From NCBI GenBank assembly GCA_015956445.1, contig WIUZ02000007.1, positions 806,001 through 870,000 on the forward strand: a stretch of DNA of 64,000 nt, read 5' to 3'. A model generated the notes under the pieces. That model made no database searches. It saw nothing but the letters and a program-made list of their open reading frames with translations, and was not told the origin of the DNA. The translations under genes were made by a program, and so were the position numbers. Position 1 is the stretch's first letter. Each line of letters starts with the position of its first letter. The DNA comes from Thelephora terrestris (Eukaryota; Basidiomycota; Agaricomycetes; Thelephorales; Thelephoraceae). This document shows positions 1 to 64,000 of the stretch, one piece after another.

Positions 1-3000
1 TTAGCCTTACCCTTTCCACCCCCATCTTCATCGTCCTCGTGTTCTTTGATCTTCCGGATGGTCTTCTTACCCCACGTCTTGTCAGGACAAATGTACTTCA
101 ACCGATGGAACTCGTGCAACAGAATGTACTCGTTCCGCTCAGCACGACCTCCGTTCAAGGTTTTATTCCTGGAAACAATGCCAAGAATTCGTGAGCACTT
201 GAATAGAAAAGGATCACGAGGGCATGGGACAGAAGGAATAAGAGTGGCTCCCCATAGGTGGGGAAATAGTGTTTCCGCTTCTCCCTTACCACCGTGGGTC
301 GGGAACTCAACCGATCATCTGGGAACCCGAGGCCCGCTCCAAGACGAAGCCTAGATTTAAATAAGAGTAAGAAGAAAGACCCACCATGCGTTGCCTGCAA
401 GGTTCGTCAGCTGTTTCGTAAGTGGCAAAATTTGGACTCTGGATGCGATGGCCATCTGATAATGAGCGTCTAGCTCGCAATGCTTCACAAAATTTAGCAG
501 CCGATCGGGCGAGCTGACGCTCCCATCGAAGTATCCTGCGGTTTCGTCCGTATCAATTTCTTGCCTTTCGGAGCTAAGGTGGGTCTTGCACATCTCTGTA
601 AGGGACCACGTTGTAGAAGAAATCATGCCCTGGTAAGAGTGCATTGGTCAGATCGAGATGAAAAGCGCAAAGTTAAATCCTGTTCTCCCACTCCTGGCCG
701 GCGCACCCGTCAATGTGGGAGCGTGATGGGAGACAGCGTTGATAGCGGTGGTAGATTGTGTTCGAAGCACAATTATCCAGGTGCTTCTCAAAAACGCCGG
801 ACTACACTCATAACCAGACTGTCGAAATCTGGGAGTTCCTCACGGGAAGCTCACGAGCACAACCGACAAAGAAAAAAGAAGGAATTTGAATCCCTCACCT
901 TTGCCCCATCACTAGCAAGATCACAAACTAGACGTCCATAGAGGAGCTTGAGATTAGTCCCTGGTCTGCCCAAGTTCATTCTAGTTCGTCGAAATCTCCC
1001 TATACGAGACCAATGATCCGCCCTGAGGTCTTTCATGCGACCGAGTAAAACGTCGAGTGATACACCCAGGAACTCGTGACCCACTATCACATCCGGATCA
1101 GACTTTTGAATCGTCACTACAAGATGCAGGATAGCAGGGGTCAGGAAATCACAAAAGTGGGATGCACGTGAGGTGGGGGCGGTGAGGAAACCGTCGTGAT
1201 CAGCCGATGGATGGGGATGGGCAAGGTGCGGGGCGTACCTAGCAAGCAGTTCAGGAGGGATTGCTCATTCCTCACCGGCGAGATGAAGCCCTTCGAAGAA
1301 GCCTTGGCCCTAGATTCAAAGTTCGGAGGGAACCGGTCAAGCGGCCGCACGAATGTATGAACAGAGCAGGGAAGTGATTCCGGCGGAGTAGAATCGTCGA
1401 TACGGGCTGGATACCACAGAACAACCCACGGTGCGATAAGAAGCGTGATAAAGAAGTGCAAGGGTAAGTATTCAGAGAACCTGGGTCCCCACACATGTAC
1501 TGGAACAGGAGGAAAACAGACTGACTGTTCGCCCAAATGCGAGCTGTTGCACACACCACCTCTCTTTTGTTCTCCTTGTGGTTGACCACTGTCCTGACAC
1601 TAAGACTCATCACCGTCAGCGGCGGCATGTCCTTCGGCGCATCAGGGTTTGTCTCGGGGAACGGGTTGATGTCTTTGGGGTCCGACACGGTTACCTCGAA
1701 TTTGCACCACGAAATCTACAGAACAATAGTCAGACCCGACCTGTAAATGGAATACCGTTGGGCTTACGCCTTTGTTCTCCGCATGGGGTTTCTTAACCCG
1801 TAGCCAACAAGGACCCATGATCTTTCTCTTCAAGACGAGGAGCTCGAATGCGCTCGTGTTTGTCCCGAAAACGCAAGCGAAGGTCTTTCCGGAACTCCCA
1901 GAGTCTATCACGGGTTCTGTGCAAACCTCGTCGGAGGTGTATTTAGTTTTACCAGAGTGAACCACATACCATCAAACCCATAGACGACCTTCAGCCACTG
2001 GGCCTCCTCTCTTGGTACATTCCTTTCCCCAAACGCATATTTCCTCTTCACAAACTTCGCCTTCCACGTTTTCACCCCAGCCCTTTTCCTGAAAGTGTCG
2101 AACTCTTGGTAGACATCCGTAATGCTTGGCACGATGTCTGTCTCGTACTCGTCTCCATCCTCGTCGATTTCTATGCGTCGCTCTCGAGGAAGCACATAGA
2201 GATTACGCTGGAGGTTGTCGATGGTGACACAACACGAGACCCACTGGCCAGAGTTCTTGTCCTTTAGCTTTCCGATGAAGTGCACCTTCCCATCGTGCTC
2301 GAGATAATCCAGCCAGAAGAATTGTAGCGAGCCGTCGGGTTCAAGAGCGGAGATTTTGTCCTGGGTCGTGGAAGAGAAGGCAGAGGGTCCAGAACCAACT
2401 TCGTCTTTGGCCACACTCAACGAGTCATAGTAAGACATCCAACCGAGGTTATCGACTTTCTTATTTTCGGAGGGGGCAGGTGTGTGGAGAGGCTTTTGAA
2501 TTTTCTTCAGGTCGACCTCTGTTGGCTCAACTTTTGGTTTAACGTTTGAGGTAGCAGGCTTGGTTTGGTCCAGCTGGTCGAAGGCAGAGGGATCCAAATC
2601 GTCCAGAGAGTTATCGCCAAAGTCATAATCATCCATCCCCGTATCCTCGGGACCACTGGAATGCACGTCGAGATTCGTGAGGCCGTCTAGGGCTGGCCTA
2701 ATTGCTGGATCGGTCCTCTGCTTTTTCTTGGGGCTCATGAGATCGTCGCTGGAGGCTCCACCTTCGTCATGAAAACCATCGGAGTAAGCACCGCCACATG
2801 CGTCAACAGGGGAAGAGGAACGGTGGTCGTTTGATCGGTGCTTTGGCGGAGGTGATGGTTTACGTTTGCGGGATCTGAAGGGATTGGAAGGGGCAGGCTT
2901 GATGGCATTCATGTCGCCGAGTAACATGCTCATGAAATCAGATTCCTGTTCTGCGGTCTTAGCAGGACGATATGAAGTAATTGAAGCTGGTGTGACTGCT

Positions 3001-3405
3001 GGCGGGAGTGCCTTGGGCTTTCCGCGAGGTTTGTCATCCTTTGCTGACTTTTTTTTGGCTAGCCAACAGTTACGTGGTCTGGGTAAGGGCGGGATAAGGG
3101 AAGAACATACATTTGGCTGACCGGTGGCCATCTTCGTCGGAGTCAACTGCCTCGTCTTGATCATCCCAGTCGTCCATCCCATTGTCGTTATAACCACCAA
3201 TGCCATCGTCCACGACGAAATCGTCCTTGGCAAGACGACCCTTTACGATGCGCTTGTACTGTTCTTCGGATACCTCATCGTAGAGGTTCACGTCTCCCTC
3301 TTCAGCCCAAGATCTGCCGCCACCCTCGCGTGCACGCTTGAGTTCGGCAAGCTTATCGAGTTTGGCCTTCTTCTCGCGTTTGACGCGGTCAGACATCGTC
3401 GCCAA
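1..3405 (-). CDS. POL1: DNA polymerase alpha catalytic subunit, 5' part (runs off left edge)
   Basis: This encodes the catalytic subunit of the replicative DNA polymerase alpha-primase complex, which extends RNA primers in the nucleus. The N-terminus opens with the usual basic, Lys-rich start ([10 protein letters not shown]) and an acidic DE-rich region. After it come exonuclease-fold segments: [20 protein letters not shown]; the stretch around [18 protein letters not shown] and [11 protein letters not shown] near 850-1117; [17 protein letters not shown] near 370-420; and [20 protein letters not shown] near 70-160, which leads into the polymerase B domain. The exons lie in different frames, split by short introns, for example about 3059-3112 (joining SAK to SKKKSAK) and about 1919-1968 (joining YGFD to EPVIDSG). 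Start chosen is ATG at 3405; a second in-frame Met at 3396 also fits. The catalytic polymerase motifs and the zinc region lie beyond base 1. Identification is firm; exact exon edges are not. Confidence 0.95.
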
Positions 3406-3666
3406 TAGCCTTGGCCGGGTGAGGGACGTGGATCAGCGCTGATGATGATCTGTGAACGCGACTTGTCACGTGGCCGGCGCGTTATGTGACCTCAGTCCTG
3501 GACGATGGATAGACCGGGACTCTGGAGTGTTAGGACCAGCGGTGAGGAAACTCCATTTCTGTCTTGCTGAGCTTGCGGCACTCCGGCTCACTCTCAGCTA
3601 CTTGTTGGGATTTAGGGTCTTAATTGTGACCCATCCCCACACTCGAGCTTCTCAAAAAGAACTGTT
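3406..3666. other. Intergenic, POL1 upstream region
   Basis: Nothing codable is recognised here. It should hold the POL1 promoter, reading leftward. The F-box/LRR debris begins just to the right. Confidence 0.5.
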
Positions 3667-4052
3667 TTGCTAATGCGGGTTGTATCGTCCATACTCGCTT
3701 CACATAAGATGGGAGAGGAACAGTTTTCCGCAATGCCTAACATTGAAACACTATGGCTCCGCAACGCGAATTTAGGTCCCGGGTTCCTATCCCTACGGAC
3801 CGCGCGCCAACACAAAACTCCTTCACTTCGGTCCCTACATCTGGAGAACGCCACGGGTGGATGGCGGTCACTGATGACCTACCTGGAGCACCAAACCTCG
3901 AACAATCAACCATTTTGTTTGAGCTTCTCGGTAATTGTCACCGGGTACCCCCGAAAGTTGTGCAAGAGATACGGGGGCTGGTCAGGAAGTTCGTTCATGA
4001 ACGGATACTGAACAGCGAGGGGAGTGGCGAAGATGAGCATATAGCTTGTTGA
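3667..4052 (+). pseudogene. F-box/LRR-type protein remnant (C-terminal piece)
   Basis: The forward frame from 3667 reads like the leucine-rich C-terminal part of agaricomycete F-box proteins: MPNIETLWLRNANL, then PSLRSLHLENATGGWRSLMT and YLEHQTSNNQPFCLSF. About residue 87 the similarity jumps to another frame (GNCHRVPPKVVQEIRGLVRK, ending at 4052), so the gene is frame-shifted or has lost an intron. No F-box motif or proper start is visible upstream. Such genes form large, fast-turning families that target proteins to SCF ubiquitin ligase. I infer a degenerate fragment, not a working gene; the family call rests on pattern memory only. Confidence 0.5.
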
Positions 4053-4359
4053 GGTTGCAAGGAGGGAGAGTTGGATAGGGAGAGAGTTGAGAATGGGTTG
4101 TAGTCGAATCCATCTTGTTGGAGTCACCCAGAACCGACTTGAACCTCGCCCAAAAATATACGAGGGCACTCAATATCCCTGGGAGTGAACGCCATCCACT
4201 GGGGGACATTAGGATCTAGGAAGCTATCCCTGTCGAGGGGTGGTTCTGTATGGGTTTGAGAACGATAGTACACCCAGCAAGTTTCGTCCCCTCTTCACGC
4301 AAGTGTGTACTGTGTGCATAAACACACCGCTTAGTTTCATACAGGACGTGATACCGGCC

Positions 4360-4470
4360 GGAAGGTCGCACGCAGTTCAAATTAATGTCGATGTCACTGG
4401 TCGAGTGTTGTTGAACATCGTCCTTATGGGTGGCGTTCCGCCTGTCGAAGGTGTTCCGCTAGTGTGAGAA
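4360..4470. repeat. Diverged duplicate, copy A (partner about 4825-4960)
   Basis: Shares ordered blocks with 4825-4960 (ACGCAGTTC; GTGTTCCGCTAGTGTGAGAA against GTATTCCGCAAGCGTGGGAA). No target duplications were found. It is probably an old tandem duplication. Confidence 0.45.
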
Positions 4471-4824
4471 TGAATGGGAGCAAGAATGGATAGGTCGGCG
4501 AACGTGGGAAGAACGGATGGCGTAGAGTCGTTTCTGAAATTGCAGCCACGTTAGATCATATGTTTGACGAGGAATTGAAGGCAACGAACAATAGAATCGA
4601 AGCGGGGATAGTAGCCTCCAGGTTTTGTTCGGGCCACAGGTGGGTGCTTCCGTCCAACGAGGTCTCCGAGGTAGATCGCAGGACCGTTCCCTCGAACCCG
4701 TTCCAGCTCCCGTTTCAACACCCCTCATCTGACAGTCTCTCCTCCACCTCTGACCCTAGCTCCTACCTTTTACTTATGTATCAACATGCAACTTAATTTT
4801 CATCGCTCAACGCCATACCTGCTA

Positions 4825-4960
4825 GAAATCCACACGCAGTTCGAATGAATTGTGCTTACTAGTACCACTTTCGCAGTGGTCGAATGTCGTTGAAAGTTGT
4901 CGGATGGGTAGCGCACCCGGCACCGCCCCTGAAAGGTATTCCGCAAGCGTGGGAAGGATA
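4825..4960. repeat. Diverged duplicate, copy B (partner about 4360-4470)
   Basis: Second copy of the duplicated block, about 460 bp to the right of copy A and about 300 bp upstream of the pheromone TATA box. It carries small insertions relative to copy A. Confidence 0.45.
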
Positions 4961-5254
4961 ACATGTTGGGACTGAGATGGGTTCCGCTCCCGGTGCGATT
5001 GCCACAAGCGCGCCGAACGATCATCCCATCTGATGGGCGATGATTGATGAATATTAAATGGAAGCAAAGACGACCCGTTGAGTGCCTGCAGGGTCCCATT
5101 CGGGCTACCGAGTCGTGCGAAAATTACAGCCTCCAACCCTGGTCCTAGCGTAACGACCAGTATCACACGGAGGCGCATAGAGAAATTACATCGTATGTAC
5201 CCCGAATCAGGACTCGACGCCGGATGCGCCATAAACTCGCAGGGGGCCCCTGCC

Positions 5255-5261
5255 TATATAA
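5255..5261 (+). promoter_or_regulatory. TATA box of the pheromone gene
   Basis: TATATAA sits in a GC-rich context about 109 bp upstream of the pheromone ATG. It is followed by a pyrimidine-rich stretch, as expected of a strongly expressed small fungal gene. Confidence 0.55.
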
Positions 5262-5369
5262 GCCGAGAGGAAAAAGGGAAGTTCCCCAACAAACCACCCT
5301 ACTTCCTCTCTTCAACGCGACGCTTCTCTAACCATCAAACCTCCTAACTGCACGCTAAACGCGACCAGA

Positions 5370-5492
5370 ATGGACTTCTTCTCCACCGTCGACTCCATCC
5401 TACTCACCACCTATGAGGGCGGACATCAGGATTTCCCTGTTAACTCCGAAAGCGGAGGTAATGGAAACGACGCCTACTGCGTCGTTGCCTGA
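5370..5492 (+). CDS. Lipopeptide mating pheromone precursor (CaaX), 40 aa
   Basis: A 40-codon ORF starts MDFFSTVDS and ends NGNDAYCVVA-stop. The last four residues form a CaaX box (CVVA), the farnesylation and carboxymethylation signal of basidiomycete B-locus (P/R) mating pheromones. The short Met-Asp-Phe start, about 40-aa length, acidic middle, and a Gly/Asn-rich stretch (ESGGNGNDAYC) just before the Cys match such precursors. The mature peptide is probably the last 9-12 residues up to the Cys, cut after an acidic or Ser residue and exported by a Ste6-type transporter to bind a Ste3-type receptor on a partner. A TATA box lies 109 bp upstream. A GTAAGC...ACAG stretch about 30-85 bp after the stop could be a 3'-UTR intron. 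No Ste3-like receptor lies in this window. Other small proteins can end in CaaX by chance, but the whole pattern makes that unlikely. Confidence 0.78.
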   Translation: MDFFSTVDSILLTTYEGGHQDFPVNSESGGNGNDAYCVVA

Positions 5493-6795
5493 GTTCTAAT
5501 GTACTATCGTTGCACTAACTCGGTAAGCCTAACGCCTGCCCTTAGTGACCTTTCTAACTTTCCAACCACTGGGAACAGCCAACACCGACCGCAAGTGACT
5601 TCGTGATATTTTTTATTCGTGCCCTTTTCCGATTCGAACCTCCTTGCTTCGTTCACTTATTTATGTCCACGTACCTTTTGCTATTACCGCGCCCTATTTG
5701 CCTGGAAGACGTAGTTTTAGCCGATGAGACTTAGAATTCTGTCTTACTTAAAAATTTGTACCTTTGTACCTGATTTCGTCCAGGGAGGTCCACCAAAAAA
5801 GCTGGTTGATCTACCATTCTGGCAACTGCATGCAGCTTTTTGTTAAGTCCCCCCGCTCATGTGAGAGCGCAACAGGCAGCATCAAAATGTTAAATTCTGT
5901 CTGAGGCAAGTAATGGAGTCGATGGAGGAAGGTGGAGTTTTGACCCTGCTGGTCCTCGGTCCTTGCTGCTGAGTGGAGTGGAAGTGGGCAGAAGAACAAT
6001 CCGAGAAGGTTTGAGATTGTGGCGTATGGTAAAAACGCGATTGGGGGTCACCCCGGGTTAAGTTCATCGAAGGGTTTTCTGGTTGACGTGACCCATATGT
6101 CGCGGCGAATGAGTCGTCGGGAGAGTTACCCGCACGGAGTGAACGTGTGAAGGAAAGCCTGACGTGATGGGATGTGTGTTCACACTGTCCTCCCAACTCC
6201 ATCTGCTCTGAACTTGAGGCCGGATTCCAACTTAGGCCTCCCTATCCGATTAGATTAAACTACCGCACGCAGTTGGTGTCTTGGAAGAGGGCTGGGGCTT
6301 CCAGCTACGGCACGGACGTGATAGTGTCTTCGAAAGAATGTGGATCAAGCACCCGTTCCGAGCATCAGAGACAGGCTCGGTGCCTTTGGAAGCCTGGCAA
6401 TCGACACAGGGGTGTTGTGATCGACAGTTGACTTGTGAGGGGGCTCCAGATAGTAGCACATCATGGGCTGTCTAAGAGGAGTTGGCCACAGACAAGGACC
6501 GAGGTGCGGCGAAATGATTCCCACCCAAGCGTCCCAACAGCAGTCCCCCCCCTCAAATCCTCCTCCGAATTCGCTCTGAATTCGAGGCTGGATTCCAGCC
6601 TACCCAAGCAGAGAGCGTGACACATTATGTGTTTTGCCCAGGAAGATTGCTGGATACCCGACACATGTGGTCCACCCGCATACATCCATGTATTTGGCAA
6701 CGCTGAATCTAAAGTAGCAATCAAAGAGGCCGTGATCCGAAGCCAGGCGAGCCCCCAAAAATTTACGTCCATGGTAAAGTGAGAAAACTGGCTGT
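5493..6795. other. Gene-poor region downstream of the pheromone gene
   Basis: No gene is recognised. It holds the pheromone 3' region and a short diverged repeat: about 6190-6235 and 6555-6605 both read like GCTCTGAAYTYGAGGCYGGATTCCARCYTA. The frames found here are short and show no family likeness. Two T/C-rich runs near 5595-5700 may belong to the pheromone 3'UTR. Confidence 0.45.
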
Positions 6796-7379
6796 TTACT
6801 GGCTTGTAGACTCCTCCGAGGTGGGTGAGATGACCCCTTCCTTCACTAGAATTTTTTCCAGCTCGCCAGATTGGTGCACTGAAAGAATGGTGAAGCAAGT
6901 GACGACGAGGGCGAGGAAACACTCACTGGATAATAAGATGTCGCATCCGCCGATGAACTCACCGTTCACGTAAATCTGTGGGACGGTCGGCCATTCCCTA
7001 CGCCGGAATGAGACGTAAAAAGGAAGGGAAGGAAAAGGCACGTACGAAAATTCCTTTATGTCGCTTCTCAAGGAAGAGTCTTCAAGCACATCGAATGACT
7101 TGAGTTTACTGGGTGGGACGCCATGAAGCTCCAGGATCTGGATGGCAGCGCGCGAAAAACCACATTGGGGCATGGCAGGATTGCCTTTCATAAACAATAC
7201 GACTGGCGAGGACTTGACGGTCGTCTCAAGTTGTTGCCTTGCTTCCTGAGTCAGCCATCTGCGTGCAGTGGGCAAGTATTGGGTTCGTCGGATGGTCCGC
7301 GTGAGCTACCGGGAGTCCATCAATAACCCGCGCGAGTCCGTAATTCACTCACTGAGGAATTGGCCAGGCTCCGAAGCAT
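6796..7379 (-). CDS. GRX5: Mitochondrial monothiol glutaredoxin Grx5
   Basis: This monothiol glutaredoxin passes Fe-S clusters from the Isu scaffold to client proteins in the mitochondrial matrix. Four exons splice cleanly. Exon 1 (7379-7353) gives MLRSLANSS; a 47-bp intron follows; exon 2 (from 7305) gives [18 protein letters not shown], together an Arg/Ser-rich presequence. The core is intact: [20 protein letters not shown] with the CGFS active site, then [20 protein letters not shown], the TVP cis-proline loop and the GGCD glutathione-binding motif. The C-terminus is [15 protein letters not shown] plus a short Ser/Glu tail. Introns 2 and 3 (GTACGT...GTAG and GTGAGT...TTCAG) restore IKEFS|EWPT and ILLS|MHQSG. 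It is divergent from the gene at 7588 with about 210 bp between starts. Confidence 0.95.
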
Positions 7380-7587
7380 TTCGAGAGGGTCCGTACCGCT
7401 GAAGCAGTGACGGAGTGGGATATCGGGTGTTAGCGTTGGGCGTCTCGGTCGGACATTGAAGAAACGGATGATGTGTCGTCACGAGTCGTCACGTGTCGAT
7501 TGTCATCCCCACTCGACCTTGCCCGCCACCTTCGCGACCTGCAACTGACACGGCGACTGGTCGCTGTGTTCATATTTCATTCCCACT

Positions 7588-10238
7588 ATGGTTGTGACCA
7601 GGAAGGCTCCCCTACCTCCAACACCAAGCTCGAGGTCGAGCTCAAATCAGGCAGTCCCACGTCTCCCCAAGGTCAAAGCTAACCAATTCAATCAACCCGA
7701 ACATTCCAGTCCGTTAGCCAACGGGAGACCCAAGTCAGCTGATTCATTGGTGAGTACCCTTTGCTCTGTCTATGATATAGGTTCTGGTGAAGGGGGGTTG
7801 GCGGCATACGACATCCACTTATCCATGGATTTCGCGCTCCCTACAATTCTACCCCCATTTCACCCAGGATCCATCAGGCTCGACCTAACACTGAGCTGAT
7901 CTCTTCATTAGGACTCAGTAGCGACTTCAAAACCAAAACCAAAATCTAAGTGGCGGCGGAAACCTGTCAGTACACGTCTTTGGCGTCCCTCCCGTCGTAC
8001 ATAATTAACTCGTAGCAGAAGCCCAAGAAAGGCTTCTTCAGGCGCTTTATGGGCTTTGTCTTCGAAGCATACCTTGTGTGGCTCGCTGCATACTGGTTTC
8101 TCATCTGCCAAAATCCCTATCAGAGCTCCGACTCCTCAATTTGCCACACCATACAAGCAACGCATCACAACGTTGTAGAACCATATGCGTACCCTCTCAT
8201 CAACCATGCCCTTTCTCATCCGGCAGTCGAGCCATACGTGAAGGAACTCGGGCCTTACGTCATTCGCATCCATCGCGTTCTCCAGCCTGTTGCTGCCACA
8301 GCGGTATCCAAATTCTCCACGCACGTAATTCCCGTGTGGAACGATTACGTCGTTCCCCAATACTACACTTTCGTCGCCCCCCATGTCCAGAGCGCCTTGG
8401 TCTATCTGGGCCCCTACACAGATGTTGTCGGAACCGAATACGAGCGTTACCTTGCGCCTTACGTCCGCGTCGGCGCCGCAACCGCATGGAAATTGCAAGA
8501 AAAAGCTCACCCATATATCATCCTCGGGTGGCACAAATATCTTGACGTTTACAGATACGCACAGCCTTACGCCCGACCTGCCTGGAATCGTTTCAAGGAT
8601 GCCAATCTCCGCGTTTTTGCGTACCTTGCAGTCTACCGTAGACATTTCGTGGATCCTCACGTTGCACAAATGTGGGCCAAAATCAAGGAATTGAGCGGCG
8701 ACAAGATTGTGCCCTCCACAACCAAGCCTGCCGTCACCCCCAAACCCGTTCCCATCGCCGACGCCCCTACCAAAGAACCAAGCACTGTCGCCGCTATCTT
8801 GGTCGAGGAAGATACTCATTCACCGGTGCCTGCTTCCACTCCGATCCCCCCACCTGTGTTGAGCAACGATCAAAACTTATCCCCAACGGCTCTCCATGTC
8901 ACCACAGTCACTCCTGGTGCGATAGATATCCTCGGGGGTGGTCCCGCCGATCCTTTGGGCATTCCTGTGGTCGTAGAACCCGATGTCGTACCCCAAGAAG
9001 AGGAGCCGCAGTCCCCCGGCCCCACCAATCCTCCGAAGCAGGAACCCGCACCGGTAGTACCCGTTGCCGACAAGACTCCTACTCCTACTCCTGCTCATGC
9101 CCCAAAGCAAGTGACACCCGATGAGGATAACTTGGAATCGTTCTCGACCGAGATTGGATTGGACCTAGATGAACCCGGGGAGGAGGTTGAAGAGGAACCG
9201 CCGACTGGTCACCCAGAAGAGTCGGACGAGGAACGCGAGGCTAGGTTGAAGGCAAAAGCGGAGGAGACTGCCTGGAAACGCAAGGAGATCACCGATAGGC
9301 ACACCGATTGGGAATACCAACTCGAGGATCTGAAGAACGAACAGATGAATATATTCAAATTGGCGCTTTACAACGTTCGCAAGATCGCGGCCAAGATGTT
9401 GAAGAAGGATTCTAGTGTTCAACGTGCCATTGACGAGTTCGGCGCGGATGGGGACAGATATTTAAGGGGCCTCGAAAGTTACTTGAAGAACCTCGTTAAG
9501 GAGAAGAAACAAGACAAGAGTGCGTTATGGGAGCGGGTCGTGCAAAAAGTGGAGGCTAAGTTTGAGAAGAGACTGGATGATGTGGACAGGATGGTCGGCA
9601 GCTGGTACAACGAAGTTTCGGCCAACGAACGCGCGTTGGTTGAGAAGGCCACGGGTGCTGTCGCGGAGTTAGCTCAGAAGGCTCAAGTTGATCTCGGTCT
9701 CGACTACTCGTGGTTGGATGATGTCACGGTGGAAGATTGGGTGAGATACCACGACCTGATGCGCTGTGCGTTAATTCCTTTTATTGTGTGTGATTTGGGT
9801 CGCTGACGGTTTCTTTGGCTCGCATGACCCTCGGTCGCTTCGTTGACAGCCAGTGACTCGTTCCACGAGGAGGTTTCTATGGTTCAGAACGGAACCCATG
9901 CGGAACGTGTGGACAACCCCGTCTTTCGGGCTCTTAAGGAACTTCGTGTTGAGGTCGATGACATCATTACTGGTTTCAAATCTCGACTGAGGAGGATCCA
10001 GAGGGACGGTGAAAGGGCCTTCCAAACCACCAATCTCGACGAGGACTCTAAGACGAAACCTTCTGAAGATTCGCCTGTGTCAATTTTACCGATCGCTGAG
10101 GAGACTGAGGCGTCGATTCCGCAAGTTATCATCGGAAAGAGTCCGGAACAGGTAGTGGAGGCTCTCAAGGAAGTTCCGTTGGAAGACTGGGCCGCCTCCA
10201 AGCAGAAGAATTCTGACGAGGCTCACGAGGAGTTATGA
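7588..10238 (+). CDS. Conserved fungal protein with Pro-Tyr repeats, 784 aa, function unknown
   Basis: Four exons (7588-7749, 7912-7965, 8016-9765, 9850-10238) give 784 aa. The first 70 residues are Pro/Ser-rich and basic (MVVTRKAPLPPTP, KSKWRRKP, KKGFFRRF). A hydrophobic stretch at about 80-100 (FVFEAYLVWLAAYWFLIC) looks like a membrane anchor. Residues about 115-290 are a degenerate amphipathic repeat of the HPxVEPYV / YVVPQYYTFVAPHV / YERYLAPYVRVG type, spaced about 11-18 residues. This resembles apolipoprotein- or perilipin-like lipid-binding helices. Then comes a long Pro/Val/Glu-rich disordered part, an acidic segment, and a Lys/Glu-rich coiled-coil-like region (about 470-650) that ends with an EDW motif repeated near the C-terminus (VEDWVRY, LEDWAAS). 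I do not recognise a named family. A membrane- or lipid-droplet-bound role is inference only. Confidence 0.85.
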
Positions 10239-11087
10239 ACTCCACAATAACATGCAATTATCATTATTCTTCGCTATGCCGCTGTCTTGTTTCGTCCCGA
10301 GTTTTAGTTGCCTGCCATTTTCTCTCTTATTTTACTTCTATTATCCATACTGTGAGTTCGTTTATAAGTAAGAACATGTTTGATAGGCGTACGAGTGCGA
10401 TTTGGTTTGATCAGTTAAGACAGAGGCTGTGCATTCCCGTGGATGAGTTTATCTTTCGCGACCTCCCTCCCGTCTGTGCACTGTGCAACTCTCAGGGGAC
10501 AACCAGCATCATACACGACGTTCTGGAGAAAGTCATGATAAAAATGAGTCGGGCTTCCGAATCTGGTAAGTATAGTAAGTGCCAGATAGGGTCACGTAAA
10601 AATTTGACTGCCATTTTGCTGATTTTCGTTCCCCTTGATGACGAGGAGGCTACAGCTGAAGGCCCCCGTCGCGAGGGTGTCCTGCCCTCACGAACGTGTT
10701 TTCTAGGCGCGCGACGCGCGTAAATGACAGCGACCCAATACGTCAGGTCAGACTCCTCGGGAGAGAGTCGCTGGATAAGCTCTATTTATGATGCCCTGCG
10801 GGAGGGACTGCTTCGTTCACCTTCTGCAAAGCAGGCAGGTCATAGGACTCCCCGGGCCTCAGGCCTTCTGGTGGGGACAGACAACCATCTGCTAATCGTT
10901 GACCGGTGACTCTTCGCAAAATTCCAGCAAATCTTGAAATCTCGATCCTTTCAATTCCAATGCCATTTTTACCAGGTTCACATCTTATCTCACCCTGGGC
11001 GCTTGCTGTGCGTCTAGACTTCCCGACTACGACGTCCAACATCTGAGTAGAAGGGTACTACTGCACTTTGTTGTCACCGCATCCACT
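10239..11087. other. Intergenic
   Basis: No gene was recognised on either strand. A short GC-rich palindromic run (GGCGCGCGACGCGCG) lies near 10706. The right end should hold the promoter of the NACHT gene. Confidence 0.5.
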
Positions 11088-14000
11088 ATGCCTGGCTTTC
11101 GAAAGAAGCCTTCCTCGTCGAACAGGCCGACGAACAGTCCACCGCCCGCGCCCGCCCCTTCGATTGTTGAAGATACAAATCAGGGGTCTACGACAATCCA
11201 TCCCATGGTCGAGGCACCTGTTGCATCGACAAGCAATATGCCTTTATCCCATTCTTCTATGTCTTGCGAGCCCACGGATACTGCGCTCGATGAACTTGGA
11301 ACATCTAAAGAGTCGCGCTGGGAGGTGGCATACGGAGCAGCGAAGATAGCCATTGAGATCGCTAACGCATCTTCCGATATGTTTTGCCCCCTTAAGGCAG
11401 TTGCGGGTGCCCTTTTTGTTCTCATAAAGAACTACGATGTAAGGTTTTCCCCAGCGTCTCGCCCGATCGAGCGTTGATTGTTTCTTGCAGCAAACCACCG
11501 CCAACGCGGAGCAGATCAGAGATATCAAGGAAAAGATCCAATCTCTCAGTGAGGTGCTCGCACCCCCTGCAGGCGACCAGGACAACGAGGAGAAAGCGCG
11601 GAGGAACGCCCTTGGAAAGTCTGTAACTTCTTTCCCTTTGACAAACTCTGGCGCATTTCTAAGTTACGTTGGATATTTGCAGGAAGTTGGCCAGGATAAT
11701 CGTGAAGCTTCAACCGCTCTCCGAGCAACGCGGGATCGTCAAGTTCTTGAGGAATGCTGACCACGCCAAAACCTTGAACGGCTTCGTCCAAGACCTGGCT
11801 TCTGCCGTGGCGGAGTACCAGGTGTGTGTACCAAACGCTGCCCCACGAACTGTCTAATGTTCCGGATAGATGTCTATGCAGCAAAACATCTACGGGAACA
11901 CAAGGAAGAATAGTGAAGGAATTCAAAACGTTTACGAGAACACAGAGAAGATTAGTGAAGATACCCAGAACATCACTGTGAGGCGGTTCGCAGAGTGGCA
12001 CCAGGTTTATTAGAAGACTAAGGTCGTCAATAGGATATCATGGACCTCGAGTTACTAAGCAAGTTATATCCCGTGCACGACGCCGGATACCAAGCTGGCC
12101 ATCACGATACCTGCCTCCCCGGGACCCGAGAGTCCGTCCTCGACGGGATAATGCGATGGGCCGGAAATCCACAAGACCGGCACATCTTCTGGCTCAACGG
12201 AGTGGCAGGAACGGGGAAGTCCACAATCGCCCAAACTTTTTCCGAAATAGCCGCAGAGGCCGGGACCTTCGGTGCCAGCTTTTTCTGCTCCCGGGATTAC
12301 CTCGACAGAAAGGAGCTCAAGAATATCTTTCCGACTCTCGCTTACCAACTCGCATGTCGGTACCCTGCGTTTCGAGGCCAGGTCACCCGGGTGCTCAAGC
12401 GGGACCCCTCCGTAGCACGGAACTCGCTCATGTATCAATTCAAAGACTTGATCGTGAACCCCCTCACCTCCACCAACATTCCATGCGTCATCGTCGTGGA
12501 CGCTCTGGATGAGTGCGCAGACAATGAACCCGCCTCGGCAATCCTCTCAGTCCTTGGTCGTTACGTCAAGAACCTACCATCAGTCAAGTTCTTCATCACT
12601 GGGAGGCCAGAACCTCGAATTCGGAGCGGATTTAGGCTCCCTCTCCTGGAACCAATCACCCAAATCTTCTTGCTGCACGAGGTTGAATTGTCCAGCGTCG
12701 ACGAGGATATCCGACTGTACCTCCAGGAGAAGCTTACCGCTGTCGCCAAACGGAGGAGTCACTTAAATATCTCCCACCCGTGGCCCTGCGATCACGACTT
12801 GACATTCCTCACCAAGAAGTCGTCGGGTCTCTTCATTTTTGCGTCAACACTTGCCAGATTTATCGAATCGGAGCATCACGAACCCAACGAACGCCTCCAG
12901 CTCATCATTAACCCGCCAGACCGCACTCTCCATGAGGGGCGAGCAGGAATCGACCCACTGTACACTCAGGTTCTACAGCTCGCGTTTTCGGGCATCACGG
13001 AGGCCGCAGTGTTCACGAACTTGAGAAAGGTTCTGGGCACAGTGATTTTGGCGTTTAACCCGTTGTCGCGTGACCAGGTTGCGAAGCTCCTTGACGTCAG
13101 CACACCCCTCATCGCGACGACCCTCCGGCATCTCCACTCGGTTCTTCTGGTCCCTGATGAAGATTCCAAGGAAATTCGCGTCTTCCATAAATCATTCCCA
13201 GACTTCCTTCAAGACTATAGCCGCTGTCCCGACCCAAAGTTCCTCATCGACACGCACAGTCATCATGGGGATATCGCGCTGAGCTGTTTGGAGTTGTTGA
13301 AGAGGTTGAAGCCGAATCCCTGCGATCTTCCGGACTACGTGATGAATCGGGATGTACCTAATCTTCCGGAACTTCTGGAGGATAAGGTGGGGGGTGCAAC
13401 ACGCTACGCATGCGGTTATTGGGCCATGCACCTCCGGTCTTCTCCAACCACGGGCCATTATGCTGTCCAGCTGATCGCCTCCGCAACCGAGTTGTTCAAT
13501 ACCAATGTCATCCAATGGATTGAGGTGATGAGCCTCGAGAACCGATTGGAAAGTGTAGTTCATAGCATCAACAATCTTTTCCAATGGTGTGGGATGGTGT
13601 GTATTCATATAAATGCCCCAGTCATCTATTGATCAGAATCAGGTCGATCTCTCTACCTCCAATTTGCATAACATAGCAGAAGACTACCTCCGATTTACGA
13701 AGAATTTCTTTCCCCTCATTCAGCAATCTGCGCCACACATATACCATTCCGCTCTACCGCTTTCACCGAGGTCATCCACGTTCCACCCCGTGATACTCTG
13801 GGAGAAAACACCCATCGCAGAATTTTATGGGCGTCCTGAAACTTGGGGGCCCGTCGTACAAACCATCCAAGGTGACCCCAGCAGTTTCACGTGCATGACC
13901 ACCCTCGGTCACTGGATCGCCGTGGCATGTACTGATGCCGTAGTGAGAATCTACGACACTGTCACAGGCGCACTGAGGCTGTCTCTGAGGTCCATAGATC

Positions 14001-15487
14001 CAGTCAAGGCGATGAGAGGTCCCTCCGATGGCTCCACCCTCTTCTGTGCGCACCAGGAGAATTTAGTAACCTTGTGGGATATCCAAACAGGCGGACTAAT
14101 CCATAGTTTCACCTTGATGGACGAGGTCCAAGACATCGCCGTCTCCTTGAAGGGACGCTACCTTGCCTGTAGGCTTTCCAACGGGTTCGTCAAGGTTTGG
14201 GGAGTTGTGGGAGAGGTACTAGTGGATGTTGCTATTCAGCCTGTCTCGCCGGGTGCCCGCTTATGTTGGTTGGAGCCAGAAGAACGGCTCGTAATCGCAG
14301 GGGGGACATCGGCGGCAATATGGAACATTGTTGCTGGAGAGATACTGCGCAGTTTCACAACTGTGAACACCATCTCTGGCGTGCTCTATTCTCAGGAACT
14401 TAACCGGTTGGCCGTCACCACTGAGGCACCATCCGGGGACACCGTCGTATTTATCGACCCTCAGACAGGGACATCCTCGGTTTTGTCTGGGGTTCAAGGA
14501 AAGCTATCTTGTTTCGCCTTCTCCAGAACAAGCGAGGAGCTTATGTGCGGTACGCGGGGACACGGACTGAAGGCGTTCAGCTTTTCCACACGACGTTGGA
14601 GGTGCCTCAAACCCTCAGACACTACGACATTTGTCTCCTCCCTGCCAAATGGAACCATAGCAGCAGCGTCTGTACGCTCCGGTATCCAGTTATTGGGCCT
14701 GGACGACGGACACGCCTCACCTCCGGAGTTGGCTCCTACACGTGACGTATGGATCCTCGACCAAGGCAGAATCATCGTTATCGTTCCGATTACCCGCCAC
14801 CACATCGAATTACTGGAAACATCCTCCATGTCCCAACTTTCCGCAATTCCTATTCAAGACACCCCTACGATTCCCGCCAACATTCCCACCGTCCTTTCTG
14901 CCTCGCTCGAAAACCGCGTTGTGGTTTATTGTTTCAAAGCGGGGGAGAACGTACACCTGCACCTGCGCAAGTTTGGCTACACACTTCCGAAATGGATCGT
15001 GAAAATAAACCGACTGCCATCGGCTTGTGGGATCTCGCCAACCGGCACCCGGCTCGTGACCTTCCACAACGCGGAGCGCGCGACACGGATCTCTGTGCGG
15101 GATGCAAAGAATGGACAACTCCAGGCGGAGCTTCTAGTTAATCAAGCCTACTCCTTGCCCCCCGACATCACATTCGACTCGGAGACACGATTCTACTCTC
15201 TCCACGGCCCCTACCGCGTTTCCTACGATCTCGACTTCTCGTCCAGGGCGGACACTACCCGCCCCGTCATCCATCACGAACGGCAACCCTGGACCGCGGA
15301 ATCCAGCCAGAGGCAACGAGATGTGGACAGTAGTCACGAATGGGTCGTCAGTGGTTCGGAAAGGATTTGCTGGATCCCACCGGGTTATATCAGGTCGACC
15401 CAGGGTGGCTATTGTTGGGCCGGGTCCGATACGCTTGTAACGGTTGACGAGGATGGAACGTTAAGGATGCTAACCTTTCGCTCGTAG
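11088..15487 (+). CDS. NACHT/STAND NTPase with C-terminal propeller-like region (NLR-like), 1377 aa
   Basis: Six exons join in frame: 11088-11438, 11491-11618, 11683-11821, 11870-11977, 12034-13596, 13643-15487. The protein has a Ser/Pro-rich start and a helical N-terminal domain (about 85-240, with AKIAIEIANASSDMFCPLKA and QIRDIKEKIQSLSEVL) that includes an Asn/Glu repeat (IYGNTRKNSEGIQ, VYENTEKISEDTQ). A NACHT module follows: Walker A GVAGTGKST (about 298-306) and Walker B CVIVVDALDEC (about 393-403), then winged-helix-like sequence (FHKSFPDFLQD). The last about 600 residues contain blades such as RIYDTVTGALRLSL and TLWDIQTGGLIHSF, which suggest a diverged WD40-type propeller. Fungal STAND proteins of this plan act in non-self recognition and programmed cell death. 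No HET, patatin or other classic effector domain is seen at the N-terminus. Every splice keeps phase and no stop interrupts it, so the gene looks intact. Confidence 0.92.
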
Positions 15488-16662
15488 AGGCATTGTAAAA
15501 CTAACTGCTTGTTGTTCGCCAGCGTTATGGACTTGAGTCCTGTTCTGAACGCGAGGCTATTGTACTAATCGCGATTATCTGATTCCGACGTCACCATGTA
15601 CATGTTTAGTTCTGTATCTATACTATGGTGTCCATCAATAGCTGTAGGATACTTCTCCCCCTTCTCTCAATCCACATCATTGTCCCATCTGTGGCCGTTC
15701 ATGAGGCGGGTTCCAACTACCCAGGGGTTAGAATGGAATGTTCATTGGACTGAGATTCTACTCCGCGGATGCGGTGTGGGTTTTTCCTTCGTCGTCGATT
15801 CGTTCGTGGCAGTCGACCCCAACGGTGACCGGAGATCAAGGCCGCTCTGCGAGATTTGGCATAACTCGCTGGATCCGCGATACACTCATTCAGACCTCTC
15901 GTTGATGGCGCTGAAGGCGGAGCTTTCTGGCTCTGATCTGGACTCTTCCATACCTATGCTTCCAAATCGCGTAGCGGTACGGCGACCTCGTTCAGATCAG
16001 CGCCCACTGGTAGCCGCCACAATCTCCGCGCACCGGCATCGACATAATTTGTAGGTACGCTCGGACTATCGCCGGAAATCTGGTGCATATATGCTTGGTA
16101 GCGCCGAGCTTAGGTTTTATGTCTGGGACGCTGATGCCAAGGACCTCTTCCCATGGGTGACGATGGCACATTAAAACTGGGGCTTTCGAGGTTGTCCACG
16201 AGTGAAAGAAAGACCTGAAAGGGATCGGGACGTATAACGTTACCGTATCTATTAACCTCACAACCTTTCCATCGTATGTCATGCACGTCTCGATCCATGG
16301 GCGTGCGATTGTTCGAAACGTCGTAGCATTCGCTGATAAAAAAACAAGTATCGATATGAGTAGAAGTTGACATGACAACTATCACACCTAAGAAGAGTAA
16401 AATTCAGTGATGTAAACGCTGGCCTATGTGTGGCCACAAAACCAGCACAAAAGCCACCGGAACACCACAAGACAAATAGCACAGAAAAGTACAAAGGGTT
16501 TCAGTGATACAAGATGTAAGACTACAATCCGTGGAAGAGTTCTTGTGTGGGCTCAAGCGGAAGGATAGGAAGACAATGAGATGATGGTACAAAGAACGGA
16601 TGTTCTGCAGCCAATTCGTGAGGTCCGGGTCTAGGAAGCGGAGACGAGGAACTTGAAGGTCA
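15488..16662. other. Intergenic
   Basis: No gene recognised. Forward frames near 15596-16054 and reverse frames near 15992-16494 are open for 70-150 codons but resemble no family and lack supporting splice patterns. Confidence 0.45.
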
Positions 16663-17250
16663 TCAACTCGGGCGAGGACGCGCATCGATAGCTTCAGAGG
16701 CAGGCGCGTTTTGAAGTATCAGTGTGCGTCGCCTCCTAATCTTGGGGGGGTTCTTCATGGTCTCAAAGAGCGAACGGTAATCCGCTTCTGGGTTGACAGG
16801 AGGATCGGTCGAGGTTGCCTTGATTATATGCCTGAAGTACTTGGGCTCAAACTTTCCAACCCCATTTGTGAGTTGTGACTGTCCCCTGCCATTTGGATCG
16901 GGTGTGCTCACGAGATTCGAAACCGTCCGGGTGGCCTGAGTCTGGTGATAGGAACGAGGACGGGTATGCTTCAGTCGGGGGACGCGCTGCTTCTGTTCGT
17001 CTCCACCAACATCCACCACGTCATAGCATTCAGAGACTGAGATCTCTCCGTATCCAGTGAGGCAATCCTCCTCTGATACGCTGGTTGTTTGAGCGTACAG
17101 ATGTCGGAGAGGGGGAACATCTGGAACGGGGGGGACTCTGGGTCGCTCTGGAATATTGTAAACTGAGGCGTGTTGTGGCTGAAGGTTGTAATTAGTGAGG
17201 GCCATGGATCGGTTTGAATCGCTAAGGCTGACCTTTGTGGAAGTGTTCAT
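16663..17250 (-). CDS. Hypothetical protein, 195 aa, Pro/Arg-rich
   Basis: An uninterrupted frame starts at MNTSTKVSLSDSN (ATG at 17250) and ends SEAIDARPRPS-stop. It is polar and probably disordered, with a Pro-rich patch (RPRVPPVPDVPPLRHL), a short acidic patch (SECYDVVDVGGDEQ) and a basic tail (KIRRRRTLIL). A TTTATATA box lies about 60 bp upstream at 17309-17316, followed by a pyrimidine-rich leader, which supports transcription. No homologue is recognised. It could be a lineage-specific gene or a chance ORF. Its frame extends upstream to 17364, but the TATA box would then lie inside it, so the later Met is preferred. Confidence 0.45.
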   Translation of the reverse strand: MNTSTKVSLSDSNRSMALTNYNLQPQHASVYNIPERPRVPPVPDVPPLRHLYAQTTSVSEEDCLTGYGEISVSECYDVVDVGGDEQKQRVPRLKHTRPRSYHQTQATRTVSNLVSTPDPNGRGQSQLTNGVGKFEPKYFRHIIKATSTDPPVNPEADYRSLFETMKNPPKIRRRRTLILQNAPASEAIDARPRPS

Positions 17251-17308
17251 TGTGGTGGGTGGAAGGGGATGGAAGGGGGTGAGGAACGGGTCGCGTAGTT
17301 TGCTTGGG

Positions 17309-17316
17309 TTTATATA
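17309..17316 (-). promoter_or_regulatory. Probable TATA box of the 195-aa orphan gene
   Basis: TATATAAA on the minus strand, about 60 bp before the ATG at 17250, followed by a C/T-rich leader. Confidence 0.4.
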
Positions 17317-17864
17317 CGCCAGGAAGGGGGCCTCCTGGCCATAGTTTGGCTTTGCACGGAGCATGTTGGCGACGAGTCAACAAGGGCACGATGCCTTGGA
17401 CTAACGAATGAGCATGCACCCGAGGCCGTGGAAACGCACAGCAGCACGTTAAACATTTCCATTTAAGGAAGGTCAAGTAAATGCTGTCCAGGTCACTCCG
17501 CCACGAATCCGGCTTGCCCAACCCTCGTAGTTTAGCATGATGCGGTGCATACCTGGGTATGACTGAGGTTGTCATCCATAGATAATTTTGAAAGATTAGA
17601 TACAGGGCTTCGCTACAATAAGTGGTTGTATCAGGCCAAATATGCGCGTAGAGGTGCGAATACTGGGTCTTGACCATGACATTGAACACAACCATTGGGT
17701 GATTTTCGGACGTGATCGCGGGCCATGGGCACTGGGTCGAGCGCGAACCGAACAACCCGCCAGTGGACGGAGAGTGTAGTATTCACACATCATCGCTGTG
17801 GCGGAGGTGACTCTACGTCAATGGGAACTCGGGATCATAGGAAAGTCCACCGCACCACGCCGAG
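17317..17864. other. Intergenic between orphan gene and ZIM17
   Basis: Nothing recognised. It should include the 3' region of ZIM17 at its right end. Confidence 0.45.
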
Positions 17865-18421
17865 TTATTCTGTGTACTCTACAACACCGCCTGCGTCAAG
17901 TCGTCCTTTCGTCACTTGCTGTCCCTTTGACCTCATGATGTCTTCGATGTTCCGTAGACTGCCCTGACCAGTGCGCTCGTCCTTAAACCACCCCAGGTTG
18001 TCCGCGATTAGGTGCCTAGATGATCAGCCACGGGTTAGTTCATTGTTTGGAATACATGAGAGGTCAACTGCGTATCCCGCGGAACGACGTACCTATTCTC
18101 ACACTTTGGACACTGAATGATCACAATCCCATGGTGGTACGCACGTTTCGAAAACATGTGCGACGTACGTTCATCGCACTCTGGAACTTTACATGTGAAG
18201 GTCAGAGAGTACTTGGGTTCATCTGGCCGTTGTGCCTTGGCCGAGTCTGACGTGTTTTGCTGGAGGTGTTGTGTGGGAGGCGGTGCACTCGTCGCCGAGT
18301 CGGAGTAGGACCGCGGGCCAGGGCGGACGAGCGACGAGGGACTCCATTTCACAGCAGCCAACCGGTGAGAGACGAGCCTTGGGAGAGGGCGGGCGGATCT
18401 CAGCAACCGAATGGGCAGCAT
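17865..18421 (-). CDS. ZIM17: Mitochondrial DNL-type zinc finger protein Zim17/Hep1
   Basis: This small matrix protein keeps mitochondrial Hsp70 (Ssc1) soluble and active in protein import and Fe-S assembly. Two exons (18421-18093 and 18015-17865) give 159 aa. The presequence is MLPIRLLRSARPLPRLVSHR, basic and hydroxylated. The DNL zinc-ribbon core is intact: YSLTFTCKVPECDERTSHMF, then KRAYHHGIVIIQCPKCENRH, then LIADNLGWFKDE. The two CxxC-type pairs and the DNL-like motif (seen as ADNLGWF) are present. The intron falls inside the Arg of ENRH and restores the frame. Met at 18421 is chosen because it starts the presequence. Confidence 0.93.
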
Positions 18422-19033
18422 AGGAAACGGGGAGAGAGTCAGAGACGAAAAGCTTGCCGCGACGTCATCCGGTAACCACCCATTCCGGTTCCGCAAAGCG
18501 TGGATTTCAGCACGGCAACTTGCCCTCACCCATCCGTCAACTCAAACTCTATCACCCATGGCCAGAAAGACGGCCCTTCAATGCATCTGATCACTCATAC
18601 TTTGGAACCACCAAATTGTAACGTTCCAAATCAAAGGCCTACAGCAAGGGGGGATACATCTCGAACACACAATCGACCCCACTGTCTAATAGCACGGCCT
18701 TCTAAAACCCTTTCACACCTTTGTGAGACTCTAGATCTCCCATACATGCACCCTGCCATCTTCGATCGTGGAAGGTAGTTCGCTTGCTTTTGTGTGTCCA
18801 TAGACCTACCTTTGATATGCATCCTGCTCGAAACTCAGAAGAGTTCCTACCACTCAGATGTCCCGCGACCGAACGCTTCTCTGGCTTGCACTTCCTTCCT
18901 TTCGAGACCTGAAGGCCAGAGCGCCCGACTGACCCTCCGATGACGCTAAAAACCCTCCTTCAAGATTCATTTCTACTCCAGCTGATGGAGACCCTTCAAG
19001 CTTCAAGTGATACTACCTCTGATCGAGCATCCA
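18422..19033. other. Intergenic
   Basis: No gene recognised; holds the ZIM17 promoter at the left. Confidence 0.5.
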
Positions 19034-19417
19034 TTAGAAGCGCGTAAATAGTCGATGCGCCACCACGCTTACAACGTACTGGAAAACGTGTACGTTGTTT
19101 TGCTCGTATCGCAGTTTGCGTCTGAACTTGACATCGGGAGCAGGAACTCGTGCCTTCGACTTCGTCCTGCGAGTTAACGGATACCCTCGGGAGTGACCTT
19201 CATAAATTCCTCGTCGATTAACGAAACGCGCCTCATCCCCGTCTACCGCCCGAGGCACCGGCGCAAACTTTCCGTTGGCATCAACTCTTAGAAAGTACAC
19301 ATGGGTCCGCCCTACGTCCATCTTGCACGCGTGGAGATCAATCCTATCATCGTTCCTTCCGTCTGTCAGGCACCAGTCGACCGTTGCCAGCATCGCGTGG
19401 ATTTCTGGGTAATTCAC
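19034..19417 (-). CDS. Small hypothetical ORF, 127 aa
   Basis: A single open frame begins MNYPEIHAMLATVDWCLTDG and ends VVSVVAHRLFTRF. It is basic and shows no signal peptide, membrane segment or known motif. It lies 200 bp downstream of the LIM gene on the same strand and could be a short lineage-specific gene, a 3' exon of something unseen, or chance. There is no splice or promoter support. Confidence 0.25.
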   Translation of the reverse strand: MNYPEIHAMLATVDWCLTDGRNDDRIDLHACKMDVGRTHVYFLRVDANGKFAPVPRAVDGDEARFVNRRGIYEGHSRGYPLTRRTKSKARVPAPDVKFRRKLRYEQNNVHVFQYVVSVVAHRLFTRF

Positions 19418-19616
19418 ATGGGATTGTGTTCAAAGAAGTGCTCCGGATGGAGGGGGCCTGTGTAATCGAGCAGAACAAAATACAAAAGAGCACGAGTGAG
19501 TGTGACGTGCTATGGGAGAGGCTGTATCAGCAGGAGGTGGCGAAACGTGTGAAGAAACGGGACTTACTGAACAGTATTTTAGCAACCGGGAACCTTGCCG
19601 CTTGTTGTTGCGTTGC

Positions 19617-22033
19617 TTATTTTGCTTTTTTACCAATCAAGCGCCAAGGCGAGAAGCGCGGGCGGTTTTCCTGACGGGCCTGCGAACCAGTCGGTTGTGG
19701 CTGCTGGGTGGTTGCTTCTTGGCTCTGGCCGCCGGAGGTATCGCGTTGTTGTATTTGTACAGGTATTGGAGTAGATGTGGGCTGCTGAACTTGCAGGTCT
19801 CCTGTCTGAACCGTCTTCCTAGTAGGGCTCTCCATGACCGTGGACCGTTTTGGGAGATGAGCGGTAGCCGAAAGTTTAAGAGGAACGGATTTGAGCCAGT
19901 TAATGTTTCCAGGGTTACGGTTGGGGTTTTGACCGTTTGATGCCGACATAGGTGATTCGACTGATGACAGGAGGTGAGGAAGAAAGGAAACCGATGGCGT
20001 GAGTGTGAAAATAGCACATTCAGGGGTTGTGGTTCGGGACACTGACCAGGAGCTGCAGGAACCACTCCTCGCTTCTTCAACAGCGTGTACAACCTCCTCA
20101 AGGCAACGTTCAGCAGGTAGGAGTACTGCTCCAGCCTCGATACGCTCCGGAAGCCACCTCGACAACTCTTGTGCCCGTGGTCAACACAGTAGATTACGCT
20201 CGGAACGGGTCCAAAAGCACTGGAGTCCTTCATGGAATCTGCATCGTACACGAAGAAGTCTACGTTTGCAGGCGGCCGACGCTGAGTAATTGGCTTTGAA
20301 GAGGCCCCCCATTTGTCTTTGTTCGTCTCCTTGCCCTTGGCTTTGTCGTCTTGCCTGGGTGAAGTCGTGTCCATTGGCCACGGCACAGCAGCAACCTTGA
20401 CGCACGTGACACATTGTATGCAGCTCGAGTGCCATCGCTGGTATGTTCCAAGCCGTACACAATCCTCCTCGACACTCTGATTGCACTTGACGCATAAATC
20501 TGATGGGGGGTTTATCGTAGGGACGGTGGCGAGTGATGGATCCCTTGGAGCGGCCATAAATGGTGATTCTCCGGCACATTCCGGGGCCAAACTCCTGAAC
20601 CCGTACTTGACCCCTTCCGTGCTGATATTGGAAGTCCTTGAGGAGGCGAGAGTTTCCCCATTCAATCCCTTGATCAATCGCTTGGCACTAGGGTTTGCAC
20701 CCTCGATGGCTGACATGTGGATTTTGTCGAGGAAAAGCGTCATTGGCTCGTGTGCGTCGTAGTCTCGCTCCAATTTTAGTGCGCCGATCAATGCAATGCG
20801 GATCAAGATCTTCAGGTAGTGAGCCAACCCGGTCACGAGCGCCAGAAGTTCTTGGGTCATCTCCATCCGTCGCGCGCCTGCCTCCTGGGTGTGCGACAGA
20901 AGTGTGAACAGATCAACGGTTTTCCGACACAACATTCTCGCCTCCCGAACGTGTGACATGCCTACGCATGATAGGTCAAATGAGTGCCCTCCAAATATAG
21001 GGGTCTAAGCGTGCACGTACCCTCCAAACCATTGCTCGCGAAATGGTGTTCAAGGTCGTCGATCGCGCCGAAGAGGACTTCGACATGGAGGATGAACTTC
21101 TCGGCCATGAGTACAGCGTCCAGATACTGCCCATTTTCGACTTGCAGCAGCACATCTGAGATGCAGGCAGCGCTCGACTCCTCAAAAGCCGACAGCACGC
21201 TAGTGGTGGATCGGTGAAAAGGACTTCAAGAGTGGAAGGAGCGTATGCTTACGTCCAGATTCGGTATACCAGTTGTTTCATACGGAACTGTTTCTCCTTA
21301 AGGGACACGGCAGTCTCTCTGTGTTCTTCCTGTATCGTACCACTTGTCGGTCGCCTTGAAACAACCTTGACATTCCAAAACTTCCCGTGACTTTTGTTTA
21401 AAAAATTTCCAGGTTGAGCGGAAGGGAAAAGAGACTGACTTTGTTGATCATGTAGCATTCGGGATGCCAGCACTCGTCTCGCATGTTTCTATTGATCTCC
21501 ACGAATTGTTTCAAGATGGCCGTGCTACACCCAGCGCACTTGGTGGCAAATCTTGTTGAATAGTGATAGTGGCAGTAGACATCCCCGTCGTGTTCGTAGT
21601 ATGAGTCATGGGACCCAAATAGAGTCGTGCATATTGAGCAGGTGAAGTGCTCCACGTGATACGTCTTGTCTAGAAAAAGACAAGGTAAGTCCATTGTACG
21701 ATGGGAACATGGATAAGATATGGACACACTGCAGGCGGTAATATAACTTCCCCGCAATGCCATACCGCACTTAGCGCAGATGAGGTTCAGACGTCGAAAG
21801 AAATCCCGTTCGCAAAGCGGGTGTTGTTTTCCATCAGGCCCCTCAAAAGGGAAGAATTTAGAGGCCACAACATCTCCGCAATCCTGTGGACAATCATGGC
21901 GGAAAAGCGATCAGAAATCGAAAAAAGACAAGATCGTAAACGCACCATGCACCTGAAGCAGTTGAGGTGAAACACTGCTCCGAGGACTCGGACAAATGCC
22001 CCTTGCATAGGCTTTCCACATGCAGAGCATGTA
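19617..22033 (-). CDS. Four-LIM zinc-binding protein (Rga1-like LIM region, no RhoGAP)
   Basis: LIM modules follow one another. LIM1 is CSACGKPMQGAFVRVLG ... HLNCFRCMDCGDVVASKFF. LIM2 is ICAKCGMALRGSYITA ... HVEHFTCSICTTLF ... CHYHY. LIM3 is KCAGCSTAILKQFVEINRN ... CWHPECYMINKFW. After an alpha-helical middle (MLCRKTVDLFTLLSH, LALVTGLAHYLKILIRIAL) comes LIM4-like LCVKCNQSVEEDCVRLG ... WHSSCIQCVTC ... YCVDHGH. A disordered Pro/Gln-rich tail ends RFSPWRLIGKKAK at 19617. LIM1-LIM3 resemble those of fungal Cdc42/Rho GAP Rga1, but no RhoGAP domain is present; a cytoskeletal or polarity adaptor role is inferred. No start codon exists between LIM1 and the upstream kinase tail. An 86-bp intron (22119-22034) joins the tail (STVPS) to TCSACGKP in frame, so this may be the C-terminal half of a kinase-LIM fusion. 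Confidence 0.85.
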
Positions 22034-22119
22034 CTATACAGTTGGGCGACAATGTAAGTTATTATGGTGTCGGAGAAATGAATGCCCGATGTGAGGAGAC
22101 GAAGAATCGAGAGACTAAC

Positions 22120-24355
22120 GATGGGACAGTGCTTGCTCCAGTATGCGTAGTACTTGGGTGCTGACCACCGCTAGTAGAATCGGAGGTATCTGAGGCGACT
22201 GAACGGTTGGAAGATGTACTGTTTCGACGCTTGGAGTTGGCAGATATTTTCGTGTCCGCGAGGTTTGTAGGGTTTGAACCTGAAGACGTGGAAGTTGGAA
22301 GGGAGAAAGGCGACTTGTCAGGTACCTGGGAGGATGTTTTAGAGTGATTGGAATCTGAGTGAGCGGGGTGGTAATCATCCTGAAGCGAGGGCCCTGGAAG
22401 AGACGCTGAGACGGTGAAAATTTGATACAAGAAAAATGAAAGAGGTGAGTGGAGAAAAACGTACTTTCTCCTGGGTGGCCATCCAATGGAACTGTCGGTA
22501 GCACCCCTCCAGAGACGGGGATCTCCGAGACAGTGTGCGGCTGATGGTCACTCGCAGTGTCTTGGGGAGTATCGAAAAACGGAGGCTCCGTGAGCAGATT
22601 CTCTACATTCATGGAGAGGGGCACATCGAGGGTTAGGGAGGAGGGAGGGGATAGGGGCGGATTTCGATTGTCAGTGTGAGGAGGATAACCATCGCCCTCC
22701 GGCTCGGAAGATTGATCGTCTAGGAGGGAGTTGCATTCGGATGAATCGCAGTATCCTTGTTCACTAAGGGTGAGATCGTGGGAACCAAGACTTCCTGTCC
22801 CTCTGTCCGACCCAGGAGAAGGTGGTACTGACAGGTTTGAACACGTATCCAAACACTGCAAAACGTCTTCGACAGTCGGACGCTCGCTCGGTTGAGGTGT
22901 CCAGCATTTTTCCAAAATCTCCCATAGACCCTCGGTGAACCCCTTCCTGCGAAGAGGACGTTCGCCTTTCAATACCTTCACGATGACCATTAGATCTGTG
23001 TCCTCGTGGAAAGGCAGACCTCCGCTGATAGTTTCGTATATGACCATCCCGAGAGAATAACAATCCGAAAGTGTCGTCGGGGAACAAACTTTCAACCCAA
23101 ATTCCTGTGGAGAGATGAGCTCTGGACCCATCCATCGGGCTGTGCCACCCTGTCCCGGCGAACTTGAAGGCAAAAGGTTTGCAGGGCCTGATATGATCGT
23201 AAGAAGCCCAAAGTCCGCCAGGCGGGCATGGCCAGCTTGGTCAATCAGTATGTTAGCCTGAACGAGTAGATAAGTAGGCCAGTAGGACAGCGCTCTACAT
23301 CGAGAACGCACCCCTTTTAGATCAGCATGTACCATCCCCTGCTGATGGATGTAGATCAATCCCCTGGCGACGTCTCCTAGCTAGTTATCCGTTTCTTAAT
23401 TTGTTGAAGGTGAAGGGGGATGATGAGTCGAGCAAAATGCGTACCAACTTTAGCCGGTTTTCACCTGGGTTTGCTTTCACGAACTCGTTGATATTTCCGT
23501 TAGACATCCATTCCGAGACCATTGCGAACTGAGCCTTGGACATTGCCACTCCTATCAGCGGCAGAACATTGGGATGCCGGAGGGTCTTCCATGTTACGAC
23601 CTCCTTGCAAAACCTCTACGCAGGGCATTGTCAGCCCTCGGGTAAACGGAGAGAGAGCACGGTGAATCACTCACACCAACTATCCTCCGCAAGTCACTAT
23701 TTGAGTAGGTCCTGATGACCTTCACAGCAACCTCCTGACCGCAGTATTCTCCCTTCCACACGTCCGCGTACCCACCCCGATATAATGGTATGTCGGCTCG
23801 ATTATAGCAAATGGGGACTTTCAGGGCTTTTGGGAGAAGTGCGTGGTGGCCACACGTCCTGTACAGTTGCCTAAGACATGCCTCCCGGGCTCCCAGTGCC
23901 AACTCGAGATCGGGCCGATCCAGTGCCTGGTCAAGGGTTTGCGTCGGTACAAATCCCACTGAATAGATCCACGACAATGTAGAAAGTACCTCGTCCATCA
24001 CATCAATGAAGGCCTGCGCTTCATCCCTGCAAAGGTAGCGAGCCTTGTCACGCACATCCTTACACGCGAAGATCGTCTCGATTAACTTGGGGAGTTCACC
24101 CGGGGTAAACTCGGATCTGATCAAACGGCCGAAGGCTGGAGTGGAGAATGAGGGAGTGATCAGCACCCTATTGGTGGAGACGGGCCAAGAAGTCCTACCA
24201 CGCTCGAATACGGAGGTCGTAATGGTGTTGCAAGAGTCAACGGGCGGTGATTCTGATTCGGAGAGAAGTCCGCCCAAGGCATCGTTTCTGTTACTTCGTG
24301 AGCTCGGGGTGCTGAGGGTTGCTTGAACCTCGATCTTGCTCTCGCCACATTCCAT
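22120..24355 (-). CDS. TKL-like protein kinase 1 with Ser-rich tail
   Basis: Start is at MECGESKIEVQ (24355). An N-terminal helical domain (GELPKLIETIFACKD, DEAQAFIDVMDEVL, EACLRQLYRTCGHHALLPKA) precedes the kinase core: glycine-rich loop GGYADVWKGEYCGQEVAVKV with the catalytic Lys, WKTLRHPNVLPLIG, catalytic loop GMVHADLKG|ANILID (HAD in place of HRD), DFGLLT, MGPELISP as the APE-like site, and SLGMVIYETISGGLPFHED. Introns interrupt it at VG|, LKLV| and LKG|. A disordered Ser/Thr-rich tail is spliced by a GTACGT...CAG intron onto SLPGPSLQDDYHPAHSDS and ends at 22120. All residues needed for catalysis appear present. The family is greatly expanded in agaricomycetes; substrates are unknown. It is about 75-80% identical by eye to kinase 2 (27799-29579). 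Confidence 0.88.
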
Positions 24356-25431
24356 GGATTGCAGCTCGTAGTCTCGGAGGTGGCCGCATGGTAAGGGCGC
24401 CCAAGCCAGGCTGTGTATTGAGCTCGGCAAAAACCGCAATCTAAGCCAAATCCGAGCCAGGGCCTACACTTCTTTTAATTTGTCAGCCAACTTTTAAGTT
24501 CCACAGCCAGTCCCAAGGTCTGAGATCTGAGTGCCTGATGAATCCACTTCGTGACGCCGATACCCTGCTTCAAGACGCGTACATTCTTGCTCTGGGCTGG
24601 TTCGTCAAACCTAGGCAGATCAGTGATCCCGAGACTGTCAAATTTTGCCCTCGGATGCGATTCACAGACATGCAATCAGCATCTAACAGGTGGACTCCAC
24701 GCTGTCCTACCACTGGTCGCATATATCAATGATGCCACCGGAAGTGATTGTACAACAAGGGACCTCTTTTGGAAATTACGGTCATGCCACCCTACGGAAG
24801 CACTTGAACCCTCCATGCGTACGACGCTTCGAACATCCCGAGAATTCATTCATGCGGTGATGAATATAAATCACGTGTAAACGTGGTCCTTCAATGAATT
24901 CGACGGAGGATTACAATTGCCAGAAAACCTCTCCAGACAAAGCCGCGAGAGTTTCCAGCCCCATTATGCTTTGACATGAGCATTTCATCTCCAAAATCTG
25001 GGTAGGTCAGGTGCAGGGGTCAGTCAAGCGGTGTCCCAGGGAAAAGGCGAATGTTGCTCAGGCGAGTGTGGTGTGTGACAGTCCACGATCAAAAACCAGA
25101 AAATCGACGGAGCTGAATCGAAATTTGGCAGAGGGTCGCTGGTCCCCAAGTGAAACACATCCTCACGATGCAATTCGTGTGAACGGGGTCACCGCCATGA
25201 AGAAAGAAAGCGCCCCTTTATTCCCTCGAGGGAGATGTCCTTGGGAAGAAAAAAAAGCTGGCGAATAAACGATAGACGGCGGGAGTGAAATGAGGTACAA
25301 CAAGGATAGCAAGTTCTGTGTAGCGTCGAAAGAACCGAAGGCAGCAAGGAAAGGTCAGGTGGATGCGGATATCCTAAGAAAACAAACATACTAGAATGAA
25401 GGAAGTGTAGGAATAGAAAGCTAGCAACGGT
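24356..25431. other. Spacer with DAP3-derived fragments
   Basis: No intact gene. About 24905-25050 is a diverged copy of the 3' end of the DAP3 gene (33310-33435), including its last intron. About 24700-24775 resembles 33135-33225 in the opposite orientation. The left end should hold the kinase 1 promoter and the right end the transcription-factor terminator. Confidence 0.55.
24905..25050 (-). pseudogene. Fragment of DAP3 (mS29) 3' end
   Basis: On the minus strand it reads FGDEMLMSKHNGAG ... RGFVWRGFL, matching SGDELFMSKYSEAG ... RDFVWKGFL of DAP3 at 33297-33400. The similarity continues through the preceding intron (GGGGTCAGTCAAGCGGTGTC shared), so it is a genomic, not reverse-transcribed, duplication. 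It is truncated on both sides and not functional. Confidence 0.7.
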
Positions 25432-27743
25432 TCACCATTCTCTGGCTTTAGATAGTGGGGGCAATGCTGACCCCGGGTTACTGTTGGTCCGCCTGTTATC
25501 GAACGAATCCAAGAGTCCGACAGATCTCAGTGAAGGCAGAGTTCGCCACTCCGAATCGCCGGGGTACCTCGAGGTTATGGAGGATGGTTGGTGAAAGTCG
25601 TCTTTATCGTCAGCCCGGATGATCGCCGATGACGACGACGACGTTTTCGGACTCGGAGGGGGCTCCCGGAAGCTAAAATTCCCTCCGCTCGTATTTTCTG
25701 GGGCTGGACCAGAAGTAATCTTCCGAGTGTGACCGGCCTCAAATTTCCGAGCCTCGTTGTGTTTTCGCCACTTCTCAGAGATTTCACAAGGTTTCCACCC
25801 CCAAACGGCCTCGAAGTCGCTGTCGATGGCAAGCATTGTAGTGTTTTCCTTGAAGTACCTGCTGACAACCCACAAGGATGGGGCGACTGGAGAGGAAGAC
25901 AGCCGGTCAAGCCTTGCAACGCAACGCACCCTGGTGTCAAGTTGAAGTACTCACTGAGGTAGTTCAAGTTCTTGGCCCGCGAGCCAACGGATTCGAGTAT
26001 CCGTAGACAACGATCCCCAGCGTCGGAAGCCTCTTTTGGAATGGAAAACTCACCACGTCTGAACAGTTTTTGCGTTTCCTACCAGGAGAAGATACCGAAG
26101 ACAGCGACCGGTTAGTGCCCAGGATCGGGAAGCTGCCATCGAAGTAATTGGGTGACGTACCGAGGCAGCAGACATTTCACAGCACGAGTGGAGAGCGTGC
26201 ATATAGAAGAAGCACCATGGGCCCGTGTTCATCGGTGTCTCATACATTGAGCTCATGATGTGTAAATTGTCTTTGGTGTACCGTAGGTGGTCAGGTAACG
26301 AGCTTTCCCATGCCTGTGAGTCGCGTGTCAATAGCGCTCCATGACTAGGTTGTGTATACAGGGTGAGAGAACCTTTAGTGCTGTTGTCGCCTCATGCATT
26401 GCAGAAACAAACCGATCGTCGTCATCAACAATTGCTGCCCAGATAAACCCGAATTTGTCAGGGACTGATCCGAAAGCAGGGAAGTTAAAAGCTGTTCGCT
26501 CACAAACGGCGTCCTCCATCTGCGAAAATAATGCAGTGATCCTGATAAGGTGGCCGAATTCCGATACGTAATTTGCCTTTGGTGCCATCTCATCCAGGTA
26601 TTCTGAGTAGAAGACCGGGAACGCATGAGCGTCCAGATTCCCAATCAGACGATGATAATTACCTGGGGTCTGGGACTGGATCCCAAGCTCGAAACTGGAT
26701 TCGTCCACTGGCAGCCGCATGAGCATACCCTCCGTGCTGAACCGCCTGACATTTCTCGTGCACGCGGTACTGATGACGTGAAGAAAGTAAATGATCCAGT
26801 AACACCTCCGCGCACATTCACGTTCCGTCATACGGCTCATCTCCTCGATGGTCGGCTTCGGTGACAAGGGAGGACTCTCAGGTGACGCGATATCCAATTC
26901 CTCGAAAAGAATCTTGGCAGCGAGGTCTTGATTGTGGGGTTATCATCAGCGGGCCACGAGGTTTGGTTGGAGAATCGCGTACCGAGATATCGATAACATT
27001 TAGTCCAAGAGTACTGGGCAACGACGTCGTGCATTTCGAGTAGGCATAAAGTTTGAACGGTCTGGAGATTGGCCTCGTAGATCAATCTCCCGGAAGAATC
27101 AAATAAGGTATTGAGTGCGTCCTCGTAGAACTTTATTCCGGCTAATCGGGGAGGTTGGGATTTGACCTGCGGTGATTGAGAGAAAGGTGCGGACATTGCG
27201 CACATGGCCAAGATAAGATGTGAGGCGACCCTATTTTGGCTCAGGGCAGCCATAAAAGTCGGTTTATGGATAACCATCCGACCATGATGACAATGAGCGA
27301 AAAATACTAGTACACGCAAACTTCCTCGTGAGATAAACGGAATGGAGGAATCAATGAAACAAACGCGCACAGCCGACAAGGTCACGAACGATATTGGCTT
27401 CGAGGCCAGCAGGTCGCATAGGCGCATCAGATGTCCACTGTGAGCCTGAGCCAGAAGGTGTCTCAAGATCAGATCCTGACCGCCGACGCTTCCTTGATGT
27501 TGGTGCCGGAGGGACAGAGGAAGGAAGGGTGAGCGAATAGGATGTTCGCGCTGGTGATGGGTCGTGGACAGTTATGTTCGCAAGGTATATATGGTTGGAG
27601 ATTGGAGGTGTGGAGGTGGGAAGCAAGAAAGACCACTTTTCAGATGCCTCGGAGGATGTTTCCGCGTAATTGAGGAGAGTCTTCGCTTCTTGAGTGAGCG
27701 GGGTGACGGCAGCTCGTGCACGGGAGCCTTGGAAGAGACGAAG
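25432..27743 (-). CDS. Fungal-specific transcription factor (MHR, fungal_trans), no Zn cluster seen
   Basis: The spliced frame holds SRKRRRSGSDLETPSGSGSQ, GLEANIVRDLVG|LFFAHCH, RMVIHKPTFMAALSQNR, LILAMCAMSAPFSQSP, QTVQTLCLLEMHDV, ECARRCYWIIYFLHVIS, MRLPVDESSFELG, YVSEFGHLIRITALFSQMED and WESSLPDHLRY. This is the middle-homology region typical of Zn2Cys6 transcription factors. The C-terminus is a Ser-rich tail ending KAREW. The intron after DLVG uses GTGCGC...CTAG and restores the classic DLVGLFF. No Cys6 DNA-binding cluster and no convincing ATG exist upstream; the only Met before the domain is in DAPMRPAGL. The first exon (27743-27371) instead continues the kinase 2 tail in the same frame. 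It is either a truncated regulator or the C-terminal half of a kinase-transcription-factor fusion. Confidence 0.82.
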
Positions 27744-27798
27744 CTGTAAGGGGTTAGATACAACGGAGATGAAGGAGACGGGGCGGAACGACACGTAC

Positions 27799-29579
27799 TC
27801 TCTTCTGAGTGGTTGGCAACGGAACCACTAGAAGTACCTCTCCAGTGATGGGCATCTCTGGGAAAGTGTGGAGCTGGGGGCCGCTCGCAACGCCAGGTGG
27901 AGTTGTGTGCAGATTCTCCCCGTTCGGGGAGATGAAAGTATCAGAGGCGAGAAAGGGAGGAGGGGATAATAATGGGGCTGGGAGGACGTCGTGTTCAAAT
28001 GAATTGAAATCTCCTTGCCGAACAGGAATGGGGTCGTAAAAACCGAGGCCACCCGTTCCTGCATCCATCTCGGAAGAAGGTGGCACTGACGAATCTGCAC
28101 ACATACGCAAACACTCCAAAACGTCTTCAACCCTCGGACGCTCGGACGCTCGAGATGCCCAACATCTTTCCAAAATCTCCCACAGACCATCGGTGAACCC
28201 AACCAAGCGACAAGGACGCTCGCCTGTCAACACCTTCACAATAACCATTGGGCCCATGTCTTCATGAAAAGGCAGATTCCCGCTAATGGTTTCGTATATG
28301 ACCATCCCGAGAGCATAACAATCTGAAAAGCTGGTCGGGCGACTGGCATCCAATCCAAACTCCCGTGGAGAGATGAGTTCTGGGCTCATCCATCGGACTG
28401 TGCCAGTCTCTGCTCGCAAACTTGAGGACAATAGGTTCGCAGGGTTTGATACGATCGTGAGGAGGCCAAAGTCTGCCAGCCGGGCGTGGCCAGTTTGGTC
28501 AATCAATATGTTAGCCTGAGCAGAAAGCAGGTGAGATAGGAGAGTAACTCTCTGTATTGAAGACGTACGCCTTTTAGATCCCCATGAATCATCCCCTGCT
28601 GATGAATGTAGATCAGTCCCCTAGCGACATCTTCCAGCTAGTCATCCGATCGTCAATGAACTTGAAGAGGGGAGCTGTTTCGGGTCGAATGCGTACCAAC
28701 TTCAGCCGGTTTTCACCTGGGTTTGCTTTCACGAACTCGTTGATGTTGCCATTAGACATCCATTCCGAGACCATCGCGAACTGAGCCTCGGACATTGTTA
28801 CTCCTATCAGTGGCAGAACATTGGGGTGTCGGAGGGTCCTCCATGTTATGACCTCCTTGCAGAACCTCTACGTGGGCCATTGTCAGCCCTCCGGTACGCG
28901 GAGAGGGAGCGTGGTAGATGACTTACACCAACTACCTCCTTTAGGTCACTATTTGAGTAGATCCTCATGACCTTGACAGCAACTTCCTGACCGCCGTATT
29001 CTCCCTTCCACACGTCCGCGTACCCGCCGTGATATTTCGCGTAGCCGTTAATCCGGTCGTAGCAAACAGGGACCTTTAATGCTTTCGGAAGAAGCGCGTG
29101 GGAGCCGCACGCCCTGTACAATTGCCTGAGACAAATCTCCCGAGCCGCTGGCGGGAGATCGGGCCGATCCAGTGCCTGGGCAAAGGATTGGGTTAGTGCG
29201 GGTTCCGCTCGATATTTCGCGACGTACCTCATCTATCGCATCGATAAAGGCCTGCGCATCGTCCTTGTCCAGGGAACGGATCTTGTCACTCGCATCCTTG
29301 TGTGCGAAGGTCGTCATGATCAGGGAAGGGAGCTCATTCGGGGCGACTTTGGATTTGATCAAACAGCCCAAGGCTTAGCGAGCGGAACCACGGAAGGGGA
29401 GATGCGATGAGCATCTCATACAACGATCAGTGAGGACGGGACCGAGAGGTCCTACCTCTCTCAAATACGGGAGTCATCGCCACGCCACAAGAGTCAACGG
29501 ACGGTAATTCAGGGGGAGGTTCGACGACGCCATCGTTTCCGTCGCTGGATGAACTCGCGATCTTTCGAGCGCCGAGCAT
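27799..29579 (-). CDS. TKL-like protein kinase 2 (tandem paralogue of kinase 1)
   Basis: Start is at MLGARKIASSSSDGN (about 29579). Splicing GTAGG...GCTAAG then gives ALGCLIKSKVAPNELP, matching FGRLIRSEFTPGELP of kinase 1. The core has GGYADVWKGEYGGQEVAVKV, LRHPNVLPLIG, FAMVSEWMSNGNINEFVKAN, GMIHGDLKG|ANILID (HGD variant), DFGLLT, MSPELISPREFG and ALGMVIYETISGNLPFHED. It is complete with a catalytic Lys, catalytic Asp and DFG. The C-terminal linker ends PTTQKR at 27799, where GTACGT opens a 55-bp intron leading in phase 0 to LRLFQGSRARAAVT, the kinase tail that runs straight into the transcription-factor domain. Very high similarity to kinase 1, including intron positions, shows a recent segmental duplication. 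Confidence 0.87.
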
Positions 29580-29819
29580 TTCTTGAACTTGTGGCTTGCA
29601 GTTCGTAGTTTCGACCTGGAAGTGGTAGCCCTGGTCGCCAGGCTGTTATTTGGAAATGAGCTCGGCGATTACCGCAATTAATTTGAGCCGCTCAGAGCCT
29701 CAGTCCACGGTCTGCGTGCCCGAGCAACCCAGCCCAGTAGTGCTGGAACCTTTCTTCAAGACACCCATCCCCCAGCTATTTACTTTTTTCTTGTTCACCC
29801 GACGATTGGGACCAGTGTA

Positions 29820-30180
29820 ACGGTGTGGGGATTCTGTTGACCCTGGATAACCCCCGAATGGAGTAGTCGCCAGAAACTGGGGTCGAGACGGTGCTTGCTG
29901 CAGTGCGCTCGGCACTTGGGGACCGAACACCTCTGGTAGGATTGTAGAGATCTGGGACAAAAGAGCGGTGTGAGGTTGTACCGCTTGGGTAAGCTTGGGT
30001 ACCGGGAATTGGCAGATGTTTTCGTGTCCACGATGCTTGCGGCGTTGAAAACTGAAGGCGGAAGTTTGAAAGGAGAAAGGCGACTGTCAGACGTTTATTT
30101 GAGGGATCCGGGTCCTCGCGGCACGGACTGTACACCACCTGGATTACGGGTTCCGGAGAACGTGTACTGTGCCCCGTGAC
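29820..30180 (-). pseudogene. Third copy of the kinase C-terminal tail (orphan fragment)
   Basis: The minus strand matches the disordered tail of kinase 1: CTGACAGTCGCCTTTCTCC, TGGACACGAAAACATCTGCC and GCAAGCACCGTC align with CTGACAAGTCGCCTTTCTCC, GCGGACACGAAAATATCTGCC and GCAAGCACTGTC. No kinase domain lies upstream, and the piece stops just before kinase 2 begins. It is probably left over from an unequal exchange or duplication within the block. Confidence 0.65.
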
Positions 30181-31901
30181 CCCGACCTACGAGTTAACGA
30201 ATAACTTTAATAACTCCTGGGCTGCAATCTCCCAAATTACTCCGACAATCAGTGGAATTTAAACGCGACCCATCTCTGGTCTGCTACCCGGAACCCTCGC
30301 CACTTTTTCAGCCAGTATGTATCGATAACTGATCCTCTCCCGCACGACAACTTCGTCTCTTTCTGCGGCGGTCCTTGCGCCATCTTCGAGAGTACGGATC
30401 TTGCTCTGAAGGGGGGAGACCTGGTCCTGAAGGTCTCTTTTCGATCTGGGCGGCAGAAGAAGCGTATCTGGCCAAAAACGTGGGAGTGGAGGGTCGAGCG
30501 GCAGCGCAAAGCTGAAAATTCGATGAACGACGTGGAAAATGAAATGGCTGAGAAGACTATGGACTGAAGAGACAGAGGACGAGGTTAAAGGACAAGAGGG
30601 GGTGGTCTAACTGACGAGCCTCCCCTCTCCTCCGTCGGAGGTGGTGTCGATCGTGAACTCACGGCACGGTGCCGAGGGAGGTGACCATGTCCTCAAGTTC
30701 ATCTCACTACTCGAGTGCCTCCCAATCGTTCTTCATACAAGTCAATGGTTTCCTGCTCGTGCGCTCATGATGAGCGAACTTAATCAACGCGGGTAGAGAA
30801 ACTGCCTCACCTGCCCAGCGAAACGGAGCTCTTGCGCTTACCTCTGAAGGTCGATTCTCTCTTCTTCCCATTTCTTAGACGATTTCTCAACCTCAGACCT
30901 ACCGAACGACACAGCCGATAGTCCATCTCGATTCACCCCATTTTCTTCCCTCTACTCGACGGTGTACCTCGGCGGCCAACTCTCTCCAGAGGTCATCGTG
31001 ATATTCTTCAGTTACAGAAGCCTTGGAACCAACCTTTGGATATGATCTTTCGATCGAATCTTGGCCAGAGGTCGTTGGAGGGAACTTCCGTCGTCGAAGT
31101 GCAGGCTCTTCCCGTACTTCCAGAATCTGAAGGCACTGAAAATCCAGGATATCTAGACTCTCGACCACCTGTCCCTCAACACATCACAAACAATTATCCC
31201 ACCGACGTACTGACGAGATAAATTAAATGCCTTGGACGGAATGGAGCTGGGCTCCCAGTACGCAGTCCTCCTACATCCTCCCATGCGTACTCTGCATTCG
31301 TTGAAACTGCGTTTCCTAACGCGCCCGCACACGAGTGCACACTCTTCGAGCGATTTCTGTGGAAAATCCTTGTTCCGTGATGCGATTTTTACAGTTTAAA
31401 TGGGTTCGCGCTCAAATTGGACGGCTTTTCGGGACTTTGGGACTGGAAGCAGCTAAGTCACACTCGCTTCCTCGAAGTTGTCAAACTGCTGCAATTAGGG
31501 TGCAATCCTGGAAGACTACATGGCTTAGCTTCTGGGCTTCGAGCTCAACCAAAGCGAAGTACTTGGAGACCTCGTGGCGATTCAACTGTCCCTCGGACTA
31601 GACTGGGATCGCAATGACGCACTTGGGACAATGAATTTTGAGACAACCCAGGACACTGTTTTTAATTTTAATTTTATATACCTGTTTTCTATCATCCTCT
31701 CTCATCAAATCCCCAAGCGTCGTCCGTTCATTTCCGATCTCGTTTTCTTGAGCGTCACTACCTCACAGTAGCTTCCAGGTGGTTCAGTGATTCCAGGCCT
31801 CAAGTACTGTTAATCATTTACAGACAACGGTGGGACTCTACACGAAATCCGTGTCTTGCACACGGACTAAGCGGATCCGTGCTTCACGGACAGAATGTGA
31901 C
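30181..31901. other. Intergenic
   Basis: No gene recognised. Several 60-90-codon frames (for example 30899-31168 on minus and 31335-31617 on plus) match nothing I know. An A/T-rich run near 31660-31700 may be a terminator or UTR. Confidence 0.45.
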
Positions 31902-32892
31902 TTAAAAAGCAATCAGCAATCGCAAGGTCAGACAGTAAGACGGAGGAAAAAACCAACCCCAAAATGCAATATTTCCAGCTTTGCATGCGCGAACTGGCGA
32001 ATCGTTCCCACATCCAGTGGTGTCCTATGAAACAAACGGTCGATCAGCCACCCCCCAGAAAAAGAGTTAGCATGAACCCGGTGCTTGAGGAGGTTCACTT
32101 ACGCCAGGGCGATACGCTTGTGTGCAGGGACAATTAACATTCTGGCAAATCGTGCTCTGACATCCACTCGCTCCAATCGAGACGGACTGGGTGAATCCTT
32201 GAATATTCGAAATGTCGTACGCCTGAGGGGTCCAGACGCTACCGGTGTCTAGAAGAAAGACAGATGGTCAGACAAATGAACAGGGGTCGTCGAAAGGGCT
32301 TCGCAAGGCGGCAACCCCCCGGATAATGCAATGGTCGAATCGGGAGAGCGGTGAAAGGGAGAAAAACAGAGCCAAGGCTTTACCTAGGTTGTACTCCAGC
32401 ATGGTGCACCTCTCCCCCTTCGCCCCGCACTTTCCATTCTGGTTAAAGATCCTGCCATTCCACTGGTTGTTGATCGTGACGCTCTTGGTAGCACCGGCTG
32501 CGATCTTCCCCGGTTGAGGACCATTGTATGGGATTGCCGGATTAGGAACGCCACCAGATCCAGGCGTGTTGCAACCTGAATGACAGAGCAAGCGGAAATC
32601 AAACAACGGTCAGGTTTCGGCGGTCACAGCGGGTGGAGATGGCGTTTTTTGTGTTGCTCATCAGCAGGACTCACGGGGGCTGTAGCCGCAGTTGGTATTT
32701 GCGATGATTGGGTTTACAGCATAGTTGCACTTGTTCTGGATCGTAAACTTTGGACTCGACGGGGAGAATCACAGCAGAAATCATGTCACTATGTCGAACA
32801 CCATGCGAAGATCTTCACCGGATGCTCACCACATGAGATGCGGAAGCCACGCAAAACAGAGTCAGGAAAGAAATCAGATGTGTGAGATGCAT
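31902..32892 (-). CDS. Thaumatin-like secreted protein
   Basis: Start is at 32892 with signal peptide MHLTHLISFLTLFCVASASH. Spliced exons give KFTIQNKCNYAVNPIIANTN, then GCNTPGSGGVPNPAIPYNG, KIAAGATKSVTINNQWNGRI, CGAKGERCTMLEYNL, DTGSVWTPQAYDISNIQGF, SGCQSTICQNVNCPCTQAYRPG and DTTGCGNDSPVRACKAGN. These are the conserved thaumatin/osmotin landmarks, with the WNGRIF stretch and many paired cysteines. Fungal members are secreted and linked to beta-glucan binding or cleavage. The C-terminus after KAGN is odd: the expected FxxVFCP ending is not seen, and the frame reads on to a stop at 31902 through IAFWGWFFPPSYCL. Either a last intron is missed or the tail is altered. Confidence 0.9.
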
Positions 32893-33296
32893 CAGAGGTG
32901 GTCAGGGTGGGGTAAGTGGAAAGATGTCGAAGCCATTCTCGCTGCTCTTATATTCTCCTCGGGTGCGAGATTTTCGCACCGTAGTGGTTTGTTTTCCAAC
33001 CACTGTGGAGCCCCGAGGATTCGGAGAAAACATCGCCCCGCGGACGAATGCGCACTTCTCTCAGAAACAGACAGCGGGTGCACGTGGTTGTGATCGTTTG
33101 GGAATGGAATCGAAAAACACGCCCTCAACTTCGTCACCCCGTAATTTAAAAATGAGGTTCCGTTGTGTCCCTCTGCATTCTCCTCGGGTGACGTCATTGA
33201 TACATGCGACCAGCGATTGGTGAGTCGAGCGGACGTGAGAGGCCGGTAAGTAAGCATGTGCAAATGTAGTAGATCCTTTGTGGAATTGACGGTATG
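32893..33296. other. Short intergenic, thaumatin promoter / DAP3 3' region
   Basis: About 33135-33225 has an inverted diverged partner at 24700-24775. A direct repeat TTCTCCTCGGGTG occurs near 32950 and 33179. Nothing coding. Confidence 0.45.
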
Positions 33297-35145
33297 TCAC
33301 AGAGTTATAGTGGCTAGGAACCCTTTCCAGACAAAGTCACGAGGGTTTCCACCAGCCTCGCTATACTTCGACATGAACAGCTCATCTCCAGAATCTGTGT
33401 GCAGGGGGTCAGTCAAGCGGTGTCACCAGAGAGCCGGGGAGAAAGGCGTTGCGTACCACGTGAGATTGCCTTGTCCTTCATCCAAACATCGAACAAGGAC
33501 GCGGCTTCCCGCTCGCTGAGAGCCTCCGGGACCGTGATTTTCGTCAGGCCTTCAGCATATGACACAAGGACCGGTGACCGCTTGATGTAGGAGTTCGCAG
33601 TCCCGTTACCCAATTTCAGCGACTCCCGCAACTCTATCGGGGCGCTGAATGTGGTATTTGAGGCCGACAGTGCCCCAATGACGGCGCCTCGCGCCTGTGT
33701 GAACGTATCAAAGCAGTTGGAGTGGAACAGCGCAAGCAAAACGTACGAAAGACTTTTTCCCACTGGCATACTCTAGGAGTAATCGGGGCATAGAGAGATG
33801 ATAAGATTTGATCGTTGAGAACTGAGGGTCCTTGTACGACGTCTTGCAATACAGCGCCTGGAAGGCATCAATCGCGAGCAAAACCGGATAGCTTATTGAA
33901 AATTTCGTGAGCCGCCGATGTCGATACACCATACATGACATACTCGGTCTGTTTGCTCAAAATTCCCATTAAGGCGGAGAGGATCGCTGGTGCCGAAGAT
34001 GGATCTTTCGCACCAATGGTGATCAACTCCGTGAGAGGTGTACCCCCTTGTATTGGAGCCCGACCATCTATGGGAACATCCCCGGGCGTTTTCAGTTCTT
34101 GTAGTAACCGCGAATTGGCTGTCAAGAAATTCTGAAGCGTTTGGGCAGCGTATGCGGGTTGGAGGTAAGTCTTCGTCCGTGGATCGTATGTATACGAGGT
34201 GCTAGAGTTCACGGTGTCGATCACTAGTGAGGGGGCTAAGAATCAGATGTTTTGGGGAAGGTCAGGCAGCTAAGCGCACCGTATGGGAAGTAAAACACGA
34301 GCCAGTTACTAGCGGCGGCATATTGAACGGCTTGTAATAGGGTATAGCTCTTCCCACAGCCCTGAGAACCAGCTGAAGGACACGTCAGCGCCAAAGCATG
34401 AGAAAGAGCGCCTTTCCGTACTCAGGACCATTCTTGAGTGGAAACTCGACTTATTATTCGCAGAATCCAGTCTTCCCAACACCTTCAAGGTTACGTCGCG
34501 AATAACCGAGAACGGCTTTGACAGCAGCTGAAACTTGGGGGCAGCGTCAGGATACATGGGAACTCGCAGGCTGGGACGCGGACGGACCTCAGTCGCGATA
34601 TTCTTCGGGAGCCCGAAGGCTCTCATCGGATTCGTGTCGGCGACCGGAAACTTCATCGCGGTTGCGACCTTATCTTGTGTTAGCGCTTCCTGCAACGCTC
34701 GCTCGTTAGGCCGTGACGGTTTCTGACGGAACGGGGGGAACTACCGGACGAAATGTGGGTAACACGAGCTCATCAGCTCCTCTATCCTTGAAAATTTCGG
34801 CGGTAAGGGAGGTCGGGCTCATGGTCTGAAAGGCCTAGGAGCAAATTGTTCAGCACGGATTACGGACCCCCCTCGTTGTCACTCACTCCGGTTGACCTCT
34901 CCTTCTTGGCCGAACCTTCCCCACCGGCATCATTCCGCCTCGAAGGCCTGAAACTGCTACCTGTCCAGCATTTGACATCAACATTCGCCAGTCGCAGACA
35001 CGTGTAAATACGAACTCTTGGTCTTTTGCGCAAGCGAGCGACCAGCAACAACCTGCTTTGTAGCATACGTTCTTCCGACGGCTACTGCGCGAGTGCTTTT
35101 GACCGTTGAGCCCAGTAGACAACGAGCGGCGTGAATTGAAGACAT
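33297..35145 (-). CDS. Mitochondrial small-subunit ribosomal protein mS29 (DAP3/Rsm23)
   Basis: This GTP-binding protein of the mitochondrial 37S/28S ribosomal subunit starts at MSSIHAARCLLGSTVKSTRA (35145), a basic presequence. Spliced exons give MSPTSLTAEIFKDRGADEL, EALTQDKVATAMKFPVADTN, MRAFGLPKN, LKVLGRLDSANNKSSFHSRM, P-loop GSQGCGKSYTLLQAVQYAAA, NWLVFYFPY, VIDTVNSSTSYTYDPRTKTY, PAYAAQTLQNFLTANSRLLQ, EYPVLLAIDAFQALYC (Walker B-like), FSTIKSYHLSMPRLLLEY, ARGAVIGALSASNTTFSAP, SEREAASLFDVWMKDKAISR and a C-terminal SGDELFMSKYSEAGGNPRDF ending at 33297. The exon between the presequence and MSPTSL (about 34880-34985) is uncertain in frame. All core motifs of the family are present, so the gene looks intact. 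Confidence 0.93.
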
Positions 35146-36190
35146 TTTTGGGGGTAGAGCGTCCTCCCGCTTGACCCAGTGCTCGGGCGGGTTGGTGGTA
35201 GAGAGCGGATCGGAGTTGAGCGAAGACGTGTGAGGCGCCGTGTCACGAGTCATTCCAAAACACCCTCTGTTACTGTACCCAGACCGCAAGATCCACGACA
35301 CCAATGGCAATGCTTCCACGTTGGCTGACCTTGACAGTGTCTGTCCAGCCACAGCCTTTAGCTCATTCTTGTTGGCCGGGTGTTTGGAGATTGCACGAGA
35401 AATTTATGTTGCGCGCTGCATCTCCACTGGCGCACACACATTTATGGCCTCGACGGTCTGATCCTCGGTGGTTCCTGCAGACTGCAGTTCCTAACTTTCT
35501 GCCCCATGATCAAAACACCGCACAAGTCGATTCCCTTCGTCTTGGTCTCGGCTCACGGCGCCCCGGCCTAGCCTTACCTGGCGATCGTGTGCTTGCTCCC
35601 CTAAACCAGTAAAAACCGGCTTCCGCTGATAAGAGATCTCCGGCAGATGATCGTGAGCGGTCTTCAGCGCGTGTTAGTCACGAGTCGCTGGGTTTGTGCG
35701 GCGATGGATTCGGTCAAGCTCTTCTCACAAAACCACTAACTCTCTCACATCGGTACGGCATCTATTGACGATCGCCTGTCGACCTCAAAGTCCAGAACGG
35801 TCGCGGAAGTGCAGACCTTAGCTCTCCCAGTTCCTGCGTAACATCTCTCAGGCGCCCGCTCTAGTCTTACCACTGGCGGCCTGAGCGCGCTCGCGCCAAG
35901 CGTACCGATCGACATAGTTAGAATTGCTCCACCCCAATGCGCCCAAGACTCGCTATCAATCTGGATCGATGGCCTCTAGACTCTATTCTCAGGACGGATC
36001 CAGGATGGACTAACGATCCCCCCCAAAAAATTGACCATCCTCTTGACCCCTAGGATCTCGATAAACCCCAGGATGTGGAAGTCCTATCACAAGCAGGCAG
36101 ATGAAGGAATGCGGTGCCGTAATTGTTATTTAAGAAGGCCTACCCCTCATCGATTCAGACCTCCCTCCCCTCTTGCGACACTGATTCACC
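35146..36190. other. Intergenic between DAP3 and bestrophin genes
   Basis: The two genes face away from each other, so this about 1-kb stretch should carry both promoters. Short forward frames near 35240-35612 show no family likeness. Confidence 0.5.
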
Positions 36191-38306
36191 ATGGTGAATA
36201 ACACTATATTCTCGGGAAGGTTCACGACCCAGAAGCTCAGGTCGACGGTCATCACCGATGTATGGCCCCAGGTACTCTTCTTCACCTTGTGGGCAATGGG
36301 TGGGCATTTTCCGGATCATACTCTCCTTGCGAAGCTATGAGCTAAGCGATCTTGTGACTCTTAGCCATCGTGCTCGTGGACAGGTTTACGGAAACCAAGC
36401 TTGCGGTTAATAGCCAACTTTTGACGGTATTGGGTGTTGTTCTCGGGTTGGTCGTATCTTTCAGGACATCCTCTGCATACGAACGGTGAGCGAACCCAAG
36501 TGTCGTAGCTCTACCACCGATTGATGTGGTGTCGCTTACAGGTATAGCGAGGGTCGTAGGCTGTGGGGTTCAATTTGCGTCATTAGTCGAAACATTGCAC
36601 AGATTGTGCGTGTCCGACTCGTACAACCACTCGAGCCATACTTATGATGAACAGATTTGGACTCAGGTTCCAGCCGAGCGTCCCAATGCCGATAAACCCG
36701 AACTCGCGGTTTCGATGTTGAAAGGATCGATTGAGAAGAAGTCAATGATCAACCTAGTACGTCCATGCATCGTCCGTTCACCTGATGAAAGTGTTGATCT
36801 TCTCCAGCTTCAAGCAGTAGCTGTGGCCGTCAAGGTATAATACGTTCCATCCATTCACGGTACCGCCCATAACTGAAGGTTCACAAAGCACATGCTTCGC
36901 AATGAGCCTGGAATCTACTACGAAGACCTGTATCCTCTCATCGCCTTCCTTCCTCGTTATGCGTATCCGGTTGCCGGGACCGATGTCAACGATCTTTTGC
37001 CCTTGTGGCAGGCCTCACACGATAAAACCGTTGCGCCCCTAAAACGCATGGATTCTCAAACATTGTCACGTGCTACCACGATTGAGGAAGTGGATAAGAG
37101 GACGTGGACCTCGTCGTACCGGCCCCGGGGTTTTGACGAGTTTGATCCCGAGAAAGTGCTTCCGGTCGTGTACAGCGACCATTCTTTGCGTCCGTCTCGG
37201 ATAACTCCCAAAACAGGCTTCTTCGATTATTTCCCCATCCTGCGGCCGATCAAGCGGATCCTTAGGCTGTTCCAGCCGAAGAAGGTCGAAACCCACGAGC
37301 AAGAAGATCTCATCGAGCCCTACTCCCACGGTATGTGGGCGTATGTCCGTCGAAAGAAGATGCAGCCGATGGACTCAAACGTGCCCTTGCAAATCATACT
37401 GCATCTCGCCGGCTACAATGCTTTCTTGCTGAAGGCCGGCCTTCTTCCGTCGGCGGCGGCCTCCATGTTGACGAGCTCCATCGGCAATCTTCAGGACACG
37501 GTTTATGGCCTCGACAGGATCAAAACAACGCCTTTGCCGTTCGCATACCAAGCGCACCTGCGGATGACATTATGGTGAAAGCCTCCACTCTTTTCTTTTC
37601 TTGCACCCAATTAACACCAGCCTAGGCTGTATCTCTTCTTCCTCCCGGTAAGATTCTGGGTCGCCAGAGAGCGTTTCGGTCGCTTCCTCAGGCTCACGCA
37701 GGCACTCTAGTTTCAGCTTTTGATGGCCATGAAATACGTGACCATCCCGTGAGTTAGCCTCCGCTGGATCGGTATCGCCATACTGATCAAATTTGAATAG
37801 GGCGACGACTTTTGCTTCATTCTTGCTGTTGGGTTTCCTCGAAATCGGGCAGGAAATGTGAGAGCCATTCTTAACACCGCGAATGTAAAACGGTCGAAAT
37901 TAACAACATCGATAGTGAGAACCCCTTTGACTATGGTCTGAATGATTTAGGTATGGTAGCTCGTATCGGCGGGATGACGCATCGCTAAACACGTATGTGC
38001 CACAGATCTCGATGGCTTCTGCCTCTCCCTCCAGCGTGAACTACACGAGATTACAGCCGTGCGTTGTCCGCGCGTCTTCGCAAGCGCTCTGTCTAACTTT
38101 TCCTCCTGAAGTACCACAACCTCCCGCCGTCAGAATTCTGTTACAGCAGCTGGAATCAGCCGTTTGCTCCCTGTGATCGGAGGACGGCGGAGGAAATTAT
38201 CGGTGATGAGAAGGACGAGTATCACGACAAAGAGATAGGGTTGGACAGGATCAGGAAAACGCTGATTCATAACTGGCACCAGGTTGATCAGGAGACCAGA
38301 GTCTGA
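36191..38306 (+). CDS. Bestrophin-family (UPF0187) membrane channel protein
   Basis: This is a fungal bestrophin-like chloride/anion channel of a cell membrane. Start is MVNNTIFSGRFTTQKLRSTV (36191). Spliced segments give TDVWPQ, AIVLVDRFTETKLAVNSQLL, TVLGVVLGLVVSFRTSSAYE|R (TM helices with the FRxxxAYER signature), YSEGRRLWGSICVISRNIAQ, KHMLRNEPGIYYEDLYPLIA, FLPRYAYPVAG, LQIILHLAGYNAFLLKAGLL, FAYQAHLRMTLW|LYLFFLP, FQLLMAMKYVTIP, TFASFLLLGFLEIGQEI, ENPFDYGLNDL, DLDGFCLSLQRELHEITA and YHNLPPSEFCYSSWNQPFAP. It ends QVDQETRV at 38306. The ENPFxYxxNDLDLD and FLxLGFLEIG motifs are diagnostic. About nine short introns interrupt it; the last (38059-38111) was placed by frame. Confidence 0.92.
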
Positions 38307-38787
38307 AATCGAGGCTCGAAGAGGCACCTTTAAATATTGGTACAGATCCCCGGTTCCTGTCTGATACTTTTCACAAGACACATACACGACTCAGAGGTTT
38401 CCCAAGTAGTTGTACCTTTTTAAACAGTGAATGGATCTAGGCAAAACGCCGACAGCGCTAGTGGGCCGATGATGATGAAGGCTTCAGATCTGGTGAGGCC
38501 CAACAGCAAGCATCCTTGGATATGTGCAAGAAGGGTGCAACAATCAACCCAGGTAGGCTGTAGACTCGAGGAGAGGGGGGTATTGGAGCAATGGCGAACA
38601 GGTAAATCACAGCAGGGTCGGGCGGTGGTCTCAATCTGTCTCCGTTTTGGGGATCAAGACCGTTTTGAAGGAAAGCACGAAACAAGCAAGAGAGTTAGCA
38701 TTATGGAAGATCTACCTAACAGTCTGTTGGACTAGGGAATGGGAACCGAGTTAAAGCCGGAGATGGTGCTAACGAAGTGCGTAGGGC
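38307..38787. other. Intergenic, convergent 3' region
   Basis: Lies between the 3' ends of the bestrophin and HP1 genes. Nothing recognised. Confidence 0.5.
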
Positions 38788-39764
38788 TCATGCACCCTCG
38801 TCAAGAGCCTTCCAACGCAGGTTGTCCTCATAGAACTTGATCACCTATCGGCACGTCAAGTACGAGCGTTTCAAAGTTCAGAGCATTTCGTACCTTCTGA
38901 GGGAACTTCACATTGGCTACGCTTGACGCCAATCTGAAAGTCTCCCCCGTTGTCCTGCAACGAAACTGCGTCAGCGCGCGCCGGTGTCAAAGTCCAACCG
39001 AAAGCCGTACAGCAACCCATAGATATACAGTTTATCCTTGTCGCCCCTCTCGATGGTTTCAATCTTTGCGATGAGACTGTCCCACGAATCGAGGTGCATG
39101 TACTTGTCCAGTTTTGTGAATTCCCCCACATCAGACTCCTCCTCGTGATCTGATTCCTTCTTCTTCGAAGAAACGGAAGCCTTCTTTTGCTTCTTCGTCG
39201 TGGGCTGAACCGGTGACCGTTCTGGTTCGTCAGAGTCGGAGTCCGCTTTGTGTCTAGTGCTGAGCCGCCCTCGTTTCTTGGGTTCCTGCGTGCGGTCCGT
39301 GGACTTGCGAGATTTCGCAGCACTCTTCTTCTTCTCCGCGGCTTTCTTTTTGGTTTGCTCGTCCAGAAACCTAGATATTAGCTCGTCCGCGTGCCTGCAC
39401 GGGTCGAAATCATTAGCACCAGGCTACGGCAAATGGTGTAGTCGCATACGGCGCGTCAGATTCTCGAACCCAACTGTTCTCTGAATCAGGATAACCCTTC
39501 CACTTCACGTGGTACGCCGTCTCCCCCTAGGAGCGTTCAGTCATTTGGCGCCACGCCATGACCAGCGAATGGACATACATCTGCGAATATGGTCGTGCTG
39601 GAGTCGATGATCTTCTCAATCTCGTACTCTTCCTCCGCTTCCTCTTTGTCCTCTCCATCTACATCCTCGTCCATGGGGTCATCGGACTCTTCCCCCTTCT
39701 TTTGCTTTTTAGTGCGAACGCGCTCGGACTCGCTCTCTGAATGAGCGGATGTCGCGCGTGCCAT
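38788..39764 (-). CDS. HP1-type heterochromatin protein (chromodomain + chromoshadow)
   Basis: HP1 binds histone H3 methylated at Lys9 and dimerises to form heterochromatin. Start MARATSAHSESESERVRTKK (39764) leads to a very acidic linker, then the chromodomain: EEYEIEKIIDSSTTIFAD|GETAYHVKWKGYPDSENSWV|RESDAP, with aromatic-cage residues Y, W and the W of ENSW, and then HADELISRFLDEQ. The hinge is Lys/Ser-rich with nuclear-localisation-like runs (KKKAAEKKK, TTKKQKK). The C-terminal chromoshadow part reads YMHLDSWDSLIAKIETIERG, KDKLYIYGLLYGFR, then after an intron VIKFYEDNLRWKALDEGA-stop. Three introns of about 50-60 bp fit the frame. The upstream in-frame extension to 39854 is an alternative start. 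Confidence 0.93.
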
Positions 39765-40146
39765 GGCTGTAGACTGATTAACGCGTTCTCGGAGCGGGGG
39801 CGGATATCGTTTGCCGTGCGGAGACTGGAGAGGGTTAGGTTTCGAGTAAGACACGTGATCGACTTGTGGCGCGTTGTGGCTGCCGCTGCCGTGGGCGCTT
39901 GCAGGCGTGTGCTTAGAATGTGCTCAGGATACGCGTTCTCATCCGTAACGATTGTGAATAAGCTAGATCGCTTCTGACGGATTCACGAGAACATCTCGGC
40001 GACGGAATGGACCCGATCGGTGCATTGCTTTCGCCGTGGGCTCAGTACACAGGAGCTTGAAGGGAACTCATCATATACACAGAGTCGAACGACGGGATAG
40101 CCTGGGCGGGCGTTCAAAGAACAAACGCTTGAAAGCAATGATACGT
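39765..40146. other. Intergenic, HP1 promoter / RBM8A 3' region
   Basis: No gene recognised. Both flanking genes read leftward. Confidence 0.5.
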
Positions 40147-40845
40147 CTAGTCTTTTTCTTTTCGGCGCGGACTGGCACTTCGGTCCCGCCCACCCCGTCC
40201 CTTTCTGGGACCAGATGGGGGAGGGCGTACGAAAGCATAGTCGCACTGAACCGTCTGTTCTAACAAAGTGCCCCCCGATGCACTGTCAATCGCGGCCTGG
40301 GCCTCCGCCATCGTTTCATACTCCACTAGCGCGTAACCCTGGTATTATTGAGTGAGTGAACAGGCAGAAAGGTAGAGGAGAAACAGACCTTGACGTAGCC
40401 AGTCCTACGGTCAAGGTTTAGGTGGAGGTTCTTGATCTCTCCATATTCCCCAAATTTCTCTGTCACGTCCTCTTCTGTGGCTTCCTCGTGGACGTTTGTG
40501 ACCATTACTATCCATCCCTCGACGGCTGGGAAAGTTTTATTTTTCAGAATCGCGTGCGGTGTGACTAGGGAAGGGAGGAACGAACATCGTGCTGCCCTGG
40601 TCTCGGTTGACGACTCCACACGGTCAAACTTTTGATCTCCTCCAACGCCGCTCTCGTTCCCACCTGCCAGGCGGGTGAGATTGAAACCAAAAGGCGCACG
40701 ACATACGTCAATACGTACCGCTACTCTGAAACCCCCGACCCTTGCGGCGGACGACGCCTGAGTTGCCTGCGAGCGATAATCAAAAAACGAGCGCACTCGA
40801 GCATTTTCACAAACCTTCATCGATATTCATTTCATCTTCAGACAT
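40147..40845 (-). CDS. RBM8A: Exon-junction-complex RNA-binding protein Y14
   Basis: Y14 pairs with Mago in the exon junction complex, which marks spliced mRNAs in the nucleus. Spliced exons read [44 protein letters not shown] and [20 protein letters not shown]. The RRM is complete: RNP2 [48 protein letters not shown] (RNP1 GYALVEY), [13 protein letters not shown]. The C-terminus is Arg/Ser/Pro-rich ([20 protein letters not shown]). Length and layout match the family. It is divergent from the MYND gene at 41272. Confidence 0.95.
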
Positions 40846-41271
40846 TTCGATCCGTCTGTAGACAGTGATGGGTTTGGCCAAGTCTCGTACACTGTCACGT
40901 GACGGGATTTGCTTTCTAGGCTGAGCCGCCGACCACCACCCTCTCACGCTCCCTAGTTTCTCAAGAGTTTTGAGATTTCTCTTTCCTTTGACCCGAGAGG
41001 ATCTCAAACTGATGATGGCCACGCTTCGCACGCAGACGTGTACTCTGGCATCTACCGTTTCGCGCTGCGATCGGTCGGCCATGGCACCTCAGTTGGGGCA
41101 ACGTGTCCTGGCCCTCGCCTGACCGCCATGTCGGGCCAACTGGATACCGGTAAGATATTTTCTTGTACCGGAAAAAATATGACATATAAGCTGGCTATCC
41201 GGGGAGCAGAAACCTCAGCATTTCGCCTCACTCTCACATTTTCTCGCCTTTTCTACCTCACATAACATACG
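40846..41271. promoter_or_regulatory. Divergent promoter region, RBM8A / MYND gene
   Basis: About 425 bp separate two outward-facing starts. A CATATAAG TATA-like box lies near 41180, about 90 bp before the MYND-protein ATG. No other coding sign. Confidence 0.45.
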
Positions 41272-41970
41272 ATGGACGCTACCACACTCATCAACCAGCC
41301 CTGTCTCGCCTGCGGAAAAACTACCGCAATGTGGTGTGGACGTTGCCAGAACGCCTGGTATTGTTCCCCAGACCACCTCCAATCTGTAAGATTTCTAGCT
41401 TTACAAATTTCGTGAATTCCACGCTCACCACCGCACCCCGCAAGGACTGGCCCAGGCACCGTGGAGAATGTGTGGCGGTCCCTACGCCCACTCACACCAC
41501 CCTGCCGACCGGAACAACGCAAACGGTCACAACTTCCGCACTCTTGTTTTCGCCTGACGATGGTCACTACTTTAAAAATTCCCAGATGTAACACAAGGCT
41601 AACTCCATTGTCAGATGGCCCGCGCACTGTGGAGGTCAGCTGCGCCGTAGTCGACGGGTCAACCTGCCCTGCACCGATCGTTCAGAGCTATTTCCCAGGA
41701 AGCCAGCCGTACGCAGTCATCCTCACCCAAGGGTTGAATTCAGAACCGCTGCGATATCCCCTACATATCTTCTATTGCCCTCTTTCGCTATCCCGGGGAT
41801 TCCCACTTAATAACGCTGTCAAGCGCATAACTGGAGGTGCTCAGGCCAAGAAGCCTTGGTGTGGCACGGTTCTGGTTATGAGGTTCAATGGCTCGAGACG
41901 CCAAGGATACTCTGACGCCTCCTCTAGCGATTTCACTGCCTTGTCAGCCTATTTCCTCACGTACAAATAA
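41272..41970 (+). CDS. MYND-type zinc finger protein, 195 aa
   Basis: Three exons (41272-41385, 41445-41562, 41615-41970) give 195 aa. The N-terminus is a MYND finger: CLACGKTTAMWCGRCQNAWY, then CSPDHLQS|DWPRHRGEC, with CxxC, CxxC and the HxxxC end, a protein-protein zinc finger. The rest (PRTVEVSCAVVDGSTCPAP, EPLRYPLHIFYCPLSLSRGF, KKPWCGTVLVMRFNGSRRQG) matches the C-terminal part of small agaricomycete MYND proteins of unknown function. Such genes are numerous in these fungi. Splices keep frame and no defect is seen. Confidence 0.88.
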
Positions 41971-43036
41971 CTTATCACAACTATCTTAATCCGTTGGCAA
42001 AGTTCCACGGAACAGTCTGCCCTCCGGGACTGCTTCAATAGCGAAATAGACTTTCTACCCATTAGACTTACAACATATCTTAGAAGCTCACAATACATCT
42101 TCCATCATTCCATTTTCTTTTTTCAAGTGAATCCCCACGATCCGTATCGTCTCAAACCGCTGCAGTAAGTGATATGCCCTTACTGCTTGCTGTAAAGACA
42201 ATAGCCACTGAAATTCAGTAATCCATATCCACTGAAATCATGTCGTCTTCCATGTAGGTACCCCAAGTTGTTCAGTGGCCCACACTGACTGGTGTTTCAG
42301 ATGGGTTCAGTGGTTTTCAGACTGAGCTTGTAAATCGAGTCGATATTCACTGGTTTTAAGGCACGTTTTTTACCAGTGCATAACGCCTTGTCGCTTTCGT
42401 TTTCGCGTAGCTCCCGCGGGACTGTCCTTCTCACTTGGTCCACAAGGCGATCGATCCGGTTCAGGGCCAGATTTTGGGCATAGGCGCGGGCCTCCCGTTC
42501 CATCCGAGTCGGTTGCTCTGTGGACAGATCGCTGATGCAGAGGATGAAAGGCATCTCCAACCAAAACCGTATGCCCCGCTAAGATCGTGAAACTTGCACC
42601 ACAGCGGCAGATTTCAAGGGCGTTTGGCGTGGGAAAAGGGAGGGAATATCAGTGCATTTGTTTGCGACGCTTCCAGCACCGCCGATCGGGTTTCTAGCGT
42701 AAATTCGTGGCACAATGGAACGCTCTGACGACGTCACTTGTCGGGACCGACCACATGCGGAGTCTTTCCCCTTGATCGACGATGTTAATTCGTTGTCTTG
42801 CGGGATTGAGCACCCACCGTAGTCGACATGATACAGTGGACTGAGCACAGAGATGATGGCGGAAGGGACAACTTTGGTAAATCCGCGGTGCATTTCCCAC
42901 ACCCTGACTATGCCTCAAATGCTGCGCAACGTTATTGAAGAGGACAGTTACCACGGAGCAGCGACAGAAGGGTATACAGTGAAACGTTACGTATGATGAC
43001 ATCAACCCTCCTGCCTTTCAGACCGTCGAGATGTGC
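41971..43036. other. Intergenic with a cluster of CCACTGAA octamers
   Basis: No gene recognised; reverse frames at 42297-42560 and 42579-42902 match nothing. About 42205-42313 carries two direct CCACTGAA octamers followed by two inverted TTCAGTGG copies. Confidence 0.45.
42205..42313. repeat. Clustered CCACTGAA / TTCAGTGG octamers
   Basis: Four copies of one 8-mer in about 110 bp, two in each orientation (near 42205, 42229, 42271, 42306). They could be protein-binding sites or the remnant of short inverted repeats from a small transposon. No target duplication was found. Confidence 0.4.
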
Positions 43037-44409
43037 TCATTGAGCCTTTGCCTCCCTAGCTAACTTCTTGTCAACGCGTTTTCTGATACTCCTGTGCAGC
43101 TTATGCGAGTAGACAACTGTAGCCTGCTTCCAGCCCAAAACGCCGATGAAATATTCCAGGAGAGAGTGAGACCAGTACGGTGCGGACGCTGCGGGTCGAC
43201 CAACAAAGCGCGCGCCACCGGAGAGGCCAACCTTATTCAGGGAGGCACGGACAAAGGCATCAGGTGTAGGAATCATAACGCTAGGCTTCCTGATCTTAGA
43301 CATCTTGGATACCTTCGAAAGAGGGATTAGCGTGTTCGGTGACAGGTGGCTATTATTTCCCTTACGACGAAATAGGGATTGATACACTGGACGAGTATAC
43401 CGTCCTTTTGAACTTCTTCGGCAAGTGCGGTCGAGAACGTGTCAATGAATGCTTTGGCGCCGGAGTATGTGGCGAGCATGGGGGAGGGGACAACCCCGCT
43501 GAACGAGCCGATATTCAATACCAACCCGTTTTGCCTGTCTTCGGATTAGCGGAGGGGCCGCTCGTGAGCAAGAGCCAGGACGCACTGTTTGACCATCCCA
43601 GGAAGCACCATTCTTGTGATCCGGACAGTAGCATTGACATTGATTGCAATGATATCGGAAAGTTCGGAGGACTCGGCCTCCGCGAAGTAAACAGGGTGCG
43701 CGTGTGACTTTCCGACGTTGTTCACTGCGCCAACAGTCCGATTGGAGGTAAAACGTATGAAAAACAGCACCACGAACCTAAGACGCTGACTCGAATCTCG
43801 CTCAGAACTTGTTGGAGCTGCTCCCAGCCGGGGTGATCTGATTTAGAAACATCAAGAACGACAGTTTTACTCTGGGCTTTTCCTTGGGTGCCCGAGGCTG
43901 TGCTCGCAAGGTCATGATTCAGTGATAAGGACAGTGGGTAGAAACTGACCGATTTCGTCGGTCACGGACTTCAGAGCAGTTTCGTTTCTGGCGACCGTCA
44001 ACACGTTAAATCCTTTCTTGGCCAATTGAATCGCGTATTCCCGTCCAATTCCATCCGAAGCGCCGGTGACGACTATCCAGCGGGTCAGTCGCGCGATGCA
44101 AAGGAAGGTACACCGATCCCTACCGGCCCAGCTCCCCTTGCCTGCCCCAAAGTTTTTCAGCTGATAGTTGTGATGTGAGCAAATGCACAAGCCGGTTCCG
44201 AGGTAACGCTCACGTTGGTCCCGGGGAGAACGAAGGTCTCGCTGAACACGACCAATGTTTTGATTGCGAATTTGAGGAAGGTGAAACCACCCAAAGCGTA
44301 AAAAAATGCGCAGGTGGGATTTTCTTTCACTACGGCATGTGGTCGTTCAGTTGAGCCCAAATCTCTACCAAAAAATACGCGACTCACCAAATGAGATCAC
44401 CGCGTCCAT
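43037..44409 (-). CDS. IFA38: Very-long-chain 3-ketoacyl-CoA reductase (Ifa38-type)
   Basis: This ER membrane short-chain dehydrogenase reduces 3-ketoacyl-CoA in fatty-acid elongation. Start is MDAVISF (44409), spliced to a hydrophobic anchor [20 protein letters not shown]. Then come the NADPH-binding part [20 protein letters not shown] (TGxxxGIG), [39 protein letters not shown] (NNVG), [38 protein letters not shown] with the Ser and YSGAK catalytic residues, [14 protein letters not shown] and [20 protein letters not shown]. It ends [12 protein letters not shown], a basic KKxx-like tail typical of ER proteins. Several short introns split it. It shares a 151-bp divergent promoter with the GH3 gene. 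Confidence 0.92.
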
Positions 44410-44560
44410 CGTCGTTGGGCTGGACGAGATTTAGCGCTTTGCCACCTCACGAGGCACCCGGATCCGGCTACCGATCATCCGGTGCACGGGAATCAACTCC
44501 TGATCGGTTGCTGATTAGGCACCATTAATTCCCACGGCAGCTTACACTTCCGAGTCGTCA

Positions 44561-46541
44561 ATGACACTCGATCTCGAAACTAAGCGAGTGATCGGTCAGG
44601 TAAGCTCAACTAGGTCGCTCGGCAAACATTTCAGCTTGGAAATCGCTAAATCAACGCTTAGCACTTCTTCTTTGGCTTTGCGGGGCATGAGGTCAACGAC
44701 GAGATTCGTTGCTTGATCTGCGATTATTACGTGGGGTGAGAGTGGAGATAAAATCCTGCAAACCTGTTTTGATTGAACGTTGGCTGTCACCACAGGAGTG
44801 TAATTTTGATGAAGCGTAATATAAAAAGCAAGTCTCCCTTCATTCCCTGCCACCAAGAGACCCGAGCTCGACTGCTAACGACCGTGGGGCTACCTAGGTT
44901 TCGAGCAAGTCCACAAGCTCGTGCGTGATCTACAGCAGCTCGCCAAAGATGCTGGGCACGAACAGCCACTGTTGATCGGTACCGATCAAGAACACGGTAC
45001 GTACTCACCTCCGAGATATGCTTTCATGTGGAGCTGAAGAAACGGGGATAGGCATCGTATCAAGATTCAGCGAAGTGGGGACTCAATTGTACGCCAAGCC
45101 TTCAAGACAAGCATTGCATTGAAAGTCTCATTCATTCGCTGTTTGGTCAGCCCAGGAGCGATGTGCATCGCTGCGACGGGCTCAACAGAGCTCACAGAGG
45201 AGATCAACAGAGCCTCCGGTACTGAACTGAAGCTCGCTGGAATCAATTGGGTCTACAGTCCGGTCGCGGATGTAAACATCGACCCGAGAAACCCAATCAT
45301 TGGCCCACGCTCTTTTGGAGACAGTAAGGGGCCCTTCAACCCTTTTCCTGACTTCGCTCACACCGCCTACAGATCCGACACGGGTAGGGGAATTCGCTTG
45401 CGCAGTGGGTCGGGCCTTGACTGCCTCCGGCATCACACCATCTCCCAAGCACTTCCCAGGGCACGCAGACACCCACGTCGATTCTCATCTCGGACTCCCC
45501 CGCATCCTGAAGTCCCTGGACGAATTGCAACAGGTGGAACTGGTTCCCTTCAAGTCCCTAATCGCGGCAGACGTTGCCACCATTATGACCGGTCACATTG
45601 CGCTGCCTAAAATTACCGGCTCGGATATCCCGTGTTCTCTGTCTAGGGACGTCACGACCTCTCTTCTTCGGGAAGATTTAGGGTTCAAAGGGGTAGTCGT
45701 CACCGATTGCCTCGAGATGAACGCCGTAGCGCAGTCGCACGGCGTTGAGAGGGGAGCTTTGATGGCCCTGGGTGCCGGTGCAGATATCGCAATGGTCTGC
45801 CACACCCCTGCAAGGCAGAAAGGCGCCGTAGAGCTCGTGCGAGCAGCTGTGGCCAGTGGAGAGTTGACCCTGGACTCGCTGCGGCCGAGCCAAGGCCGAA
45901 TCGCGCGGCTCAAGTCCAAATTTTGCGGAAGCTGGTCGGACGTCCTCAACCCCGTTTTTGATTCCGGGAGGCTAGCTCAGCTCAAATCCGTGAATGCCGG
46001 CCTGAGCGCCCGTGCATACTCGGCGTCTACGGCGCTTGTGACCGACCCTACCGGGATCGGTACGATCCCGGGAGGGGCCGCTGTGATACTCTTCACCCCT
46101 TGGAACGTTTCCCTCAACCGTGCCGCAGATGATGCGAACAAAGCTCCGCTTCCTGACGTAGCCTTCGCCTCTTTTTTTGCCGCGAGAACCCGAAGCACAC
46201 AGCACGTCGTTTACAGGAAGGATTTCACCATCACCGAGGAGTTAGGCCGCAGCCTCTCGATCGCCAGGTACATCGTTTTCGCCACGCGCAACGCCGACCG
46301 GTCCGCCTGGCAGCTTGAAGCCCTTGCAGCAATTGCTAGGGTCAAAACTGCCGGTACTGAGGTGATCATCGTCTCTACCAGTGCACCCTATGATCTCCTA
46401 AACGTCAAACTCGACTTCCCATTCGCGTACCTCGCAACGTTCGAACCCACGACCCCTGCGCTCGAAGCGGTGACTAAGGTGATTTTCGGGGAGGTCGACC
46501 CCGCAGGGAAAGTCCCCGTCCTCAACGGAAATATTATGTGA
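44561..46541 (+). CDS. Glycoside hydrolase family 3, NagZ-like beta-N-acetylglucosaminidase
   Basis: Spliced exons read MTLDLETKRVIGQ, HFFFGFAGHEVNDEIRCLIC, DYYVG, GVILMKRNIKSK, FEQVHKLVRDLQQLAKDAGH, PLLIGTDQEHG, AATGSTELTEEINRASGTEL, KLAGINWVYSPVADVNIDPR, PIIGPRSFGDS and VGEFACAVGRALTASGITPS. The diagnostic catalytic loop KHFPGHADTHVDSHLGLPRI follows, where His of the Asp-His pair acts as acid/base, then IMTGHIALPKITG and GFKGVVVTDCLEMNAV with the nucleophile Asp. A C-terminal alpha/beta part ends VLNGNIM at 46541. The substrate is probably short chitin-derived GlcNAc glycosides. No signal peptide is seen, so it is likely cytoplasmic. Some fungal relatives are longer at the C-terminus, and a further exon cannot be excluded. 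Confidence 0.9.
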
Positions 46542-46786
46542 GGTTTTGCAAGACCACCAGAATTGTGGAACACCGTCCGCGGTTACACGAGTACATACTC
46601 TTTGTAAACACGTCGAACTCCACCGGCGATGCCAAGAAAGACCATCCATAATAGTCACAACATACAACTAAGATATGACGAAGCACTACAAATATGCTAA
46701 AGAATGACAGGTTCATAACAATGTTAACATATCAGGGTATGTAAACCGTGAAGGAACGCCACTGACAGTGTCAGCATATCAGTGGT
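46542..46786. other. Convergent 3' region, GH3 / MVP1
   Basis: Tail-to-tail intergenic stretch; nothing else seen. Confidence 0.5.
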
Positions 46787-49398
46787 TCAGGCAACAGACA
46801 TGCCCTCGACAGCGGCTTCGAGCGACTCCCAGTTGTTCGCCACCGCTCGGGCGAAAGCACATTCATCTCGTGCGAAAGCCTGGATAGCCACAGCCAGCAA
46901 AGTATGTTCCCGGTTGTGTAAAACAACTCGCAGCTCATGCCACATACTGGATGATAACGATTAGCCTAAGGGTGACCGTAGGACAAGGTAAACTAGCTGA
47001 CCAGGCACGTATGTAGACCCTGCGGTTGAGCTGTGCGGTGATGGAGGCTTGATCCGTCTCGATACTTTGCACGAGCTTCTCTGCCTCAATCCCCCAACCG
47101 TCTTTCTGCGCGTCCTTGACGGAATTGAGCTTTGCCTGGACATGTTCTACACGCTTCTTCAATCGTTCGACTTGGTCGATGGACAATCGCATTTGTCGGA
47201 AGAACAGATCGCGCATAGCGATGTATAGGTCCCTTTGAGACTGTAGGCGATGTTAGAGCGAGATACATAGGTTCAAACGCCCGACTCACCTTCAAGGCCT
47301 CCAAAGTTTCATGTTGGAGTCCGTGTGCCTGAAAATTTGTTGGTCGCAGTTTGACAGAACGTAACTGAATGGACTCACACGCTGGTCCACAAGATCGGCC
47401 TGGGTCTGAAGATGCCGGGCTACAGTCTCAATGCCTTGTCTCAGCCCATTTGCCAGCTCGCACTCGTCACCCCTCCAACACATAGGCTGGTTCACCTCGT
47501 TCAAAACTCTGAAGCCACTCGTCAGTCTCGAAAGATCGGCCTGATCGTCCGAAGAGAGGATGGAATCGGACGATGGGATCGAGGATGCGAACGAGAAGCC
47601 GGAAAGGATCGACGAGGCATCGGGAGTGGAGGAAGACGTCGTCGGGAAATGAGTGGGAAGGTATACGCGACGAAGGAGCTGTGGGCCTCGTACCGCTGCA
47701 GCCTCACGCCTCTTTGTGATACGCTCTGCTAAGATGCATATCTTCTGCCACTGCTCAATCAATTGCGGAAGCTTGACACGAACAGTCCTAACACTTTTTA
47801 AGGCCATAACGAAGAAGTGAAGAGACTTTAGACTTACTGAAGTTTATCATCCAAGTCACTAGGAATCGCCATTTCTTCAACCCGGTCAATTCGCTTCCCA
47901 GCGGACTCTTCTTCGAGGGTGACTGGTGTGTGTTTGCGCCATTGTTCAAATGAACTCTCAGTGAGGAATGCGGCGAGTATCCCGTCGTCCCTAATTATCG
48001 GGTGATTGATGACGTAGTCGAGGAACCGACACAACCCACGCCTATTGCACTTGGGATCAATGACGGCTCCACAACAGATCCTGAATGGTTGCGCACCTCC
48101 GTTGCTCGATAAAATGTTCATCGGCTGTAGAACTGTTGGTACCAAACACATTAACACCAGGTAGCACTAGACTTACGTCCAATCCGTTTCGGAGGGAGAG
48201 CAGGCAGCAATCGGAAGGGGTACCTCCTAACAAGGCAGTCCCACAAGAAAGCAAACTCAGAGTATCTCCGACTCACGGAAGTACCACGCTACGCAAGGAA
48301 CCAAAAATCAGGAGCCCGTACAAAACACAGCTCGTTTCACGAATTGACTTACGTCAGACACAACCTCATACACCGTGTACCTGTTCAGAATGAACCCCTG
48401 CAGTCCAAGTAGGTTCACTTGAACCTTAGCTTGGTTCTTCCACCAACCATCAGGGAGCCCACTACCAGCAACGACGCTGGGGCTACCGCTATAAGGAGTC
48501 TGTGGGGGTGCTGTGACACCAGGAACGACGCCGTTCCATGGATTCTCCGTGTTATACGACGCAGCACGGTTGGGAATTTCACGTGTGGGGTTCTGGCGGG
48601 AGAGCTGTAACGCTGCGACGTTCGTGGTTGATGAAGGTAGAGAGTCGAGGTGGAGACTAGGCTCCGGGAGAGTATTCTGGGAGGCAAGCGCAGCGACTTG
48701 TTCGATGCTCACATCTAGATTCGTTGAGCAAATAACCCTCACATAGTTTAGAGTACGTGCCTTTGCCGGCCTGCGCAAGGGCAACCAACGCTAAAGCGAC
48801 GAAGAATTCCAACTGCGACACCCTTGGCTTGATGCTCACGAGGCTGATTATCTGCGGCCGAGGGAATTTGGTCCGAGGCTCATGGGGCAGGGGCATTGGG
48901 CACAAACCTTGTCAACAGTGGCGGCAGGTAGCAAAGATGTCTGAAGCACACGAGATAACGCATTGACCGTCGTATCTCCAGAGCCCGTTGGGTCCACCGC
49001 CGCGAATGCCTTGTGATAAATTGGGGGAACCAGTGCATCAGCTATCCAGGCCAAACCACAGAAATTGAGGACGGTATCGTCAATTGCGCATCATAGCAAA
49101 CAAAGGTTAAACATTTCTGAAGTCAGTCTCAATCCACATAAAGTCCGGGGCCACTGGACTCGGCCGCGGAGGAGGAAGTGGACGTACAAATCACAGCCTT
49201 GAACAACGACTGTCCATTCGGGTTCTGCGCAGCGGGTGCAGGAGGTGGTGAAGGGGAAGGGGCCGCGCTCCAAGGATCCAATCCATCGTCGTAGACTGAA
49301 CTCGCGAGCGGGTTTTCGTCGACAAAGCTACCTCCAAAGCCGTTCAAGTTCGTTGATCCGGATCCGAACGGTCGTGCCGGTCGGGGTGCGTTGAACAT
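46787..49398 (-). CDS. MVP1: Sorting nexin Mvp1/SNX8 (EH-like, PX, BAR)
   Basis: This sorting nexin binds endosomal PI3P and shapes recycling tubules. Start MFNAPRPARPFGSGSTNLNG (49398) leads a disordered Pro-rich segment. Then comes an EH/EF-hand-like part (VPPIYHKAFAAVDPTGSGDT, VNALSRVLQTSLLPAATVDK), characteristic of Mvp1; a linker; and the PX domain (VQVNLLGLQGFILNRYTVYE, RRYSEF-type exon near 48200, PALPPKRIG, RGLCRFLDYVINHPIIRDDG, LAAFLTESSFEQWRKHT). The BAR helices are KLPQLIEQWQKICILAERIT, LTSGFRVLNEVNQPMCW, RQGIETVARHLQTQADLVDQ, RDLFFRQMRLSIDQVERLKK, RVEHVQAKLNSVKDAQ and MWHELRVVLHNREHTLLAVA. It ends EGMSVA at 46787. Many short introns; the frame was followed throughout by homology. 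Confidence 0.9.
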
Positions 49399-49749
49399 GA
49401 CGAGAATCGTTGGTGGGAGGAGACGAATAGATGGGTGGACCTCTCTGCGCGAATCGGAGTTTGTCTTGAGGTCTGCACGGCTAAACCCCACTGATCGCCC
49501 AACGGTAAGGCAGCGCACACGGACGGAATGAAATGTCACGCCGATGTCACGCGCCCACGAGGCATGCGCAAGGTTTCCAGCTGGGAACGGCGTTTTATTC
49601 AACTAGGTTTAGCAAACAGTATGAAACCCGTGCTCGTGTCCAAGTAGGTATAAAAGCAGTGAAAGCAAACTAGATCAGAACACACGGGGAGAAGAAAATC
49701 GCATCGCAAAGAAACAAAATCATCGGAATCCACCCTCCGCACACGCAAT
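49399..49749. other. Intergenic between MVP1 start and PMT4 end
   Basis: Holds the MVP1 promoter; both genes read leftward. Nothing coding. Confidence 0.5.
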
Positions 49750-52589
49750 TTACAGCTCGATCGTCTCCTTTGAGGCGAAGTGGAGCGTCCAGCTCCCGCG
49801 CAATCTATGGCGATTGACATCATCACCATCCAATCTGTGAGGGGGGCAATGGATGAGCAACAGGCTTTAAAGATGGTGAATACAGTAAGGACTTACCCGG
49901 GGGTGCCATATGTGAGTGGAGCCATGAAGACAAACAGCGAAAATTGCAGCACGGTGAAGATGCCAACAATCACCGCGCCCTTCACACCAACGTCAGCGTA
50001 CTCCCTCGGTTTCGGGGGTGTGTCCAATCCACGGTACGAAATCGGGTAGTTGACGGTCTCAGTGCAGATGAAGTTAAGAACAGCGCCGGCAATCAAGGCA
50101 GACGCGAGGTGTGCGGGAAGATAATGGTGCAAAAAGAGTTGCCTGCTAAAGAGGAAGAAGGGCAGGTAGTGCACAACCCAAATCACAACGAAGAAGCCAC
50201 ATGAATTCCACAAACGGTGGGTGACAGCTGAGGACAGAAGTGAGTTCCTAGGAGCGGTCTTGGAAGACAGATGACTCACAATCGCTGAGAACAGGGATGT
50301 TCCTACGCTCGGCAAAGATGCTCGCTGGGAAGATCCCAAAGATCAAGAAGACGGCACCCGCAGAAGTCCACCAGCCGACAAGGTTGCCAACCAGATAGAT
50401 CTGTTTGTGGGTCTCATTCTCAGTCCAGAAACTGATACCCTTCTTTGCGAATGGCCATGAGTTAGGTGAACTAGCGTATGGGTGGGAAGCAGTCAACCCG
50501 GCATTGTGAGCGAACATCAGATCTTGCAACTGGATGAACTTGGAGAAGAAGTTCATCGACTTGGGCTTCCGGTCCCTCTGATTTCCGAGCCTTTCGTCGA
50601 GTTCATCGAATTCTATGAATGCTATGGTTGGCGTCGAGAAGCAAATTATGGGGGTTGCGACATACGGTCTCCAGCAACAATCGTGTCTCCGACCCAGATT
50701 TCAGATCCCTCAGGCTCAGGATGGCGGTGTCCGTTGACCTCCTGCTGATTGAAAGCCCAATCTGGCAGCTCGTGTCCGGGTAACATCATAAATACGGTGG
50801 TCATCGCGTGCTGTAGCTTGAAGTGGTTGGCCTTAGTGGTCAGTACCTGTCCGTCGTAGCCATCAGTTAGGCGCAGTTGGAACAGGGTCTCGTTGTAGCG
50901 CTGCATCTGGTCCTTGTGCAATGTACTGAACTCTTGGTGGGTGGTAAAACCAGGGGAAGCGACATCGTGGGTCAGCAAGAAAGAGTCGGTCTGAACGTGG
51001 AGGAGCTGGATGATATCGTTGTGGCGGACAATCCTTCCACGGCCAGTCTCGGGGAGAGCCTTGGTGGGAATGATCATCCAGTTATTGTTTTCGTCCTCGT
51101 GGGGGTAACCGGTCACCTGCTGGCCTTGACTGCTGATTCTGTTGTCGGGGTAATCACGGGGGTAGCGCTGCGGATGGGAGTGCAACAAGTTCTTGGTGTT
51201 TACATGTTTGATGGTAATGGTGTCAAAGTAGCGAATTTCTGCAGGCGAAACCCGATTAATCTGGGTCTCGTAACAACGCCGAAGCCCAACGTACCGTGAC
51301 TATTCATCAACAACTCGTTCCCAATCAAGGTTTCCTGGAATGCAGGTGACATGAATCCGTCACCCGTGCCAGAGTGGGTGAGGATAGTGAAATGGATCCA
51401 GAAGAAGATGAGGTAGAATATGAATGGGACGACAATGAAACCAACCACCCGTGCGAGGAAGTGTTTGGTAATACGTTCCTGCGTCATACGTTAGAGAAAC
51501 AGACGTTTGTTTGCGAAGAAGCGAGTACATACGTTGTCGGATTTCCTCCAGTCCAAGAGGTCCCAAAGGTCGACCATGACCGCAATACCGATCGCCACGA
51601 CGGTAAGGATACCGTTGACCTTGGAAGACCAAGTGCAAGCCATGAAAAAGCCAGTGGCAAGCATCCAAGCCCACCAGTCGAAGGTGAATTCGCTACCGAC
51701 GCCTCAGTATCCCCAGGCCATGAAGCAAGCGGTTTGTGAACTCACTGATAACGATATTTGCGGAACTTGATGTAAGAATAGATCGTCAAAGACATAAAGA
51801 AGATCAGGATCGCGTCCAGCAAGATCAACCGCGACTGGGTAACGTGGGCGTTATCTGGTATCATTAGTATCACGTACAGACACCTAGGCACGTCCGCAAC
51901 ACATACCGAAAAGGATTATGATTGCAGAAAAAGCAGCAATTATAGTAGAGTATCCGCTTTCCTGCATGATATAATACACAATCGGAACCGTCAGACTGCC
52001 GAGAATGGCTGGCAAGGCACGCATTCCCCAGTATGGGACATTGTTCGTCGTGTAGCTGTCGCCAATGTTTTGGAAGTCAAAATTGCCTTCAAAACCGACA
52101 AACCATCCTGCCAGAGCGAGCAACAACTTCGCAAATGGGGGATGAACGTCGAAATAGTACTCCCGACGGAGATAATATGCGGCAAACTTGCCAAAATGGA
52201 CCTCGTCGAAGCTGTTGCAGCAGGATTTCAGTCCTCGAGTCCTTAAAAAGCAAGAGAGTGAAACATACACGACTTGGTCTGGGTGATTCAGCTTTGCAAA
52301 CCGAACTATGAATGCCAACACGGTCAGCACGGTGACGGTTATATGGCCGACACGTGGATTCTCCATGTACTGCTCGATAGCGCTTCTATTTTTCTGGATT
52401 ACCCGCGCTATCAGCTTTTGCGGGCTGGAATCAGAAAGTGTTCACACTCACGGGATGGTTGAAGTTGGTGGTTAGACGTTCGTGCTCCTCGTCATAATCC
52501 TCCTCAGAGACGCGCCGTTCGACTGTGGGAGGCTTCCTATGCCGAGGACCGAGGCCACCGATCCTGGATGGACCACCCGGAGAGGACAT
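49750..52589 (-). CDS. PMT4: Protein O-mannosyltransferase Pmt4/POMT1
   Basis: This ER membrane enzyme moves mannose from dolichyl-phosphate-mannose to Ser/Thr of secretory proteins. Start MSSPGGPSRIGGLGPRHRKP (52589). The catalytic N-terminal part shows FIVRFAKLNHPDQVV, FDEVHFGKFAAYYLRREYYF (the essential DE motif in loop 1), DVHPPFAKLLLALAGWFVGF and YWGMRALPAILGSLTVPIVY. The MIR repeats are Pmt4/POMT1-like: LHSHPQRYPRDYPDNRISSQ, GQQVTGYPHEDENNNWMIIP, RIVRHNDIIQLLHVQTDSFL, LTHDVASPGFTTHQEFSTLH and VNGHRHPEPEGSEIW. Distal membrane segments include FFVVIWVVHYLPFFLFSRQL and YLPAHLASALIAGAVLNFIC, and the end is LRGSWTLHFASKETIEL at 49750 after a GTAAGT...ACAG intron. Complete, with several introns. 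Confidence 0.94.
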
Positions 52590-52870
52590 GATATCGTCTT
52601 GAATTCGATCGAGTTTGATACGTGTCCTCGAGTTTTGAGAGGTAGTCTGTCGTGAAAGGGATACGTGCGTGGCTGGAAGGGGAAGTATGCTTGCACCCCC
52701 AGCGAAGAGTTGGTCGCTGACCAGAAAATATGCAGAGAAGTGGCTGAGGAGGTGAGAACTGAGTACTGCGTCGCAACGGTTTGGTTGATGAGATTCAAAC
52801 ACGTCGCGTGTTTGGGTCTGTTTGTCCGACGCCCATCACATCCCGCCCAGCTCATCGTTCCCTTACAGCG
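52590..52870. promoter_or_regulatory. Divergent promoter, PMT4 / EMC5
   Basis: 281 bp separate the outward-facing starts of two ER membrane proteins. No clear TATA box is seen. Confidence 0.5.
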
Positions 52871-53383
52871 ATGAGATCCATTAATCTCCTTATTTTTCTG
52901 GCTTGGATAGGCGTGCTACATGGTATTTGACGCAGATTATCCTCGAGACTTTATCTCTAATTTTTGTGATTTTATTCAGCCGCATACTCAACTTACGAGC
53001 GTGGGTCATAACCTCATCTTCCACGAGTTCCCACAATGCTCAAGCACCCCCAGACCTATCTCGTTTAAAGTCCCTAGGCCAGCCTGAAGGAGATCTTCCC
53101 TTCAACGTAAGTGTTAACTTTCGCCCTCTAATCCACAGACGGCTAACGTTTCACAGATTGTCGTGGAGGTCTTGCTCTCTCTCGTGCTTGGGATCGTTGG
53201 AGCCAACTTTGGCGAGGATTCAGAACTAAAAGACATCTCGTGGCGCACAGAAATGCGGAAACGGTGAAGTTCACATGGTCTATCCATACCCGTTGTCCTA
53301 ACTTCAACTTGCGATACAGGCCCATCGAGCAAATGATAAATCCCTTTCTGACATTTCCAGAATTCAAGAAGGGCGCTAAGTAG
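52871..53383 (+). CDS. EMC5: ER membrane protein complex subunit 5 (EMC5/MMGT-like)
   Basis: EMC5 is a small two-helix subunit of the EMC membrane-protein insertase. Spliced exons read MRSINLLIFLAWIGVLH|AAYSTYE (TM1 plus the conserved HAAYSTYE), DLSRLKSLGQPEGDLPFN, IVVEVLLSLVLGIVGANFGE (TM2), DSELKDISWRTEMRKR, then PIEQMINPFLTFPEFKKGAK-stop. Intron 1 is 52923-52979 (57 bp). The intron between STYE and PDLSRLK is inferred from frame (GTGGGT...CAAG), so residues there are uncertain. It ends only 40 bp from the stop of the convergent RED gene. Confidence 0.85.
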
Positions 53384-53423
53384 CGAAATTACGGTTGTAA
53401 CCCTACACCCGCCCGCGGGAATC

Positions 53424-55000
53424 TTATTTGGATTTCTTCTGTTCATACGCCATCAACCTATAAACCGGGATGAGCCTCGACACACAACGTGAAAAGAAAA
53501 GAACGCACTTCTGGTAGTCCCTGTTTACTTTCTCTTGGGCGTTGAGTTCGACCTGTTTCTTTTTCTTCTCCTTCCTCGCTTTGCGCTTCTCTTCCTTGGC
53601 GGCTGCTTCGTCAACAGCAAGAATGTCCTTCGCAGACATAGAGGACGCTAATGGAGCCAGGCGCATAGGGACCGGTTCCTCTTCGACCTCTTCCTTCGGT
53701 TCTGAAGGTTCCTTCGCTGGAGGGGGCGTTGGTTCCTTAGGGGGAGGAGTTGGTGACTTGGGTTCGTCAAACCACCCTCCTTTCCTGGGCGGATCGACGT
53801 CCTGCCACGGTTCCTGCGAACCTTCCACTCCGGGACGTTTGTCCTCATCTTCCGATTCGTCCTCAATCTCTCCAGTGTACTCTTCTACCCCGGCGAAGAT
53901 GTCAAAGTCCAGGTCGGTGGGTTCGGGATCAGGTTCCTTCTCTTTCCGAAGAAGGGTGGCTGGCAACGGGGAAGCTGAAGGCTGTACCGAGCCAGACGCC
54001 TCAGCCGGTTTGTCCTTGAGTTCTTCCACCTTCCGTTTCTTCTTTTTCTTCTCGCCTCCCTCCTTCTCCTTCTTCCTCTTCTTCCCCTCCGAGTTGCCTC
54101 CTATTGGCTTGAATCCGATGGGCTTGAACTTTCCGGCCTTCTTCGCCTCCTCAATTCCCGCATCGACAACCTTGTTCTCTGCCAACTTATCCTGCCCTCG
54201 TTTTTCCTTGAGTTCACGAATCAGGTCCTCTCGTGATTTCTTCTTTGGCTGTGAGGCTGATTCTACAGCATCGGCCGAGGCGCCCCCGTCCACACCGAGA
54301 AAGGCTTGTTCGAGAGCCTCGTCATCTTCCACAGATGAAACCGCAGCAACCTTAGCCTTGTTCTGTTCCAAAAGTGCGAAATCGAGTCCCTTAACGAGGA
54401 CCGAATGCTCGCTGTCGCCGCCGAGATATTGCCGCTGTTCGTCGATCTGAGGAAATAAAGATTATTCACCTTGCGCTATCTCGCTTCAAGCATGGAATAG
54501 TATACCACAGATTTATCGTGACCCTTGTTACGTTCTTCAAAGTCATTCAGTAAAGTCTCGACCTACACCAACCACCTTTCAGCAGAATCCTTAAAACCGA
54601 ACCATGAGAGGGAGCGCTCACATGGGTAAACTCGTGATCCGCCCCGACTCTCCTCTCAGCTGCTCTGTCCCGATAGTTCGCGTTCGGGTTGGCCTTCTTC
54701 ACTTTACGAGGCTGAAATGAGGCGGTGGCGCCAGCCTCTGGCTTCCTGGCGGAGGAGATTGCGGGTTAATATTACCGGTATCAAGTATCAAACACACGGA
54801 AGGCAAGCTACGTTTTCAGACTGGATTGCTGGGGCACAGAACTTCGTTTGCGAGAGGCTCCACCGAGGGGATTGCCGGCACTCGCTTTGGAGGTCCTAGA
54901 TCCGGAAGTAAGAAGTTGGCGGAACGAATCCTAATGGCACGCGACGGACGTTATGAGAGAGTACCACCGTCTGGAGCTCAACTGCACTCACCTGGTCCAT
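53424..55000 (-). CDS. Spliceosomal protein RED/IK homologue
   Basis: RED (IK) joins the spliceosomal B complex with SMU1. Start MDQ|DSFRQLLTSGSRTSKASA (55000), then PRKVKKANPNANYRDRAAER, RVGADHEFTH|VETLLNDFEE, RNKGHDKS|IDEQRQYLGGDSE and HSVLVKGLDFALLEQNKAKV. This RED N-terminal signature is intact. The rest is low-complexity Lys/Glu with repeated KEK and KKKK, the short repeat GKFKPIGFKPIGG, an acidic patch (DFDIFAGVEEYTGEIEDESE) and a Pro/Glu-rich repeat (PTPPPKEPTPPPAKEPSEP). It ends LMAYEQKKSK at 53424. The long opposite-strand frame at 53542-54450 is a compositional shadow of this gene. Confidence 0.92.
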
Positions 55001-55716
55001 CTCGACAGCGTACCCTGACGCGCTGGTTTGTGATCGAAATCATCCATTGCGTCGATTTCTCACGACCGCGACTCTTATTTGCTGGCTAACGCGGTTCAGC
55101 AAGGAGTACCTCTCTTTTCTATTTCAATCATCGACGCCGCATCCGCAAACTGGGACCACTGCACGCAGGCCTTGACGAGCAACTTATCCCCCTCACCGCC
55201 CCTTTTCTCTGACTTGTCAACGCTGATGCCAGGTATCTCCGTAGCAGTGTCGACATCTCCAATAAATACAGCTCCTCTCCTCCTCTCGAGTTCTCCACAT
55301 TCGCTCTCGCCGTTGAACCTTGTCCTGGTGATTAACCCGTTCGGGAATGCCTTCTCCTTGAATCGAACTTCCGGCGATGGATTCTCACAACATTTTTCTT
55401 GGATGTGCGTCCCATCACTACACGGCTTTGCGCGAAACCATTATTTTCGCAGGAGTTGACGTTGAACCCCAGTGAGAATTCGATCCGGTGGGAGCGAGAG
55501 CAAATGAATACGGGGCGAGCCGGATCTATCTCACGTGAGAAGGTCTAGGCCGCGCGATCCGGCTCAAGCCAGATCGCGTGTTCTTAATGAGCCCGCGTCG
55601 TGTACATCAAGTTCAACATGTTTTCAATAGAGTAGACAGCATGTACCTACGTCGTCGGTGTAACTCGTCTGAATCAATGAAAATTTTGTCTAAGTTATCT
55701 TCTTACAAGTCCTCCG
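55001..55716. other. Intergenic with one unexplained forward frame (55079-55459)
   Basis: A forward frame reads PLFSISIIDAASANWDHCTQ ... VAVSTSPINTAPLLLSSSP and could be the first exon of a gene cut off by the transposon to the right, but it has no ATG at its start and I do not recognise it. The left side should carry the RED promoter. No clear terminal inverted repeat of the Tnp2 element was found here. Confidence 0.35.
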
Positions 55717-58686
55717 ATGACCTTAGGTGTGCTCTGGCCCATTCCCCCAATGGATCCCCCCGAATCCGACCCCCCGGCGGGCACTTGTATGTGTGCAAAG
55801 TGCACGCTATACTCACCTAGTGGCAAGGTGGTCTCGAGAAGGACGTGGTATCGCCATAATCCTGGTGGAAAGAAAGCCCAGTACGGCGATCTTACGACTG
55901 GGCGGACGCAAGCAAACAATAGGGTATCCGACGTCCAGGAAGTCCCTCTACTTAACAGAAGGGCACGGAAGCGACGTCGTCTGGGAATTGAAGAAGTCGA
56001 AGTTACCCCGCATACATCTAACCGAGCCGCGGGGTCGGGATCAGTAAGCGTGATCACACTGGATATATGCGCCTCAAAAACACGATACTCATAGTACAAT
56101 ACATATAGAGTGCTCAAAACCGTATGGAAGTTACTCCTGGGCGTGAAACGTCCCCAGAAATCCCCCCTCCTGCCCCTACGCCCGAGCTTGAGCTTGAAAA
56201 TTCCGAATTACCTCCTCCGATCCCAGGCCCTCCCATCGACGAAAACACCAACCTAGACTCTCCTCCTCCTCCCCCCTGCCGGTCTGAGGGTGAAGATTTT
56301 GACGAAGAAGATCCTTTGCTCCTTGGCTCGGACGAAGAACCCATCCCTCCACCTGAAACCGAGGAAAATCTACCCAGCGACAGCGACAGCGACGACGAGT
56401 TGAACATTACTCTGGAAAGCATGAAAACGAATTTCCAGTTTGTCCAGATGGTCAGGGAGGCGACCCTGGGTACCAGGTTCAGTCCGACTGAACTTCACTC
56501 GTTTCGGAACCCTCAAGGGTCTCGATTTATTCCTTCTGAGGACCCGGATCTCCGCCTATCTATAAAATTCTATATGTCGACACTGGACCATCTTACCTCT
56601 CAGAGGGCTTATGCTGAGGCCCGTGAGGACGTCCTGGAACGCTATCCCGATTCTGGAATGCTTTCGTACGATCAGGTCAAGCGAAGGGTATCTAATCTAT
56701 CTGGGGTACTCACTTGGAAGGACCACATGTGTGTTGACTCTTGTGCAGCTTTCACTGGTCCGTTTGCTCAACTGGAGCATTGTCCTCGCTGTCAAAAACC
56801 TCGGTACGACGAAGAGCAGCTGCGGAGGTCTGGCGGCAAAACCAAGGTGCCCAGGAAGGTCTTCACAACCTTTCCGGTCGGCCCACAGCTCCAGGCCTGT
56901 TGGGGAAACCCCCAAACGGCCGAAAAGATGCTCTACCGCCGTAACAAGATGAGGGAACTACTGGAGAAGCGGACTCGAGGTGAAGACTTTGTTTACGACG
57001 ATATCTACTGTGGATCGGACTACCTGGACGCCGTCGAAAACGGCACAATAAAGGACTACGACTCGGTCGTTATGTTCTCAATAGACGGCGCCCAGCTTTA
57101 CCGCAATAAAAAATTGGACTGCTGGATCTATATTTGGATTATCCTCGACCTCGCGCCGGATCAACGCTACAAGATACGCAATATACTTCCTGGCGGCATT
57201 ATCCCTGGCCCGAAAAACCCCAAACACCTCGACTCCTTCCTCTTTCCAGGTCTGGCGCACGCTTCTGCTATCCAGAAGGAAGGGATGCGAATTTGGGATG
57301 GCTTCAACAAAGTCGAAGCCGACTCCTTCCTCTTCCTCCTCCTGATCCTTATGGACGCCATCACTGCGGCTGATGTCAGTGGCGCTGTTGGACATCATGG
57401 TAGGAAGGGCTGCCGGGTTTTTTGTGGACTTGCAGGCCGCAATAAACCCGGCGGACCTCATTACTATCCGGTCCTACTCCGGCCTCTGGATTCAGATCAC
57501 CCCGGATCTAATCACACTGACATCGACATCAACAGTTTACCCGACGCCGGTACGTCATCATATCGAGAAGATCTCAATGAAGTCCTCGCTTCGCCCAATG
57601 CACCCGAATACCGGAGGCGACGTCTCGAGACTGGGATCAGGAAAGCTAGTCTTTTCTACGGACTCTCTCGGATCCTCAAGGTACCTACCTGTTTCCCTGG
57701 CGACATAATGCACCAGCCAGTGATTAATCTAACGGGCCTGATGTTCGAGCTGTGGTGCGAGAAGGAGAATTGTCGGAAGGGAGATAAATCTTCCGAAGTC
57801 TGGGACTGGGCTACCTTGAAAGGCGACGTCTGGAAGGCTCACGGCAGGGCCGTTGCAGCCGCTGCACCCTACTTCCCCCGTTCCTACGACCGTACGCCTT
57901 GGAATCCGGCCGAAAAGCTCTCGAGTGGCTATAAAGCTTGGGAGCTACTTGTATATTTCTATGGACTCGGACCCGGGCTATTCTACGGAATCCTCCCAGA
58001 GGTGTATTACCAACACTACTGCAAGCTCGTGATCGGTATCCGGATAATCTACCAACGCCAGATCTCTCCCGAGCAGCTAAAACTCGCCTATCAAAATCTT
58101 CTCGAGTGGGTCGCCGAATTCGAGGTACTCTACTATCGCAGGAAAACGGAACGCCTCCATTTTGTTTGACAATGTGTCCACTCTCTCGTCCATCTCGTTC
58201 CCGAAACGGTTCGCATTGGACCTCCCTCCCTATCGGCTCAATGGACGATGGAGCGCGTAATCGGGGTTTTTGGCTCGCTGATCAAGCAGCCCTCTAATCC
58301 GTTCGACAACCTCAGCGAACAGGCAAAAAAAGTCGCGGAGGTCAACGCAATCATCTCCATGTGGCCCTCTCTCGAACGGACGACGAAGGATCCCAGAGGT
58401 TCCATCGATATCGGCGCCGGCTATATGTTACTTGGGCCTAAAGATACACGGCCTTACCGCCCTTCCAACAACGAAGATATGGCGCTCAACAATTTCTATT
58501 CTAGTCTAACAGACGTCCCAAGAAGATCAATCTACCGGTGGGCAAGACTAAGCATTCCCACAGGCCAGATCGCACGCTCCTATTGGAAAGAGGTCATCCG
58601 CACTTCGAATGGCGCCCAGACGGATCGCAACATTAAGGTACGCGATTTGATCACGGTTACGTTTGGATATTAACGCGGATGATGTT

Positions 58687-58693
58687 ATTGTAG
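58687..58693 (+). repeat. Target-site duplication, left copy (ATTGTAG)
   Basis: Exact 7-bp match to 62952-62958, directly abutting the palindrome. It is also the 3' end of the ancestral 56-bp intron, so its AG is the original splice acceptor. Confidence 0.88.
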
Positions 58694-58785
58694 CAGTAGT
58701 CCTTATCATAATTGTGTACAATTTACTGCCAGATCTCGTAAAATTGTAATACTTTAACTCGTAGCGATTACAATGCTCAATGGCA

Positions 58786-58848
58786 TTGCAATGCTGCCTG
58801 TGGCAGTTGCAATGCTGCCTGTGGCAGTTGTAATGCTGCCTGTGGCAG
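58786..58848 (+). repeat. Three 21-bp tandem repeats, left arm
   Basis: Units of TTGCAATGCTGCCTGTGGCAG; the third begins TTGTAAT instead. Mirrored at 62797-62859. Confidence 0.85.
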
Positions 58849-58916
58849 TTGCAATACCAGCTGCTCGGTACTCCTGATTAGGCAGGAGCCGACAATGTGG
58901 TAGCACCGAGTGACTG

Positions 58917-59430
58917 GGTGTGCTTATATAAGTGAGTCATGTGATTTTTCCAAAAAAGGAAATTTTGATGGCTTATATAAGCAGGTCAGGTGACTGAAAA
59001 AAGTGGGAGTTGCTGATGTAAGCAGATCATGTGACTGACTAAAAAAGGAAATTTTTGATGGCTTACATAAGCGACTTGAAAATGATTTTGGCATTGAATT
59101 TCCCAAAGAGGAAATTTTGATGGCTGACATAAGCAGGTCATGTGACTGAAAAAAGTGGGTGTTGCTTATGTAATCAGGTCATGTGACCGTCCAAAAAAGG
59201 AAAGTTTTGATGGCTTACATAAGCGTCTCAAAATTGCTTTTGGAGGGGTCTTTCCTAAAAAGGAAATTCCTTTTTAGGAAATATTTGATGGATTACCAAA
59301 AAAGGAAATTTTGATGGCTTACATAAGCAGCTCAAAAATGCTTTTCACAAAAATTACCGAAAAAGGAAATTTCCTTTTTGGGAAAGAGTTTCCAAAAAAG
59401 GAAATTTTGATGGCTTACATGAGCAACTCA
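58917..59430 (+). repeat. Irregular tandem repeats with TGATGGCTTACATAAGC core, left arm
   Basis: Six copies of TGATGGCTKACATAAGC-like cores spaced about 60-100 bp apart, alternating with GGTCATGTGACTG and runs of AAAAAAGGAAA. Mirrored at about 62215-62728. Confidence 0.8.
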
Positions 59431-59814
59431 AAAATGATTTTGGCAAAAATTACCAAAAAAGGAAATTATATGCCAGAAAAATCGGAAAAATGCCAGAAAA
59501 ATCTTAAAAAATACCGAAAAAATTCCCACAGGTCTAGAAAGTGCCCAAAATGGTAAATTACTCCCAGAAATATCCAGAAAATTGTTTTTCTGGCTGGAAA
59601 AATCATGAAAAATTCCAGAATATAGATAAATATTTTATAAAAATTATTTCAATTTTTTTGGTCCATTGAATAGCCCATAATTGTAATATTAATATATTTT
59701 TTGCCCAAAAAATTCAGAAAAATCCCAAAAAAATAAATCAAAATAGGAAAATACAAATATATCCATAATATTCATTATATCATGAAGTACAGACCAGTTT
59801 GTGGTCATAAACTA

Positions 59815-60232
59815 GCCCTAAACCTAGTCCTGGACCTAACCTAACCTAACCTAGCCTAACTCTAGCCCTAACCCTAACCCTAACCTAGACCTAAACCTAC
59901 ACCTAACCTAACACTAAACCCAACCTAACCCTAACCTAACCTAACCTAACCTAACCTAAACCTAACCTAACCTAACCTTAACCTAACCTAACCCAACCTA
60001 ACCTAACCTAACCCAACCTAACCTAACCTAACCCAACCTAACCTAACCTAACCCAACCTAACCTAACCCAACCTAACCTAACCTAACCTAAACCTAACCT
60101 TAACCTAACCTAACCTAACCTAACCTAACCCCAAACCTAACCTGCCCTATATCCAGCCTGCCCTAAACCTAACCTAGCACCAAACCTAAACCTAAACCTA
60201 AACCTAAACCTAACCTGCCCTAAACCTAACTC
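59815..60232 (+). repeat. Telomere-like (CCTAA)n array, left arm
   Basis: About 420 bp of mostly CCTAA/CCTAAC pentamers with a few true CCCTAA hexamers (about 59866-59885) and CCTAAA hexamers. The C-rich strand reads 5'-3' from the outer side, as at a natural left chromosome end. Confidence 0.9.
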
Positions 60233-60254
60233 TGACCTGGCCTAGTTCAGCCTT

Positions 60255-60283
60255 GTCTTATCTTATCTTATCTTATCTTATCT

Positions 60284-60314
<31 letters not shown>

Positions 60315-60325
60315 TCTTATCCTGT
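60255..60325 (+). repeat. (TCTTA)n microsatellite, left arm
   Basis: About 12 near-perfect pentamers; mirrored at 61302-61372. Confidence 0.9.
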
Positions 60326-60778
60326 CTTACCTACCCTAGACCCAACCTAACCTGACATAGTCAACTTAGCCTAGTCCACCACAGATCACCCAACCTAACC
60401 TAAAGTGGTTCACCTGACCTAGACTGATGCAACTTGAGTTTATCTCTTCTAATCAGCTGTAATCTTATCTGGCCTTAATCCAAATACCGTAGCTAACCAA
60501 CATCTAACCCAACTTCACCTGGCTCACCAGCAAGTAACTGGGCTACAGGAACACACTGTGAGCTGCACTATCCCATATCCTGTATCCAACTGTCACTCAA
60601 ACACAAGAACTGTGGTGGACCTACAAGTTAGTGGACCCATAAGCCCACAGACCCACAAGTATAGGCTGCTCACTCAGTGGAGACATCTGTTATCCAACCT
60701 CACCCACGTACCACCCTCACCCTGTGTTCTGTGCCAGAGTGCAACTTCACCCACAGCTCAAGTTCAACCACCTGGCTG

Positions 60779-60849
60779 AACCTGCAAGTCAGGTTGATAG
60801 ACTGTTGGTTATGGATCCATGGATTTGTAGACCTGATTGTACATGGGTT
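60779..60849. other. Spacer (loop) of the palindrome
   Basis: About 70 bp where the arms stop matching. It contains the small palindrome ATGGATCCAT near 60811-60820. Confidence 0.75.
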
Positions 60850-61301
60850 TAGCCAGGTAGTTGAACTTGAGCTGTGGTGAAGTTGCACTCTGGCACAGAA
60901 CACAGGATGAGGGTGGTACGTGGGTGAGGTTGGATAACAGATGTCTCCACTGAGTGAGCAGCCTATACTTGTGGGTCTGTGGGCTTATGGGTCCACTAAC
61001 TTGTAGGTCCACCACAGTTCTTGTGTTTGAGTGACAGTTGGATACAGGATATGGGATAGTGCAGCTCACAGTGTGTTCCTGTAGCCCAGTTACTTGCTGG
61101 TGAGCCAGGTGAAGTTGGGTTAGATGTTGGTTAGCTACGGTATTTGGATTAAGGCCAGATAAGATTACAGCTGATTAGAAGAGATAAACTCAAGTTGCAT
61201 CAGTCTAGGTCAGGTGAACCACTTTAGGTTAGGTTGGGTGATCTGTGGTGGACTAGGCTAAGTTGACTATGTCAGGTTAGGTTGGGTCTAGGGTAGGTAA
61301 G

Positions 61302-61312
61302 ACAGGATAAGA

Positions 61313-61343
<31 letters not shown>

Positions 61344-61372
61344 AGATAAGATAAGATAAGATAAGACAAGGC
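61302..61372 (-). repeat. (TCTTA)n microsatellite, right arm
   Basis: Mirror copy of 60255-60325, read as TAAGA on the plus strand. Confidence 0.9.
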
Positions 61373-61394
61373 TGAACTAGGCCAGGTCAGAGTT

Positions 61395-61830
61395 AGGTTT
61401 AGGGCAGGTTAGGTTTAGATGTAGGTTTAGGTTTAGGTTTAGGTTTAGGTTTAGGTTTGGTGCTAGGTTAGGTTTAGGGCAGGCTGGATATAGGGCAGGT
61501 TAGGTTTGGGGTTAGGTTAGGTTAGGTTAGGTTAGGTTAAGGTTAGGTTTAGGTTAGGTTAGGTTAGGTTGGGTTAGGTTAGGTTAGGTTGGGTTAGGTT
61601 AGGTTAGGTTGGGTTAGGTTAGGTTAGGTTGGGTTAGGTTAGGTTAGGTTGGGTTAGGTTAGGTTAAGGTTAGGTTAGGTTAGGTTTAGGTTAGGTTAGG
61701 TTAGGTTAGGTTAGGGTTAGGTTGGGTTTAGTGTTAGGTTAGGTGTAGGTTTAGGTCTAGGTTAGGGTTAGGGTTAGGGCTAGAGTTAGGCTAGGTTAGG
61801 TTAGGTTAGGTCCAGGACTAGGTTTAGGGC
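61395..61830 (-). repeat. Telomere-like (TTAGG)n array, right arm
   Basis: Mirror of 59815-60232 with 18 extra bases. The G-rich strand points outward (rightward), as at a natural right chromosome end. Confidence 0.9.
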
Positions 61831-62796
61831 TAGTTTATGACCACAAACTGGTCTGTACTTCATGATATAATGAATATTATGGATATATTTGTATTTTCCT
61901 ATTTTGATTTATTTTTTTGGGATTTTTCTGAATTTTTTGGGCAAAAAATATATTAATATTACAATTATGGGCTATTCAATGGACCAAAAAAATTGAAATA
62001 ATTTTTATAAAATATTTATCTATATTCTGGAATTTTTCATGATTTTTCCAGCCAGAAAAACAATTTTCTGGATATTTCTGGGAGTAATTTACCATTTTGG
62101 GCACTTTCTAGACCTGTGGGAATTTTTTCGGTATTTTTTAAGATTTTTCTGGCATTTTTCCGATTTTTCTGGCATATAATTTCCTTTTTTGGTAATTTTT
62201 GCCAAAATCATTTTTGAGTTGCTCATGTAAGCCATCAAAATTTCCTTTTTTGGAAACTCTTTCCCAAAAAGGAAATTTCCTTTTTCGGTAATTTTTGTGA
62301 AAAGCATTTTTGAGCTGCTTATGTAAGCCATCAAAATTTCCTTTTTTGGTAATCCATCAAATATTTCCTAAAAAGGAATTTCCTTTTTAGGAAAGACCCC
62401 TCCAAAAGCAATTTTGAGACGCTTATGTAAGCCATCAAAACTTTCCTTTTTTGGACGGTCACATGACCTGATTACATAAGCAACACCCACTTTTTTCAGT
62501 CACATGACCTGCTTATGTCAGCCATCAAAATTTCCTCTTTGGGAAATTCAATGCCAAAATCATTTTCAAGTCGCTTATGTAAGCCATCAAAAATTTCCTT
62601 TTTTAGTCAGTCACATGATCTGCTTACATCAGCAACTCCCACTTTTTTCAGTCACCTGACCTGCTTATATAAGCCATCAAAATTTCCTTTTTTGGAAAAA
62701 TCACATGACTCACTTATATAAGCACACCCAGTCACTCGGTGCTACCACATTGTCGGCTCCTGCCTAATCAGGAGTACCGAGCAGCTGGTATTGCAA

Positions 62797-62859
62797 CTGC
62801 CACAGGCAGCATTACAACTGCCACAGGCAGCATTGCAACTGCCACAGGCAGCATTGCAA
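62797..62859 (-). repeat. Three 21-bp tandem repeats, right arm
   Basis: Mirror copy of 58786-58848. Confidence 0.85.
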
Positions 62860-62951
62860 TGCCATTGAGCATTGTAATCGCTACGAGTTAAAGTATTACA
62901 ATTTTACGAGATCTGGCAGTAAATTGTACACAATTATGATAAGGACTACTG

Positions 62952-62958
62952 ATTGTAG
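62952..62958 (+). repeat. Target-site duplication, right copy (ATTGTAG)
   Basis: Exact duplicate of 58687-58693. Its AG lies immediately before the transposase's last exon (GTCCTC...), so the splice acceptor is restored on the exon side of the insertion. Confidence 0.88.
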
Positions 62959-63267
62959 GTCCTCTATCAAGGAACGATACGGTTTGCCGAAGTCCAATTC
63001 TATCTTCAAGCCAACATCGCAGGAATCACGGAAACCCTCTCCCTCTGTTTGCTCTATTCACCAGTGGACGAAACCGTGAGGCAAAAATCACACAATGCCC
63101 TCAACGTATGTAGATACGAAGGTCAAAATAATTTAGTAATCATTCGGGTAGATACCATTCTTTCAGTCGTAGCAATGGTGCCGTTCGGGGAGCAGAATGA
63201 CCAGCCTCGTACTTTTTTTTTGGTAGAAAAGTTTGCGTTAGGTGTAATTGATACGGGCAACGCTTAA

Positions 63268-63427
63268 GATGGGTAATAATAGAAGCACGCCACACGAATA
63301 TATTGATCGAAGTCGATGTACCTCGCACCGGATAGATAAGATTAACGTGGCCGCTCTCTGCCCCAACGCCTTTCATGTTTCCTTCTTTCCCCATCCTTTC
63401 TCTTTACCACCATCATCTCCACCTCAA
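63268..63427. other. Short intergenic stretch between transposase and next gene
   Basis: It must contain the right end of the Tnp2 element, if that survives, and the promoter of the next gene. No CACTA-type end or inverted repeat was found. Confidence 0.4.
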
Positions 63428-64000
63428 ATGACTTCGTCCCCCTTCGCATTTTCCAGCGACTCAGAGCACCGCCCTGGCTCAGATCCGCTTTTGTTTGCCA
63501 GCCAGTCTCCTCTTCTTCAAACCCAGGATTTCCGCCCATCCCACTCGGATATGGGGTCGTCTCAAGCAAACAATTTTTTTTCTGCCACTGGCAATCCCAT
63601 GGGTTCGCATTCCCAGGGATCATTGGGACTGTATCCCGGTCCCTCTATGGTATGTTTGCGAGCACTCACAAAATTATCTGACTTGACCACGTCCAAAGCG
63701 TTCGGGTCCCTACTCCTCTTTCCCGGACGTACAGTCGTTCGACTCCTCTGCGAACTCTCGCATGAGGAAATTGGAGCACGATAACTCCCAGCTCAAGCAA
63801 GAGCACGAGCATGTTGTTGCACACATGCAATCCATGGAGTGAGTTTTTTTTTCGCTGATTATATGCGCATATATGCGCTCTATATTGACTAAATAATATA
63901 TCTAGTGTCACATTCAATAGGTTTTTTCATCATGCGAACCAGCAACTGGCCGTAATTGCGGCTGGGATCACTGATCTCCCCGCCAACATCGCCAAATCCC
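63428..64000 (+). CDS. Hypothetical coiled-coil protein, 5' part (runs off right edge)
   Basis: Start MTSSPFAFSSDSEHRPGSDP (63428). Exon 1 ends GPSM at 63649, and a 49-bp GTATGT...AAAG intron leads in phase 0 to RSGPYSSFPDVQSFDSSANS and a short heptad-like helix (MRKLEHDNSQLKQEHEHVVA). A GTGAGT donor follows near 63840; an acceptor (CAATAG) near 63921 opens a further exon to the window edge. The N-terminus is Ser/Pro/Gln-rich and probably disordered. No family is recognised. It could be a host gene or cargo of the neighbouring transposon. Confidence 0.6.

Follow-up and report, generated by a model that had tools for sequence, protein, structure and literature searches.

A near-palindromic foldback transposon family with internal telomere-like arrays in Thelephora terrestris and its candidate KDZ transposase source

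The window, that is, the whole 64,000-nucleotide stretch of DNA analysed from the Agaricomycete Thelephora terrestris, contains a palindrome of 4258 bp at positions 58694-62951 (coordinates exact) with the termini CAGTAGTCC...GGACTACTG. Self-alignment divides it into a left arm (58694-60782, plus strand) and a right arm (60846-62951, minus strand) separated by a non-palindromic loop of 63 bp (60783-60845). The element is bounded by the 7-bp target-site duplication ATTGTAG, present on the plus strand at 58687-58693 and again at 62952-62958. When aligned with its own reverse complement the element is 97.8% identical over 4290 columns, and the outer 1375 bp of the two arms (58694-60068 and 61577-62951) contain no mirror differences. 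The differences between the arms are confined to bases adjacent to the loop and to the tandem arrays, where indels of 5, 18 and 5 bp occur. An earlier note on this DNA had described arms that match almost base for base between exact 7-bp duplications, and both descriptions hold.

Four repeat modules are found in each arm, with the left copies on the plus strand and the right copies on the minus strand: subterminal 21-bp tandem repeats (58781-58855 and 62790-62864), a repeat module with AAAAAGGAAATTTTGATGG (58947-59467 and 62178-62698), a telomere-like array (59834-60230, 397 bp, and 61392-61811, 420 bp) and a (CTTAT)n array (60252-60329 and 61298-61370). The element therefore carries the foldback hallmark: most of its length consists of long inverted repeats, and these contain tandem-repeat modules. 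The telomere-like arrays have a period of 5 with only 80-81% matches, and a census of the left array gave 31 CCTAA, 11 ACCTAA, 5 CCCAA and 3 CCCTAA units plus rarer forms. Given these values we call the arrays degenerate. Arrays of about the length first reported (some 420 bp per arm) are thus present, but they are not the clean (CCTAA)n that had been read there.

Facing CAGTAGTCCTTAT ends form 56 pairs in the genome, 39 of which were taken as the set for detailed analysis. Apart from a pair beginning at C60:1223304, which is treated below, 16 pairs lie outside this set, five of them longer than 6 kb (C23:645573, C56:1986918, C59:930941, C59:1544967 and C60:500118). The left arm of the window element has at least 187 matches across the genome, and the search of the same genome with an arm, which had been proposed as a check, returned dispersed copies with common ends and differing duplications. 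Among the 39 elements the target duplication is exactly 7 bp in 18 (18 different sequences), 8 bp in one and absent in 20. A paralogous empty site for the window copy (C10:707011-707446, 94% identical over 436 of 436 bases) contains a single ATTGTAG, and a second empty site was found for copy L053. The same loop region aligned across 29 of the 39 elements, three of which have deletions in the loop. The window element is one member of a modular near-palindromic family of foldback DNA transposons and is itself non-autonomous, in line with the mobile non-autonomous DNA transposon of the earlier note. Reciprocal exchange of flanks was rejected as the source of the missing duplications: comparison of the flanks of all 39 elements gave 18 duplication matches, each within one element, and besides these only the inverted flanks of copy L022.

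The arms of a copy resemble one another more than they resemble those of other copies. Within an element the two arms had a median identity of 99.91%, versus 94.64% to the nearest other element of the set (33 of the 39 compared), and the own arm was closer than any other arm of the set in 31 of the 33 comparable elements. For 64 of 78 arms the best match was the partner in the same element. When an arm of copy L050 was used as a genome-wide query its own second arm ranked first, and both arms scored identically in 12 of 15 other two-armed elements among the matches listed. Private substitutions were mirrored in 162 cases and restricted to one arm in 67. Subfamily C showed the reverse, 46 one-arm versus 16 mirrored changes, 44 of the 46 coming from L053, and two elements, L030 and L033, are nearer to another element than to themselves. 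Hence, in this assembly the arms within a copy are usually kept near-identical after divergence between copies. The high identity within copies, the common loop and the mostly mirrored private substitutions together point either to conversion between arms or to rebuilding of the palindrome, and arm-to-arm gene conversion is the likely cause.

Rebuilding of the palindrome from one arm at transposition, through a self-folded or hairpin intermediate and with no correction in place, would also give near-identical arms in most copies and the recurrence of palindromes with the same loop. However, copies lacking a target duplication are as arm-identical as those having one (median 100% in 18 and 18 elements, Mann-Whitney p 0.62, with L021, L023 and L024 left out and indels undercounted by the alignment). 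Moreover, in L022 mirror identity runs on for 1552 bp into the flanking DNA, beyond the reach of transposition unless the sequence is misjoined. We therefore consider rebuilding fairly unlikely and favor gene conversion between the arms.

Mobilization of the window element probably depends on an enzyme whose gene lies at another place in the genome. The best candidate source of transposase is the 10,006-bp element at C60:1223304-1233309, which has the same 13-bp ends as the palindromes and a 7-bp duplication, GGTATTG. Its inverted ends are identical for at least 50 bp in the part of the element that was examined. Within it lie two matches to the KDZ (Kyakuja-Dileera-Zisupton) transposase (E 3.3e-34 and 4.2e-16), the second of which has two in-frame stops that may reflect an intron; the KDZ match in its slice L093 (E 2.2e-5, 24.7 bits) taken by itself falls under the Pfam cut-off of 26.6 bits. 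In slices of the C60 element that total 1960 bases with their flanks, no similarity to the palindromes beyond the ends was seen at E 1e-3. Among the matches listed, a KDZ match lies between the ends of a single pair out of 56, and the five pairs longer than 6 kb outside the set of 39 enclose none. The proposed KDZ link thus draws on 13 shared terminal bases, the length of the duplication and the gene.

In published descriptions, Kyakuja families have 7-bp duplications and 5'-CA..TG-3' ends (PMC12730594). Like the Kyakuja elements of Agaricomycetes (PMC12730594), the family has 7-bp duplications, CA..TG ends and a KDZ gene in a large relative that shares its terminal 13 bp. The Laccaria elements Kyakuja-1_LB and Kyakuja-2_LB lack terminal inverted repeats (PMC12730594), whereas the palindromes have near-perfect arms; no foldback form of Kyakuja is described in the available part of that source. 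Given the inverted ends of at least 50 bp in the C60 element and the arms of about 2 kb in the palindromes, we label the family Kyakuja-like rather than a member of Kyakuja. The active KDZ1-KDZ3 elements of Cryptococcus have inverted ends and measure about 9-11 kb (PMC12810828), a size similar to that of the C60 element. Their duplications are 8 bp (KDZ1) or 4-8 bp (KDZ2, KDZ3) versus 7 bp here, and their inverted repeats are 139-241 bp, with no palindromic derivatives described in the portion of the report at hand (PMC12810828). Among the papers listed by a search of the open-licence literature, no KDZ element of palindromic or foldback type appeared.

A different superfamily with target duplications of 7 bp, such as P (Galileo-like) or hAT7, could instead mobilize the palindromes, the KDZ gene between similar ends then being a coincidence of short motifs. 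The foldback-like P element Galileo of Drosophila, which has been linked to chromosomal inversions, has long inverted repeats of variable length and duplications of 7 or 8 bp (PMC4168063), the hAT7 elements of rusts also give 7-bp duplications (PMC12730594), and the tie between palindromes and KDZ consists of only 13 bp of end sequence. Against this, the genome contains five instances of the 13-bp end extended by G or A at the 14th position, and two of these instances bound the KDZ element with its 7-bp duplication. Galileo also has a P transposase and a GTANTAC duplication consensus (PMC4168063), and a tally of 19 duplications from the palindromes showed nothing resembling that consensus. Such an alternative source is unlikely, and the C60 KDZ element remains the candidate that we prefer.

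Two further foldback systems share structural features with the palindromes. Tm1, a Mutator/foldback element of root-knot nematodes, likewise has composite inverted repeats of modular structure, and some of its copies are non-autonomous while others encode transposase (PMC3169594), but it makes 9-bp duplications and uses a Mutator (Phantom) transposase (PMC3169594), whereas the palindromes have 7-bp duplications and the one MULE detected is separate and nested. Tetris of Drosophila virilis is a non-autonomous foldback element with tandem repeats within its arms (PMC4079207). Its duplications are 8-10 bp and the part of the account available does not describe telomere-like repeats (PMC4079207), in contrast to the 7-bp duplications and arrays of the palindromes.

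Assembly or polishing could exaggerate the identity of the arms. Assembling palindromes of such length is difficult, 20 of the 39 elements have no duplication with no reciprocal partner among the 39, and the flanks of L022 are inverted copies (1552 bp identical, then about 95% alike) that look like two haplotypes placed head to head. It is nevertheless quite improbable that arm identity, absent duplications and inverted flanks are largely such products. The arms of the window element retain indels of repeat units and loop-side differences, duplications and empty sites are intact, one-arm differences persist in L029, L033, L045 and L053, and the palindromes themselves would be left unexplained.

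The telomere-like arrays of the window element lie more than 1.1 kb inward of its ends. Arrays are missing from seven of the 39 copies, one of which (L047) has an intact duplication. The C-rich strand points toward the center in the window element, and does so in 30 of 30 unambiguous elements and in all nine array pairs that are complete and inverted among the 100 matches listed. Breakage at the loop would therefore be predicted to present telomerase with the wrong strand. Exact (TTAGGG)5 sites number 12 in the genome, six of them within listed end pairs of the family, and no telomere repeat array was seen in the terminal 500 bp of the 20 contig ends sampled out of 120. In one published agaricomycete case, Marasmius oreades, the telomere is TAAC3-8 (PMC8290104), versus mostly TAAC2 units in the window element, although the T. 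terrestris telomere may differ. These data suggest that the arrays, degenerate and mostly of 5-bp units, have no telomere function and form an internal module of the arms that is dispensable. Among the open-licence papers listed, none was on a foldback element organized around telomere-like arrays. That a self-folded or linear hairpin-like intermediate keeps the arms identical, the arrays in their two-telomere orientation serving to protect or copy it, seems to us very doubtful. The earlier proposal of arms derived from, or imitating, a chromosome end, which could seed telomeres or form the ends of a linear extrachromosomal molecule, is hardly credible: CCCTAA units occur in the left array, half of the exact (TTAGGG)5 sites fall within listed end pairs of the family and the C-rich strands face the center as in a linear molecule with two telomeres, but the arrays are degenerate, mostly TAAC2, internal and dispensable, and the contig ends sampled put no source sequence in hand.

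Taken together, the data make it probable that this is a palindromic foldback family moved by a KDZ transposase, its arms homogenized within copies and its telomere-like arrays dispensable. A Kyakuja-like transposase of the KDZ superfamily, supplied by an autonomous relative, would recognize the CAGTAGTCC ends, excise the palindrome and reinsert it at sites cut with a 7-bp stagger. Gene conversion between the arms could occur, for example, where one arm suffers a break or a stalled fork and is repaired from the opposite, folded-back arm. Near-perfect palindromes on the kilobase scale are expected to be unstable. Dozens of them nevertheless persist in the T. terrestris genome, and their arms are mostly more similar within a copy than between copies, which provides many natural replicates in which repair between arms can be tested. 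If the KDZ link is true, a further superfamily would yield foldback elements beside Mutator and P. The family also indicates that transposons can generate internal telomere-like arrays and palindromes without duplications, both of which may mislead assembly.

Copy L019 first looked autonomous because of a MULE domain inside it. This MULE is a separate nested transposon with GGACAG ends of its own and 9-bp duplications of its own, read by eye as AATTAAGTT in L019 and ATCACTATG in a copy on C60, and was rejected as a partner of the palindromes. The genome has two PF10551 matches. The palindromes do not qualify as Mutator-like elements, for which duplications of about 9 bp and a MULE transposase with the same ends would be expected. 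The large copies L019, L021, L022, L024, L025, L026 and L036 were likewise rejected as autonomous elements, since their contents look like nested insertions. L021 contains a Copia polyprotein, L019 and L022 have in common a 2.9-kb repeat present at many other places, and L024, L025, L026 and L036 carry a common 3.3-kb insert at differing positions.

The palindromic element spans positions 58694-62951 of the window (4258 bp), has the ends CAGTAGTCC...GGACTACTG and is flanked on both sides by ATTGTAG, the exact 7-bp target-site duplication claimed in the earlier note. The near base-for-base match of the arms, also claimed there, was borne out by alignment of the element with its own reverse complement (97.8% identity over 4290 alignment columns), the outer 1375 bp of the arms having zero mirror differences. 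The arm differences are indels of repeat units in the tandem arrays plus a few changes next to the 63-bp loop (60783-60845). Read inward from its tip, each arm begins with a unique end, followed by 21-bp repeats, a AAAAAGGAAATTTTGATGG module and then two arrays, first the telomere-like one and next (CTTAT)n; its innermost part is again unique. About 0.5 kb upstream of the element lies an ORF (56124-58169) with a Transposase_21 (tnp2) match of 26.5 bits, slightly below the Pfam cut-off of 28.6. The window also contains an NLR-like pair (12040-15484), in which an ORF with WD40 repeats comes after a NACHT/NPHP3_N ORF, and a glycoside hydrolase ORF, the closest named relative of which is from Thelephora ganbajun (74% identity; 96% to a metagenome protein). 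The host is an Agaricomycete and probably belongs in or near Thelephorales.

The element is real and mobile. The left arm gave at least 187 matches in the genome (40.6 Mb, 60 contigs, the window being G000:C58:806001-870000) and, among the ends listed, 56 facing pairs were found (44 with CAGTAGTCCTTATTAR, 11 with CAGTAGTCCTTATCAT and one with CAGTAGTCCTTATG) together with 12, two and three unpaired ends, respectively. Thirty-nine of these pairs were read completely and comprised 11 elements of subfamily A (including the window copy), 20 of subfamily B and eight of subfamily C. The proposed check for dispersed copies having shared ends and differing 7-bp duplications gave exact duplications in 18 of the 39 elements, no two alike, versus the approximately 0.002 expected by chance in 39 elements (simple arithmetic). 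One element (L043) had an 8-bp duplication and 20 had none, L027 among them being one base off. Moreover, the joined window flanks gave an uninterrupted 94% match at C10:707011-707446 containing a single ATTGTAG, a paralogous empty site, and empty counterparts of element L053 were found within a repeat common to elements L019 and L022.

Of most value, ahead of the resemblance to telomeres, is the identity of the two arms within a copy. We compared outer arms of up to 1100 bp in the 33 of 39 elements in which the alignment covered 80% or more of the arm length; of the other six, L021, L023 and L024 carry nested insertions or are rearranged, and the best aligned piece of L031, L047 and L053 was too short. 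In 31 of the 33 an arm's own partner outscored all arms of all other fetched elements, the exceptions in the best-match listing being L030 and L033. Median identity was 99.91% to the own arm versus 94.64% to the nearest other fetched element (Wilcoxon p 1.1e-6, the elements not being independent), and the own partner was the best match for 64 of 78 arms. When an arm of L050 was used as a genome-wide query its own second arm was the top match at 99%, the next full-length arm was 85% identical and one shorter match was 95% identical over 434 bases; in the top rows both arms scored identically in 12 of 15 other two-armed elements. The palindromes presumably did not arise independently, because the loop region could be aligned across 29 of the 39 elements. 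The arms of one copy are homogenised. Private substitutions (L021, L023 and L024, which are broken, and L041 and L042, which are too short, were omitted) were mirrored in both arms in 162 cases and confined to one arm in 67, the ratios being 57:6 in subfamily A, 89:15 in B and 16:46 in C. With two outliers for mirrored changes (L038 and L040) and one for one-arm changes (L053) removed, 57 mirrored and 23 one-arm substitutions remained. Arm identity was independent of the presence of a duplication (median 100% in 18 elements with and 18 without, p 0.62) in a test that dropped L021, L023 and L024 and allowed free end gaps, such that differences are undercounted (e.g., in L033).

A Mutator-like partner, suggested by a MULE domain in L019, was rejected upon mapping: the MULE is a separate transposon that has GGACAG ends, is flanked by 9-bp duplications and sits inside that palindromic element, and it is present in two copies (L019:1701-9254 and G000:C60:782844-789697); the genome has only two PF10551 matches. 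A genome search for variant ends gave a better candidate, a 10,006-bp element (C60:1223304-1233309) having the same 13-bp ends as the palindromes, inverted ends identical at 50 of 50 bases in the part read and a flanking 7-bp duplication, GGTATTG. It contains a stop-free match to KDZ (Kyakuja-Dileera-Zisupton) transposases (E 3.3e-34) and a second with two stops, possibly an intron (E 4.2e-16); its slice L093 gave E 2.2e-5, below the family cut-off. The slices read (1960 bases, flanks counted) had no further similarity to the palindromes. KDZ matches number 125 genome-wide, spread over many contigs and several of them lying about 15 kb or less from contig ends, and among the matches listed this was the only one of the 56 end pairs to enclose one. 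The evidence for a KDZ partner is good but consists of the 13 shared terminal bases, the length of the duplication and the gene. Two Kyakuja families are reported to have 7-bp duplications and CA..TG ends without inverted repeats (PMC12730594); the C60 element shares the duplication length but has inverted ends. We class the window element as a foldback transposon with a likely KDZ partner, outside Kyakuja membership. Foldback elements with modular arms are already known, Tm1 (Mutator; PMC3169594), Tetris (Mutator membership proposed; PMC4079207) and Galileo (P superfamily; PMC4168063). The papers listed from the open-licence literature include neither a KDZ element of palindromic or foldback form nor a foldback element with telomere-like arms.

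The (CCTAA)n arrays claimed for both arms are present but degenerate, with 80-81% matches at period 5, the left-arm units being 31 CCTAA, 11 ACCTAA, five CCCAA and three CCCTAA. These units are mostly TAAC2, unlike the TAAC3-8 of one published agaricomycete telomere (PMC8290104), and no telomere array was found at the 20 of 120 contig ends read. Arrays were absent from seven of the 39 elements (L019, L021, which is rearranged, L027, L041, L042, L047 and L055), and seem dispensable for movement because L047 lacks an array and retains an intact duplication. The C-rich strand pointed to the center in all 30 unambiguous array-bearing elements (L023 and L024 were not scorable). Exact 22-mer array matches numbered 2374 genome-wide, overlapping ones included, and the 100 listed contained nine inverted array pairs, all of the same orientation, three single arrays and one further array covered only in part. 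Three array pairs outside the CAGTAGTCC end list (L083-L085) likewise lay within palindromes having inverted CCTAA/TTAGG arrays and differing outer tandem repeats of 35 or 45 bp, in sequence that stops short of the element ends; hence, the array belongs to a wider palindromic set. A 22-bp motif is common to L083, the window element and element L037.

The flanks of L022 (read with L079 and L080; G000:C16:587014-601275) are inverted copies of each other over at least 3.3 kb, with mirror identity extending 1552 bp into the flanks and then dropping to about 95%. This arrangement could reflect the edge of a conversion tract, an inverted duplication or a haplotype misjoin. Finally, a single 3.3-kb repeat sequence with TGTCAGG-like ends was found at differing positions in four palindromic elements (L024:385-3685, L025:1892-5193, L026:2443-5743 and L036:2131-5427), and perhaps prefers such elements as targets.
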